This document shows, piece after piece, positions 1-64,000 of a stretch of 64,000 bases of DNA; positions within the stretch are counted from its first letter, which is position 1, and every line of letters starts with the position of its first letter. The stretch lies in assembly GCA_900208305.1 (NCBI GenBank), contig OAPG01000014.1, positions 434,001 to 498,000 on the forward strand, written 5' to 3'. The notes below the pieces were generated by a model. It was not told where the DNA came from. It was given only the letters and a program-made list of their open reading frames with translations, and did no database searches. A program made the position numbers and the translations under genes. The stretch comes from Melanopsichium pennsylvanicum. Its lineage: Eukaryota > Basidiomycota > Ustilaginomycetes > Ustilaginales.

Positions 1-1053
1 TGGTGGAATAGGTGATCCATGAAAGCAGAGAATCACTGTGCTCTTCTGATGATGTTGATGACGACGATGATGGTGGTCGGTCTCGATGACTCAAGTAGGC
101 TTTACAGTAGTGTTGAAATTGTGAGAAAGAGATACGTGAGTGTCCAGTTTGATTGAAGAATGGAATTGTCATGGTTCGTATTGAACTGTATATAAGGATG
201 GGATGTGGAATGAGCAATGCAATGCCATAGCATATTGTATTGTTTCAAGTGATGGTAAGTGTTGAATTGTCCCGTGCGTTGTGAGATTAGACCCTTGACA
301 AGTTAGTTTTCGAGGTAATGATTTAGCATGGACAAATAGATAAGAATGTTAAGCCGAAATGCGCTCAGTTTACTATTCGGATTTATTGGAATAGATCGGG
401 AAAAAGGGTTTGTGTATGTGTGTTTGTTTGTGTGATGAGATGGGCTGAGGCTGAGCACAAGCGTGCGCGTATTGAACTCACCCACGATGAATTCACGCAC
501 GAGCCCGCTTCCATCTCCTTTGATATTCTTCACGACGAGACATACTCTTTTACCTTACTTTTATCCTTTACACCATTCTATTCTACCACTCCCTATCATC
601 ACCAAAATCACAAATTACAAATCACAATTAAGCTTTGTATACAGCCACTTTTTTTTCAAGATACGTTTTCAGCTTTGACAAACACTTTGAAATCCAAACT
701 TATCCTCAATCGCTTTCATTCGCTTCGTCCAATACAACAATCACCCCCCAAATCCATCTATATCCCCGCACAAGCTTCTTCTCAATATCACCTTGGAGCT
801 GTACCGAGTGGCCATCTCTCGATTTTTCTCAATTTGGATTCACAAACACAGCATCTTCTCATCCACACTTTCCCTCCGACTCGTCCCTCGATTGCGAGCC
901 TTACCAATCATTCACCCCTTCGCAAGTCAAATTCTACGCTCTGGTAGCTTTTTATTGCAATTGAGAGCATCTGCTGCTCAAACTTGTCCCAACCTCTTGG
1001 TCTTTCAAAACTAGCTCGCCCCTTGCTTAGTTATTCTGCACCTCGTTCCAAAA
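1..1053. other. intergenic / 5' leader region upstream of ATG18
   Basis: No convincing gene is visible. From about 540 to 1050 the plus strand is pyrimidine-rich (C/T/A with few G), typical of a fungal promoter and 5' leader, and leads into the ATG18 start. Open frames here are low-complexity and overlap in several frames, as expected of noncoding C/T-rich DNA. On the minus strand an ATG at 18-20 could start a divergent gene running off the left edge, but too little is visible to call it. Confidence 0.5.
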
Positions 1054-2517
1054 ATGACAACTTCCCTACCTACCAAATCTTCCAACGCTCTGCTCTCGGT
1101 CAACTTTAACCAGGACCATTCCTGCATAGCAGTCGGAACTCGAGATGGTTACAGCATCACCAACTGCGAACCTTTTGGCCGAGTCTATACCAATTCGTCC
1201 GGCCCCACCTCGCTTGTGGAAATGCTATTCTGCACATCTCTCGTCGCTCTGGTTGCCACCAGCGACTCGGATCCAAAGTCTAACGCTTCACCTCGTCGGT
1301 TGCAGATCGTCAACACAAAACGTCAGAGCGTCATCTGCGAGCTCTTGTTCCCAACCGCCATTCTGGGTGTCAAGCTCAACCGTAGAAGACTCGTAGTGGT
1401 TTTGGAACAGGAAATCTACATTTACGACATTAGCAACATGAAGCTTCTTCACACCATCGAAACTAGCCCCAATCCAATGGCCATTTGCGCCCTCTCGCCC
1501 AGTTCCGAAAACTGCTTCCTCGCCTATCCATCACCCGTACCCAGCCCCACCTCGCCTTTTGCCAACACCGCCGGTGCTTCCGCCTCCTCTTCTGCCTCCT
1601 CCTCTTCCAATCTTTCTTCCACCGCTTGCAGTGCGGGAGATGTTCTCATCTTTGATCTACTAAGTTTGAGCGTGACCAACGTCATCCAAGCGCACAAGAC
1701 GTCTATTTCAGCGTTGGCCTTGAATTCCACTGGTACGTTGCTCGCAACCGCAAGTGACAAGGGTACGGTCATCAGGGTATTTAGCGTACCTGCTGCACAC
1801 AAGTTGCATCAATTTCGACGTGGAAGCTATGCAGCTAGGATCTATAGTCTTAGTTTCAACGCCGTTAGCACCTTGTTGGCGTGTTCGAGCGATACAGAAA
1901 CCGTGCACATTTTCAAACTCGGGCCGTCATCGTCGTCTTCCAACAAGTTCTACAGCAGTACTACTGGTGGCGGTGTGGGGAATCTTTCGCCGAGTTTAAG
2001 TTCATTTGATGCGAACAGCGATACGTCGTCATCTCCTGGATCGACCAACAATGGTTCTTCAGCAGGTGGTGCGGGTGGTCGAGCTGGAGGGTATGAAGCG
2101 CTTATGAGCGTTGGTGGTAGTAACAAAAGTCGGAGTGGTGGAAGAAGTGGGGGAATTTCGGGAACTTTACGACGAAGATCGATGGCTTTGGGGAGGGGGA
2201 TTAGTGGTAGTGTTGGAGGATATTTGCCCAATAGTTTGACCGAAATGTGGGAACCATCGAGGGACTTTGCTTTTTTGAAATTACCAACTCAAGGCGTTAG
2301 TAGTGTAGTGGCGCTGAGTGCTACGACGCCTCATGTTATGGTGGTTACAAGTGAAGGTTATTTTTATTCTTATGCTATCGATTTGGAGAATGGTGGAGAG
2401 TGTATACTTCAGAAACAGTATTCGCTGATGGATGGAGAGACAGATAGCAACAACAACAGCAGTAGTAATGCGGGTTCCAAGAATGGTGCTGGCGCTACCA
2501 CTGGCGATTCACTTTGA
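1054..2517 (+). CDS. ATG18: ATG18, PROPPIN-family WD40 autophagy protein
   Basis: A single-exon 487-residue protein, close to the usual length of yeast Atg18. PROPPINs are seven-bladed beta-propellers that bind PI3P and PI(3,5)P2 at the phagophore, endosome and vacuole. Atg18 works with Atg2 in phagophore expansion and in vacuole size control. The diagnostic lipid-binding motif FRRG is at residues 254-257, preceded by blades with clear WD-like repeats (for example around residues 215-245). The late-blade segment [12 protein letters not shown] (about residues 404-415), typical of ATG18/WIPI proteins, is present. Two low-complexity insertions are seen: a Ser/Ala-rich one near residues 170-190 and a Gly/Ser-rich one near residues 290-390. 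The latter corresponds to the long blade-6 loop of PROPPINs. The start ATG has an A-rich context (caaaaATG), and no upstream in-frame Met extends the homology. ATG21 or HSV2 are alternatives within the family, but the size favours ATG18. Confidence 0.92.
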
Positions 2518-2769
2518 CTTGTTTTTACTTTGTTTCTATTCAGATTCGACCTTGCGCGGTAATATCATTTCCATCAGTCAAAGCATGTGCCACACACACA
2601 CACACTTACACATATACAGTAAGTTATACTGTAAGTATGAAGGCGAGACGTGATTTCTTGGGGCCTTTTTAATATTATTTTTTTTTTTAATTTTTTTTTA
2701 TGTGTACTAGATTGTGATCATTAACTTTTTTTTTCAATGCAAAGGGGGGGGGTTTGAATTTGGGGGATT
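2518..2769. other. convergent 3' intergenic region (ATG18 / DCTN3-like)
   Basis: This 252-bp stretch lies between the stops of two convergent genes. It contains a short (CA)n microsatellite at 2591-2605, T-rich tracts around 2670-2735 likely to serve as 3' end signals, and a G run near 2744-2752. No coding potential was seen. Confidence 0.5.
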
Positions 2770-3880
2770 TTATGAGGATGACGAGGATGTGGTGGTACGT
2801 AGTATTGTAGCGAGGTGTGATTCCAACTCTAGGATCTTGTTATCTAGTAAAGTGAAAGTTTGACTTAGTGTTTGAGTCTGGAGGATTTGAAAAAGCATAT
2901 GTATGAGAGTTTAAGAAAATGTGTGCGTTGTGTGTTGGGGGATTTTAATTTCTGTTTAGCTGAAACTTACGTATTCACTCCAAATTTGGATGAGAAGAAA
3001 CACTCTTTGTTGTAGTTGAAGCGTCGTTTGAGCTTGGATTTCATCATTTTCTTTCACCTTTTCCAGTCGAGTTAGCTTGGATTCCGTACTTGCGCCTATC
3101 AATAAAAATAAATAAATAAAATAAAGGTGTTTATATGAGTTAACCTGGGTTACAAAAACACCACCACTATCCCCATATCCCAAAATCCCACTTCCAACAT
3201 ATCGTTTTCTCAACCAAATACGGTTGAATGCAAGACAAACGAGCAAGGAAGCGAGCAAGAAAAAACCAAACAAATTGAACAAAAAAAAAAAAAAGAATTG
3301 CTACGATATACTTACGTGCCAAGGTTTTACTCGAGTTCACATCGAGAACATGTCGTTGATTGACCAACGATTCCACTTGTTCCAAATGTTTCAATGCTTG
3401 TTTCAACTCTGATTCCATCAAAAGTAGGTGTTCTGATTGTTGAACAATGTCCCACAATGCGTCGTTTCTACCAATAATACCATTTGCATCGTGGGCTAAA
3501 GGTTGTAATAGGTCTGCATATTTGTCCCATTCATCAAGTAGACGCTTGACTGGTTTTCCAGCGCTAAACTTGACACCTTCCAATTGCGATAATATCGTAC
3601 CGAGTCGAATCAGTGCTGGAGGTTGTTGTTCTTTCACAGAACGAGGAGAAACAGCTAAGGTTGATGAAGTACCGTACAGTAGATAGCACAAGGTTTGAAT
3701 TCGTAGTGCTGTTGATGTCACCGGTGAAATCCGACTGCTAAATGGTGTTGGGGAGCTGTCGTTCCTCCAATCAGATACCTCTGGTGGCTTCGGTAGTGTG
3801 GATGTCACATTAGTAGGTGCTGGAATTGAAGATGCTGAACTGGAAGCAACAGCTTCGGATGCGATAGGATTCAACATCAT
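2770..3880 (-). CDS. DCTN3: dynactin subunit p22/p24 (DCTN3-like), three exons
   Basis: Spliced model on the minus strand: exon 1 3880-3316, exon 2 3095-2971, exon 3 2877-2770, giving 265 residues. Donors are GTAAGT at both introns and acceptors are TAG and CAG; phases fit (1 then 0). The protein is mostly helical. From about residue 65 it parallels human dynactin p24: an opening helix ending in YG, a central segment with HLEQVESL and LDVNSSK, and a C-terminal Leu-rich helix ending LLDNKILELE, corresponding to the p24 ending QWDELLCQLE. The first 60 residues are a Ser/Thr/Pro-rich extension absent from animal p24. p24 is a shoulder/arm subunit of dynactin, the activator of cytoplasmic dynein. 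The frame stays open upstream to 4081, but that part resembles untranslated sequence, so I prefer the ATG at 3880. The identity rests on motif comparison from memory, hence the moderate confidence. Confidence 0.65.
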
Positions 3881-4402
3881 GTCTTGCCACGTCAAAACAG
3901 TGATCTTCAAGTGTGCTGGTTCGTGCAAACCAAAGATTGCAAGAATGGATGCTTGTGACCCATCGCCCAAGAGTAACTGAAGGGTTGTGAAAAACCAAGG
4001 GGCTAAGTTGGTTCTGCTGCTTGCACTATAAGATGGCGTGCGTGCCAACGTTTCAAAATGGTTGGTGGGAAACAGCAACAAGAATTCTTGTCCGCCAAGA
4101 AAGAGATTACAATGTTGAAAGCTAAGGCATCATCCATGATGGTGATTCAATACACACAACACATTCAAGTATGTTGGAGCGCACAGACACCGTGACACGT
4201 TATTTAAAATGTTAAACTTCACCGTAACAGCAAAGTTTGGTTGAGCAAATCGCGTCTCACAGAAAAACTGTGTGCTATTTCATCTATCATCAGTAGCAAT
4301 CAAACCTTTTTTCACATATAGTTGTAACACATTTTACCTCTGCTATTCAAACTATGGTTGAATTTAATAAGCCCCAAATTGGTTCCCTTGGTTTTGAGCA
4401 CA
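3881..4402. other. intergenic, upstream of DCTN3-like gene
   Basis: Probable promoter and leader of the minus-strand dynactin gene. An in-frame extension of that gene reaches 4081 but has no recognisable features. AT content rises from about 4130 and CpG becomes scarce toward 4400, where the decayed region begins. No other feature was seen. Confidence 0.4.
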
Positions 4403-5139
4403 TCAAAATGATACCACAGTTCCCACCTTATCCCCAGCTAGCAATACAACCCCTTCTGCAGCCCCTTCCTGTCCTAATGCCTGTAAGAGACATCCAGCTT
4501 CTTTCACACACTCTTTTTCACTGTCCACCAACAACACTTTTCCTCCCAATGCTCTTTGTACCACTTGAGCAGGCAGTTCCACCTTGTGCAGCTTACAGGA
4601 TCCCACTGCAAAAATGTGTTTAGTGATATTTCCACCATCTTGTAGTGGTAGCAGTACATAGTCTGATGGGAAAAGTGCAGTTGTACTAGGTGTACATGTA
4701 AAGATCAATTGCATTTTCCACATCATGTCTCTTAAATTGGCTTGTTCTAAATTCTCAACCAATTTCACACATATCAAGTTTGGTTTGATATTGTTGTCTT
4801 GTTTTTCAACTACCAATAACTTGTCTAATTAATCTCCATTTTTTTTTTGGCTTCAACTTGACTTGTTCGTTGGTGAGTGCTCTATGCCAACTACAACAGT
4901 TGCTTTGTTGAGATTTGTGAAAAAATGTAAATGCAACCCAAATGTGGAATAATGTTTGCAATCCATCCCCAAATCCAACTACACCTTTCACATCATGTTT
5001 CATGAAACCCACACTTAGTATCAAATTGCATAAGCTACCTGCAGCTGTAGGTAATGCAGTTAGATGCGTACTGTTCACCACATGAGATACTTGACCCATT
5101 TGTTGGTTGAAAAAAAGGTTCACTCCAGGTTTACTAGCA
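4403..5139 (-). pseudogene. decayed host gene relic, 3' portion (unrecognised)
   Basis: Two overlapping minus-strand open stretches, 5123-4806 and 4816-4403 (different frames), have protein-like composition with hydrophobic/charged alternation, as in a beta-rich protein. They are broken by stops and frame changes. CpG is nearly absent while TpG/CpA are abundant, unlike ATG18, PIK1 or TRA1. The matching 5' portion is probably at 43365-44215, on the other side of the transposon nest. I do not recognise the protein; parts resemble beta-propeller strands, but not enough to name a family. The simplest reading is one gene split by element C, then by everything inside it, and destroyed by CpG-directed mutation. 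A missed intron could explain one of the frame changes. Confidence 0.45.
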
Positions 5140-6042
5140 GCCTGTTAGCACCCTGCCACAGCGCACCTGATGAAGGGAGGAGCACTTGCAGTGGTCTTGG
5201 CAAGATTACACCTGGCACCTCCACATCTCCTGCACCACCTGCGCAGTCAGTGCTGCAGCCCCCTACCTTTCCCCTACCTTCTCCCAAACTCCAGCACCTG
5301 TCTTCCTGGAGGTTGTTGATTGTATTATATAGCTGTGTCACCTTGAGGGGAGCACCACTCAATACAAGAAGACTGTCCCAGATTGCCATCATTGTGTGGA
5401 TACCCCTCACACAGGCTCTAATCTGTCAGGGACCGGTGTGCCAAACTTGAGTACCGGTTTGAGATACAATGAAACTGGCTGTTCTATTGTAACTTGATAC
5501 AAGGTCCAATGAAGCATGCACTTCTATGCAATTCTGTTTGAGATCCAGTAGAGCGGTACCAAGCTGACTAGTCACTGTGAACACTCCAATCAAAGGTAAT
5601 GCAGCCTGTGTGGTTTGTGTGAGACCTTTGCATTGTACAAGTGTTGGTCACAGTGCAAGACTACTCCTGAGAGCCCAGAAGCTGTTGTTGCTGTTGCTGA
5701 TGGCTATGGTGGAGGTTATGTTGCTGCAGTTGAGGTTCTGCCTGCAGTTGAGGTGCTGTAGTGTCAGTTGAGGTGCTGACAATTGTTGGTGGTGTTGAAC
5801 TCCTTCAGATGAAAATAGTAGAGTGGATGAGCCCCTGCTCCTCCACAACTGACACATTTATGCCCTTTTATACTATGGTCAACCTGTTCCTTATCTTCCT
5901 CCTAGTTCCTTGTATTGCACTGTACTTGAACCTGGGCCCTGTGCTTATCAATACTGACTCCCAGAGTCAGTGACTGACAGCAACTGAGCCTTATATGTGC
6001 TTTGCTATCTGCCTGAGTTTTCCATGCCCACTGGAAGCCTAG
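5140..6042 (-). mobile_element. relic element C: decayed B-like LTR (5424-6042) plus gag remnant (5140-5423)
   Basis: Read on the minus strand, 6042-5424 follows the B-type LTR from its GGGCCC-containing repeat through the TATA region (tataaaa), the leader string shared with A and B (containing ATCCACTCTA) and the block that in B reads CACTACAGCACCTCAACTG, to the 3' terminal CCCTGACA. An exact 15-base match to the B LTR lies at 5573-5587. In the aligned blocks almost every B CpG is TpG or CpA here. After the LTR end (5424) a decayed primer-site-like sequence (attagag) and a gag-like N-terminal stretch follow. The first part of this LTR is on the other side of element A1, at 43213-43364, so A1 inserted into this LTR. 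In-frame TGA codons at former CGA positions confirm decay. Confidence 0.75.
6038..6042. repeat. target-site duplication of A1 (left), CCTAG
   Basis: CCTAG directly precedes the TGTCACGG start of the left A1 LTR and is repeated exactly after the right A1 LTR at 43213-43217. Five bp is the usual Ty3/gypsy integration footprint. Confidence 0.93.
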
Positions 6043-7055
6043 TGTCACGGGAGTGGGTCCCAAGGAAGGGGACTGCGCAGACCAGAGATGTTGAATCGGC
6101 TGAGATCCGGTGGGAGAGCATGTCTCGACGGATCTCAGGGAGATCTGGTGGATATTGGTGGGCTCATGGGATTTAAGGTTAGCGCAGGACCGAGAAGTTG
6201 AATCGGACGAAATCCGGTGAGAGAGCAGGTCTCAACGGATCTCACGGAAATTCAGCAAGTGGCAGTGACTCGCCGGATATCGAAGGTATCGATGGCAAGG
6301 GGAGCATCTGCGATGGCGGCAACCAACGCCACGCCGGAACGACACGTGGGCCAATCGACGCCCAGGGGGCAACGGAGAGGGAGCACGCGGGCGTGCTCGG
6401 AAGCACCCTGCCGAAGGACTAGGGGGCAGTCTTATCGTGCGGGGGTCCAAGCTCGACGCACGCAGGTCGTACAGTACCGATGGACCTCGCACACGATACA
6501 TATATATATAAATACTCTGTTCCCCGCTATCGGATGAGCGGAAGCTCATCCACTCTATCTTATATCTCAGTCACACATAGTTATCAGTACGTCGTACTTA
6601 CCATACTCTTCACACGTCGCACATCGCAATACCATTTATTGCAATCCATATAGTCTGTGTCCCCGTCGGTGAACGGAGAACAACGTATAGACGTCGTCGA
6701 CACCACAATCGACGCTGTAGCACCTCAACTACAGGCGGAACCTCAACCGCGGGCCTGGCACCACAACCAGTCCCTCATAACTCCACCGGCAACGACGGCT
6801 GAGGTCTAACCCAGCCATCAGCAGTATCCCGTCGACGTCGTGACACTTGCGTCGACCGAATACCCCGTCCGAGCTTGCCGCGTTACCTCTGTACGGAGTG
6901 TCACCAGCGGTCAGCCGATATCCGTCGAGAGATCGCCACTCGCGGGATTCTCTTCGATATCCGTTGAGGCCAAGCTTAACCGCCAGAATTCACTGAAATC
7001 CGGCGAGTCGCGCTTTCTTGCGGGAATTCGGATCTCTGGCACGCGACCGCTGACA
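6043..7055 (+). repeat. A1 5' LTR (A-LTR copy 1)
   Basis: A 1,013-bp LTR beginning TGTCACGGGAG and ending CGCTGACA. It carries a TATA-like box at 6501-6514. Its first ~450 bp carry A1-specific variants shared with the right A1 LTR (for example the purine block just after position 6058). From about 6495 onward it is identical to A-LTR copies 2 and 3 and differs from its own partner at 42202-43212. Confidence 0.95.
6501..6557 (+). promoter_or_regulatory. A-LTR core promoter and self-priming leader
   Basis: TATATATATAAATA at 6501-6514 is the likely core promoter. About 35-45 bp downstream, ATCCACTCTA (6548-6557) is the exact reverse complement of the primer site TAGAGTGGAT just after the LTR (7057-7066). 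This is the arrangement of Tf1-type self-priming elements, where the first bases of the transcript anneal to the primer site. The transcription start is inferred. The same arrangement recurs in the other A copies, for example 29460-29469 with 29969-29978. Confidence 0.6.
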
Positions 7056-7056
7056 T

Positions 7057-7066
7057 TAGAGTGGAT
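7057..7066 (+). promoter_or_regulatory. primer binding site, element A
   Basis: TAGAGTGGAT begins two bases after the 5' LTR, the usual place of the minus-strand primer site. It pairs perfectly over 10 bases with the predicted transcript leader rather than starting with the TGG expected for a tRNA 3' CCA end. The same ten bases occupy the same position in element B. Confidence 0.6.
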
Positions 7067-7095
7067 CGTACAAGCGACGCCCCAAGTTCACCAAG

Positions 7096-8466
7096 ATGGC
7101 CGAATCTGCACTACATGACAGACTCGACCGCCTCATCGCCCTCCTTGAGCAGCAGCAGGTAGACAATGCCGCCCTCAAGGCTCGGCTCGACCAACAGGAG
7201 ACTCCCTCCCCTGGTCGACGAGCTAGGGAGCATGATCTAAGCTCCCCGACCCGTCGAGCCTCGCAGCAGGCGGATGAGTCCTACCTCGGTGGTCTCGAGA
7301 CACCCACGCCTGCGACTAGACCACACCCTTGGTCCGTCACCTTCGACATTCTCGACCGACGAGCGTACACCAATCAAGAGAAGTACGCTACGCCTACTGG
7401 ACCTCGGTATGTCAAACCGGTGACCCCGGAGGCATGGACCGGCACTGGCAGTGAACAGGACACTCAGCCCCACGCTGCCCTCAAGACTCCATTCCCCAAG
7501 CTCGACACTCGCGACATCGATATCTTCATTCTCGAGGCCGACGCTTGGTTCAAGGCTAATGGTGTGTACGACCATACTTCGATGATCTTACACACGGCAG
7601 CCCAGCTCGAGGGCACCGCTCGAGAGTGGTGGAAGGGTAAGCTCCGCGTCGACCGGCATCGTCAAGGGATGCTCTTCCATGATTGGAGCCACTTCACCAC
7701 TCGACTCAGGGAGCTGTACAATCAGCGCAGCGACAGGGTCGATGCCTACAACAAACTCCTAGCGTTGAGGCTTATTACCGACACACCAGGAGCAGCAACG
7801 CGACATGTCGAGCAATTCCGGGACCTGGCAGCTCAGTGCCACATGGAGGACCCTGAGTTTGTCATCGACCTCTTCCGAGGGAGCCTTACTCGCTCACTTC
7901 AGGAGAAGTTCGAGCGTAACCCACCTGAAGACCAGTGGGCCTGGTACCGGGAGGTCGAGGACATTGATCGCCAGCGTATGCGGCATCAGCAGAATGCCGT
8001 CCGCTTCGCCCCAACCCCAGCAATCAGGACTGCTCATACTGAACCGGGCATTCCCCAGAGAACTGGCTCTCGACCGTTGCCCCCTCATCTGGCACAGAAG
8101 CTGCCGGTACGGGAAGCACCACCGAGACCTTGCGACGACCGAAGGGTCGTCCCCGGCCCGACGACATTTAACAGCGACGCCTGTAGGGTCTGCGGCAAGA
8201 CCGGGCATTGGCAGCGGAACTGTCCAGACGCCAAGCCAACGGTTTACCCGTCTAGACCATCAGGACCACAGATGCGAGCGCACGTGGTGTTGGAGTCGGA
8301 GAAACCACAGGACGGCTCACCAGAGGAAGGAGACGGAGCTGAAGACCATCGCGAAGACAATGGCGGTCTTGAAGACCACTTTGACCCCAACCTCTTCGCC
8401 GACGATCACGACGCAGGCGAGCCCTACCACGAGGACGAGGGAAACGATCTTGGAGCGATGCAATGA
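7096..8466 (+). CDS. gag: Gag polyprotein, element A1
   Basis: A 456-residue protein starting 40 bp after the LTR. It has a short N-terminal coiled-coil-like segment (about residues 5-35), a Pro/Thr-rich linker, and a retrotransposon gag capsid domain (about residues 130-290, with the WW-containing REWW signature and a QEKFERNPP segment). A CCHC zinc knuckle of the form C-X2-C-X4-H-X4-C follows near residue 368, then an acidic tail. Gag forms the particle and binds RNA. The stop TGA overlaps the pol ATG by four bases (ATGA at 8463-8466). From LTR position 6495 through 8357 this copy shows no differences from the A3 copy, in contrast to pol. Confidence 0.93.
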   Translation: MAESALHDRLDRLIALLEQQQVDNAALKARLDQQETPSPGRRAREHDLSSPTRRASQQADESYLGGLETPTPATRPHPWSVTFDILDRRAYTNQEKYATPTGPRYVKPVTPEAWTGTGSEQDTQPHAALKTPFPKLDTRDIDIFILEADAWFKANGVYDHTSMILHTAAQLEGTAREWWKGKLRVDRHRQGMLFHDWSHFTTRLRELYNQRSDRVDAYNKLLALRLITDTPGAATRHVEQFRDLAAQCHMEDPEFVIDLFRGSLTRSLQEKFERNPPEDQWAWYREVEDIDRQRMRHQQNAVRFAPTPAIRTAHTEPGIPQRTGSRPLPPHLAQKLPVREAPPRPCDDRRVVPGPTTFNSDACRVCGKTGHWQRNCPDAKPTVYPSRPSGPQMRAHVVLESEKPQDGSPEEGDGAEDHREDNGGLEDHFDPNLFADDHDAGEPYHEDEGNDLGAMQ

Positions 8467-11400
8467 TGGCATGCATCGCTCTAAGACCGCCTTCGCCATC
8501 ACCTTGTATATGTCAAGATTGTTCATTATGTTTCTCTGCAGCTTCCGGTGCCTCAGTACTCGAGCTAGCAGGTACGGTCAACCACCATCCTGCTAGCATT
8601 CTCGCCGACACCGGCGCTGCATTGTCTATAGTTTCAGCTCCGTTTGTTCGCAAGTACTTGATAACCACAAAACCCATAAAAAACAGAACCGTACACGGAG
8701 TGACCGGACATTCCCTCACGATCACGAGCGCTGCTGACGTTGAAGTAGTCATAGGAGGACAACACCTAGGGATGCTCAAGGTCGCCGTCGCTGACGCTAG
8801 CGACTACGATTTCATCCTGGGGTACGATGAACTACGACGCCTACAGCCAAGGGTCCATTGGGATACTGGACAGCTCAATTTCGGAAAAACCAACGAGATC
8901 CGGTCAGACGCGGTCGTTCAAGGGATTTCACCGAAATCCGCCGAGACCGGCCGATCTGCCGAATCTCGAGCAAACTTAGTAGTACATGGCTACGAGTTCG
9001 TCGACGCCAACGAGCTCGTTCAGGCGGCACTACGGGATGGCCCCATAGGGGTCATGCTAATCAGCGCTCCTCCGACGTCGCTCCCGTCGTTTGGCTTTGT
9101 CCCCACGGGAGGCGACAAAGGCATAGAGATGGAAACGACACTAGAAGAGCCTCCCACTGCCGTCGAAATCCCAGCCCCGTACTACCCCCTCAAGGATGTA
9201 TTCGACGAGGTCGAAGCGGACAAGCTTCCCCCTCACACGAAGCACGACTTGCACATCAAGCTACTACCCAGTTCGACGCCACCTCAAGGTCCGCTATATC
9301 TCAAGGGACCTAAGGAGATGGCCGAGCTGAGGAAGTACCTCAAAGAGAATCTCAAGAAGGGATTCATTTGGCCCTCAAAGAGCCCGGCGCGATCCCCTGT
9401 CCTCTTCGTGCCTAAGAAGGACGGCGGCCTGCAACTCTGCGTAGACTACCGCGGTCTCAACGAGGTCACGGTTAAGAACCGAGCACCACTGCCCTTAATC
9501 GAGGAGCAGCTGTTCCTCCTACGAAAAGCGAAGATCTATACCAAGCTGGACCTAAAGGCAGCTTACAACTTGGTTAGGATCGCCGACGGGGACGAATGGA
9601 AAACCGCGTTTGGAACTCAACTCGGACTGTATGAGTATCTGGTCATGCCATTTGGATTGGCAAATGCGCCCGCGCACTTCCAATCGCTCATCAACACCAT
9701 CTACCGCGACATCATTGGCGTATACGTGGTAGTATACCTTGACGACTTCCTGATCTTCAGCGACAACGAGAGGGAACACATCGAGCACGTCAGGACGGTG
9801 CTCAGTAGGCTCAAGGTATGGCGGTTATTTGCCAAACTCTCGAAGTGCGTGTTCCATACCGATACTGTTGAGTTCCTCGGCTACATCATCAAGCCGTCAG
9901 GTATCGAGATGGACCCCGACAAGATCAGGACTATCAAGGAATGGCCGATGCCGGAGTCTATACACGACATCCAACGCTTCCTCGGGTTCGCCAACTTCTA
10001 TCGCAGATTCATCTCTCACTTTGCACGTATAGCGAGACCGCTCACTTCCCTCGTTAAGCCCACAGAGCGATTCAAGAAGTTCGACCTCCCTGACGACGCT
10101 CGCGCTGCTTTCCACAAGCTGGTGGAAATGTTCACCACCGCTGGGGTTCTCAAACACTTCGACTACCATCGTCCTACCCGGTTGGAAACGGACGCAAGCA
10201 ACTTCGCTCTCGCTGGAGTACTCAAACAAGAGCACGACGGACGATGGCACCCAATAGCATTCTACTCGCGCAAGATGGCATCGGCGGAGAAGAACTACGA
10301 GATCCATGACAAGGAACTCCTCGCTGTTGTCGTCTGTCTCAACCACTGGCGGCACATGCTTGCAGGACTACCTAGTCAGCTCATTATTCTCACGGATCAC
10401 GAGGCGCTCAAATACTTCAAGTCTCAGCGGAAGATCACAGGTCGGCAGGCTCGATGGTCAGTGTTACTCGCTGACTTCGACTTCGTACTCCAATACAGAC
10501 CGGGAGATAAAGCGGGAGAGCCAGATGCGTTGACACGACAAAGTGATATGCAGCCGACCGCAGAAGAAGACCTCCACAACGTCCGGCAGCTGTTACCGGC
10601 ACGAGTATTTGCCGAGGATTTCGAAAACCGCCGAGTGGACTCAACTCGGCGGATTTCACCAAAATTTGCCAAGAAAGAGCTACTCGCCGAATCTCAAATA
10701 AATATGCTAAAGCCAACGATGTCCGATATTGCGGAGGGAGGGCTGGTCCAACTCGTAAAGACTTTCCAGCCGCTCGATGCCGAGCTCGCAGAGCTTCATC
10801 AGAAGCAACCTTTCGAAGTTAGACATGGCCTGTGGTATCACGACGGTCGGCTAGTGGTGCCGCGAGTCACATTACCAGGTAAGAAGGGTCAACGCAACAC
10901 TCGGAGTGCCGCCGAAGCAAAGGATCGCTCGCTCTCGGTGGAGCACCTGAGATACATGGTAATGTCCCAATGCCACGACGGCGCTACCGCTGGCCATGCA
11001 GGTCGAGACGCCACCCTCGAGCTCACAAGGCGGCATTATTGGTGGCCAAATATGGCGGCATGAGTTGCTGACTATGTAGCAAGCTGCCCAGTGTGCGCTC
11101 GATATAAAGCACCGCAACACCGACCATATGGCCTTTTGCAGCCGCTGTCGACGCCGTCAAGACCCTGGAATTCCATCTCGATGGATTTCATTGAAGGGTT
11201 ACCTAAATCGGAGGGGTATGACTCGATCTTCGTAGTGGTCGACCGGTTGACCAAATATGCCATCTTAACCCCGACGTACAAGACAATAACGTCGGAGCAG
11301 ACGGCAAAGATGCTCAAAGACCAAGTTATGTCCCGTTTCGGGGTACCGGAGCACATCGTCTCAGACCGCGGCCGACAATTTGTCTCGGCGGCATGGAAAG

Positions 11401-12227
11401 AGTTCACCGACAAGCTGGTCATCCACCACTTGCTCAGCACAGCCTACCACCCACAGACGGACGGGCAAACGGAGCGAGTCAATCAAGTTGTCGAGCAGTA
11501 CCTCCGTATGTACTGCAACTACAAGCAGGACAACTGGGTAACCTGGCTGCCGATGGCCGAGTTCGTTTACAACAACACGGTCCACAGCAGCATAGGAGTC
11601 TCGCCTTTCTTTGCTTGCTACGGGTGGAATCCAAAGTCACACCCCGATCTCCCAGAACAAGTCGGTGTGCTCGACCCCAAGAGAAAAGAGTTTGCCACCC
11701 GAAGAAAAGAATTTACGGAGTATCTACAGGAGCAAATCAGGTACGCTCAAAGCCGAACCGTTGCACAATATAACCGCAAACGGAAGGACATCGAGTTCAA
11801 AGTTGGAGACATGGTCTACGTCAACCGAAAGAACTGGAAGACAGCTCGACCCAGTCCCAAACTCGACACAAGGTTAGCAGGCCTGTTCCCCATCCTCGAA
11901 CGAATCGGCAGAAGAGCATACCGGCTCCAACTCCCAGCAAGTTTGCGCGTACACGACGTTTTCCATGTCTCGATGCTCGAGCCTCAAAGGGCGAGCTCAC
12001 TCCCACAGCGCTCCACACTCGAAGTCACGCCGCCCCTACCGGACGACACTCTAGAATTCGAGGTAGAGGCTATTGTGGGAAAGCGAAAACAGGGTAGGCA
12101 AGTGCAGTACAAAGTCCAATGGAGGGGCTACCCCGAGGAGGCAGCCTCGTGGGAACCGACAGACTGTCTCAACTGCCCAGACCTCATCCGGGAGTATGAG
12201 GAATCGGCGGGGGGACGGAGACACTAA
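8463..12227 (+). CDS. pol: Pol polyprotein of A1, interrupted by one in-frame UGA (11061-11063)
   Basis: The -1 frame relative to gag, 1,255 codons including the stop. Domains in order: aspartic protease with DTG at residues 49-51, reverse transcriptase with YLDD at 425-428, RNase H (ETDAS, then EIHDKE and LTDHE), and an integrase zinc finger. The integrase core has D908, D968 and E1004 (exact D-35-E spacing), and a C-terminal chromodomain lies near residues 1200-1250, making this a chromovirus. Codon 867, between the HH and CC halves of the integrase finger, is TGA where element B has TGG (Trp). It splits the frame into 8463-11063 and 11064-12227. An Arg-to-Trp change (ATTTGGCCC context) is seen where B has FIRPSKSP. 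Compared with A3, differences are almost all CpG transitions. Confidence 0.9.
8923..8939. repeat. palindromic cassette in the A protease-RT linker
   Basis: A perfect inverted repeat, GGATTTC-ACC-GAAATCC, sits inside a roughly 50-bp block rich in CCG and TCTCG. It encodes a non-domain linker (about residues 150-180 of Pol). Related blocks occur in both families' LTRs, in the RNase H-integrase linker and after pol. Same position in units 2 and 3. Confidence 0.6.
10628..10652. repeat. palindromic cassette in the A RNase H-integrase linker
   Basis: A perfect inverted repeat with 9-bp arms CCGCCGAGT and ACTCGGCGG around a 7-bp loop, followed directly by GGATTTCACC as in the other cassettes. It is in frame within Pol, between RNase H and integrase. 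Confidence 0.65.
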
Positions 12228-12664
12228 GCTGAAGAGGATCTTGCGAGCCGCGATGCATGCCATCACAGGAGAGTAAGATGGTGAGAAGCTCGACAAGGAC
12301 AAAGCTCGACAAGGACGATGTCAAGCGGCAAAGGTAGAAGGTTGCAGGAATCGAGATCCGGACAATGACCCCGACTCAGGGAATTTCCACAAAATCCGCC
12401 GAGTACTGCAGAATTCAACGGATCTCAGAGAAAAAATTAAAAAAAATCGCGGGGTAACGAGAACCTAAAAGTCACGAAATTCGCCGAGGAATGCATGATC
12501 CAAAGGATCTCAGGCCTCAATGGGCGACGCAAGTCGACGAGTATATTTCTCAGAGTCGTCGCACCTGTGGCACACCGGAAGTCACACAATCAAGCTCACA
12601 CTGGGATTGGATGGGTAACGAGGCACTGTCATTGCAACAAGTCAACACAGCCAGCGGGCACAGA
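12228..12664. other. A1 post-pol region
   Basis: Between the pol stop and the antisense gene's stop, 437 bp contain two cassette-like blocks (near 12375-12430 and 12470-12510) and an A-rich run near 12425-12450. There is no coding evidence. From about 12490 onward A1 and A3 become clearly more divergent than in pol. Confidence 0.5.
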
Positions 12665-13660
12665 CTATTCCGCAGACTTGGGGGCTGACGAAGGCCCAGG
12701 CACCAAAGAAGGCTCGAGATCCTCGAAAGGCGAGCGCATAGACCGCACTCGCCGCTGACGATCGAGGTACTCCTCGATCATCGTCAGCACCGGGACTCGC
12801 CGACTGCGAGGCGAAGCGGACCAAATAATACGCATCGCGTACGCCCAGTTCGGGTCCTCCACACCGTTCGAGTCACGGTCGATCCTACGTACCTCTCCCA
12901 ATCCTCGACCTCCCGCTCCCGTGACGTGAGCTCGCTCGACGCCACGCTTGCCTCGATGCAGGTGGCAAGGAGGAGCGTCGCCAGCGTATACCGTCGTCGG
13001 CAACGCCCTCGCAGTTCGCATGCACTTCTTGTGGCCGCCAAGATGGCAGTGCACACAAGCGCGCGGAGTCCTGCCCTTGCCACCGGCAGAAAGTACGTCA
13101 GCGAAAGCCGACGCAAAACAACTGGGACAAAAAAGGGGAGAACCACGGTCAGCAATGCGTATCGAACGGACACGAGTATCGAACGGAGAAGGGAGCAGTA
13201 GTACTTACGGTATACCAAGCTTCGCGCATCGGGCGCATTGCCAGCTTGGCCAAGGCATGCAGCCCTCGGTCAGTCGAAGGAGGACCAGACGATGCAGCCG
13301 ACCGGCCGTCACGGAACCCTCCGATACCTCCCAAGTAGGGGGCCAGGCCTCGCACGCCACGAATACCAGCAACACCAGAGCGATAAAGGACTCCGCCCAC
13401 AGCGCGATCTCGAAGTGGTTTGGCACACGAGGCCCAACGAGCAGAGCGACAGGGTCCTCCCCGGCCTCGCTCACCCTCCCTACAACCGACTCCTCCACCT
13501 CCATTGCCTCCAGCTGCTCTTCCTCCTCCCCTGCGGCATTGCTCCCCAGGAACAACGGCTCCAGTGGTCGCGGCGTTGACCGCAACGCGACGAGCTGCTC
13601 GGCAGCCACGATTTCGATGGGCTGCTCGCCAGCAGCAGGGGACGACAAAGCTGTGGCCTC
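12665..13660 (-). pseudogene. antisense Cys-rich gene of A1, 3' part (cut by element B)
   Basis: Minus-strand gene remnant: partial exon 1 13660-13209, intron 13208-13122 (GTAAGT...CAG, with a pyrimidine tract and a CTGAC branch-like site), exon 2 13121-12665. Splicing restores the motif C-X2-C-X6-C, whose third Cys codon comes from exon 2, followed by C-X2-C-X7-C, as in the intact A3 copy (35576-36696). The start and first ~55 codons lie 28 kb away at 41938-42099, because element B inserted into exon 1. Reading across the B target site keeps the frame, so the gene was intact before that insertion. The function is unknown; the Cys pattern suggests zinc binding. Protein differences from the A3 copy are substantial, including a 7-residue in-frame indel. 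Confidence 0.75.
13656..13660. repeat. target-site duplication of element B (left), GCCTC
   Basis: GCCTC precedes the TGTTACCGG start of the B 5' LTR and recurs after the B 3' LTR at 41933-41937. The second tandem unit has its own left copy at 25112-25116. Confidence 0.92.
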
Positions 13661-13823
13661 TGTTACCGGAGGTGGATTTCAAACCCGGTGAAACACTGTG
13701 TTCTATCGGGTTTCAGGTTGACATCCGCTAGAACACGTGGTTTCACCCGATATCAGTGCAACGCCCTCTGACAGCCTCCGTCTGGTACAGGAGGCCTGAT
13801 GGAAGGGTGCAACATGATGTAGG

Positions 13824-14106
13824 ACCGTCCGCTGTGTGTGTCATGGTTGCTGACAGCCAGCACTGGTTAGCACGGGGCCCAAGCTACCGTCCGCTGTGTG
13901 TGTCATGGTTGCTGACAGCCAGCACTGGTTAGCACGGGGCCCAAGCTCAAGGGCGACATGGTTGCTGGCAGTTGGTATTGTTTAACACGGGGCCCAAGCT
14001 CGTGGTTGTCATAGTTGAGGGCAGTTGGCATTGTTTAACACAGGGCCCAAGCTCGTGGTTGTCATAGTTGATGACAGTCGGCATTGATTAGCACGGGGCC
14101 CAAGCT
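13824..14106 (+). repeat. imperfect tandem repeats in the B LTR
   Basis: Five consecutive units end in GGGCCCAAGCT: two identical 62-bp units (13824-13885, 13886-13947), then three 53-bp units (to 14000, 14053 and 14106). They lie upstream of the TATA box, in U3, where enhancer repeats are common. The 3' LTR has one 62-bp unit fewer. Confidence 0.85.
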
Positions 14107-14194
14107 CGCGGACACGTCGAAACTCTGGTGGCCATTGATACTCTGGTGTACCAGGGTCATAGCGGACAAAGGGGAGCCCCTGGAGGGCCATAGG

Positions 14195-14247
14195 TATATA
14201 AGAACACAGTCTTTACAGTCGTGGAGGAGCGGGACTCATCCACTCTA
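14195..14247 (+). promoter_or_regulatory. B-LTR core promoter and self-priming leader
   Basis: TATATAAG at 14195-14202, with ATCCACTCTA at 14238-14247. The latter is the exact complement of the primer site at 14765-14774. Spacing and the decamer match element A, although the surrounding LTR sequences have diverged. Confidence 0.6.
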
Positions 14248-14764
14248 CTTTATATTAACCCAGTCTTTACTTTACAAGTCGTTATCAGTTACTCAGTATA
14301 TAGTTCTCGTCAGCAGCTGCAATCATACGGTATTGCAGCTATCCAGTGTCTGTGTTCTCCTCAGTATAAGGAGACAAGCTTCATCGACGATTGTCAGCAC
14401 CATCACTGACACTACAGCACCTCAACTGTAGGCAGAACCTCAACCGCGGTCACGGAACCTCCACCGTAGCCAATTCATTATCACGACAGCTTCAAGACCA
14501 TCCGAAGCAGTCCCTGACGGTGACCAACACTTGCATCAAGAGCACTCGTGCATCGTGAAGGTCTTACAACACACAGACGAGCCGCATTACCTCTGAACGG
14601 AGTGTTCACAGTGGTCAGTCAGCTCAAGAGTCGCGCAGCAGGTCTCATAGCGAAACACGATAGAACCGGCCTGCTTATCAGGTCTCAATCTCAAACACGC
14701 TAAAACAGACGGTTTCAGCGGATCTCGGCGCGAAGCTTGAGTTTGGCACAACGCCCCCTGACAT

Positions 14765-14774
14765 TAGAGTGGAT
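14765..14774 (+). promoter_or_regulatory. primer binding site, element B
   Basis: TAGAGTGGAT begins two bases after the LTR end (14763) and pairs with the leader decamer of its own LTR. It is identical to the element A site. Second copy at 26221-26230. Confidence 0.6.
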
Positions 14775-14799
14775 CGTTCAAGTAGTGCCCCTCGCCAAT

Positions 14800-16278
14800 A
14801 TGACAGACGAATCCCAACCCCGGACTCCGGAGCAGACGGGACGACCCCTGTTCCAGACGCTCTATGACACCACGGGTCAATTACTGACAAAGATGAAAGA
14901 CTTCAAGAATCACATCGAGGAAGTCAAAGCCCGACAGAAGAGGACGGACCAGAGCATCAACAGACTCCAGTCGTTGGTGGAACGTGTGCTCGTCCGCCTG
15001 GAGGTATCATACCGCCCGGAGCCGGAGACACCGACGCCTACGGCCCGAAACCGGCCGGACAACGACGAGGGCAACAGAGCTCGCTTGTACGAGCTCTACT
15101 CTACCCCAACCGGGGCTAGACGACAGGTCGCGCCCACGGAACTCCCCCCGGCCTTAGGATTGGCCACCGAAGCAGTGGTAAGTAGGCCGCCTGGAGAGTC
15201 AGCCCCGCAGTCGAAAGACGACGAGGAGGCCAAGTGGCCAACGGAACTCAAGACCCCGTTCCCGAAGATGGACCTCAAGGATATGGACATGTTCTTCATC
15301 GAGGCTGAGTGGTGGTTCAGAATGAAGGGTATCCGGGACCATGGTAAGATGGTTGCTTACACCAGTCAGTTCCTCGAGGGCAGTGCTCGAGAATGGTGGA
15401 AGTCTAAGCTAAGGGCCGACCGCCAACAGCAAGGCATCCTCTTCAACGACTGGAATATGTTCACACAGAGACTCAAGGAACAATATGGACAGCGAGACCT
15501 GAGGCTTGAGGCCATCACGGAGCTTCAGAAGCTGCGTATGCAGGACGACTGTCCCGGCACGGCCACCAGGTACCTTGAACGGTTTAGGGACCTTGAAGGC
15601 CGAGCCAACATCGGCGACCAGGAGCTCGCAAAGTACTACTTCCGCTCGGGACTCTCTCGCAGCCTGCAGGAGAAGTTCGAGCGAAGCCCACCCCCATCGC
15701 TTTGGGAGTGGTACGCCGAGGTTGAAGCCATCGACCGGCAGCGGGTGGTAAACCAGCAAGCCCAACGATGGCACTCGATTCCACCAACGGAGTCGTCCAG
15801 GCCGGCGTACATGCCATCTGGCCCACCGATGGCCGTTAACAGACCCGTTGGAGGACTCCAGGCCACGCCCAAGCCAGCCCAGCAAGCTCCAAGGGCCAGC
15901 TATACCCCTCAGGGTATACCAATTGCCAATCGGGCGCCGCCTCCCCACCTGGCTCCACGCACCCCTGCTCGAGCTGGACCCACAACCGTGGGGAGTGACA
16001 CTTGCTACATCTGCAAGAAGCCAGGCCACTGGTCCAACAACTGTCCTCAAAAGACAACTCATGCGGTCGTCAGGCCATCAGGACCCCGTGTGGGAGCGAA
16101 CGTTGTCATCGCAGATGAGGAAGGCAGGGAGGATATACAGCAGGAACCTCAGGAGGCCAATTACGAGGGCGAGCCCCAGCTGGACCTAGAAGCCGCAGTC
16201 TATGACGACGAAGGCACGAGTAACCCCGAAGGAGATCCTGACAACAGGCAGGGAAACGAGCGTGGGGCAGCACACTGA
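14800..16278 (+). CDS. gag: Gag polyprotein, element B (unit 1)
   Basis: A 492-residue protein. I place the start at the ATG 37 bp after the LTR; an in-frame ATG at 14737 lies inside the LTR, upstream of the primer site, and is unlikely. A coiled-coil segment (about residues 20-70) precedes a Pro/Thr-rich linker and a capsid domain with the REWW signature (about residues 145-310). A CCHC knuckle (C-X2-C-X4-H-X4-C) follows near residue 402, then an acidic tail. It is clearly homologous to A Gag but divergent. The stop TGA shares its last base with the pol start (TGATG at 16276-16280). Confidence 0.93.
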
Positions 16279-17498
16279 TGGCGTGTCTTGCCCTACAACC
16301 ACCTATGCCATCGCAATGCATTGCTCAAGACTGCCAATTCTGTTTCACAGCCACATTGGGTTCCTCGGTACTTGAACTCAAGGGCACCGTTGAGGGCCAT
16401 GGAGCTCGCATACTCGCGGATACCGGTGCTGGCTTGTCTATACTTTCACGAGCATTTGTTTCGGACCACAAGATAACCACAAAACCTACAAAAACAAGAT
16501 CGATTCACGGCGTAACGGGTCACAAGATGTACATAGACCATACCGCCGTTGTACAGGTAAGTATCGACCACTATTCACTGGGACAGGTGGAAGTAGCGGT
16601 CGCCGAGGCGGCGGATTATGACCTTATCATAGGCTATGATCAGTTGCGTAAGCTCCGACCCTCAATCAATTGGGAGGAAGGTCGAGTGGAGTTTGGGATG
16701 ACAACGAACGCCGAACCCTGCGAATTTACTCCACAAACCGGGGCCCCACACAAAACCCGATTAAACAACGCGTTTTATCGGATTTCAAACGAGACCCGAC
16801 AGGACGGGTCAGGTCAGCGGATTTCAACCAAAACCCGCCAGAACAGGGTGCCGGTTCTGGACTTCAAACTCCACGGTCACGAGTTTGTATCGGCCAAGCA
16901 GCTTCTAAGGGCTGCCGTTGAAGATGGACCCATTGGGTTCATGCTTCTCGACGTTCCGGCAACGTCGTTGCCAGCCTTTGGGTTTGTCCCTACCGGGGCA
17001 GACAAAGGGGTTGACATGGAAGTTGAGAAGGACAAGCCCCCGGAGCAGGTACCGGAGCCTTACCAGGACCTTGCCGAGGTCTTTAACGAGGTCGAAGCAG
17101 ACAAGCTACCCCACCGGACCGAACACGACCTCAAGATAGAGCTTGAATCGGGAGCAAAACCTCCTCAAGGCCCGCTCTATCTGAAGGGTCCTAAGGAGAT
17201 GGAGGAACTGCGCAAGTACCTTGACGAGAACCTCGCAAAGGGATTCATTCGACCGTCAAAGAGCCCTGCACGCTTGCCAGTCCTGTTTGTGCCCAAGAAG
17301 GACGGGAGCCTACGTCTCTGCGTCGATTACCGTGGTCTCAATGAGATCACAATTAAGAATAGAGCGCCGCTGCCCCTCATTGAGGAGCAACTATTCTTAC
17401 TCCGTAATGCAAAGGTATATACTAAGCTGGACCTTAAGGCTGCATATAACCTGGTTTGCATCGCAGACGGCGATGAATGGAAAACAGCTTTTGGTACT
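16278..17498 (+). pseudogene. pol: Pol of element B, 5' part (protease and start of RT), cut by insertion
   Basis: The first 407 codons of B Pol: protease with DTG at residues 48-50, a linker with a palindromic cassette (about 16744-16850), and the RT N-terminus with the [19 protein letters not shown] motif. The frame stops being pol-like at 17498, directly after GGTACT, where an A LTR begins. It continues in frame at 37817 after the GTACT duplication, where YLDD, RNase H, integrase and chromodomain follow. Unlike A, neither part carries an internal stop, so B was probably coding-competent until A3 inserted. Confidence 0.92.
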
Positions 17499-18511
17499 TG
17501 TCACGGGAGTGGGTCCCAAGGGAAAGGTCTGCGCAGGGCAGAGATGTTGAATCGGCTGAGATCCGGTGGGAGAGCATGTCTCGACGGATCTCAGGGAGAT
17601 CTGGTGGATATTGGTGGGCTCATGGGATTTAAGGTTAGCGCAGAACCGAGAAGTTGAATCGGACAAAATCCGGTGAGAGAGCAGGTCTCGACGGATCTCA
17701 CGGAAATTTGGCGAGTGGCAGTGACTTGCCGGATATCGAAGGTATCGATGGCAAGGGGAGCATCTGCGATGGCGGCAACCAACGCCACGCCGGAACGACA
17801 CGTGGGCCAATCGACGCCCAGGGGGCAACGGAGAGGGAGCACGCGGGCGTGCTCGGAAGCACCCTGCCGAAGGACTAGGGGGCAGTCTTATCGTGCGGGG
17901 GTCCAAGCTCGACGCACGCAGGTCGTACAGTACCGATGGACCTCGCACACAATACATATATATATAAATACTCTGTTCCCCGCTATCGGATGAGCGGAAG
18001 CTCATCCACTCTATCTTATATCTCAGTCACACATAGTTATCAGTACGTCGTACTTACCATACTCTTCACACGTCGCACATCGCAATACCATTTATTGCAA
18101 TCCATATAGTCTGTGTCCCCGTCGGTGAACGGAGAACAACGTATAGACGTCGTCGACACCACAATCGACGCTGTAGCACCTCAACTACAGGCGGAACCTC
18201 AACCGCGGGCCTGGCACCACAACCAGTCCCTCATAACTCCACCGGCAACGACGGCTGAGGTCTAACCCAGCCATCAGCAGTATCCCGTCGACGTCGTGAC
18301 ACTTGCGTCGACCGAATACCCCGTCCGAGCTTGCCGCGTTACCTCTGTACGGAGTGTCACCAGCGGTCAGCCGATATCCGTCGAGAGATCGCCACTCGCG
18401 GGATTCTCTTCGATATCCGTTGAGGCCAAGCTTAACCGCCAGAATTCACTGAAATCCGGCGAGTCGCGCTTTCTTGCGGGAATTCGGATCTCTGGCACGC
18501 GACCGCTGACA
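17499..18511 (+). repeat. A-LTR copy 2 (duplication junction LTR)
   Basis: A 1,013-bp LTR preceded by GTACT and followed by the A primer site. The first half matches A3-type LTRs (copies 3 and 4) and the second half matches copies 1 and 3. This is the pattern of a recombinant LTR at a tandem-duplication junction. Confidence 0.93.
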
Positions 18512-18551
18512 TTAGAGTGGATCGTACAAGCGACGCCCCAAGTTCACCAAG

Positions 18552-19922
18552 ATGGCCGAATCTGCACTACATGACAGACTCGACCGCCTCATCGCCCTCC
18601 TTGAGCAGCAGCAGGTAGACAATGCCGCCCTCAAGGCTCGGCTCGACCAACAGGAGACTCCCTCCCCTGGTCGACGAGCTAGGGAGCATGATCTAAGCTC
18701 CCCGACCCGTCGAGCCTCGCAGCAGGCGGATGAGTCCTACCTCGGTGGTCTCGAGACACCCACGCCTGCGACTAGACCACACCCTTGGTCCGTCACCTTC
18801 GACATTCTCGACCGACGAGCGTACACCAATCAAGAGAAGTACGCTACGCCTACTGGACCTCGGTATGTCAAACCGGTGACCCCGGAGGCATGGACCGGCA
18901 CTGGCAGTGAACAGGACACTCAGCCCCACGCTGCCCTCAAGACTCCATTCCCCAAGCTCGACACTCGCGACATCGATATCTTCATTCTCGAGGCCGACGC
19001 TTGGTTCAAGGCTAATGGTGTGTACGACCATACTTCGATGATCTTACACACGGCAGCCCAGCTCGAGGGCACCGCTCGAGAGTGGTGGAAGGGTAAGCTC
19101 CGCGTCGACCGGCATCGTCAAGGGATGCTCTTCCATGATTGGAGCCACTTCACCACTCGACTCAGGGAGCTGTACAATCAGCGCAGCGACAGGGTCGATG
19201 CCTACAACAAACTCCTAGCGTTGAGGCTTATTACCGACACACCAGGAGCAGCAACGCGACATGTCGAGCAATTCCGGGACCTGGCAGCTCAGTGCCACAT
19301 GGAGGACCCTGAGTTTGTCATCGACCTCTTCCGAGGGAGCCTTACTCGCTCACTTCAGGAGAAGTTCGAGCGTAACCCACCTGAAGACCAGTGGGCCTGG
19401 TACCGGGAGGTCGAGGACATTGATCGCCAGCGTATGCGGCATCAGCAGAATGCCGTCCGCTTCGCCCCAACCCCAGCAATCAGGACTGCTCATACTGAAC
19501 CGGGCATTCCCCAGAGAACTGGCTCTCGACCGTTGCCCCCTCATCTGGCACAGAAGCTGCCGGTACGGGAAGCACCACCGAGACCTTGCGACGACCGAAG
19601 GGTCGTCCCCGGCCCGACGACATTTAACAGCGACGCCTGTAGGGTCTGCGGCAAGACCGGGCATTGGCAGCGGAACTGTCCAGACGCCAAGCCAACGGTT
19701 TACCCGTCTAGACCATCAGGACCACAGATGCGAGCGCACGTGGTGTTGGAGTCGGAGAAACCACAGGACGGCTCACCAGAGGAAGGAGACGGAGCTGAAG
19801 ACCATCGCGAAGACAATGGCGGTCTTGAAGACCACTTTGACCCCAACCTCTTCGCCGACGATCACGACGCAGGCGAGCCCTACCACGAGGACGAGGGAAA
19901 CGATCTTGGAGCGATGCAATGA
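18552..19922 (+). CDS. gag: Gag polyprotein, element A (unit 2)
   Basis: 456 residues, identical in protein sequence to the unit 1 Gag (7096-8466): coiled-coil start, capsid domain, CCHC knuckle, acidic tail. It overlaps pol by ATGA. It exists through the segmental duplication, not a separate retrotransposition. Confidence 0.92.
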   Translation: MAESALHDRLDRLIALLEQQQVDNAALKARLDQQETPSPGRRAREHDLSSPTRRASQQADESYLGGLETPTPATRPHPWSVTFDILDRRAYTNQEKYATPTGPRYVKPVTPEAWTGTGSEQDTQPHAALKTPFPKLDTRDIDIFILEADAWFKANGVYDHTSMILHTAAQLEGTAREWWKGKLRVDRHRQGMLFHDWSHFTTRLRELYNQRSDRVDAYNKLLALRLITDTPGAATRHVEQFRDLAAQCHMEDPEFVIDLFRGSLTRSLQEKFERNPPEDQWAWYREVEDIDRQRMRHQQNAVRFAPTPAIRTAHTEPGIPQRTGSRPLPPHLAQKLPVREAPPRPCDDRRVVPGPTTFNSDACRVCGKTGHWQRNCPDAKPTVYPSRPSGPQMRAHVVLESEKPQDGSPEEGDGAEDHREDNGGLEDHFDPNLFADDHDAGEPYHEDEGNDLGAMQ

Positions 19923-22900
19923 TGGCATGCATCGCTCTAAGACCGCCTTCGCCATCACCTTGTATATGTCAAGATTGTTCATTATGTTTCTCTGCAGCTT
20001 CCGGTGCCTCAGTACTCGAGCTAGCAGGTACGGTCAACCACCATCCTGCTAGCATTCTCGCCGACACCGGCGCTGCATTGTCTATAGTTTCAGCTCCGTT
20101 TGTTCGCAAGTACTTGATAACCACAAAACCCATAAAAAACAGAACCGTACACGGAGTGACCGGACATTCCCTCACGATCACGAGCGCTGCTGACGTTGAA
20201 GTAGTCATAGGAGGACAACACCTAGGGATGCTCAAGGTCGCCGTCGCTGACGCTAGCGACTACGATTTCATCCTGGGGTACGATGAACTACGACGCCTAC
20301 AGCCAAGGGTCCATTGGGATACTGGACAGCTCAATTTCGGAAAAACCAACGAGATCCGGTCAGACGCGGTCGTTCAAGGGATTTCACCGAAATCCGCCGA
20401 GACCGGCCGATCTGCCGAATCTCGAGCAAACTTAGTAGTACATGGCTACGAGTTCGTCGACGCCAACGAGCTCGTTCAGGCGGCACTACGGGATGGCCCC
20501 ATAGGGGTCATGCTAATCAGCGCTCCTCCGACGTCGCTCCCGTCGTTTGGCTTTGTCCCCACGGGAGGCGACAAAGGCATAGAGATGGAAACGACACTAG
20601 AAGAGCCTCCCACTGCCGTCGAAATCCCAGCCCCGTACTACCCCCTCAAGGATGTATTCGACGAGGTCGAAGCGGACAAGCTTCCCCCTCACACGAAGCA
20701 CGACTTGCACATCAAGCTACTACCCAGTTCGACGCCACCTCAAGGTCCGCTATATCTCAAGGGACCTAAGGAGATGGCCGAGCTGAGGAAGTACCTCAAA
20801 GAGAATCTCAAGAAGGGATTCATTTGGCCCTCAAAGAGCCCGGCGCGATCCCCTGTCCTCTTCGTGCCTAAGAAGGACGGCGGCCTGCAACTCTGCGTAG
20901 ACTACCGCGGTCTCAACGAGGTCACGGTTAAGAACCGAGCACCACTGCCCTTAATCGAGGAGCAGCTGTTCCTCCTACGAAAAGCGAAGATCTATACCAA
21001 GCTGGACCTAAAGGCAGCTTACAACTTGGTTAGGATCGCCGACGGGGACGAATGGAAAACCGCGTTTGGAACTCAACTCGGACTGTATGAGTATCTGGTC
21101 ATGCCATTTGGATTGGCAAATGCGCCCGCGCACTTCCAATCGCTCATCAACACCATCTACCGCGACATCATTGGCGTATACGTGGTAGTATACCTTGACG
21201 ACTTCCTGATCTTCAGCGACAACGAGAGGGAACACATCGAGCACGTCAGGACGGTGCTCAGTAGGCTCAAGGTATGGCGGTTATTTGCCAAACTCTCGAA
21301 GTGCGTGTTCCATACCGATACTGTTGAGTTCCTCGGCTACATCATCAAGCCGTCAGGTATCGAGATGGACCCCGACAAGATCAGGACTATCAAGGAATGG
21401 CCGATGCCGGAGTCTATACACGACATCCAACGCTTCCTCGGGTTCGCCAACTTCTATCGCAGATTCATCTCTCACTTTGCACGTATAGCGAGACCGCTCA
21501 CTTCCCTCGTTAAGCCCACAGAGCGATTCAAGAAGTTCGACCTCCCTGACGACGCTCGCGCTGCTTTCCACAAGCTGGTGGAAATGTTCACCACCGCTGG
21601 GGTTCTCAAACACTTCGACTACCATCGTCCTACCCGGTTGGAAACGGACGCAAGCAACTTCGCTCTCGCTGGAGTACTCAAACAAGAGCACGACGGACGA
21701 TGGCACCCAATAGCATTCTACTCGCGCAAGATGGCATCGGCGGAGAAGAACTACGAGATCCATGACAAGGAACTCCTCGCTGTTGTCGTCTGTCTCAACC
21801 ACTGGCGGCACATGCTTGCAGGACTACCTAGTCAGCTCATTATTCTCACGGATCACGAGGCGCTCAAATACTTCAAGTCTCAGCGGAAGATCACAGGTCG
21901 GCAGGCTCGATGGTCAGTGTTACTCGCTGACTTCGACTTCGTACTCCAATACAGACCGGGAGATAAAGCGGGAGAGCCAGATGCGTTGACACGACGAAGT
22001 GATATGCAGCCGACCGCAGAAGAAGACCTCCACAACGTCCGGCAGCTGTTACCGGCACGAGTATTTGCCGAGGATTTCGAAAACCGCCGAGTGGACTCAA
22101 CTCGGCGGATTTCACCAAAATTTGCCAAGAAAGAGCTACTCGCCGAATCTCAAATAAATATGCTAAAGCCAACGATGTCCGATATTGCGGAGGGAGGGCT
22201 GGTCCAACTCGTAAAGACTTTCCAGCCGCTCGATGCCGAGCTCGCAGAGCTTCATCAGAAGCAACCTTTCGAAGTTAGACATGGCCTGTGGTATCACGAC
22301 GGTCGGCTAGTGGTGCCGCGAGTCACATTACCAGGTAAGAAGGGTCAACGCAACACTCGGAGTGCCGCCGAAGCAAAGGATCGCTCGCTCTCGGTGGAGC
22401 ACCTGAGATACATGGTAATGTCCCAATGCCACGACGGCGCTACCGCTGGCCATGCAGGTCGAGACGCCACCCTCGAGCTCACAAGGCGGCATTATTGGTG
22501 GCCAAATATGGCGGCATGAGTTGCTGACTATGTAGCAAGCTGCCCAGTGTGCGCTCGATATAAAGCACCGCAACACCGACCATATGGCCTTTTGCAGCCG
22601 CTGTCGACGCCGTCAAGACCCTGGAATTCCATCTCGATGGATTTCATTGAAGGGTTACCTAAATCGGAGGGGTATGACTCGATCTTCGTAGTGGTCGACC
22701 GGTTGACCAAATATGCCATCTTAACCCCGACGTACAAGACAATAACGTCGGAGCAGACGGCAAAGATGCTCAAAGACCAAGTTATGTCCCGTTTCGGGGT
22801 ACCGGAGCACATCGTCTCAGACCGCGGCCGACAATTTGTCTCGGCGGCATGGAAAGAGTTCACCGACAAGCTGGTCATCCACCACTTGCTCAGCACAGCC

Positions 22901-23683
22901 TACCACCCACAGACGGACGGGCAAACGGAGCGAGTCAATCAAGTTGTCGAGCAGTACCTCCGTATGTACTGCAACTACAAGCAGGACAACTGGGTAACCT
23001 GGCTGCCGATGGCCGAGTTCGTTTACAACAACACGGTCCACAGCAGCATAGGAGTCTCGCCTTTCTTTGCTTGCTACGGGTGGAATCCAAAGTCACACCC
23101 CGATCTCCCAGAACAAGTCGGTGTGCTCGACCCCAAGAGAAAAGAGTTTGCCACCCGAAGAAAAGAATTTACGGAGTATCTACAGGAGCAAATCAGGTAC
23201 GCTCAAAGCCGAACCGTTGCACAATATAACCGCAAACGGAAGGACATCGAGTTCAAAGTTGGAGACATGGTCTACGTCAACCGAAAGAACTGGAAGACAG
23301 CTCGACCCAGTCCCAAACTCGACACAAGGTTAGCAGGCCTGTTCCCCATCCTCGAACGAATCGGCAGAAGAGCATACCGGCTCCAACTCCCAGCAAGTTT
23401 GCGCGTACACGACGTTTTCCATGTCTCGATGCTCGAGCCTCAAAGGGCGAGCTCACTCCCACAGCGCTCCACACTCGAAGTCACGCCGCCCCTACCGGAC
23501 GACACTCTAGAATTCGAGGTAGAGGCTATTGTGGGAAAGCGAAAACAGGGTAGGCAAGTGCAGTACAAAGTCCAATGGAGGGGCTACCCCGAGGAGGCAG
23601 CCTCGTGGGAACCGACAGACTGTCTCAACTGCCCAGACCTCATCCGGGAGTATGAGGAATCGGCGGGGGGACGGAGACACTAA
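19919..23683 (+). CDS. pol: Pol polyprotein, element A (unit 2), with in-frame UGA (22517-22519)
   Basis: Same domain order as unit 1 (protease, RT with YLDD, RNase H, integrase, chromodomain) and the same TGA in the integrase zinc finger. It differs from unit 1 at 21996 (G versus A, Arg versus Gln in the segment following RNase H). This is the only coding difference I noticed between the units. The G keeps a CpG that units 1 and 3 have lost. Confidence 0.9.
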
Positions 23684-24120
23684 GCTGAAGAGGATCTTGC
23701 GAGCCGCGATGCATGCCATCACAGGAGAGTAAGATGGTGAGAAGCTCGACAAGGACAAAGCTCGACAAGGACGATGTCAAGCGGCAAAGGTAGAAGGTTG
23801 CAGGAATCGAGATCCGGACAATGACCCCGACTCAGGGAATTTCCACAAAATCCGCCGAGTACTGCAGAATTCAACGGATCTCAGAGAAAAAATTAAAAAA
23901 AATCGCGGGGTAACGAGAACCTAAAAGTCACGAAATTCGCCGAGGAATGCATGATCCAAAGGATCTCAGGCCTCAATGGGCGACGCAAGTCGACGAGTAT
24001 ATTTCTCAGAGTCGTCGCACCTGTGGCACACCGGAAGTCACACAATCAAGCTCACACTGGGATTGGATGGGTAACGAGGCACTGTCATTGCAACAAGTCA
24101 ACACAGCCAGCGGGCACAGA

Positions 24121-25116
24121 CTATTCCGCAGACTTGGGGGCTGACGAAGGCCCAGGCACCAAAGAAGGCTCGAGATCCTCGAAAGGCGAGCGCATAGACC
24201 GCACTCGCCGCTGACGATCGAGGTACTCCTCGATCATCGTCAGCACCGGGACTCGCCGACTGCGAGGCGAAGCGGACCAAATAATACGCATCGCGTACGC
24301 CCAGTTCGGGTCCTCCACACCGTTCGAGTCACGGTCGATCCTACGTACCTCTCCCAATCCTCGACCTCCCGCTCCCGTGACGTGAGCTCGCTCGACGCCA
24401 CGCTTGCCTCGATGCAGGTGGCAAGGAGGAGCGTCGCCAGCGTATACCGTCGTCGGCAACGCCCTCGCAGTTCGCATGCACTTCTTGTGGCCGCCAAGAT
24501 GGCAGTGCACACAAGCGCGCGGAGTCCTGCCCTTGCCACCGGCAGAAAGTACGTCAGCGAAAGCCGACGCAAAACAACTGGGACAAAAAAGGGGAGAACC
24601 ACGGTCAGCAATGCGTATCGAACGGACACGAGTATCGAACGGAGAAGGGAGCAGTAGTACTTACGGTATACCAAGCTTCGCGCATCGGGCGCATTGCCAG
24701 CTTGGCCAAGGCATGCAGCCCTCGGTCAGTCGAAGGAGGACCAGACGATGCAGCCGACCGGCCGTCACGGAACCCTCCGATACCTCCCAAGTAGGGGGCC
24801 AGGCCTCGCACGCCACGAATACCAGCAACACCAGAGCGATAAAGGACTCCGCCCACAGCGCGATCTCGAAGTGGTTTGGCACACGAGGCCCAACGAGCAG
24901 AGCGACAGGGTCCTCCCCGGCCTCGCTCACCCTCCCTACAACCGACTCCTCCACCTCCATTGCCTCCAGCTGCTCTTCCTCCTCCCCTGCGGCATTGCTC
25001 CCCAGGAACAACGGCTCCAGTGGTCGCGGCGTTGACCGCAACGCGACGAGCTGCTCGGCAGCCACGATTTCGATGGGCTGCTCGCCAGCAGCAGGGGACG
25101 ACAAAGCTGTGGCCTC
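24121..25116 (-). pseudogene. antisense Cys-rich gene, 3' part (unit 2)
   Basis: Duplicate of 12665-13660: exon 2 24577-24121, intron 24664-24578, partial exon 1 25116-24665, cut by the B 5' LTR at 25117. The same spliced double Cys motif is present. It has no N-terminal partner of its own, since only one copy of the right-hand A1 portion exists. Confidence 0.72.
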
Positions 25117-26219
25117 TGTTACCGGAGGTGGATTTCAAACCCGGTGAAACACTGTGTTCTATCGGGTTTCAGGTTGACATCCGCTAGAACACGTGGTTTC
25201 ACCCGATATCAGTGCAACGCCCTCTGACAGCCTCCGTCTGGTACAGGAGGCCTGATGGAAGGGTGCAACATGATGTAGGACCGTCCGCTGTGTGTGTCAT
25301 GGTTGCTGACAGCCAGCACTGGTTAGCACGGGGCCCAAGCTACCGTCCGCTGTGTGTGTCATGGTTGCTGACAGCCAGCACTGGTTAGCACGGGGCCCAA
25401 GCTCAAGGGCGACATGGTTGCTGGCAGTTGGTATTGTTTAACACGGGGCCCAAGCTCGTGGTTGTCATAGTTGAGGGCAGTTGGCATTGTTTAACACAGG
25501 GCCCAAGCTCGTGGTTGTCATAGTTGATGACAGTCGGCATTGATTAGCACGGGGCCCAAGCTCGCGGACACGTCGAAACTCTGGTGGCCATTGATACTCT
25601 GGTGTACCAGGGTCATAGCGGACAAAGGGGAGCCCCTGGAGGGCCATAGGTATATAAGAACACAGTCTTTACAGTCGTGGAGGAGCGGGACTCATCCACT
25701 CTACTTTATATTAACCCAGTCTTTACTTTACAAGTCGTTATCAGTTACTCAGTATATAGTTCTCGTCAGCAGCTGCAATCATACGGTATTGCAGCTATCC
25801 AGTGTCTGTGTTCTCCTCAGTATAAGGAGACAAGCTTCATCGACGATTGTCAGCACCATCACTGACACTACAGCACCTCAACTGTAGGCAGAACCTCAAC
25901 CGCGGTCACGGAACCTCCACCGTAGCCAATTCATTATCACGACAGCTTCAAGACCATCCGAAGCAGTCCCTGACGGTGACCAACACTTGCATCAAGAGCA
26001 CTCGTGCATCGTGAAGGTCTTACAACACACAGACGAGCCGCATTACCTCTGAACGGAGTGTTCACAGTGGTCAGTCAGCTCAAGAGTCGCGCAGCAGGTC
26101 TCATAGCGAAACACGATAGAACCGGCCTGCTTATCAGGTCTCAATCTCAAACACGCTAAAACAGACGGTTTCAGCGGATCTCGGCGCGAAGCTTGAGTTT
26201 GGCACAACGCCCCCTGACA
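25117..26219 (+). repeat. B 5' LTR (unit 2)
   Basis: 1,103 bp, a duplicate of 13661-14763 including the extra 62-bp repeat. Preceded by GCCTC. Confidence 0.95.
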
Positions 26220-26255
26220 TTAGAGTGGATCGTTCAAGTAGTGCCCCTCGCCAAT

Positions 26256-27734
26256 ATGACAGACGAATCCCAACCCCGGACTCCGGAGCAGACGGGACGA
26301 CCCCTGTTCCAGACGCTCTATGACACCACGGGTCAATTACTGACAAAGATGAAAGACTTCAAGAATCACATCGAGGAAGTCAAAGCCCGACAGAAGAGGA
26401 CGGACCAGAGCATCAACAGACTCCAGTCGTTGGTGGAACGTGTGCTCGTCCGCCTGGAGGTATCATACCGCCCGGAGCCGGAGACACCGACGCCTACGGC
26501 CCGAAACCGGCCGGACAACGACGAGGGCAACAGAGCTCGCTTGTACGAGCTCTACTCTACCCCAACCGGGGCTAGACGACAGGTCGCGCCCACGGAACTC
26601 CCCCCGGCCTTAGGATTGGCCACCGAAGCAGTGGTAAGTAGGCCGCCTGGAGAGTCAGCCCCGCAGTCGAAAGACGACGAGGAGGCCAAGTGGCCAACGG
26701 AACTCAAGACCCCGTTCCCGAAGATGGACCTCAAGGATATGGACATGTTCTTCATCGAGGCTGAGTGGTGGTTCAGAATGAAGGGTATCCGGGACCATGG
26801 TAAGATGGTTGCTTACACCAGTCAGTTCCTCGAGGGCAGTGCTCGAGAATGGTGGAAGTCTAAGCTAAGGGCCGACCGCCAACAGCAAGGCATCCTCTTC
26901 AACGACTGGAATATGTTCACACAGAGACTCAAGGAACAATATGGACAGCGAGACCTGAGGCTTGAGGCCATCACGGAGCTTCAGAAGCTGCGTATGCAGG
27001 ACGACTGTCCCGGCACGGCCACCAGGTACCTTGAACGGTTTAGGGACCTTGAAGGCCGAGCCAACATCGGCGACCAGGAGCTCGCAAAGTACTACTTCCG
27101 CTCGGGACTCTCTCGCAGCCTGCAGGAGAAGTTCGAGCGAAGCCCACCCCCATCGCTTTGGGAGTGGTACGCCGAGGTTGAAGCCATCGACCGGCAGCGG
27201 GTGGTAAACCAGCAAGCCCAACGATGGCACTCGATTCCACCAACGGAGTCGTCCAGGCCGGCGTACATGCCATCTGGCCCACCGATGGCCGTTAACAGAC
27301 CCGTTGGAGGACTCCAGGCCACGCCCAAGCCAGCCCAGCAAGCTCCAAGGGCCAGCTATACCCCTCAGGGTATACCAATTGCCAATCGGGCGCCGCCTCC
27401 CCACCTGGCTCCACGCACCCCTGCTCGAGCTGGACCCACAACCGTGGGGAGTGACACTTGCTACATCTGCAAGAAGCCAGGCCACTGGTCCAACAACTGT
27501 CCTCAAAAGACAACTCATGCGGTCGTCAGGCCATCAGGACCCCGTGTGGGAGCGAACGTTGTCATCGCAGATGAGGAAGGCAGGGAGGATATACAGCAGG
27601 AACCTCAGGAGGCCAATTACGAGGGCGAGCCCCAGCTGGACCTAGAAGCCGCAGTCTATGACGACGAAGGCACGAGTAACCCCGAAGGAGATCCTGACAA
27701 CAGGCAGGGAAACGAGCGTGGGGCAGCACACTGA
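26256..27734 (+). CDS. gag: Gag polyprotein, element B (unit 2)
   Basis: 492 residues with the same protein sequence as 14800-16278 (capsid domain, CCHC knuckle, acidic tail). TGATG joins it to pol at 27732-27736. Confidence 0.92.
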
Positions 27735-28954
27735 TGGCGTGTCTTGCCCTACAACCACCTATGCCATCGCAATGCATTGCTCAAGACTGCCAATTCTGTT
27801 TCACAGCCACATTGGGTTCCTCGGTACTTGAACTCAAGGGCACCGTTGAGGGCCATGGAGCTCGCATACTCGCGGATACCGGTGCTGGCTTGTCTATACT
27901 TTCACGAGCATTTGTTTCGGACCACAAGATAACCACAAAACCTACAAAAACAAGATCGATTCACGGCGTAACGGGTCACAAGATGTACATAGACCATACC
28001 GCCGTTGTACAGGTAAGTATCGACCACTATTCACTGGGACAGGTGGAAGTAGCGGTCGCCGAGGCGGCGGATTATGACCTTATCATAGGCTATGATCAGT
28101 TGCGTAAGCTCCGACCCTCAATCAATTGGGAGGAAGGTCGAGTGGAGTTTGGGATGACAACGAACGCCGAACCCTGCGAATTTACTCCACAAACCGGGGC
28201 CCCACACAAAACCCGATTAAACAACGCGTTTTATCGGATTTCAAACGAGACCCGACAGGACGGGTCAGGTCAGCGGATTTCAACCAAAACCCGCCAGAAC
28301 AGGGTGCCGGTTCTGGACTTCAAACTCCACGGTCACGAGTTTGTATCGGCCAAGCAGCTTCTAAGGGCTGCCGTTGAAGATGGACCCATTGGGTTCATGC
28401 TTCTCGACGTTCCGGCAACGTCGTTGCCAGCCTTTGGGTTTGTCCCTACCGGGGCAGACAAAGGGGTTGACATGGAAGTTGAGAAGGACAAGCCCCCGGA
28501 GCAGGTACCGGAGCCTTACCAGGACCTTGCCGAGGTCTTTAACGAGGTCGAAGCAGACAAGCTACCCCACCGGACCGAACACGACCTCAAGATAGAGCTT
28601 GAATCGGGAGCAAAACCTCCTCAAGGCCCGCTCTATCTGAAGGGTCCTAAGGAGATGGAGGAACTGCGCAAGTACCTTGACGAGAACCTCGCAAAGGGAT
28701 TCATTCGACCGTCAAAGAGCCCTGCACGCTTGCCAGTCCTGTTTGTGCCCAAGAAGGACGGGAGCCTACGTCTCTGCGTCGATTACCGTGGTCTCAATGA
28801 GATCACAATTAAGAATAGAGCGCCGCTGCCCCTCATTGAGGAGCAACTATTCTTACTCCGTAATGCAAAGGTATATACTAAGCTGGACCTTAAGGCTGCA
28901 TATAACCTGGTTTGCATCGCAGACGGCGATGAATGGAAAACAGCTTTTGGTACT
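27734..28954 (+). pseudogene. pol: Pol of element B, 5' part (unit 2), cut by A3
   Basis: Same 407 codons as 16278-17498. This is the copy directly next to the complete A3 element. The A3 5' LTR starts at 28955 after GTACT, and the reading frame resumes at 37817 beyond the A3 3' LTR. Confidence 0.92.
28950..28954. repeat. target-site duplication of A3 (left), GTACT
   Basis: GTACT within the B RT codons precedes the A3 5' LTR and recurs at 37812-37816 after the A3 3' LTR. A further copy at 17494-17498 comes from the tandem duplication. Confidence 0.93.
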
Positions 28955-29967
28955 TGTCACGGGAGTGGGTCCCAAGGGAAAGGTCTGCGCAGGGCAGAGA
29001 TGTTGAATCGGCTGAGATCCGGTGGGAGAGCATGTCTCGACGGATCTCAGGGAGATCTGGTGGATATTGGTGGGCTCATGGGATTTAAGGTTAGCGCAGA
29101 ACCGAGAAGTTGAATCGGACAAAATCCGGTGAGAGAGCAGGTCTCGACGGATCTCACGGAAATTTGGCGAGTGGCAGTGACTTGCCGGATATCGAAGGTA
29201 TCGATGGCAAGGGGAGCATCTGCGATGGCGGCAACCAACGCCACGCCGGAACGACACGTGGGCCAATCGACGCCCAGGGGGCAACGGAGAGGGAGCACGC
29301 GGGCGTGCTCGGAAGCACCCTGCCGAAGGACTAGGGGGCAGTCTTATCGTGCGGGGGTCCAAGCTCGACGCACGCAGGTCGTACAGTACCGATGGACCTC
29401 GCACACAATACATATATATATAAATACTCTGTTCCCCGCTATCGGATGAGCGGAAGCTCATCCACTCTATCTTATATCTCAGTCACACATAGTTATCAGT
29501 ACGTCGTACTTACCATACTCTTCACACGTCGCACATCGCAATACCATTTATTGCAATCCATATAGTCTGTGTCCCCGTCGGTGAACGGAGAACAACGTAT
29601 AGACGTCGTCGACACCACAATCGACGCTGTAGCACCTCAACTACAGGCGGAACCTCAACCGCGGGCCTGGCACCACAACCAGTCCCTCATAACTCCACCG
29701 GCAACGACGGCTGAGGTCTAACCCAGCCATCAGCAGTATCCCGTCGACGTCGTGACACTTGCGTCGACCGAATACCCCGTCCGAGCTTGCCGCGTTACCT
29801 CTGTACGGAGTGTCACCAGCGGTCAGCCGATATCCGTCGAGAGATCGCCACTCGCGGGATTCTCTTCGATATCCGTTGAGGCCAAGCTTAACCGCCAGAA
29901 TTCACTGAAATCCGGCGAGTCGCGCTTTCTTGCGGGAATTCGGATCTCTGGCACGCGACCGCTGACA
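28955..29967 (+). repeat. A3 5' LTR (A-LTR copy 3)
   Basis: 1,013 bp. The 5' half shares A3-type variants with copies 2 and 4. From the TATA region onward it is identical to the A1 5' LTR and shares with it several derived CpG losses absent from its own partner LTR. Confidence 0.95.
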
Positions 29968-30007
29968 TTAGAGTGGATCGTACAAGCGACGCCCCAAGTT
30001 CACCAAG

Positions 30008-31378
30008 ATGGCCGAATCTGCACTACATGACAGACTCGACCGCCTCATCGCCCTCCTTGAGCAGCAGCAGGTAGACAATGCCGCCCTCAAGGCTCGGCTC
30101 GACCAACAGGAGACTCCCTCCCCTGGTCGACGAGCTAGGGAGCATGATCTAAGCTCCCCGACCCGTCGAGCCTCGCAGCAGGCGGATGAGTCCTACCTCG
30201 GTGGTCTCGAGACACCCACGCCTGCGACTAGACCACACCCTTGGTCCGTCACCTTCGACATTCTCGACCGACGAGCGTACACCAATCAAGAGAAGTACGC
30301 TACGCCTACTGGACCTCGGTATGTCAAACCGGTGACCCCGGAGGCATGGACCGGCACTGGCAGTGAACAGGACACTCAGCCCCACGCTGCCCTCAAGACT
30401 CCATTCCCCAAGCTCGACACTCGCGACATCGATATCTTCATTCTCGAGGCCGACGCTTGGTTCAAGGCTAATGGTGTGTACGACCATACTTCGATGATCT
30501 TACACACGGCAGCCCAGCTCGAGGGCACCGCTCGAGAGTGGTGGAAGGGTAAGCTCCGCGTCGACCGGCATCGTCAAGGGATGCTCTTCCATGATTGGAG
30601 CCACTTCACCACTCGACTCAGGGAGCTGTACAATCAGCGCAGCGACAGGGTCGATGCCTACAACAAACTCCTAGCGTTGAGGCTTATTACCGACACACCA
30701 GGAGCAGCAACGCGACATGTCGAGCAATTCCGGGACCTGGCAGCTCAGTGCCACATGGAGGACCCTGAGTTTGTCATCGACCTCTTCCGAGGGAGCCTTA
30801 CTCGCTCACTTCAGGAGAAGTTCGAGCGTAACCCACCTGAAGACCAGTGGGCCTGGTACCGGGAGGTCGAGGACATTGATCGCCAGCGTATGCGGCATCA
30901 GCAGAATGCCGTCCGCTTCGCCCCAACCCCAGCAATCAGGACTGCTCATACTGAACCGGGCATTCCCCAGAGAACTGGCTCTCGACCGTTGCCCCCTCAT
31001 CTGGCACAGAAGCTGCCGGTACGGGAAGCACCACCGAGACCTTGCGACGACCGAAGGGTCGTCCCCGGCCCGACGACATTTAACAGCGACGCCTGTAGGG
31101 TCTGCGGCAAGACCGGGCATTGGCAGCGGAACTGTCCAGACGCCAAGCCAACGGTTTACCCGTCTAGACCATCAGGACCACAGATGCGAGCGCACGTGGT
31201 GTTGGAGTCGGAGAAACCACAGGACGGCTCACCAGAGGAAGGAGACGGAGCTGAAGACCATCGCGAAGACGATGGCGGTCTTGAAGACCACTTTGACCCC
31301 AACCTCTTCGCCGACGATCACGACGCAGGCGAGCCCTACCACGAGGACGAGGGAAACGATCTTGGAGCGATGCAATGA
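30008..31378 (+). CDS. gag: Gag polyprotein, element A3
   Basis: 456 residues; one residue differs from the A1 Gag (Asp versus Asn near the acidic tail, a CpG transition). It has the same coiled-coil, capsid domain with REWW, CCHC knuckle and acidic C-terminus. ATGA overlap with pol at 31375-31378. Confidence 0.93.
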   Translation: MAESALHDRLDRLIALLEQQQVDNAALKARLDQQETPSPGRRAREHDLSSPTRRASQQADESYLGGLETPTPATRPHPWSVTFDILDRRAYTNQEKYATPTGPRYVKPVTPEAWTGTGSEQDTQPHAALKTPFPKLDTRDIDIFILEADAWFKANGVYDHTSMILHTAAQLEGTAREWWKGKLRVDRHRQGMLFHDWSHFTTRLRELYNQRSDRVDAYNKLLALRLITDTPGAATRHVEQFRDLAAQCHMEDPEFVIDLFRGSLTRSLQEKFERNPPEDQWAWYREVEDIDRQRMRHQQNAVRFAPTPAIRTAHTEPGIPQRTGSRPLPPHLAQKLPVREAPPRPCDDRRVVPGPTTFNSDACRVCGKTGHWQRNCPDAKPTVYPSRPSGPQMRAHVVLESEKPQDGSPEEGDGAEDHREDDGGLEDHFDPNLFADDHDAGEPYHEDEGNDLGAMQ

Positions 31379-34300
31379 TGGCATGCATCGCTCTAAGACC
31401 GCCTTCGCCATCACCTTGTATATGTCAAGATTGTTCATTATGTTTCTCTGCAGCTTCCGGTGCCTCAGTACTCGAGCTAGCAGGTACGGTCAACCACCAT
31501 CCTGCTAGCATTCTCGCCGACACCGGCGCTGCATTGTCTATAGTTTCAGCTCCGTTTGTTCGCAAGTACTCGATAACCACAAAACCCATAAAAAACAGAA
31601 CCGTACACGGAGTGACCGGACATTCCCTCACGATCACGAGCGCTGCTGACGTCGAAGTAGTCATAGGAGGACAACACCTAGGGATGCTCAAGGTCGCCGT
31701 CGCTGACGCTAGCGACTACGATTTCATCCTGGGGTACGATGAACTACGACGCCTACAGCCAAGGGTCCATTGGGATACTGGACAGCTCAATTTCGGAAAA
31801 ACCAACGAGATCCGGTCAGACGCGGTCGTTCAAGGGATTTCACCGAAATCCGCCGAGACCGGCCGATCTGCCGAATCTCGAGCAAACTTAGTAGTACATG
31901 GCTACGAGTTTGTCGACGCCAACGAGCTCGTTCAGGCGGCACTACGGGATGGCCCCATAGGGGTCATGCTAATCAGCGCTCCTCCGACGTCGCTCCCGTC
32001 GTTTGGCTTTGTCCCCACGGGAGGCGACAAAGGCATAGAGATGGAAACGACACTAGAAGAGCCTCCCACTGCCGTCGAAATCCCAGCCCCGTACTACCCC
32101 CTCAAGGATGTATTCGACGAGGTCGAAGCGGACAAGCTTCCCCCTCACACGAAGCACGACTTGCACATCAAGCTACTACCCAGTTCGACGCCACCTCAAG
32201 GTCCGCTATATCTCAAGGGACCTAAGGAGATGGCCGAGCTGAGGAAGTACCTCGAAGAGAATCTCAAGAAGGGATTCATTTGGCCCTCAAAGAGCCCGGC
32301 GCGATCCCCCGTCCTCTTCGTGCCTAAGAAGGACGGCGGCCTGCGACTCTGCGTAGACTACCGCGGTCTCAACGAGGTCACGGTTAAGAACCGAGCACCA
32401 CTGCCCTTAATCGAGGAGCAGCTGTTCCTCCTACGAAAAGCGAAGATCTATACCAAGCTGGACCTAAAGGCAGCTTACAACTTGGTTAGGATCGCCGACG
32501 GGGACGAATGGAAAACCGCGTTTGGAACTCAACTCGGACTGTATGAGTATCTGGTCATGCCATTCGGATTGGCAAATGCGCCCGCGCACTTCCAATCGCT
32601 CATCAACACCATCTACCGCAACATCATTGGCGTATACGTGGTAGTATACCTTGACGACTTCCTGATCTTCAGCGACAACGAGAGGGAACACATCGAGCAC
32701 GTCAGGACGGTGCTCAGTAGGCTCAAGGTATGGCGGTTATTTGCCAAACTCTCGAAGTGCGTGTTCCATACCAATACTGTTGAGTTCCTCGGCTACATCA
32801 TCAAGCCGTCAGGTATCGAGATGGACCCCGACAAGATCAGGACTATCAAGGAATGGCCGATGCCGGAGTCTATACACGACATCCAACGCTTCCTCGGGTT
32901 CGCCAACTTCTATCGCAGATTCATCTCTCACTTTGCACGTATAGCGAGACCGCTCACTTCCCTCGTTAAGCCCACAGAGCGATTCAAGAAGTTCGACCTC
33001 CCTGACGACGCTCGCGCTGCTTTCCACAAGCTGGTGGAAATGTTCACCACCGCTGGGGTTCTCAAACACTTCGACTACCATCGTCCTACCCGGTTGGAAA
33101 CGGACGCAAGCAACTTCGCTCTCGCTGGAGTACTCAAACAAGAGCACGACGGACGATGGCACCCAATAGCATTCTACTCGCGCAAGATGGCATCGGCGGA
33201 GAAGAACTACGAGATCCATGACAAGGAACTCCTCGCTGTTGTCGTCTGTCTCAACCACTGGCGGCACATGCTTGCAGGACTACCTAGTCAGCTCATTGTT
33301 CTCACGGATCACGAGGCGCTCAAATACTTCAAGTCTCAGCGGAAGATCACAGGTCGGCAGGCTCGATGGTCAGTGTTACTCGCTGACTTCGACTTCGTAC
33401 TCCAATACAGACCGGGAGATAAAGCGGGAGAGCCAGATGCGTTGACACGACAAAGTGATATGCAGCCGACCGCAGAAGAAGACCTCCACAACGTCCGGCA
33501 GCTGTTACCGGCACGAGTATTTGCCGAGGATTTCGAAAACCGCCGAGTGGACTCAACTCGGCGGATTTCACCAAAATTTGCCAAGAAAGAGCTACTCGCC
33601 GAATCTCAAATAAATATGCTAAAGCCAACGATGTCCGATATTGCGGAGGGAGGGCTGGTCCAACTCGTAAAGACTTTCCAGCCGCTCGATGCCGAGCTCG
33701 CAGAGCTTCATCAGAAGCAACCTTTCGAAGTTAGACATGGCCTGTGGTATCACGACGGTCGGCTAGTGGTGCCGCGAGTCACATTACCAGGTAAGAAGGG
33801 TCAACGCAACACTCGGAGTGCCGCCGAAGCAAAGGATCGCTCGCTCTCGGTGGAGCACCTGAGATACATGGTAATGTCCCAATGCCACGACGGCGCTACC
33901 GCTGGCCATGCAGGTCGAGACGCCACCCTCGAGCTCACAAGGCGGCATTATTGGTGGCCAAATATGGCGGCATGAGTTGCTGACTATGTAGCAAGCTGCC
34001 CAGTGTGCGCTCGATATAAAGCACCGCAACACCGACCATATGGCCTTTTGCAGCCGCTGTCGACGCCGTCAAGACCCTGGAATTCCATCTCGATGGATTT
34101 CATTGAAGGGTTACCTAAATCGGAGGGGTATGACTCGATCTTCGTAGTGGTCGACCGGTTGACCAAATATGCCATCTTAACCCCGACGTACAAGACAATA
34201 ACGTCGGAGCAGACGGCAAAGATGCTCAAAGACCAGGTTATGTCCCGTTTCGGGGTACCAGAGCACATTGTCTCAGACCGCGGCCGACAATTCGTCTCGG

Positions 34301-35139
34301 CGGCATGGAAAGAGTTCACCGCCAAGCTGGTCATCCACCACTTGCTCAGCACAGCCTACCACCCACAGACGGATGGGCAAACGGAGCGAGTCAATCAAGT
34401 TGTCGAGCAGTACCTCCGTATGTACTGCAACTACGAGCAGGACAACTGGGTAACCTGGCTGCCGATGGCCGAGTTCGTTTACAACAACACGGTCCACAGC
34501 AGCATAGGAGTCTCGCCTTTCTTTGCTTGCTACGGGTGGAATCCAAAGTCACACCCCAATCTCCCAGAACAAGTCGGTGTGCTTGACCCCAAGAGAAAAG
34601 AGTTTGCCACCCGAAGAAAAGAATTTACGGAGTATCTACAGGAGCAAATCAGGTACGCTCAAAGCCGAACCGTTGCACAATATAACCGCAAACGGAAGGA
34701 CATCGAGTTCAAAGTTGGAGACATGGTCTACGTCAACCGAAAGAACTGGAAGACAGCTCGACCCAGTCCCAAACTCGACACAAGGTTAGCAGGCCTGTTC
34801 CCCATCCTCGAACGAATTGGCAGAAGAGCATACCGGCTCCAACTCCCAGCAAGTTTGCGCGTACACGACGTTTTCCATGTCTCGATGCTCGAGCCTCAAA
34901 GGGCGAGCTCACTCCCACAGCGCTCCACACTCGAAGTCACGCCGCCCCTACCGGACGACACTCTAGAATTCGAGGTAGAGGCTATTGTGGGAAAGCGAAA
35001 ACAGGGTAGGCAAGTGCAGTACAAAGTCCAATGGAGGGGCTACCCCGAGGAGGCAGCCTCGTGGGAACCGACAGACTGTCTCAACTGCCCAGACCTCATC
35101 CGGGAGTATGAGGAATCGGCGGGGGGACGGAGACACTAA
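31375..35139 (+). CDS. pol: Pol polyprotein, element A3, with in-frame UGA (33973-33975)
   Basis: Same architecture as A1 Pol: protease DTG, RT YLDD, RNase H, HHCC integrase finger interrupted by TGA at codon 867, D,D-35-E core, chromodomain. Relative to A1, changes include Ser for Leu near residue 65, Glu for Lys and Arg for Gln in RT, and Asn for Asp twice. In the pol span I counted 20 nucleotide differences from unit 1; 17 are C/T or G/A transitions at CpG. The shared stop means it predates the split of the copies, was spread by conversion, or is tolerated by readthrough. Confidence 0.9.
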
Positions 35140-35575
35140 GCTGAAGAGGATCTTGCGAGCCGCGATGCATGCCATCACAGGAGAGTAAGATGGTGAGAAG
35201 CTCGACAAGGACAAAGCTCGACAAGGACGATGTCAAGCGGCGAAGGTAGAAGGTTGCAGGAATCGAGATCCGGACAATGACCCCGACTCAGGGAATTTCC
35301 ACGAAATCCGCCGAGTACTGCAGAATTCAACGGATCTCAGAGAAAAAATTAAAAAAAATCGCGGGGTAACGAGAACCTAAAAGTCACGAAATTCGCCGAG
35401 GAATGCATGATCCAAAGGATCTCAGGCCTTAATGGGCGATGCGAGTCGACAAGTATATTTCTCAGAGTCGTTGCACCTGTTGCACATCGAAAGTCACACA
35501 ATCAAGCTCACACTAGGTTCAATGGGTAACGAGGCACTGCCATTGCAACAAGTCGACACAGCCAGCGGGCACAGA
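35140..35575. other. A3 post-pol region
   Basis: 436 bp between the pol stop and the antisense gene's stop. It holds cassette-like blocks (GGAATTTCC...GAAATCCGCCGAG type) and an A-rich run near 35340-35360. No gene was seen. Confidence 0.5.
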
Positions 35576-36696
35576 CTACTCCGCAGACTCGGGGGCTAAC
35601 GAAGACCCAGGTACCGAAGGAGGCTCGATATCCTCGAAGGGCGAGCGCATGGACCGCAGTCGCCGCTGACGATCGAAGTATTCCTCGATCGTCGTCAGTA
35701 CTGGCACGCGCCGACCGCGAGGCGAGGCAGACCAAATGATACGCATTGCGTACGCCCAGTTCGGGTCTGCCACACCATCCGAGTCACGGTCGAGGCCACG
35801 TACCTCTCCCAACCCTTGACCCCCCGCTCCCGTGACGTGAGCTCGCTCGACGCCACGCTCGCCTCGATGCAGATGGTTAGGAGGGGCGTCGCCAGCGTAT
35901 ACCATCGTTGGCAACGCCCTCTCGGTTTGCACGCACTTCTTGTGGCCGCCCAGATGGCAATGCACACAAGCGCGCGGAGTTCGGCCCTTGCCACCGGCAG
36001 AAAGCACGTCAGCGAAGGCCGACGGGAAACAACTGGGACGAAAAAAAGGGAGAACCAGAGTCAGCAGCAAGTATCGAACGTAGAAGGGGGCAATAGTACT
36101 TACGGTACACCAAGCTTGGCGCAGCGGGCGCATTGCCAGCTTGGCCAAGGCATGCAGCCCTCGGTCAGCCGAAGGAGGACCAGCCGATGGAGGCGACCAG
36201 CCGTCACGGAACCCTCCGATACCACCCAAGCAGGGGGCCAGGCCCCGCACGCCACGAACACCAGCAACACCGGAGCGATAAGTGACTCCGCCCACAGCGC
36301 AATCTCGAGGTAGTTGGGCACATGAGGCCCAACGAGCGGAGCGACAATCCTCCCTACAACCGACTCTTCCACCTCCATCGCCTCCAGCCGCTCTTCCTCC
36401 TCTTCCGTGGCGTCATTCCCCAGGAACAACGGTTCCAGTGGTCGCGGCGTCGCCCGCAACGCGACGAGCTGCTCGGCAGCAACAATTTCGATGGGCTGCT
36501 CGCCAGCAGCAGGGGACAACGGAGTTGTGGCCTCGAGGCCGGCAGCCGAAAGTGTCGCCACTGCCCGAGTGGCAGGATCTCGTTCGCGAAGTCTGGCGCT
36601 ACGATGCACAGGCTCGTCTGCCCGAAAGGCAGGCATTTGTGTCGACGCTGGTCGCGACGACGCAGCGGAAGTGGCAGTGTTTGAAGTGCTGGGCAT
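35576..36696 (-). CDS. antisense two-exon Cys-rich (putative zinc-binding) protein of element A
   Basis: Minus-strand gene inside the retrotransposon: exon 1 36696-36104, intron 36103-36033 (71 bp, GTAAGT...CAG with a CTGAC branch-like site and a pyrimidine tract), exon 2 36032-35576, giving 349 residues. Domains: a Ser/Ala/Thr-rich N-terminus with a basic RSARLR patch, an acidic stretch, a hydrophobic segment (about residues 125-150), then C-X2-C-X6-C and C-X2-C-X7-C about 20 residues apart. Exon 1 alone ends in a stop right after the second Cys. Splicing supplies the third Cys and opens the frame, which is strong support for the model. A TATA-like TTAAATA on the minus strand (36757-36763) lies about 60 bp upstream of the ATG. 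Its homologue in A1 keeps the frame despite many substitutions and a 21-bp indel. I do not recognise the family. Roles in regulating the element, RNA binding or host interaction are open. Confidence 0.75.
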
Positions 36697-36756
36697 TGTG
36701 ATGTTTTGGGAAACGCTGTTGGTGGAAGAACAAGTCGGGGAAACACCTGCCGACCC

Positions 36757-36763
36757 TATTTAA
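36757..36763 (-). promoter_or_regulatory. TATA-like box for the antisense gene
   Basis: TATTTAA on the plus strand, TTAAATA read on the minus strand, about 60 bp upstream of the antisense ATG (36696). The same sequence occurs at the same distance in A1 (near 42160, ATG 42099) although flanking bases differ. Confidence 0.45.
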
Positions 36764-36786
36764 GCCTCAACGGAGCTCGGCTCTTG

Positions 36787-36798
36787 AAGGGGGGGTAG
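36787..36798 (+). promoter_or_regulatory. polypurine tract of A3
   Basis: AAGGGGGGGTAG abuts the 3' LTR start TGTCACGG, the expected plus-strand priming site. The A1 equivalent is at 42190-42201. Confidence 0.8.
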
Positions 36799-37811
36799 TG
36801 TCACGGGAGTGGGTCCCAAGGGAAAGGTCTGCGCAGGGCAGAGATGTTGAATCGGCTGAGATCCGGTGGGAGAGCATGTCTCGACGGATCTCAGGGAGAT
36901 CTGGTGGATATTGGTGGGCTCATGGGATTTAAGGTTAGCGCAGAACCGAGAAGTTGAATCGGACGAAATCCGGTGAGAGAGCAGGTCTCGACGGATCTCA
37001 CGGAAATTTGGCGAGTGGCAGTGACTTGCCGGATATCGAAGGTATCGATGGCAAGGGGAGCATCTGCGATGGCGGCGACCAACGCCACGCCAGAACGACA
37101 CGTGGGCCAATCGACGCCCAGGGGGCAACGGAGAGGGAGCACGCGGGCGTGCTTGGAAGCACCCTGCCGAAGGACTAGGGGGCAGTCTTATCGTGCGGGG
37201 GTCCAAGCTCGACGCACGCAGGTCGTACAGTACCGATGGACCTCGCACACGATACATATATATATAAATACTCTGTTCCCCGCTATCGGATGAGCGGAAG
37301 CTCATCCACTCTATCTTATATCTCAGTCACACATAGTTATCAGTACGTTGTACTTACCATACTCTTCACACGTCGCACATCGCAATACCATTTATTGCGA
37401 TCCATATAGTCTGTGTCCCCGTCGGTGAACGGAGAACAACGTATAGACGTTGTCGACACCACAATCGACGCTGTAGCACCTCAACTACAGGCGGAACCTC
37501 AACCGCGGGCCTGGCACCACAACCAGTCCCTCATAACTCCACCGGCAACGACGGCTGAGGTCTAACCCAGCCATCAGCAGTATCCCGTCGACGTCGTGAC
37601 ACTCGCGTCGACCGAATACCCCGTCCGAGCTTGCCGCGTTACCTCTGTACGGAGTGTCACCAGCGGTCAGCCGATATCCGTCGAGAGATCGCCACTCGCG
37701 GGATTCTCTTCGATATCCGTTGAGGCCAAGCTTAACCGCCGGAATTCACTGAAATCCGGCGAGTCGCGCTTTCTCACGGGAATTCGGATCTCTGGCACGC
37801 GACCGCTGACA
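36799..37811 (+). repeat. A3 3' LTR (A-LTR copy 4)
   Basis: 1,013 bp, followed by GTACT and then B pol. It differs from the A3 5' LTR at twelve sites by my reading, every one a CpG transition. In the second half it shares states with the A1 3' LTR rather than with its own partner. Confidence 0.95.
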
Positions 37812-37816
37812 GTACT
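37812..37816. repeat. target-site duplication of A3 (right), GTACT
   Basis: Exact repeat of 28950-28954. Removing one copy together with A3 restores the B pol frame. Confidence 0.93.
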
Positions 37817-40435
37817 CAGCTCGGATTGTACGAGTACTTGGTGATGCCGTTCGGGTTGGCCAACGCACCATCGCATTTCCAGTCTCTGATCAACAGTATC
37901 TATAGAGACATCATTGGCGTGTTTGTTGTCGTATATCTGGATGACTTCCTCATCTTCAGCAACAATGAGGAGGAGCACATCGATCACGTCCGGGAGGTCT
38001 TGGAGAGGCTTCGAGCCAACCGGCTCTTTGCCAAGCTCTCAAAATGCACTTTCCATACAGATCAGGTCGAGTTCCTGGGGTACATCATTAAGCCAGGAGG
38101 GATTGAAATGGACCCCGAGAAGGTACAAACCATTCAGGAGTGGCCGATGCCAGCCTCTATACACGATATCCAGCGATTCCTAGGGTTTGCCAACTTCTAT
38201 AGGAGGTTCATTGCTCATTTTGCACGAATTGCAAGGCCTCTCACCTCGTTGGTCAAGCCGACGGAGAGGTTCAAGAAGTTTGAGCTGCCAGAGGATGCCC
38301 AACACGCTTTCCACAAGCTCATTGAGGCCTTCACAACGGCCGGAGTACTCAAGCATTTTGATTACCATCTGCCGACTTGCCTAGAGACTGACGCTAGCGA
38401 TTTTGCCATAGCAGGAGTCTTGAAGCAGGAGCACAAGAAACGTTGGCACCCTGTGGCCTATTACTCAAGAAAGATGCAACCAGCCGAAAGGAACTATGAG
38501 ATCCATGATAAGGAACTCCTTGCCGTCGTGGCGTGCCTGCAGCAATGGCGACATATGCTGGCAGGATTGCCAAGTCAGCTGGTCATCTACACGGATCATG
38601 AAGCCCTCAAATACTTCAAGTCACAGAGGCGTATAAACGGGCGACAAGCTCGCTGGGCGGTAGTGCTCGCCGACTACGACTTCGTGCTCCATTACAGGCC
38701 TGGCAACAAAGGTGGAGAGCCTGATGCACTCACTCGGCGATCGGACATGCAACCGGCAGGAATGGAGAAAGAGCACAACATGCGGCAGCTGCTGCCGGCA
38801 AGCGTGTTTGAATCGCCGGAAGGAAATCCAAATCAGCATGAAAGCGTGGTAGCTTACCCGATTTTGACGCAAAATCGGATAAAACATGGTACAACCACCG
38901 GATCTCAACTTGAGACCCGGTTAAGGACGACGATACCAACCATGGAGGAGATAGCCATGGGAGGCTTGATGAGTCTCATCCGGACATTCCAACCACTGGA
39001 CAAGCAGCTTAAGGAAATACACCAACACACCCCGTTTGAAATTAAGGATGGGTTATGGTATAAGAATGGGCGCATCGTGGTACCAAGAGTCACCCTCGGC
39101 GGCCGTAAGGGCAAAGCAAGGCCACAGGTAGCCAAACAATTGCTATCTGTGGAACATTTAAGGTACATGGTAATGACACAGTGCCACAATGGGATCAATG
39201 CGGGCCACGTTGGGCGAGACGCTACCTTAGACCTTGCCCGCAGACACTACTGGTGGCCAGGCATGGCCGCTTGGGTGGCAGACTATGTGGCAAGCTGCCC
39301 TGTGTGTGCGAGATACAAGACGCCGCGCCACAAACCATATGGCTTGTTGCAGCCGCTATCGACACCAGAGAGACCTTGGGGGTCGATATCCCTCGATTTC
39401 ATCGAAGGCTTGCCGAGCTCAAGTGGTTTTGATTCCATACTGGTTGTGGTTGACCGGCTTTCAAAACTTGCAGTCGTAATGCCAACGCATAAGACAGCAG
39501 CGTCGAAGGACACGGTCGAGCTACTGCAGGCACATGTATTTAAGAGGTTCGGGGTGCCTGAACATATCGTATCGGACCAAGGACGACAATTCATCTCTGC
39601 GATCTGGAAGGATTTTGCTCAACAGCACAACATCAAACACTCTTTGAGCACCGCATATCATCCTCAGACAGACGGTCAAACGGAACGGGTGAATCAAGTT
39701 GTCGAGCAGTACTTGCGTATCTATTGCAACTACGAGCAAGATAACTGGGCAAGCTTGTTGCCAATGGCGGAGTTTGTGTATAACAACACCGTCCATAGCA
39801 GCATTGGGGTGTCCCCGTTCTTTGCATGCTATGGGTGGAACCCTAAAATGCACCCAGAGCTACCAGAACAAGTGGGAATACTGGACCCCAAGCGCCAAGA
39901 ATTTGCCAAAACCAACAAAGAGCTAGTACAATACCTTCAAGAACAAGCCAGGCAAGCACAGTCGCGGGCAGTCGAACAATACAACCGGAAACGAAAGGAC
40001 ATAGAGTTCAAGGTCGGTGACAGGGTTTACGTCAGTACCAAGAACTGGGCCACTCGGCGACCTACAGCGAAGCTCAACACTAGGTTTGCTGGACCATTCC
40101 CGGTGATTGAGCGAATTGGCCGCAGGGCGTACCAAATTCAATTACCAAGTTCAGTCAGGGTTCACAACGTCTTCCATGTCTCAATGCTCGAGCGTACAAA
40201 GGATAGCAAACTAGAAGGACGCTCAACGATACAACCATATCCGACATTGCATGATGAGGACTTGGAATTTGAAGTGGAAGCCATTGTTGACATACGTCGG
40301 CGACAAGGCCAGGTGGAATACTTGGTCCAGTGGAAAGGGTATCCCAAGGAAGCAGCTTCATGGGAACCAGCAGAGGCGGTCAACGCCCCCCAACTCATCC
40401 AGGAGTATGAGCGATTGGAGGGGGGGACGGCGTAG
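37817..40435 (+). pseudogene. pol: Pol of element B, 3' part (RT to chromodomain)
   Basis: Continuation of B Pol after the A3 insertion, 872 codons without an internal stop. RT catalytic core with YLDD, RNase H (ETDAS, EIHDKE, YTDHE), a linker with a perfect palindrome at 38858-38878, the integrase HHCC finger with Trp where A has UGA, and the D,D-35-E core (SLDFIEG, SDQGRQF, TDGQTE). A C-terminal chromodomain (WKGYPKEAASWEP) completes the order. Chromodomains of this group direct integration to marked chromatin. Without a start of its own this fragment is not expected to be expressed as Pol. Confidence 0.92.
38858..38878. repeat. palindromic cassette in the B RNase H-integrase linker
   Basis: Perfect 8-bp arms CCGATTTT and AAAATCGG with a 5-bp loop, followed by ATAAAAC and, 30 bp on, a second CCGGATCTCAACTTGAGACCCGG-like dyad. 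It sits at the same inter-domain position as the A cassette at 10628-10652, but with different sequence. Confidence 0.65.
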
Positions 40436-40891
40436 AAGTACCATAAAACCGCCCCGGATTGCCTTGGGACAAAGCATCGCAAAAGCTAGGTTTGAATCTC
40501 AGACCCGGTAAAACGCGCTGTTTTATCCGAATTCAGTTGAAATCCGATAAAACAACCCTCTGCAGCCGATCTCAGTTGAAACCCGCTTAAAGTGGTAATT
40601 CTATCGGATCTCATACACCGGGGCTGAAAGTGGAAGGCGACGGTTGGCGACGTCACAGGCTTTTCAACACAAACATGGTAAGAAGGAACAAGACATTGCA
40701 ATTACAACATGATACAGGCGAGTCTGTTGCATTAAGATTGCACAGGAGGATCGTGGTGATATAGGAATAGATGATGAAGACCATTGCAAAAGAAGAGTTG
40801 TACACCGAGGATAAGGGCTGGTAGGAGCTAAGTTCTCTGCGCCGCCGGACTTCATTACCTCGCAGGAGCTCGGTTCTTGGAAGGGGGGTAG
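40436..40891. other. B post-pol region and polypurine tract
   Basis: 456 bp between the B pol stop and its 3' LTR. It contains several cassette-type dyads (40490-40625) built from AAAACGC...GTTTTATCCG and GATCTCAGTTGAAACCCG elements. It ends with the purine tract GGAAGGGGGGTAG at 40879-40891. Unlike A, no antisense gene is present here. Confidence 0.65.
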
Positions 40892-41932
40892 TGTTACCGG
40901 AGGTGGATTTCAAACCCGGTGAAACACTGTGTTCTATCGGGTTTCAGGTTGACATCCGCTAGAACACGTGGTTTCACCCGATATCAGTGCAACGCCCTCT
41001 GACAGCCTCCGTCTGGTACAGGAGGCCTGATGGAAGGGTGCAACATGATGTAGGACCGTCCGCTGTGTGTGTCATGGTTGCTGACAGCCAGCACTGGTTA
41101 GCACGGGGCCCAAGCTCAAGGGCGACATGGTTGCTGGCAGTTGGTATTGTTTAACACGGGGCCCAAGCTCGTGGTTGTCATAGTTGAGGGCAGTTGGCAT
41201 TGTTTAACACAGGGCCCAAGCTCGTGGTTGTCATAGTTGATGACAGTCGGCATTGATTAGCACGGGGCCCAAGCTCGCGGACACGTCGAAACTCTGGTGG
41301 CCATTGATACTCTGGTGTACCAGGGTCATAGCAGACAAAGGGGAGCCCCTGGAGGGCCATAGGTATATAAGAACACAGTCTTTACAGTCGTGGAGGAGCG
41401 GGACTCATCCACTCTACTTTATATTAACCCAGTCTTTACTTTACAAGTCGTTATCAGTTACTCAGTATATAGTTCTCGTCAGCAGCTGCAATCATACGGT
41501 ATTGCAGCTATCCAGTGTCTGTGTTCTCCTCAGTATAAGGAGACAAGCTTCATCGACGATTGTCAGCACCATCACTGACACTACAGCACCTCAACTGTAG
41601 GCAGAACCTCAACCGCGGTCACGGAACCTCCACCGTAGCCAATTCATTATCACGACAGCTTCAAGACCATCCGAAGCAGTCCCTGACGGTGACCAACACT
41701 TGCATCAAGAGCACTCGTGCATTGTGAAGGTCTTACAACACACAGACGAGCCGCATTACCTCTGAACGGAGTGTTCACAGTGGTCAGTCAGCTCAAGAGT
41801 CGCGCAGCAGGTCTCATAGCGAAACACGATAGAACCGGCCTGCTTATCAGGTCTCAATCTCAAACACGCTAAAACAGACGGTTTCAGCGGATCTCGGCGC
41901 GAAGCTTGAGTTTGGCACAACGCCCCCTGACA
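40892..41932 (+). repeat. B 3' LTR
   Basis: 1,041 bp, 62 bp shorter than the B 5' LTR because it has one 62-bp tandem unit fewer. I found just two substitutions relative to the 5' LTR, both at CpG. Followed by GCCTC. Confidence 0.95.
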
Positions 41933-41937
41933 GCCTC
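41933..41937. repeat. target-site duplication of element B (right), GCCTC
   Basis: Matches 13656-13660. Beyond it the A1 3' region resumes with sequence homologous to A3 just after the same point. Confidence 0.92.
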
Positions 41938-42099
41938 GAGGCCGACAGCCGAAGGTGTTGTCACTGCCCAAGTGGCAGGATTTTGGTTGCGAAGCCTGGC
42001 GCTACGGCGCACAGGCTCTTCTGCCCTGAGGGCAGGCAGTTGTGTCGACGCTGGTCGCGATGACGCAGCGGAAGGGGCATTATTTGAGTGGTTCGACAT
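41938..42099 (-). pseudogene. antisense Cys-rich gene of A1, N-terminal part
   Basis: Minus-strand ATG at 42099 and about 54 codons (Ser/Ala-rich start, basic RRSARLR patch), homologous to the N-terminus of the A3 antisense protein. It is cut by the B insertion; the rest of the gene is at 12665-13660. A TATA-like TTAAATA lies about 60 bp upstream on the minus strand. Confidence 0.72.
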
Positions 42100-42189
42100 C
42101 TTGACGGTTTAGAAGGTGCTGTTGGTGGAAGAACAAGTCGGGGGAACGCCCGCCGACCCTATTTAAGCCTCAACGGAGCTTGGCTCTCG

Positions 42190-42201
42190 AAGGGGGGGTA
42201 G
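42190..42201 (+). promoter_or_regulatory. polypurine tract of A1
   Basis: AAGGGGGGGTAG directly precedes the right A1 LTR, identical to the A3 tract. Confidence 0.8.
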
Positions 42202-43212
42202 TGTCACGGGAGTGGGTCCCAAGGAAGGGGACTGCGCAGACCAGAGATGTTGAATTGGCTGAGATCCGGTGGGAGAGCATGTCTCGACGGATCTCAGGGA
42301 GATCTGGTGGATATTGGTGGGCTCATGGGATTTAAGGTTAGCGCAGGACCGAGAAGTTGAATCGGACGAAATCCGGTGAGAGAGCAGGTCTCAACGGATC
42401 TCACGGAAATTTGGCGAGTGGCAGTGACTCGCCGGATATCGAAGGTATCGATGGCAAGGGGAGCATCTGCGATGGCGGCAACCAACGCCACGCCGGAACG
42501 ACACGTGGGCCAATCGACGCCCAGGGGGCAACGGAGAGGGAGCACGCGGGCGTGCTCGGAAGCACCCTGCCGAAGGACTAGGGGGCAGTCTTATCGTGCG
42601 GGGGTCCAAGCTCGACGCACGCAGGTCGTACAGTACCGATGGACCTCGCACACGATACATATATATAAATACTCTGTTCCCCGCTATCGGATGAGCGGAA
42701 GCTCATCCACTCTATCTTATATCTCAGTCACACATAGTTATCAGTACGTTGTACTTACCATACTCTTCACACGTCGCACATCGCAATACCATTTATTGCG
42801 ATCCATATAGTCTGTGTCCCCGTCGGTGAACGGAGAACAACGTATAGACGTCGTCGACACCACAATCGACGCTGTAGCACCTCCACTACAGGCGGAACCT
42901 CAACCGCGGGCCTGGCACCACAACCAGTCCCTCATAACTCCACCGACAACAACGGCTGAGGTCTAACCCAGCCATCAGCAGTATCCCGTCGACGTCGTGA
43001 CACTCGCGTCGACCGAATACCCCGTCCGAGCTTGCCGCGTTACCTCTGTACGGAGTGTCACCAGCGGTCAGCCAATATCCGTCGAGAGATCGCCACTCGC
43101 GGGATTCTCTTCGATATCCGTTGAGGCCAAGCTTAACCGCCGGAATTCACTGAAATCCGGCGAGTCGCGCTTTCTCGCGGGAATTCGGATCTCTGGCACG
43201 CGACCGCTGACA
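42202..43212 (+). repeat. A1 3' LTR (A-LTR copy 5)
   Basis: 1,011 bp. The first part carries the A1-specific variants of the 6043-7055 LTR. The second part differs from it at several CpG-type sites and matches A3's 3' LTR instead. The TA run in the TATA region is two bases shorter. Ends CTGACA, then CCTAG. Confidence 0.95.
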
Positions 43213-43217
43213 CCTAG
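43213..43217. repeat. target-site duplication of A1 (right), CCTAG
   Basis: Matches 6038-6042 and closes the whole 37-kb nest. Confidence 0.93.
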
Positions 43218-43364
43218 TACCCTGTACCAAGGCCCTCAATAGTTGCTGTTCCTCACCTACAGCATTTGACAGATCCCCAACCAAGTTTAGCTAGAACTTC
43301 CTATCTTATTGGAGGTCAAATTGAAATCCAATAAATCTAGGAGTTTTATCCGGCTTGATGAACA
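43213..43364 (-). mobile_element. relic element C, first part of its LTR
   Basis: Read on the minus strand from 43364 (TGTT start) it follows the opening of the B LTR: CCGG, AAAAC, TATTGG, TTTCAA, TTGACCTCCAATA against TTGACATCCGCTA. Most B CpGs are lost. The LTR continues on the other side of A1 at 6042-5424, so A1 landed inside it. Confidence 0.65.
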
Positions 43365-44215
43365 TAACCTTCCTGCACCAAGCCACCCAGCATCCTTGTG
43401 CACCGGTGATACAAGACCCTTGGTGCATTCTAACACACCAGTAAAAGGTACCAAGACACATTTGATCACAGATGATCCCTCACTCCCACTCCCACTCCCA
43501 CTCCCAGTTCCAGTCTCAGTGGTTGTTTGTGCTGGCACAAACAGTTGCATATGTTTTGGTGTTGTGAGAAAAAGTTGAGGAGGACAATGAGAATTTGATA
43601 GAGTTTGGAAGGCAAAAGCTTGAGAATACAACAGTTGTGCAAGAGTGATGGATGGTAGCACAGAATCAATGTCAAAAGACAAGATGATTTGAAGCATGTT
43701 GTTGTTCTATTGTTGTTTGCTGTACCTCTCTCCTTCCTATTGTGCGGTGTGAGATGGGATGATAGCAAGCAAACACTTTGGGTCAGATGCAGATGTAGAA
43801 ATGATCTGGGAGGGATGGAGTAAGTTGAGGCATTTGACCATCAATGTTTGAAAGAGTCTATGTGTCTATGCAGAAAAGTCCAATTAGGAGCCAGCCACAA
43901 TACCAGAGGATGCCATCTTGACACCAACACATATACCACTACCACCTTTATGCATAGAGTATGGTTCAGGCAACACATGCTTTCAGGTCACCATCACCAC
44001 TAGTACCTACTTGGAACAGATTGGTAAAAGCACAACATCTTCAGTGTGGGCAATGCAAAGGTTGAGCACCAAGAAACTAATGGCCCCTTTGGCAGGAGCC
44101 TCCATGGAGTGGTCTCCTGAAGGGGTTTGTTCACCTTGGCTTGTTTGCAACCACCAAACATGATTGCTGCTATACTCCACAACACAGTTCAAACACACAT
44201 ACATTAACACACCCC
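43365..44215 (-). pseudogene. decayed host gene relic, 5' portion (unrecognised)
   Basis: Minus-strand protein-like stretches (44210-44007 and 43697-43365) are interrupted by stops, several of them TGA in contexts where CGA is plausible. A (GGGAGT)n-type microsatellite at about 43484-43507 encodes a Gly/Ser run. CpG is very rare and TpG/CpA abundant. The stretch ends exactly where relic LTR C begins (43364). I take it with 4403-5139 as one gene broken by transposons. No family is recognised. Its position beside PIK1 is the only context. Confidence 0.45.
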
Positions 44216-44297
44216 GTGATTAATGGTGTTTGCCTGTCAATAAAAATGTTGTGTTTGTTTTGTCTTGTTAACATTAGCTGAATCATGACACCCATTT

Positions 44298-47200
44298 TTA
44301 CAAGACGCCTTCAGTCAATCGCTGGTACATATCGTACAACCTCGTAAACGCACTACCTGCACTACTCAGGATCAACCTATCCACAAATTCATCCACTTGA
44401 TTTGCACTTAACCCCAACTGAAACCTATCCCTCAAATTGCTCGCCGTCAACTCACCCAAAGCAAAACACGGCAATTTGGACCCATTGGCCATGAGTTCCA
44501 CCAACATGATGATCCTCTCTGCATGCTTCCTCACATCTTTAAATCCTTGCCTCATCAACTGTTTAAACTCTTCAAATTTTTTACTCTCCAAACCACCCAA
44601 AATGTCAATGTACTCCTGAGGCATTTTGAAAGGTGCTGCTTCGAACCCAACACCTCCTGGCGAGATTCCCAACATGAACCCAAAATCAATGTGAATCAAT
44701 CGACCTTGATTGTCGACCAAAATGTTACCGTTATGACGATCCTTGATCTGAAGCAGATAAGAAATGATAGAATACCCCGCCAACGATTCCATAAATTTGT
44801 GTTGTGCCGCTTTGAAACTGGATGAACCACTAGGTCCATATGCAGCCAAAAAGTGATCGTAAAGAGTATACCCACCGCTCGCTTTATCCTCTTCGCTCAT
44901 CCTGCTATACGCTTCCTTCTTAATGCTGTGGACTGAAACCGCATCCGTGATTGTCTCCATTAAACCACTATTCTCACTCGTCACCAAAATGCGGAAATAT
45001 CGAACCCAACATCGGCTTCCCGTGTCGTTCCAAATCCTTCCAAACTCGTTGATCAGTTGAACCGCAAGTTGCTCCTGTCTCAAATCCGCGCCCGTCTTGA
45101 CAATGACACTGAACACATCCCAATTCGTCAAATGACCATAAGGACTGCTCGATCGAATCCGTTGTTTTTTGGCCGCCCATGATTCGCTAAACATTGCTGC
45201 AGATGGATCGTCCTTGTTAACCGCTCGAAGTACCGCTTCTTCTTCATCTTCCGGCATCCCATTTCCACCACCGGTGACAGTGGTGTTGGCGGCAGCAGCA
45301 GCAGCAGCGGTTGGTCTCCTTTTGGATCGAGTTTGAGAAGTAATGTTGCGAGAACCCGCTTTCATTCGTCTCATACGTTCTTCTTCCAGATTCATCATTT
45401 CTTGCATGATCCTTTTTCGGATCGCTTCCGTCTCGGCGTAAACAAGTCGCGAACTTTGACCTGCTCCACCACCTCCGCCCATAACACCCATCTTTAACGT
45501 TCCACCTCCAATTCGGGCACTGCCGGGATCCATGTTCGTTCGAACATGCGTACTGACACCTGCACTGCCTTGTCCAATCTCACTTTTGTCTCCCGCACCT
45601 CCACCTCCACCGCTGGCAGTGGCAGCAGAAGGGGAGAAAGAGGAGGAGGAAGAGTACCAATTGGTAGGGACGATCCAACTACTCCATCCGCCTTGGGTAT
45701 TGGAAGAGAGGTTGGGCCCATAGTTGAGAATGGCTTGTGATTTGGATGCGTTGGTGGATTTGTTGAGTTGCGAGAGCATGATGGCAGCGGTTCGCATTCG
45801 TTGAGCATATTCATCAAGCGAAAACTCTTTCATGGGACGATGACCTGCAGGAATGTCGGAAGGGGTTGCTGCATCCTTGGAAGGGACAGAAGGGGCATGA
45901 GTCCATGCTGCTGTATCGTGCATTCGATTGCGTGAGGCCAGGTCTTCTTCATCGGAATCAGAAGAGCTGGAGGAACGGTGGCCACCGAATCCGGCGAGAT
46001 CACTGCCATACATCTGTTCGGTCAAGTCGACCTCTTCCGCGTCCTCAGGTGGAATCTCTTGTGTCGAGGATCGGGTCGGTTGCGATTCGGTTAGAGCGGA
46101 GGTGCTGTCGTCTTGGTGCTCGAGGGTGGGAGTGAGCGGTTGAGCAGACACTGGTTTGGAAGCGCCGGTCGTCGTCAAATCTGGCTCTTCCGAAAGAAGC
46201 GTTTGAGCACGCTCATTCGCCGCCTCTTGAGCAGCGTTCTCTGGTGGACCAGTGCGGGTGTCTGTGTCATGATCGCTGACGCCTCGCACTTGCTCGTTTG
46301 CAGACTGAACGAACGAATTCCTGCCAGAGGACTGTGCAACCTTTCTGCGCCTGACATCCTCTTGCGTCACCAACCTTCTGAGCGTGTCCCTGTTTTGCCT
46401 TCTGTCGGGATCGAAATCCAAGTCGTTGTTGAGCACTTCAACGTGCAACAAAAAGGGAACTCGATCCGCCGAGTTCAACACGACGGCTTCGCTGGGGTTG
46501 ATCCTGATCACTCTATGATGTCGCTTGAGCTGGCCGTTTGCATCCTTCTCGTCTGCAGTGCACCAGAGAGGGAAACATACGTCTGCTGGCAACTTGTGAT
46601 TCAGAGCTGTCAACTCTGCTCTGAGTGCTGAAAGTCGTGCTGGTTTGGGGAGCAACAAGAGGCGTGCGGAAATGTCCTCGAGTGAGAGCAGGAATTGGGT
46701 TTGCACTTTGCAATAGTTGGATCGAAGGAGAGAGCGACGCGCTTGCGCATTGTAGAGCGTGAGGATGGCTTCGGTCTTGGCTTCCGACTGGTTGAGGGTG
46801 GAGGAGGAGGCGAAGGCGGAGGAGATGGAACCGCGTGTGGTGACGAGGTTGGGGACGGAGCGAGATGAGGCGGCTTGCTGACCGAACGAGGAGAGTTGGC
46901 GATGCTTTGCAGGTGACCAGGGTGAAGGAGAGGTTTTGGTGGGTTGCTTGGTTTTGGTGGAGGTGGACGGGGCGGAAGGGTTGGTATCGTGCGCCTGACC
47001 GAAGACTTCGCCGACAGCAGCCGCAGCTTTGCCTTTGAAGTCATTGAAGCCGGCATTGAAGCCCGCAGCGAAGGTTGCAAAAGGATTGTCGAGTTTCTTG
47101 GAAGAATGAGGTGCAGGCAAGGAACCACCTGAAGTGACTTCTTTGTTAGTGGAAGACGAGGTGTTTGGAGTTGTTGTGGGACGATCTTTTGGCGGTGGAA

Positions 47201-47442
47201 GGGGAGCAGAATCGGATCTGGACATGGATACAGAGGAAGTTGCGTACTTGACCAACGAGCCTGCAAGTGATGTCAAACTGGACTCTTTGGGCTGAGCTTC
47301 TGGAGCAGTGATTGACTGTGTATGTGGTGCGTTTCGAGAAGACATTTCGTTTAGCGAATCGGTGTCGGAGCTGTCGAGTGGGTCTTGTTCATGGCTTGCA
47401 CCGTATACATCCGAGTCGTGTTCGTTGACCTCATCATCATCG

Positions 47443-47476
<34 letters not shown>

Positions 47477-48167
47477 GTTGGTGTTCGGCGTCCGCTTTGG
47501 CATCAGGGAGTGAGTGTTGCATGGCGTTGGGCGGGTGTCTAGCTTGTTCGATGGCAATGGATCCTGTGATGCTGGCCAAATGTGGCATGGCTGGGACGCT
47601 GGCCATGATGGAACCGATGGCCACAATGTTTGGCAGAGGAGTGTGAGGCGAGACCTTGTGGGATCCTAAGCTGGTAGCAGCTACAAGTAGGCGTTGAAGG
47701 CTGTTTTGAAGCAAGTTGGAGTTGGAAGGGCCGGGTGGACTGTGAGTTGCAGCCGCACCAAGGGCGTAAACGGCGTTGGGAGAGGAGAGTGGATCTTGAA
47801 AGAGGATGCGCTGGCACTGGTTGAAGACGCGATGGCAGATGTGGAAGGAGGGAGTGTGAGGGTGGTTGGAGAGGTCGGAGAGAGCCGCCTGAAAGTACCA
47901 TAGCGTTAAAAGGGCGACGTGAACGGACTGATTGCATCTTCTTAGGATGAAGCATTCGAGTGCACGAGATTCGGATGGTTTTGTGATTAGGAGGTGACAT
48001 AACTGTGGCCAGTAGAATTCGACTTGGTCTGAAGGGAAAGCGGATTCGAGTTGGCTGACGAGGTAATAAGTGATGCCAATGTTATCCGAGTAAGTGCGAA
48101 GGTAGGATAGGGCAAGGTGTGGGGAAAAGTAGTCTGAATGGAACAGACGAAGAAGGAGGCTGGCCAT
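44298..48167 (-). CDS. PIK1: PIK1, phosphatidylinositol 4-kinase (type III beta)
   Basis: A single-exon protein of 1,289 residues from the ATG at 48167. An in-frame ATG at 48245 would add 26 residues, but similarity to yeast Pik1 begins with the MASLLLRLF stretch. The N-terminal lipid-kinase-unique helical domain has the Pik1-like SDNIGITYYL near residues 28-37. A long Ser/Thr/acidic linker follows, with a run of 14 Asp at about 232-245. The C-terminal PI3/4-kinase domain has the catalytic loop DRHNGN at 1143-1148 and DFG at 1161-1163. Pik1 makes PI4P at the Golgi (with frequenin/Ncs1-type partners) and in the nucleus, and is essential in yeast. The kinase domain is complete to its C-terminal helices. 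The intergenic region upstream is shared divergently with TRA1. No frameshift or CpG decay is seen although the transposon nest begins about 1 kb beyond its stop. Confidence 0.95.
47431..47476. repeat. (ATC)n trinucleotide repeat in PIK1
   Basis: A nearly pure ATC/GAT array with one interruption (GTC). It encodes the poly-Asp run in the PIK1 linker and is likely to vary in length between strains. Confidence 0.85.
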
Positions 48168-49911
48168 GATTCCAAACGAGCTCGATTCGAAGCGAGAAAG
48201 CCAACACTTTGTGATTATGATACGAGGACGAGGGGCTGCCCTCAATTTGGACTATGATATGGTTGTATGAATGTTGGACGGCATGAAGCGTGGCTGATAG
48301 AATTGTGATGAATTGGACGTAGGGTGAGATCACAATCAGCGCACAAATTGGTATTACATGCCACAGTTGATGAAAGTGAAGCTGGATAGGTGTGGAAGTT
48401 GTGAATTGGTTGAACAGCAAGATACCAGGTAACGAGGCTAATGATGCGATTGAGGACAAGCAAGGAAAAGAGGTGAATGAGAGCAAGTATGCAGGTATAA
48501 ACCAGATTCAAAAGACACTGAAAGGAGATGGAGGTTCGGAAACCGGAGTTTCAACAAAGGGAGAGGATGAAGCCGACATTGTTGATCGTTGGTTATGGCT
48601 TTGATCGCTTTAGTTTGAGTAGTATTCTTATTAATAATTATTCATATAGTGTTACTGTACTAGCTTGAATTCTCAGCCGCCAAATCCAACACTCAAACCC
48701 ACAAATGCACGCATCCACGTACGCACCCACTCACTCTAACCAACCAGCAACGCGCATTCTCCAAACACTGAGACATTTCAATAATCATCAATTGAAACCC
48801 ACTTTGCTTTGAAAATAGTTTTAGTCAATAATTACAGCATAGTATATTAAAATATAACATACAATTTACATTCTATTTTCCAGGGCAAGGCTCTCTTTTT
48901 CTAATTTTTAATTTTTTTAGAAAATGTTAGACCGTAATTGACTGTATACTATCTTGTAATATTCTTTTCAAATTAATTTTACTTTCAAATTACAATTTAC
49001 AGTTGGTTCTGCGCTTGGTTCACGTGACGAAAGGTGTCAAAGGGATACCTGTCAAGCCGGCTGTCCAAATTGGCCAAATTTACCCCCAATTAATTCGCTT
49101 CACCTTTTGGCATCCACCCCCGCCCCCGCTTTGTTTGCTCGTCTTCCATATGGCTATTCACAACTACACCAGCACAATGTAAATAACTTACTCTCTCTAC
49201 CCTGAAATGAATGAAATGTGGTGCTAACATGACAGAATCGCAAGCCGTGCCGTGAGCGAAAGCGGCGTGAATGCTTCTGAAGTCGCAAGGCTATTCATAC
49301 GCATTGGGCGACCAATTGATGTGCTTAAAAGGAATCTAACAAACCTGTTTCATCAAAATTCCTCAAGGTTACTGCAGTAACCGTCGCTCTTGGGCGTGGT
49401 GTCGAAAAGCTGCCCTCTTTGACATCCACCACGCACTTACTTATTCTTCTTCTTCTTTGTGTTCACCTAGCATCATCCACATTCTACACACGCTTTCAGG
49501 CTCATCATCATCATAGTTTAACCTCATCGTAAACCTCATTGCGCCCCCGAGCTACCTATCGGTCAGTCAGCCACCGCAATCACACCCAACCACTTGAATC
49601 CAGCCAAGCTCGCAATTTCTTCCAAACTTCCACAGTGCGAGTTGGTATCCGCTTCCACATGCTCCTCTGAATGTAAAGTACTCTACAATACATCCTGTTT
49701 TCGTGCCGTGTCGACCGTTTCAAACACTAACTTCATCCGCAATTAGTCTACTCTTGGCTTTGCATCCAAAGCACACCAACAACTCTCATGCGCGCATAAT
49801 CTCGTACCGTATCCCATCTGTGCTTCGACTTTACCACTTCACACCATCGCTCGTCTCCTCGATTTGCATCTGCTACCATCAGCTTGCGCTCCATCGCCTG
49901 CACTCCTCACT
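48168..49911. promoter_or_regulatory. divergent promoter region PIK1 / TRA1
   Basis: 1.74 kb between two divergent essential genes. AT-rich around 48630-48980, with a palindromic CACGTGAC (E-box / Cbf1-type site) at 49021-49028 and a short C-rich block near 49117-49130. A long C/T-rich stretch (about 49430-49900) leads into the TRA1 start, like the leader of ATG18. No tRNA or other RNA gene was recognised. The factor binding is inference. Confidence 0.5.
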
Positions 49912-52900
49912 ATGGCGTCCACAGACACCACATCGCGGCGCCCCATGCCAGATGTGGAGCAGCTGGCCATCAAGCTTTCGGACAAGTCGACAGGTATGCA
50001 TCCAACCTGTCACCATATCATCATGCTGTGTTTTGAGCTTCACGTACTCACATATTTCAAGCTCATATTCCTTCTAATCATCTCGTCATCACTGTATCCC
50101 GAATCACATCCTCGCAGACGCAAAGCAAAAACTCGCAACCGCTTTCGAGCTCAAAGAGCTGCTCGACCTCTTTCAGAACCTCGACTATGCTCTCTTTCTC
50201 AAACATGTCGTCCCTGCCTTTGTCGCTTCGCTCAACTCAATTCCATGCAGCTTCATCGCAGACGCACCAGAACAGCGCCTCCGTCATATTCTCCTCGAGA
50301 CCACTCACCGTCTCCCGCAACAAGAGGTTCTCAAGCCGTACGCAGATAGCCTCATGACCGCCATGCTCAACGTCCTCCGTGACGACAACGAGGACAATGC
50401 TGTTTTGGCTCTCAAAGTCATCATCGACCTGCATCGCTCCTTCAAGGCCGTGCTCCAAGACCAGGTACAGCCCTTCCTTGAGCTCGTCAAAACGCTCTAC
50501 ACAAACATGAACAACACCGTCCAACACGCCTTCGAGTCAGATGCTTCTCAACAACAAGCTACCGCAGCTCCAACCGCCACTTTGTCTTCCATCAATGTTT
50601 CTCCCGCGCCACCAGCTACAACCACCAACCACACAGCAGACACCTCCGCATCCACCACGTCAGCAGCAACCGCCGCCTCGACAAATGCCGCTCCACATTC
50701 GGCATCAAATTTATCTGCCACCCCAACCGTCGCCAATGCCACAGATTCGACCAGCACAGCATCCACAGCGGCACCTGCTACCTCGACTCCCACGCCTTCA
50801 GCACCACCCACCTCGACACCCATACCATCCTCGACCACCACCACTCCAGCAACCGCGACGAGCAGCACTGCCACCACCACCACAAAAACTTTACCCAAGT
50901 CTATGTCCAGCTTCAAGGTGTTGACAGAATGCCCAATCGTCATCGTCCTCATCTTTCAGAGCTATCGTTCTGTGGTGCCACAAGCCATCAACGTCTTTGT
51001 GCCCCTCATTATCGAGAGCTGCTTGTCGCTCCAAGCAAAACCCCAGCGCGAGGCCCACGAAGCTGCAAAGGCTAGAGGTGAGATTTTTGTCGGTGTCGCT
51101 CCAGGGATCAAGAACAGGTCTCTGTATACCGACATGATTGTCGCTCAAGTCAAGACCATGTCTTTCCTCGCCTACGTCCTGCGTGGATCCGCGCCCGTCA
51201 TGCGGCCCTTCGCTCAGAAGCTTCCCAAAATCAGCGTACGTCTCCTCAAAGACTGTCCACCCGAGGCTTCGGCCACACGCAAGGAGCTACTAGTAGCAAC
51301 ACGCCACGTGCTATCCACAGAATACCGCGCTCACTTTGTCGGTCAGATCGATACGCTCTTGGACGAACGCGTGCTCATCGGTACCGGCGTCACCTCGCAC
51401 GAGACTCAACGTCCGCTCGCCATCAGCATGCTTGCCGATCTGGTGCATCACGTTCGCCAAGAACTCTCGCCTGCCCAGCTCGTCCGCGTCGTCCACATCC
51501 ACTCGCGGATCCTCCACGACCCCACGCTCGCACCCAGCATTCAGACCATGTGTGTCAAGCTCCTGCTCAACCTCGTAGAAACCATCCTCACCAAGCATCC
51601 GGAAGGCGCTACCCAGACTCTGGCCTCCATTTTGGATGTATTTGTCGAGAAGCTGTCCAGCTTGCATCGCCTCCGATCCGACATGGAGCGCATTCGCCAG
51701 ATCAAGGATCAGTCGGACCAAGCTGCCGCCAACACTGCTGTTGACGCTGTTGCCATTGAGCGAGGCAAACCTATCCAGGCAGCCGCCACCATGCTCGACA
51801 CCGCCGGCGATCCGCTCAAGGATGCACGCTTCCTTTTCCGCAACATCCTCTTCGGCTTCAAAACGCTGATTCCCGTGCTCCGACATCGCAATGCCGCGCA
51901 TCCAGACGGTGCGATGGCGGGCAAGCTACTGGTCGACGGCGTCAAGTGCTGGTCCCTCCACGAGGATCGTGATGGTCGCGAAGAAAAGGAAGTGCTCGAT
52001 CTGTTCACAACTGTCTTTATCGATCTCGAACCTCAAGTGTTCCACGACGTGTTCACCACCCACATGCCGTTTCTCTTCCAAGAGATGCTCAACGCGCCCA
52101 CGCTGCTCGGCATCCCACAGAACTTGCTCAGCAACGATGCCGTCTCGAAACGCTTTGTGGGTATCTTGCTGCGTTTTCTGGTCGACCGTCTCGAGGAGCT
52201 CGGCAAGTCGGACAAGAAGCATGCTTCCATCAGCTTGCGTCTCTTCAAGATGGCATTTATGGCGGTGACCATCTTCCCCGAAGAAAATGAAGTCGTCTTG
52301 CAGCCTCATCTGAGCCATCTCATCATGGAGTCGATGAAGCTCGCAAGCAAAGCGGACGAGCCAACCAACTACTTTCTCCTGCTCAGGGCTCTCTTCCGCA
52401 GCATCGGCGGTGGTCGCTTTGAGTTGCTCTACAAGGATGTGCTGCCGCTACTTCCGGTGCTGCTCGAGAACCTCAACGCGCTCCTCAACGCCGCAGAGCC
52501 AAGTCGCCGTGAGGTCTTTGTCGATCTTTGTCTGACGGTCCCCGTCCGACTCAGTGTCTTGTTGCCCTACCTCGGCTATCTGATGAAGCCATTGGTACTG
52601 GCGTTGCAATCATCGACCGAGCTCGTCAGCCAAGGATTGCGAACCCTCGAGCTCTGCATCGACAACTTGACGCAAGAATTTTTGGATCCCATCATGGCTC
52701 CGTACGCGCAGGACATAATGGCGGCGTTATGGCAGCATCTTCAGCCCTTGCCTCACAACCATCAGCACTCGCACACCACCATGCGCATCCTAGGTAAAAT
52801 GGGTGGACGTAACCGCAAGCTCCTTCAGAACCCGCCAAGACTGTCGTATGTCTCGCACAAGGCTTGCACATTTCCCGTGCATCTGGATGACAAGCCGCAG

Positions 52901-55900
52901 TCGATGACCTTGACGCCCGTCACTGAGCTAGCGCTCGCCAACATCACGAGGACCGACTCACACTATCGAAGGCATGCATTCGAGCTGCTCAGGCACACTG
53001 CGGCGCTCTTCCTCGACGGTTCACTCATGGACGCGGATCGCGAGACCGTGTTCGGCAGGCTCATCAAGGGTCTGTTCGATGCCACTCGCTCCGACGATCT
53101 GAAGGACGAAGCAGTGCAGTACCTGTTCGGTATCTGCAAGCACGTCTTTCACGCCGAGATCAAGCGCGAGATGCCCACGTCGTCCGGCGGATCCAGCCGC
53201 CATCTGTGGCCCATGACCACCTCGCTGCTGGAAGGTCTGACCAATGCACTTGCTCTGAACGAGGCTGGCAACGATCCTGCGCCGTTCATCAAGCTGCAGC
53301 TGCAGATCATCCGCGACTTCCTTACCGCGTGCGAAAAGGTCCCTGCCACACGTCCCGACTTGGGCCACATCGTCATGCATTCGTTCGCAAGCAAGTTCTG
53401 CTCGCAGTGCTACGAGCAGCTCTGGCAGCGCAAGACGGGTGGGTGGCTAGGTGTCGACATGCTCGTGCGTCGCGCTGATCTCGGTCAGATCTGGGTTCGC
53501 GACCACCAGCTCGAGATCGTACGCGCGCTCCTCTTCATGCTCAAGGACATGCCCAACGATCCTCCCGGCAACATCGATGAGGTCAGCGAAACGTTGCTAC
53601 AAGTGATCCGCCAAGCTTACGCCGTCAAGGCACCCGCAGCGGACGGCAAGCCCGAGACCCCAGTTCCTGAAAGACCAAGCCACTTGACCTACCTCATCGG
53701 TATCCTCGTGCCCGAGCTTTCGAGCTCCAACGCTACCGTCCGCATTACCACGCAGACGGCCTTCAAGCTGCTTGCCGAGCTTCGCAAGTGCACCGTCACG
53801 GAGCTCCTGACTCCTCAGAAAGACCGTCTTCTCCAGCCTATCTTCACCAAGCCTCTTCGTGCACTGCCCTTCGGTATGCAGATCGGTCACATCGACGCCA
53901 TCACCTTTGCGCTCAACTTGTCACCACCTCTGCCCGAGTTCAACGAGGAGCTCTACCGTGTCCTGACCGAGGCTTTGGCGCTTGCGGATGCGGACGACCA
54001 AGCTCTGATCGGTCGTACTTCGCAGTACAAGAACATGATCGCCGTCACCAAGCTTCGGGTGGTGGCCATTCGCCTACTCTCGTCTGCGATGGCGTGCGGC
54101 GATTTCTTGTCCGCCAAACACACACAGATGCGCATGAAAATCATCTCGGTCTACTTCAAGAGTCTTTACTCGCGCAGCGAAGAGGTGGTTCAGGTGGCAT
54201 ACGAGTCGCTCAAGACGGTCTTGAGCCAGCAGAGCAAATTGCCCAAGGATCTCTTGCAGAGTGGATTGCGACCTATTCTCATGACGCTGGCTGATCGCAA
54301 CCGTTTGACTGCTTCTGGTCTCGAGGGTCTGGCTCGTCTGCTGCAGCTGCTCACCAACTACTTCAAGGTCGAGATCGGTACCAAGCTGTTGGACCATCTT
54401 ACGAGTCTTGCAGAACCTGCTGTGCTGCACCGCGCTGCAGCTGGCTCGCTCAGGGATAACGAGCAGATCAAGACGCTTGTGGCCATCGTCAACGTCTTCC
54501 GACTTTTGCCCGAGGCCTCGTTCCAATTCCTACCTCGTCTTACAACGACTGTAGCTGAGATCGAGTCGCAGCTGCGACGCGCAGGTCCTACGCCCTTCAC
54601 CAAGCCGTTGACGCTGTTTCTAAACAGGTTTGCTGAGAAGGCCGTCACATACTTCTTCGACGGCGACAAGCTCAGCAATCTCAAGTTCTTGCGTGTGGTT
54701 AAGCTCTCGCTGGCTTCGGACGACGGTCCTGAGCTGCGAAGCCAGGTGACCACTAACCGCGAAAAGCTGCTGTTCCAATTGTTCGCCAATGAGGCCACCG
54801 CTGCTCAGGTTCAAGCAGGTATCTCCATTGTGCAACAGCTGGTTGAGCGCGATCCCCAGTGGCTGGTGACCAACAAGGACGTCTTCGAAAAGCTCATCGC
54901 CCTCTGGAACAGCCCTGCTAGCAGCAAACGCAGGCGCGAAGAGGACCACAGTAGTGCCATCAAGGCTGTTGCCTCCCCCGCCAACCCCGCTGGAACCACG
55001 GTTCCTGCCGTCGCTCGAAACACCAGCGAAACCAAGCAGCTGATCGAACTCTTTCTCTCCTATCTCCGTATCGAACCGCACGTTGAAGCGTACGTTGCCG
55101 TGCTCGACGCGTATACATACAAGATCGCATTCGATCTCACTTTCGCCACCAGGTTTATCTACGACCATCTCTGCGTCAAGGCGAGCGGTTCGTTCAAGAG
55201 GCAGATGTTTTCGCGTTTCCTCATGCTCTTTGAGGACAAGCAAGCAAGCCAGACGCTCAAGACGCAGGCACTGAGGGTTTTGATCAATCCGATGCTGCTG
55301 GCTTCGTACGGCCCTCATCCCACTAGCTCGCCAGCGGCCTCGCCCAAGCCTGCTGAGCTTGCGATAGCCGACAAGTCCGCAGCTTCAAACGCCACTGCAG
55401 CTGGGAGCAGCGCGCTGGTGACCAACTCTGGCGAGAAGGATGGTGATGTCGAAATGAAGGATGCAGATGGCAAGAAGCCCGAGACGGCCGCCTCTACCGA
55501 TGCTACTAGCACAGCTGCTGCAGGTAATGCTTCTGCTTCTGCACCAGCCGCCGCCCCTGTCATTGCATCTGCATCCGCTTCCACGGACGCAGCCAGGCCT
55601 GCTGAAGCAGAGGACGCTGCCGCATCTGCTGACAAGCCTAAAGTCGCTGACGATGCCGATGTCATCGACGCCGATCTTGTTACTCAGATCGCAAACCGAA
55701 TGTGGAAGCCTTTCCAGAACCCAAAGGCTGCCAACGAGCTGTGCTCGGACGACGCTCTCCGCATCGAGCTGCTTCACATGTCGACCATGATCCTCGAGCA
55801 TTGTTCCGACCATCTCGCTCCCAACGGTCAGCTCAAGAAAGACACAATCAAGTTCGGTTGGGCCAATCTCACTGCAGAAGACGTTACCGTCAAGAACGTC

Positions 55901-58900
55901 GCGTACATCTTCATCGCGCGTTTCCTCGAGGTCTTTGAGAGCCCCATCAAGATCGTTGGCCAGGTCTATTTTGGCTTGCTCCGTGCTCATCAGTCAGAGG
56001 GAAGAAGCATGGTCAAGAAGGCGCTCGACATCCTCGTTCCGGCTTTGCCGAAGCGAGCGGGCGCTAGCGAGAGCGGGCAGCCTCCACAGTGGGCCAAGTG
56101 GACCAAACGGCAGCTCGTCGATGAAGGTCACAACGTCAGCCAGCTCTTTGCTATCTTGAGTCTGCTCGTGCGTCATGCCGATCTCTTCTACAGCAGTAGA
56201 GAGATGTTTATCCCGCAGATCGTCAGCAACTTGACCAAGCTCGGATTGGTCGCCAATGTCAATGTCGAATCGAGAATGTTAGCTGTCGACCTTGTCGAGC
56301 TGCTGCACAAATGGGAGAAGAGAAGGCAAGAGCACGTCCGCTCGCAGCAGGCTAACAGCGAAAGCACCACTATGGACAGCACGGCCGAAGTCGACGCAGC
56401 TGCCGGTGGTGCCGCGAAGCGTGGTCTAGATGCACCTGAAGAGACGGCTGTCAAGAAGGTGCGCATCGATGAGACTGGCATTTCTGCATCTGCAAGCAAG
56501 AGCGCTTCCCCGGCTGGCGTACCTGCTCCATCGACTGCGGCATCTGCCACTGCCATCGCCGACGCCGCCCTGTCGCCGGCCGACCACGAGTATCTCATGC
56601 CCATGAACCTGCGCGAGATGACGGTCGGCTTCCTGGTGCGCTTTGTCTCGCTCTCGATGGAACCCATCTCGAAAGCCGGCATCGTCTCCAAGGCCGCCAA
56701 TCTTCTTTCTGAGACCCTCAAAGCTCCTTACTGGTCAGACGTGCAAGTGCGACTCTCAATCTTCCAGCGACCTCTGATCCACACCGAAATCAACGATCAG
56801 AACACCCCGGTCATCTGCAATGCCCTTCGCACTCTCCAGATTGTGGTGGAAGACAAGACGGATGCGTACATCGCGCCCCATGTTCCACAGCTGCAGAAGC
56901 TGCTCGAGAAGAGTGCATCCACGGACGAGGTGTCTTTGGTCGAAGCGCAGAAGCCGGTGCTCGAGCGCATCTTCAGGGTGATCCCCGACCCGCCGCCTGA
57001 GGAGGACGTGGACGGCGAAGCCGAAATGGATACTGGCGATGACAAAAAGCCGGACGAGGACGAGCTGAATACTGCCAAGGAGGCCAAGGAGAGCGAGGCG
57101 ACGGATGAGTTGGCTGCATTCCGCAAGTTTGCCGACAACTTGATTGCCGATGGTCTCAAGCAGAGCCAACATCTCTACAGCGTGTTCAGCATGCTGGATG
57201 CATGGAGTCAGAGCAAGCCTGAGAAGATCGACGCGCACTTGCCCGCACTCAGCAAGGCGCTCAGCAAGTTGACCAAGGAGCATCTCGCCGCCACATCCCC
57301 TGTGCCCGCCAACGATCCCAACCTCAAGCTGCTCATGCTTGTTCTGGAGCTGCTCAAGCGCCGGATCTCCAACCTTGGTGATCAGCGACGTTGGCTGCTC
57401 TCGGCACTTGTACAGCTGGTGGAGCGATCGTCCTCGCTTGAGCTTTGCCGCTTCTTGCTATCGACCATGTCCAAATGGATCTTGGAACAGCGCGAAGCGT
57501 TTCCCACAGTCAAGGAGAAAGCCGGTATTCTGCTCAAGATGATGTCGTTCGAGTCCCGAGACAATGACCAGTTGTTGCGCGACTACTTGGATCTGATCCA
57601 TGCCATCTATACCACGCCTGCTTTCGCCCGAACCGAGTTGACGGTCCGACTCGAGAATGCGTTTCTGCTCGGATGTCGTCAAAAGGATGCGCAGGTGCGC
57701 CAGAAATTCATCGATATCTTCGATAGAACTCTCGTACGTGGCGCGGCTGGTCGACTGCAGTACTTGCTGGGTCATCAGAGCTGGGAGTACCTGGCTGAAC
57801 ACTACTGGATCAGCCAAGTGCTTGACCTCATGCTGAGCACCATCGATACCAACTGGCCGCTCTTGTCGCACAGCTCGTTGCAGCTCGGAAAGGGTGCAAG
57901 CAGCTTTGTTCCGACGCTCAAGAGTTTACAGGTGGGCGACATGATCAGCTCCATCCGAGCTCTGCTGTACACGGACAAGGATGTGGCACACCAGATCTGG
58001 ACGAGCTTCTTTGCTGCTGCTTGGAGGTCGATGTCTCGCAAAAATCACGACGACATCACGAGGGCGCTGGTCGGTGTGCTGACACGCGAGTACAATCTTC
58101 GACAGGTCAGCAAGCGGCCCAACGTGGTTCAGACTTTGTTGGAAGGTGCATTGGCTTGCAAGCCTCAACTGGAGTTGCCGCCTCACGTGGTCAAGTATCT
58201 GGGTCGAAACTTTAACGCGTGGCACACGTCGATCGAGCTTCTCCAGAACCTGTTGCGGTCTCTACCTCGCCAGGACGATGCCATCCGCGAAGCCGGCCAA
58301 GACGCACTCACGGAACTCTACGCAGAGCTGTCGGAGGAAGACATGTTCTACGGTCTCTGGCGAAGGCGATGCGTCTACGCCGAGACCAACAGCGCTATCT
58401 CGTTCGAGCAGATCGGCATGTGGAATCAGGCCCAAGTGCAATACGAAACGGCACAGGTCAAAGCTCGTTCCGGCGTCCTCAACTTTACCGAGGCCGAGTA
58501 CCATCTGTGGGAAGACCAATGGGTGTTCTGCGCCCAGAAGCTGCAGCAGTGGGATATTCTCACCGACCTCGCCAAGATGGAGGCGGACAATGACCTCCTC
58601 TTGGAGTGTGCCTGGAGGCTGTCCGATTGGACCACGGAGAGGGAGACGCTGGAACAGGCGCTCGAGAGTTTGTCGGCTAGTGCCACACCCAGAAGGCGCG
58701 TCTTTGAGGCCTACATGGCCCTGCTCAAATCTCAGTCTGGCCAAGACAAGCCTGCCGAGTTTGGAAGGATCTGTGACGAGGCGATCCAACTTACGCTTAA
58801 AAAGTGGCACTCGCTACCAACAGCAGTGACCGTGGCCCACGTGCCTCTGTTGCAGATCTTTCAACAGTTTGTGGAGCTGCAAGAGGCGAGTACCATCTTT

Positions 58901-61900
58901 GCTTCGCTCGCGCATACCAACGCCACCAACCTAGATCAGCGCTCTGCCGAGCTCAAGGCACAGATGCAGACCTGGCGAGAACGTCTTCCGAATCTTTGGG
59001 ATGACATCAATGCGTGGTCCGATCTGGTTGCTTGGAGACAGCACGTCTTTGGCGCGATCAACAAGGCCTACCTTCCCCTCGTGCCCGTGATCCAGCAGAG
59101 GGATGGCCAGAACGCATCCACCAACTCGTACGCCTACCGAGGTTACCACGAAACTGCTTGGATCATCAACCGTTTCGCTCACGTCGCACGTAAGCATTAT
59201 CTCAACGATGTCTGCATCTCTTCGTTGACCAAGATCTACACGCTCCCCAACATCGAGATCCAGGAGGCATTCCTCAAGCTGCGAGAACAGGCAAAGTGTC
59301 ACTTCCAGAACCCTAACGAGCTGACTCAAGGTCTGGACGTAATCAACAATACGAATCTCATGTTCTTTGCCGCTCCGCAAAAGGCCGAATTCTTCACGCT
59401 CAAGGGAATGTTCATGGCGCGTCTAGGGTTGAACGACGAAGCCAACCACGCTTTCGCCACCGCTATTCAGATGGACCTCAACCTGGCCAAAGCTTGGACC
59501 GAATGGGGTCGTTACAACGATCGACTCTTTCGCGATCGCCCCAACGAGCTTTCGGCAGCAGGTAATGCGGTCAGCTGCTACCTCCAGGCTGCCGGTCTGT
59601 ACAAGAATGCCAAGGTGCGAAAGGTGCTCATCAGGGTACTGTGGTTGTTGTCGTGCGACGATAGCAAAGGGACCGTGTGGCAAGCGTTCGAAGGGTTCAA
59701 AGGTGATGCACCAATCTGGTACTGGATCACGTTCATCCCGCAATTGTTGCAGAGTTTGAGTCACAAGGAGGCAAGGTTTGCGAGAAAGATGCTGATGAGC
59801 ATCGCAAAGACTTTCCCGCAGAGTCTGTACTTTTACTTGAGGACGACAAAGGAGGACTTCGTTGCGATGAAGAGACAGAGTCTCATGGCTGCTCAGAGGG
59901 CCGCTCAGCAACAAGCCAGGCAGGCTGCGGCTGCGGCTGCGGCTGCGCAGAATAGTGGCAAGGCTGCTGAAGCTGGTGAGACTCCAGGTGCCGATGCGAA
60001 TGCGACGGGTAGTCCTGCCAAGACGGATGGTGCTACTCCCGCCAATAATGGTGACAAGCCTGCTACTCCCACTGCTGTTCCAGGTGTACCCACAGCTGCT
60101 GCAGCCGCCGGTGCCACACCCAACACTCCACGTCAACCCTGGGAATACGTCGACGAAATCCTCAATATCCTCAAAACCGCCTTTCCTCTTCTCACGCTCA
60201 CGATGGAAAACATTGCCGAACAGATCCAACAGCGCTTCAAGCCCACTAATGAGGAAGATATTTACCGCCTCACCAATGCGCTTCTCAACGACGCTCTGCA
60301 ACAATACATCCAGCGTGCGGTTTCTCCCAACGACTCTGGCGTCTTGCCTGCTTCTTCTCAAGCCAACGTGATCCGATTCGCGGAAAACCTGCCTCCTGGT
60401 CCGCTCAAGACGAGTTTCGAGGAGGACTTTGTCAAGTCGAAACCCACACTCCGAGACTATGTGAGCAAGTTGCAACGCTGGAGAGATCGGTACGAAACGA
60501 GTCTGGACAGGAGACCGAGCAAGCAGCATCTGGAACACTGCTCTCACTACTTGGTCGAATTTCAACATCAAAAGTTTGACGAAGTCGAGGTGCCAGGTCA
60601 GTATCTCAAGTTGGAAGACAACAACTCCGACTTTGTCAAGATTGCCAGGTTCATGCCGGTGTTTGAGATGGTTCGATCTTCGGGAATGTGTACGAGGAGG
60701 TTGACGGTCTTGAGCAACAAAGGAACGATGCATAGTTTTGCAGTGCAACTTCCGAGTGGTAGGTACTGTAGGAGGGAGGAGAGAATCTTCCAGTTGCTCA
60801 GGTTCTTTAATAGGGTTCTGGAGAGGAGGAAGGAGACGAGGAAGAGAGGACTCGCTTTCCATGTGCCGTTGGCTTTGCCGTTGGCACCACAGGTGAGGTT
60901 GATCGATCACGATGCAGGATTTGTGAGTTTGCAGGATATTTACGAGAGGCATTGTGAGGATATTGGGATTGGTAAAGATGATCCGGTGATTGCTTGGGTT
61001 GAAAAGATGAGGAGTACTTGGGATGGCGGAGTGGTACCGCCAGTTGGTGCTTCTTCTTCTTCTTCCAGCAATACTCTCACAGTCGGTGCTGGCGGCGGTA
61101 CTACCGCCTCGTCGGCACAAACGATGAGAGGCAATGTGGATTTCACGAATCTTCGTATGGATCTTATGGAAGAAATTTCGACCAAGTACGTCCCCGATAC
61201 GGTGCTTTCGCGCTATCTCATTCGAAGTATGCCATCGCCTTCGGACCTCTACATGCTACGAAAGCAGTTTACGATCCAAAAAGCCGCTTCGTCGTTCGTC
61301 ACCTACTGCCTGTTCGTCTCGAACCGTCTACCTAACCGAATCCACATCTCTCGCTCTTCGGGTCAAGTGAGCATGAGCGATGTGGTACCCACTTTCAACC
61401 CCACCGCTCCCCAATTCAAGTCGACCGATCCTACACCGTTCCGTCTTTCGCCCAATTTGCAAAACTTTATCGGTCCCATCGGTATCGAAGGTGTCTTAAC
61501 CTCGGCACTCATGGCGTTGGGAAGGACTTTGACCGAACCGGATCGAAACTTGGAAGAGTATCTAGGTATTTTTGTAAGAGATGAGATCAATTTCTGGTTA
61601 CAAGGTGCTCAGAGACAAGCTCAAGCTCAACAAGCAGTTGGTTCGACTATGCCCAACTTGGTCACCGAAGCACCAAAGGAAGTGGTGTTGACCAACGTTT
61701 TCGAAATCGTAAAAAGGGCAAAATTGATTTCGTGTCGACAAGAGTTTGATAAATTGCAACAACAACCAAATGGTAGTGTTGGTGGACAAACAGCAGCAGC
61801 GGCATCAGGAGGAGGAGGAGGAGGAGCAGGAACAACGCCGGTTAGTTCGGTGGTGCTAGATCTCATCAATAGTGCAAGCAACCCTTCCAAATTGGCCTTA

Positions 61901-61930
61901 CAAGATCCTACTTGGGGTCCATGGCTCTAA
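49912..61930 (+). CDS. TRA1: TRA1, SAGA/NuA4 scaffold pseudokinase (TRRAP homologue)
   Basis: Two exons: 49912-49993 and 50118-61930, intron 49994-50117 (GTATGC...CGCAG), giving 3,964 residues. The short first exon supplies the N-terminus missing from the long open frame and joins in phase to the KQKLATAFELKELLD segment expected of Tra1. Most of the protein is helical HEAT-type repeats. A FAT domain lies near residues 2,700-3,250, a PI3K-like domain near 3,520-3,880, and a C-terminal FATC segment ends in PWL. The kinase-like domain lacks the DRHxxN and DFG residues (RLPNRIHISR and SDVVP stand in their place), as in all Tra1/TRRAP proteins. Tra1 binds activators and recruits the SAGA and NuA4 acetyltransferases. 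Low-complexity Ser/Thr/Ala/Pro linkers occur (50541-50890, 55315-55665, 59890-60130). Internal stops are absent. Confidence 0.95.
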
Positions 61931-62635
61931 AAAAAAAAAGGGGAAAAAAAGCAGAAAAACGTTTTGAATCGGTAGATGTTGATGATGATTGGGGTAAGGA
62001 AAGAGAGCTTGACCTCTTTTGTACAGTATGTTTTTCTTTAGAGCTAGGTAAACTTTGATCTGATTTGTGTAGCTTTCAAGATACGGAAAATCATTTATTT
62101 TGTGTGTGAGTGTGACTGTACAGCGAATAAAGTGGGGTTGAGAAAAAATCTGAGAGAGGATGTGAACAGTAAAGTGAGGGTTTCTGTTCGTTGATCGGAT
62201 GGTTGCTTAGACGCTGTTGAATATGGACGATTTATGACGATGAGCTAAACAATATGTTCCCATCCAACTACAATCACCTCCAGCTGATGAGGTTGGACGT
62301 TCCTTATATATCTATTTACTGTACTTAATTTAATAACCAGCCAAAAAAAGAGGTCGGTACGATGAATAAATATTCCATCCATTTCATCCAAAGCGAATCC
62401 TTCCCTCGACCAAACTTCTTGCTGATAATTTGAAATCTCAGAGTGCACCATTCAAAACACAGAAACTTACGCAATCTTCTGATTTGCAAGATGGAACAAG
62501 TGACACCCCTATTGTTCTCACCATCATGAAAGAATTCGTGCGAATACGTATAAATTTCAGTGTAGAAGCTGCTACTATACTTTAAATTTAGTGTACAGAC
62601 GCTCAAACACTCGCCACAGTATCCTAACTCACTTC
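61931..62635. other. convergent 3' intergenic region (TRA1 / RAD4)
   Basis: 705 bp, AT-rich, with A-runs just after the TRA1 stop that may serve in 3' end formation. A consensus donor GTAAGT on the minus strand near 62470 hints at a spliced 3' untranslated region or noncoding transcript from the RAD4 side. Small open frames here have no protein-like conservation that I can recognise. Confidence 0.4.
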
Positions 62636-64000
62636 TTACTTTTTTGGAGTGAGCTTGACCGTAATCCTCCTACTTGTTCTCCTCGGCGTGGCTGCCTCTA
62701 CATGCTCTTCTGCTGGTACAATCTTTGCGCTAGCAAGTTCCACTGCATTATCCATCTCATCTTGACCTTCACCCTCATCGTCAGTCAATGGCTCAACGTA
62801 AACCTGCTGTTTCCCGCTCTGTCGACGCGAGCTTCTGCGCTGAGTTGTATCCGCCTCCTGTTCTTTCTCAACCGTGGCATATTTCGTAGTACCTGCAGCG
62901 GCAGCAGAACGCCTCGGTCGCTTAGCCCCAACCGATTCCTCTACATTGAAAGTTTGTGTCTGCCGACGCGGACGCTTCGTCTTAGTCTTTTTTTCCTCCT
63001 CGACTGGCGGAGATGGATTTGGGCTGGCGCTCGAGCTCCCAGAGTTGTCGTCTCCACCAGGGCCCGAGGTGGAGGCCAATTGAGCTAGAGAGATCACTTT
63101 CCCCCTTTTCGCTGGTGTTGAAGTGGCCGAAGAGGGTGCAGAGTGAGCTGCGGGTGGTGATGATCGGTCCTCCATTTCAATATCCGGATCGCGATATTCT
63201 GCATCGGGTAGGGCGTGCTCTGCGGCTGATGTATCCTCTGTCTCAACTGCAACGGCAGCAGGCTTGGGTGCAAAAAATCGACTCTTCTCTTCTGCCTGCT
63301 CACGGACCATCTGCTTTTTCAAGGCTGATACCTTCTTGCGAGATCCTGGCCCTGAAGGAGAAGCACTCGCTTCTTTGGATGGCTTTGTCATCATCTTATC
63401 ACCATACTGCTCCTTGACTCGCTTCGCAATCCTCACAGCATTGATGAGTTTCCTCCAATTCTTCATGGCCCTCTCCATTTTCTTTGTCTGCTGCTTCAGC
63501 GCATCCTGCTGTTCCTGCTGCCAGAATGCCTCTTCGACCAATTCGGCGTTCGGTTGCGCCACTACAATACCCGTGATCTTGGGCATTCCTCGCTGCTTCC
63601 TGAATTCGAAACCTGTGATCGCTTCCGCATAAGGCACACCTAGCTTCTTTGCTACTTTGGCCACGCCGCTGAATGGAAGGTGCGCTGCACCAGCGGGTAG
63701 CATCGAGGGTACGAAAAGATCAATATTGCCAAACCCGTTGGTGGGAATCACACCATCGTCTCCAACTGGCGGAGGAACATAGAGCTGTGTTTGAAACTCT
63801 GCGTAAAGTCCTTCTTGAGCAACCTCGCGGCCTTCAAGACGGGCTTGTTCTTCCGCTCGCTTATTTGCCAAGGTGTACCCGCGGGATTTTACGAATTTGA
63901 GGGCAATCTCTCCGTCCTTGACAACTCGGCCCTCATTGAACCACTGTCGGGATGAGCGCAAAGTCTGCACATCAGATTTGGAGAACACTGGCGTACCTTG
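62636..64000 (-). CDS. RAD4: RAD4 / XPC-family DNA damage recognition protein (C-terminal part, runs off window)
   Basis: An open frame of about 455 codons from the right edge to the stop at 62636-62638; the gene continues beyond 64000 and no start is in view. The first visible residues (TPVFSKSDVQTLRSSRQW, GRVVKDGE) match the first beta-hairpin domain region of Rad4. The NIDLFVPSMLPAGAAHLPF segment and the AEAITGFEFRKQRGMPKITGIVV segment match beta-hairpin domains 2 and 3, which insert into damaged DNA. A charged helix and a long disordered Ser/Lys/acidic tail with basic RRPR/KRPRR patches follow. Rad4 with Rad23 initiates nucleotide excision repair. It is convergent with TRA1. The frame is intact in the part seen. 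Confidence 0.93.
   Translation of the reverse strand, partial: QGTPVFSKSDVQTLRSSRQWFNEGRVVKDGEIALKFVKSRGYTLANKRAEEQARLEGREVAQEGLYAEFQTQLYVPPPVGDDGVIPTNGFGNIDLFVPSMLPAGAAHLPFSGVAKVAKKLGVPYAEAITGFEFRKQRGMPKITGIVVAQPNAELVEEAFWQQEQQDALKQQTKKMERAMKNWRKLINAVRIAKRVKEQYGDKMMTKPSKEASASPSGPGSRKKVSALKKQMVREQAEEKSRFFAPKPAAVAVETEDTSAAEHALPDAEYRDPDIEMEDRSSPPAAHSAPSSATSTPAKRGKVISLAQLASTSGPGGDDNSGSSSASPNPSPPVEEEKKTKTKRPRRQTQTFNVEESVGAKRPRRSAAAAGTTKYATVEKEQEADTTQRRSSRRQSGKQQVYVEPLTDDEGEGQDEMDNAVELASAKIVPAEEHVEAATPRRTSRRITVKLTPKK

Follow-up and report, generated by a model that had tools for sequence, protein, structure and literature searches.

Background

Some LTR retrotransposons of plants carry an antisense ORF in addition to gag and pol. 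The antisense ORFs of Grande (gene23), RIRE2 and Retand (TRP28) are placed between pol and the 3' LTR and are found in most copies, according to the parts of PMC7264820 and PMC11963269 available to us; in the same parts gene23 is reported to be nuclear and to have its own promoter, and TRP28 is predicted to bind DNA. Retand is described as a non-chromovirus lineage. In fungi, the accessible portions of PMC7264820 and PMC8365987 name brtn as the antisense gene of Boty-like LTR retrotransposons in Botrytis cinerea. The function of the antisense extra genes of LTR elements is called undetermined in the available part of PMC7264820. The words "antisense" and "opposite strand" are absent from the portion at our disposal of PMC3248453, on LTR retrotransposons in fungi, and "antisense" and "opposite" from that of PMC2864245.

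We analysed a stretch of 64,000 nucleotides (the window) from the smut fungus Melanopsichium pennsylvanicum (Basidiomycota, Ustilaginales), in which a first-pass annotation had proposed a spliced antisense gene within a chromovirus. Our analysis suggests, with a probability of about 80% for the explanation as a whole, that this is an accessory gene of smut-fungus chromoviruses whose product is most likely a nuclear nucleic-acid-binding factor. Limited literature searches found no description of this gene family, and its relatives in the databases carry names such as "uncharacterized protein".

Results and discussion

Element A and its antisense gene

Element A extends over 28955-37811 with GTACT at both outer flanks as the target-site duplication. 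It is a chromovirus (chromodomain Ty3/gypsy), as seen from the RT preceding the integrase, the chromodomain at the integrase C-terminus, the LTRs and the target-site duplication. Its features are as follows.

28955-29967, + strand: 5' LTR, 1013 bp, 98.8% identical to 36799-37811 by blastn
30008-31378, + strand: gag ORF, 456 aa, Pfam Retrotrans_gag (4.1e-06) and zf-CCHC (3.3e-05)
31375-35139, + strand: pol frame with protease, RT, RNase H, integrase and chromodomain, Pfam RVT_1 (1.5e-35), rve (6.2e-16) and Chromo (1.5e-14)
35576-36032, - strand: exon 2 of the antisense gene, 457 nt including the stop
36033-36103, - strand: intron, phase 2, 71 nt, GTAAGT...CTGAC...CAG, with the branch-like CTGAC at 36064-36060
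36104-36696, - strand: exon 1 of the antisense gene, 593 nt, ATG at 36696
36757-36763, - strand: TATA-like box TTAAATA, 66-68 bases upstream of the ATG in 29/29 gene-spanning copies
36786-36798, + strand: GAAGGGGGGGTAG, abutting the 3' LTR and presumably the polypurine tract, a likely role given general knowledge of LTR elements
36799-37811, + strand: 3' LTR, by blastn against the 5' LTR

The antisense gene runs on the opposite strand, in the space left between pol, which ends at 35139, and the 3' LTR, which starts at 36799. We re-derived the two exons, the intron with its canonical splice sites and branch-like CTGAC, and the 349-aa product, all as the first-pass annotation had them; the unspliced frame ends at a TAA inside the donor GTAAGT. 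Its claim that splicing completes the first Cys triplet and leads to a second one is also right in the spacing, as C189-X2-C192-X6-C199 is complete only after splicing and is followed by C220-X2-C223-X7-C231. The conserved motif of the protein is C-X2-C-X6-C-X18-20-C-X2-C-X7-C. There is a predicted helical part and a basic N-terminus, which reads HRSAR in the window copy and RRSAR in family B and several A copies. The public model at this locus, MEPE_05218, has 297 aa and resembles the window product minus an internal block of 52 residues; it removes the stretch from C150 to C192, while the models of other copies have 349 or 356 aa. Opposite the gene lies a sense ORF of 165 aa (35816-36313).

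The TTAAATA box sits inside GGCTTAAATAGGGTCGG, which has two sites in the window vs a mean of 0 in 100 shuffles. A box of this kind had been noted upstream of two ATGs, and it is present at both, but the distance is about 67 bases rather than 60, and the second ATG belongs to a separate remnant and not to the homologue in unit A1. That homologue had been said to keep the frame; a similar gene is indeed there, but only from codon 55 to the end, with no start codon beside it. The further pieces in the window are the following.

12668-13660, - strand: A1 homologue from codon 55 to the last codon, lacking the 5' part, with an intron of 87 nt (tblastn)
24124-25116, - strand: A2 homologue, same extent as A1, 87-nt intron (tblastn)
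41932-42099, - strand: gene-copy remnant, codons 1-56, with its own TATA-like motif at 42153-42169

The simplest reading of the split between A1/A2 and the remnant is that element B was inserted at about codon 55. In the window's own B copy the antisense gene is gone except for its last bases (40436-41001), and at this deletion junction the two flanking matches overlap by 17 bases.

Several other observations were made on the window. The region 6043-42948 is nested and tandem, with LTR-bearing units spaced 11456 bp apart, A inserted into the RT of element B, and B apparently inserted into the antisense gene of A. The near-identity of the units at this spacing could be an assembly effect. The gag and pol frames overlap by 4 bases (gag end 31378, pol ATG 31375), which suggests stop-restart translation of pol, and the pol of this copy has a single in-frame TGA (33973-33975). 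Two host-like ORFs flank this region: 44298-48245 (- strand), which we take to have a PI-kinase-like C-terminus, and 1054-2517 (+ strand), presumably akin to Atg18-type WD-repeat proteins.

The gene in other copies of element A

A genome search with the gene gave at least 41 matching rows, 39 of which were examined (37 fetched stretches and two inside the window); two rows on C9 had no fetched sequence, and with one window remnant added the set came to 40 sequences. In total 29 of them span the gene from start to stop, including the window copy (L009), and the 11 partial ones were left out of the counts. The ATG and the acceptor AG are present in all 29 gene-spanning copies, and the donor GT (one copy has AT) and CTGAC in 28 each. 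Exon 2 has 457 nt in 29/29 copies, exon 1 has 593, 605 or 614 nt, and the intron varies from 70 to 93 nt. Its splice signals exist in the antisense direction only, and the sense genomic RNA would retain it, in agreement with its presence in 29/29 copies.

The reading frame is well preserved in these copies. No exon frameshift was found in any of the 29, and the exons have only two distinct gap intervals (9 and 21 nt); there are 12 in the intron, 8 of them not multiples of three, and four upstream and one downstream of the gene, all five not multiples of three. Internal stops are absent from 16/29 copies, and the other 13 have one or two, all TGA save one TAG, so the family does not exhibit the disruption in most members that had been considered a possible argument against the gene. 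Seven of the eight Cys codons are kept in 29/29 copies, and C220 in 28/29.

A set of copies collected by means of the gene says nothing about the number of elements that are without it, and we therefore also searched with the integrase part. This gave at least 40 rows, i.e. 34 full-length matches at 97-100%, one partial match, and five at 71% which belong to other families. By hand comparison, with all counts being lower bounds, 31 of the 34 full-length A-type matches are accompanied, on the opposite strand and no more than 1 kb away, by a match to the gene; in four of the 31 (A1, A2, C15:443 kb and C9:734 kb) the gene is partial. Two more (C7:658 kb and C11:444 kb) have a gene match about 9 kb away. 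For the full-length A-type integrase at C3:436-1572 there is no nearby gene match among the matches listed; it is either an A copy without the gene or one whose gene the search overlooked. Over 20 long loci, the integrase frame adjoins the gene in 19 and an LTR does so in all 20.

Selection on the antisense protein

The pooled pairwise Nei-Gojobori dN/dS over the 29 copies is 0.281 (95% bootstrap over codons 0.217-0.359), a descriptive value as the pairs are non-independent and the copies recombine. A value near 1, which the first-pass annotation had regarded as telling against the gene, is thus not observed. Constraint differs along the protein: dN/dS is 0.69 (0.43-1.20) at residues 1-60, where it is weak, 0.22 (0.15-0.32) at 61-180, 0.116 (0.042-0.247) at 181-240 with the Cys core, and 0.28 (0.18-0.45) at 241-349.

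For comparison between frames and proteins we used the 11 of 20 long loci in which every piece except the 5' LTR was found at the required 95% coverage. In these 11 copies the gene frame has a dN/dS of 0.31, vs 0.91 and 1.44 in the shifted antisense frames and 0.98, 0.42 and 1.51 in the sense frames; the values for gag, pol and the integrase part are 0.29, 0.21 and 0.34. These numbers indicate that the gene is under constraint at the protein level, with a strength close to that seen in gag and the integrase part. Judged from the sequences, it is almost certainly a selected protein-coding gene of the element.

Divergence between copies

Unexpectedly, the copies differ from each other about three times more in the gene than in gag, pol or the LTRs. 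In the 11 copies the mean pairwise difference is 0.018-0.022 in gag, pol and the integrase part and 0.027-0.028 in the LTRs; it is 0.037 in the interval that separates pol from the gene, reaches 0.075 within the gene itself and is 0.056 in the stretch directly upstream. The synonymous differences amount to 0.144 for the gene vs 0.039-0.056 for gag-pol. In the approximately unbiased test on 16 copies the gene tree and the gag-pol tree reject each other, with p values of 4e-115 and 1e-53. The 1000 replicates were too few according to a warning of IQ-TREE, but the log-likelihood gaps are 762 and 331. Copy L017 is a visible mosaic. Of 12 consecutive bins of 100 columns, seven show 8-15 differences from L012 and 0-3 from L025, and the remaining five show 0-2 from L012 and 5-13 from L025. 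Because the trees reject each other and L017 is a mosaic, old gene alleles recombining among young, nearly identical backbones would fit the data better than a raised mutation rate. Balancing selection, capture from an older lineage and locally raised mutation could all contribute to this divergence island.

The internal stops also show a pattern. Codon 254 is TGA in 8/29 copies, at a CGA codon, and these copies are scattered over the gene tree. At 13 codons eight or more copies read CGA or TGA; these codons have 12 TGA between them, eight of which fall at codon 254, and this clustering was unmatched in 20000 uniform draws. The stop may come from a CpG hotspot, from recombination or from selection for a short form that keeps the Cys core.

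Homologous genes in other elements and in Ustilago

A genome search with an Ustilago relative as the query found a set of diverged homologues beyond family A. A second chromovirus, B, lies at C4:384000-399500 inside the gag of an A element, with end repeats of 1090 bp that are 99.6% identical, a gag and an internally deleted pol. Its homologue, of 439 aa and two exons, is antisense to pol and placed between pol and one of the end repeats:

L046, 5973-6817: exon of the B homologue
L046, 6818-6888: intron
L046, 6889-7363: exon of the B homologue

The alignment of B comprises six copies, without L054, which had been fetched as well. The frame is open over 439 codons in three of the six, and the Cys spacing is seen in three, although not the same three. 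A third family, C, has a homologue with several in-frame stops at L052, and in L055 its pol, 59-71% identical to those of A and B, lies on the opposite strand. The intron is at the same place in A, B and C, after ...IP (...VP in the window copy) and before the third Cys. The identity between families A and B is about 40% for gag and 60-71% for pol, and the core of the gene has 39%. The B set plus C has a dN/dS of 0.49 in frame vs 0.91 and 1.06 in the shifted frames. C181, which is outside the shared core, is absent from B and C.

In a protein search with the spliced product, uncharacterized proteins of M. pennsylvanicum ranked first. Related proteins were found in seven named taxa: Ustilago sp. 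UG-2017a (one entry being a cluster of 75 sequences), U. trichophora, U. hordei, U. nuda, U. tritici, U. bromivora and UG-2017b. The two best compared relatives share 42-43% identity with family A across 208-212 residues. No genus other than Melanopsichium and Ustilago is named among the matches listed, two of the searches having scored about 8000 candidates only. Among 32 proteins with a PW-[ST]-W signature, 17 show C-X2-C-X6-C-X18/20-C-X2-C-X7-C (linker of 20 in five and of 18 in 12); the other 15 are without the six-Cys spacing, and several of these are truncated or differently spliced models. The comparison with Ustilago was made at the protein level. In P0032 (Ustilago sp. UG-2017a) and P0077 (U. 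bromivora), from clusters of 15 and 1 sequences, the relative is fused to a different N-terminal protein; the models may have been joined wrongly, or a host gene may have acquired the domain.

Possible function of the antisense protein

Pfam gave no convincing match for the antisense protein and its relatives (best E 0.06), and fold searches gave no reliable match, the Cys region being modelled at low confidence. TRP28 (PF04195) is absent from the Pfam matches listed at E up to 10. The fungal Zn2Cys6 cluster Zn_clus (PF00172) matches the whole protein at E 3.5 (8.3 bits) and 4/33 homologues at best with E 2.7, and the first Cys triplet aligns to the second half of its profile. We took the cores of five homologues and submitted forms with swapped halves for four of them (A, Ustilago sp. 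UG-2017a P0026, U. trichophora and B). Only family A matched Zn_clus in the swapped form (E 0.063, 13.8 bits), in a longer but weak alignment, compared with E 0.13 and 12.8 bits over half of the profile when unswapped; the unswapped cores of U. trichophora and B and the shuffled controls of A, U. trichophora and B gave none. Membership in Zn_clus by Pfam was rejected, as the scores stayed below the curated cut-off of 21 bits in every test. There is a hint that the Cys core may correspond to the Zn2Cys6 halves in swapped order.

We propose the following mechanism. The chromoviruses of smut fungi almost certainly have this gene as an accessory gene of their own, in antisense orientation downstream of pol, with a conserved promoter-like box between its ATG and the 3' LTR; it would be transcribed and spliced in the antisense direction, and the sense genomic RNA would carry the intron unspliced through retrotransposition. 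The six-Cys motif would most likely bind zinc, and the protein would enter the nucleus, bind DNA or RNA there and thereby regulate the expression, integration or silencing of the element that encodes it. A nuclear nucleic-acid-binding role is the most likely one in view of the position of the gene, the basic N-terminus, the Cys core and the precedent of Grande gene23 and TRP28. That the protein is a regulator of this kind is a tentative proposal, which we hold at somewhat below even odds, and we would doubt any assignment to one particular step among expression, integration and silencing.

The allelic divergence pattern hints at an interaction with something variable. We speculate, as a long shot, that the antisense gene could encode a specificity factor whose divergent alleles are kept by diversifying or frequency-dependent selection and exchanged and recombined among the near-identical backbones, its six-Cys core being a permuted relative of Zn2Cys6. 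If so, the protein would decide between self and non-self among elements, e.g. by limiting copy number or excluding sister elements, or would track a changing host repressor. Tests of function are favoured by the dozens of natural copies in a small fungal genome, the three element families and the Ustilago relatives; the intron would make antisense transcripts unmistakable in RNA-seq, and the Cys motif is well defined.

Alternative explanations

The locus might work through RNA, i.e. a transcript from the box at 36757, complementary to the 3' genomic RNA, would limit retrotransposition by interference or small RNAs and the ORF would be incidental. The layout is convergent with pol, such a role for antisense transcripts of LTR elements is discussed in the available part of the review PMC7264820, and RNAi genes are reported in Ustilago bromivora in that of PMC5106213. 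However, the selection at the codon level, the in-frame-only gaps of the exons and the amino-acid conservation between genera point to a protein, so that we consider the RNA explanation improbable, even though protein and RNA roles can coexist. Slightly less probable still is that one element picked up a host gene not long ago and transports it as a passenger with no function for the element. The intron of the spliceosomal type, a product unlike any Pfam retroelement protein family and a few matches named after host genes ("related to Mig1 protein", "related to monocarboxylate permease"), some with short coverage, would agree with such a capture; but the named sources of the 72 profile matches listed (best 7992 candidates scored) are all Melanopsichium or Ustilago, and three element families bear the gene beside pol with the intron in the same place. 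An ancient capture of a host gene is compatible with these observations.

A protein that counters chromatin- or RNA-based repression by the host, its divergence being the outcome of an arms race, has a somewhat better standing, and we regard it as unlikely rather than far-fetched. The divergence island with its mosaic alleles and the weakly constrained residues 1-60 are what it would lead one to expect. On the other side, dN/dS for the whole gene stays well under 1, and the high synonymous divergence speaks for old alleles and not for fast protein change. We give hardly any credence to an artefact in which the frame is open by chance opposite another coding frame. One sense frame does have the low ratio of 0.42, and the 165-aa sense ORF could be taken for such a coding frame, but the three sense frames have 2 to 10 stops each in the seven copies displayed out of the 29, the ratio of the antisense frame is lower, and relatives in another genus keep the Cys codons. 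Our preferred explanation hence continues to be an accessory protein gene of the element.

Comparison with known systems

The brtn gene of Boty-like elements, reportedly described by Zhao in 2011, is the fungal case that the first-pass annotation omitted when it rightly pointed to antisense genes in some plant gypsy elements. Botrytis is an ascomycete and the host here is a basidiomycete; brtn and the smut gene are alike as antisense extra genes of LTR retrotransposons, and Botrytis is not among the named sources of the 30, 72 and 36 relatives listed. The plant antisense ORFs differ from the smut gene in their plant hosts, in the non-chromovirus lineage of Retand and in TRP28, which has no match in the smut protein. 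The Cys core resembles the fungal Zn2Cys6 cluster in having two C-X2-C-X6/7-C triplets but differs from it in the order of the triplets and in the linker of 18-20 residues. The zf-CCHC of the gag of element A is Cys-rich as well, but it has another spacing, is encoded on the other strand and has no match in the antisense protein.

The smut gene shares several traits with the antisense additional ORFs (aORF-3R) of LTR retrotransposons. It is antisense to pol and placed between pol and the 3' LTR, it is found in most copies (at least 31 of the 34 A-type integrase matches), and its constraint is like that of the other element proteins (dN/dS 0.31 vs 0.21-0.34), with a raw divergence about threefold higher. 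Antisense transcription from an own promoter has been shown for some members of the class, and a conserved TATA-like box is seen here. Antisense extra genes at this place are known from plants and from Boty of Botrytis, and what appears to be new is the family in the chromoviruses of smut fungi.
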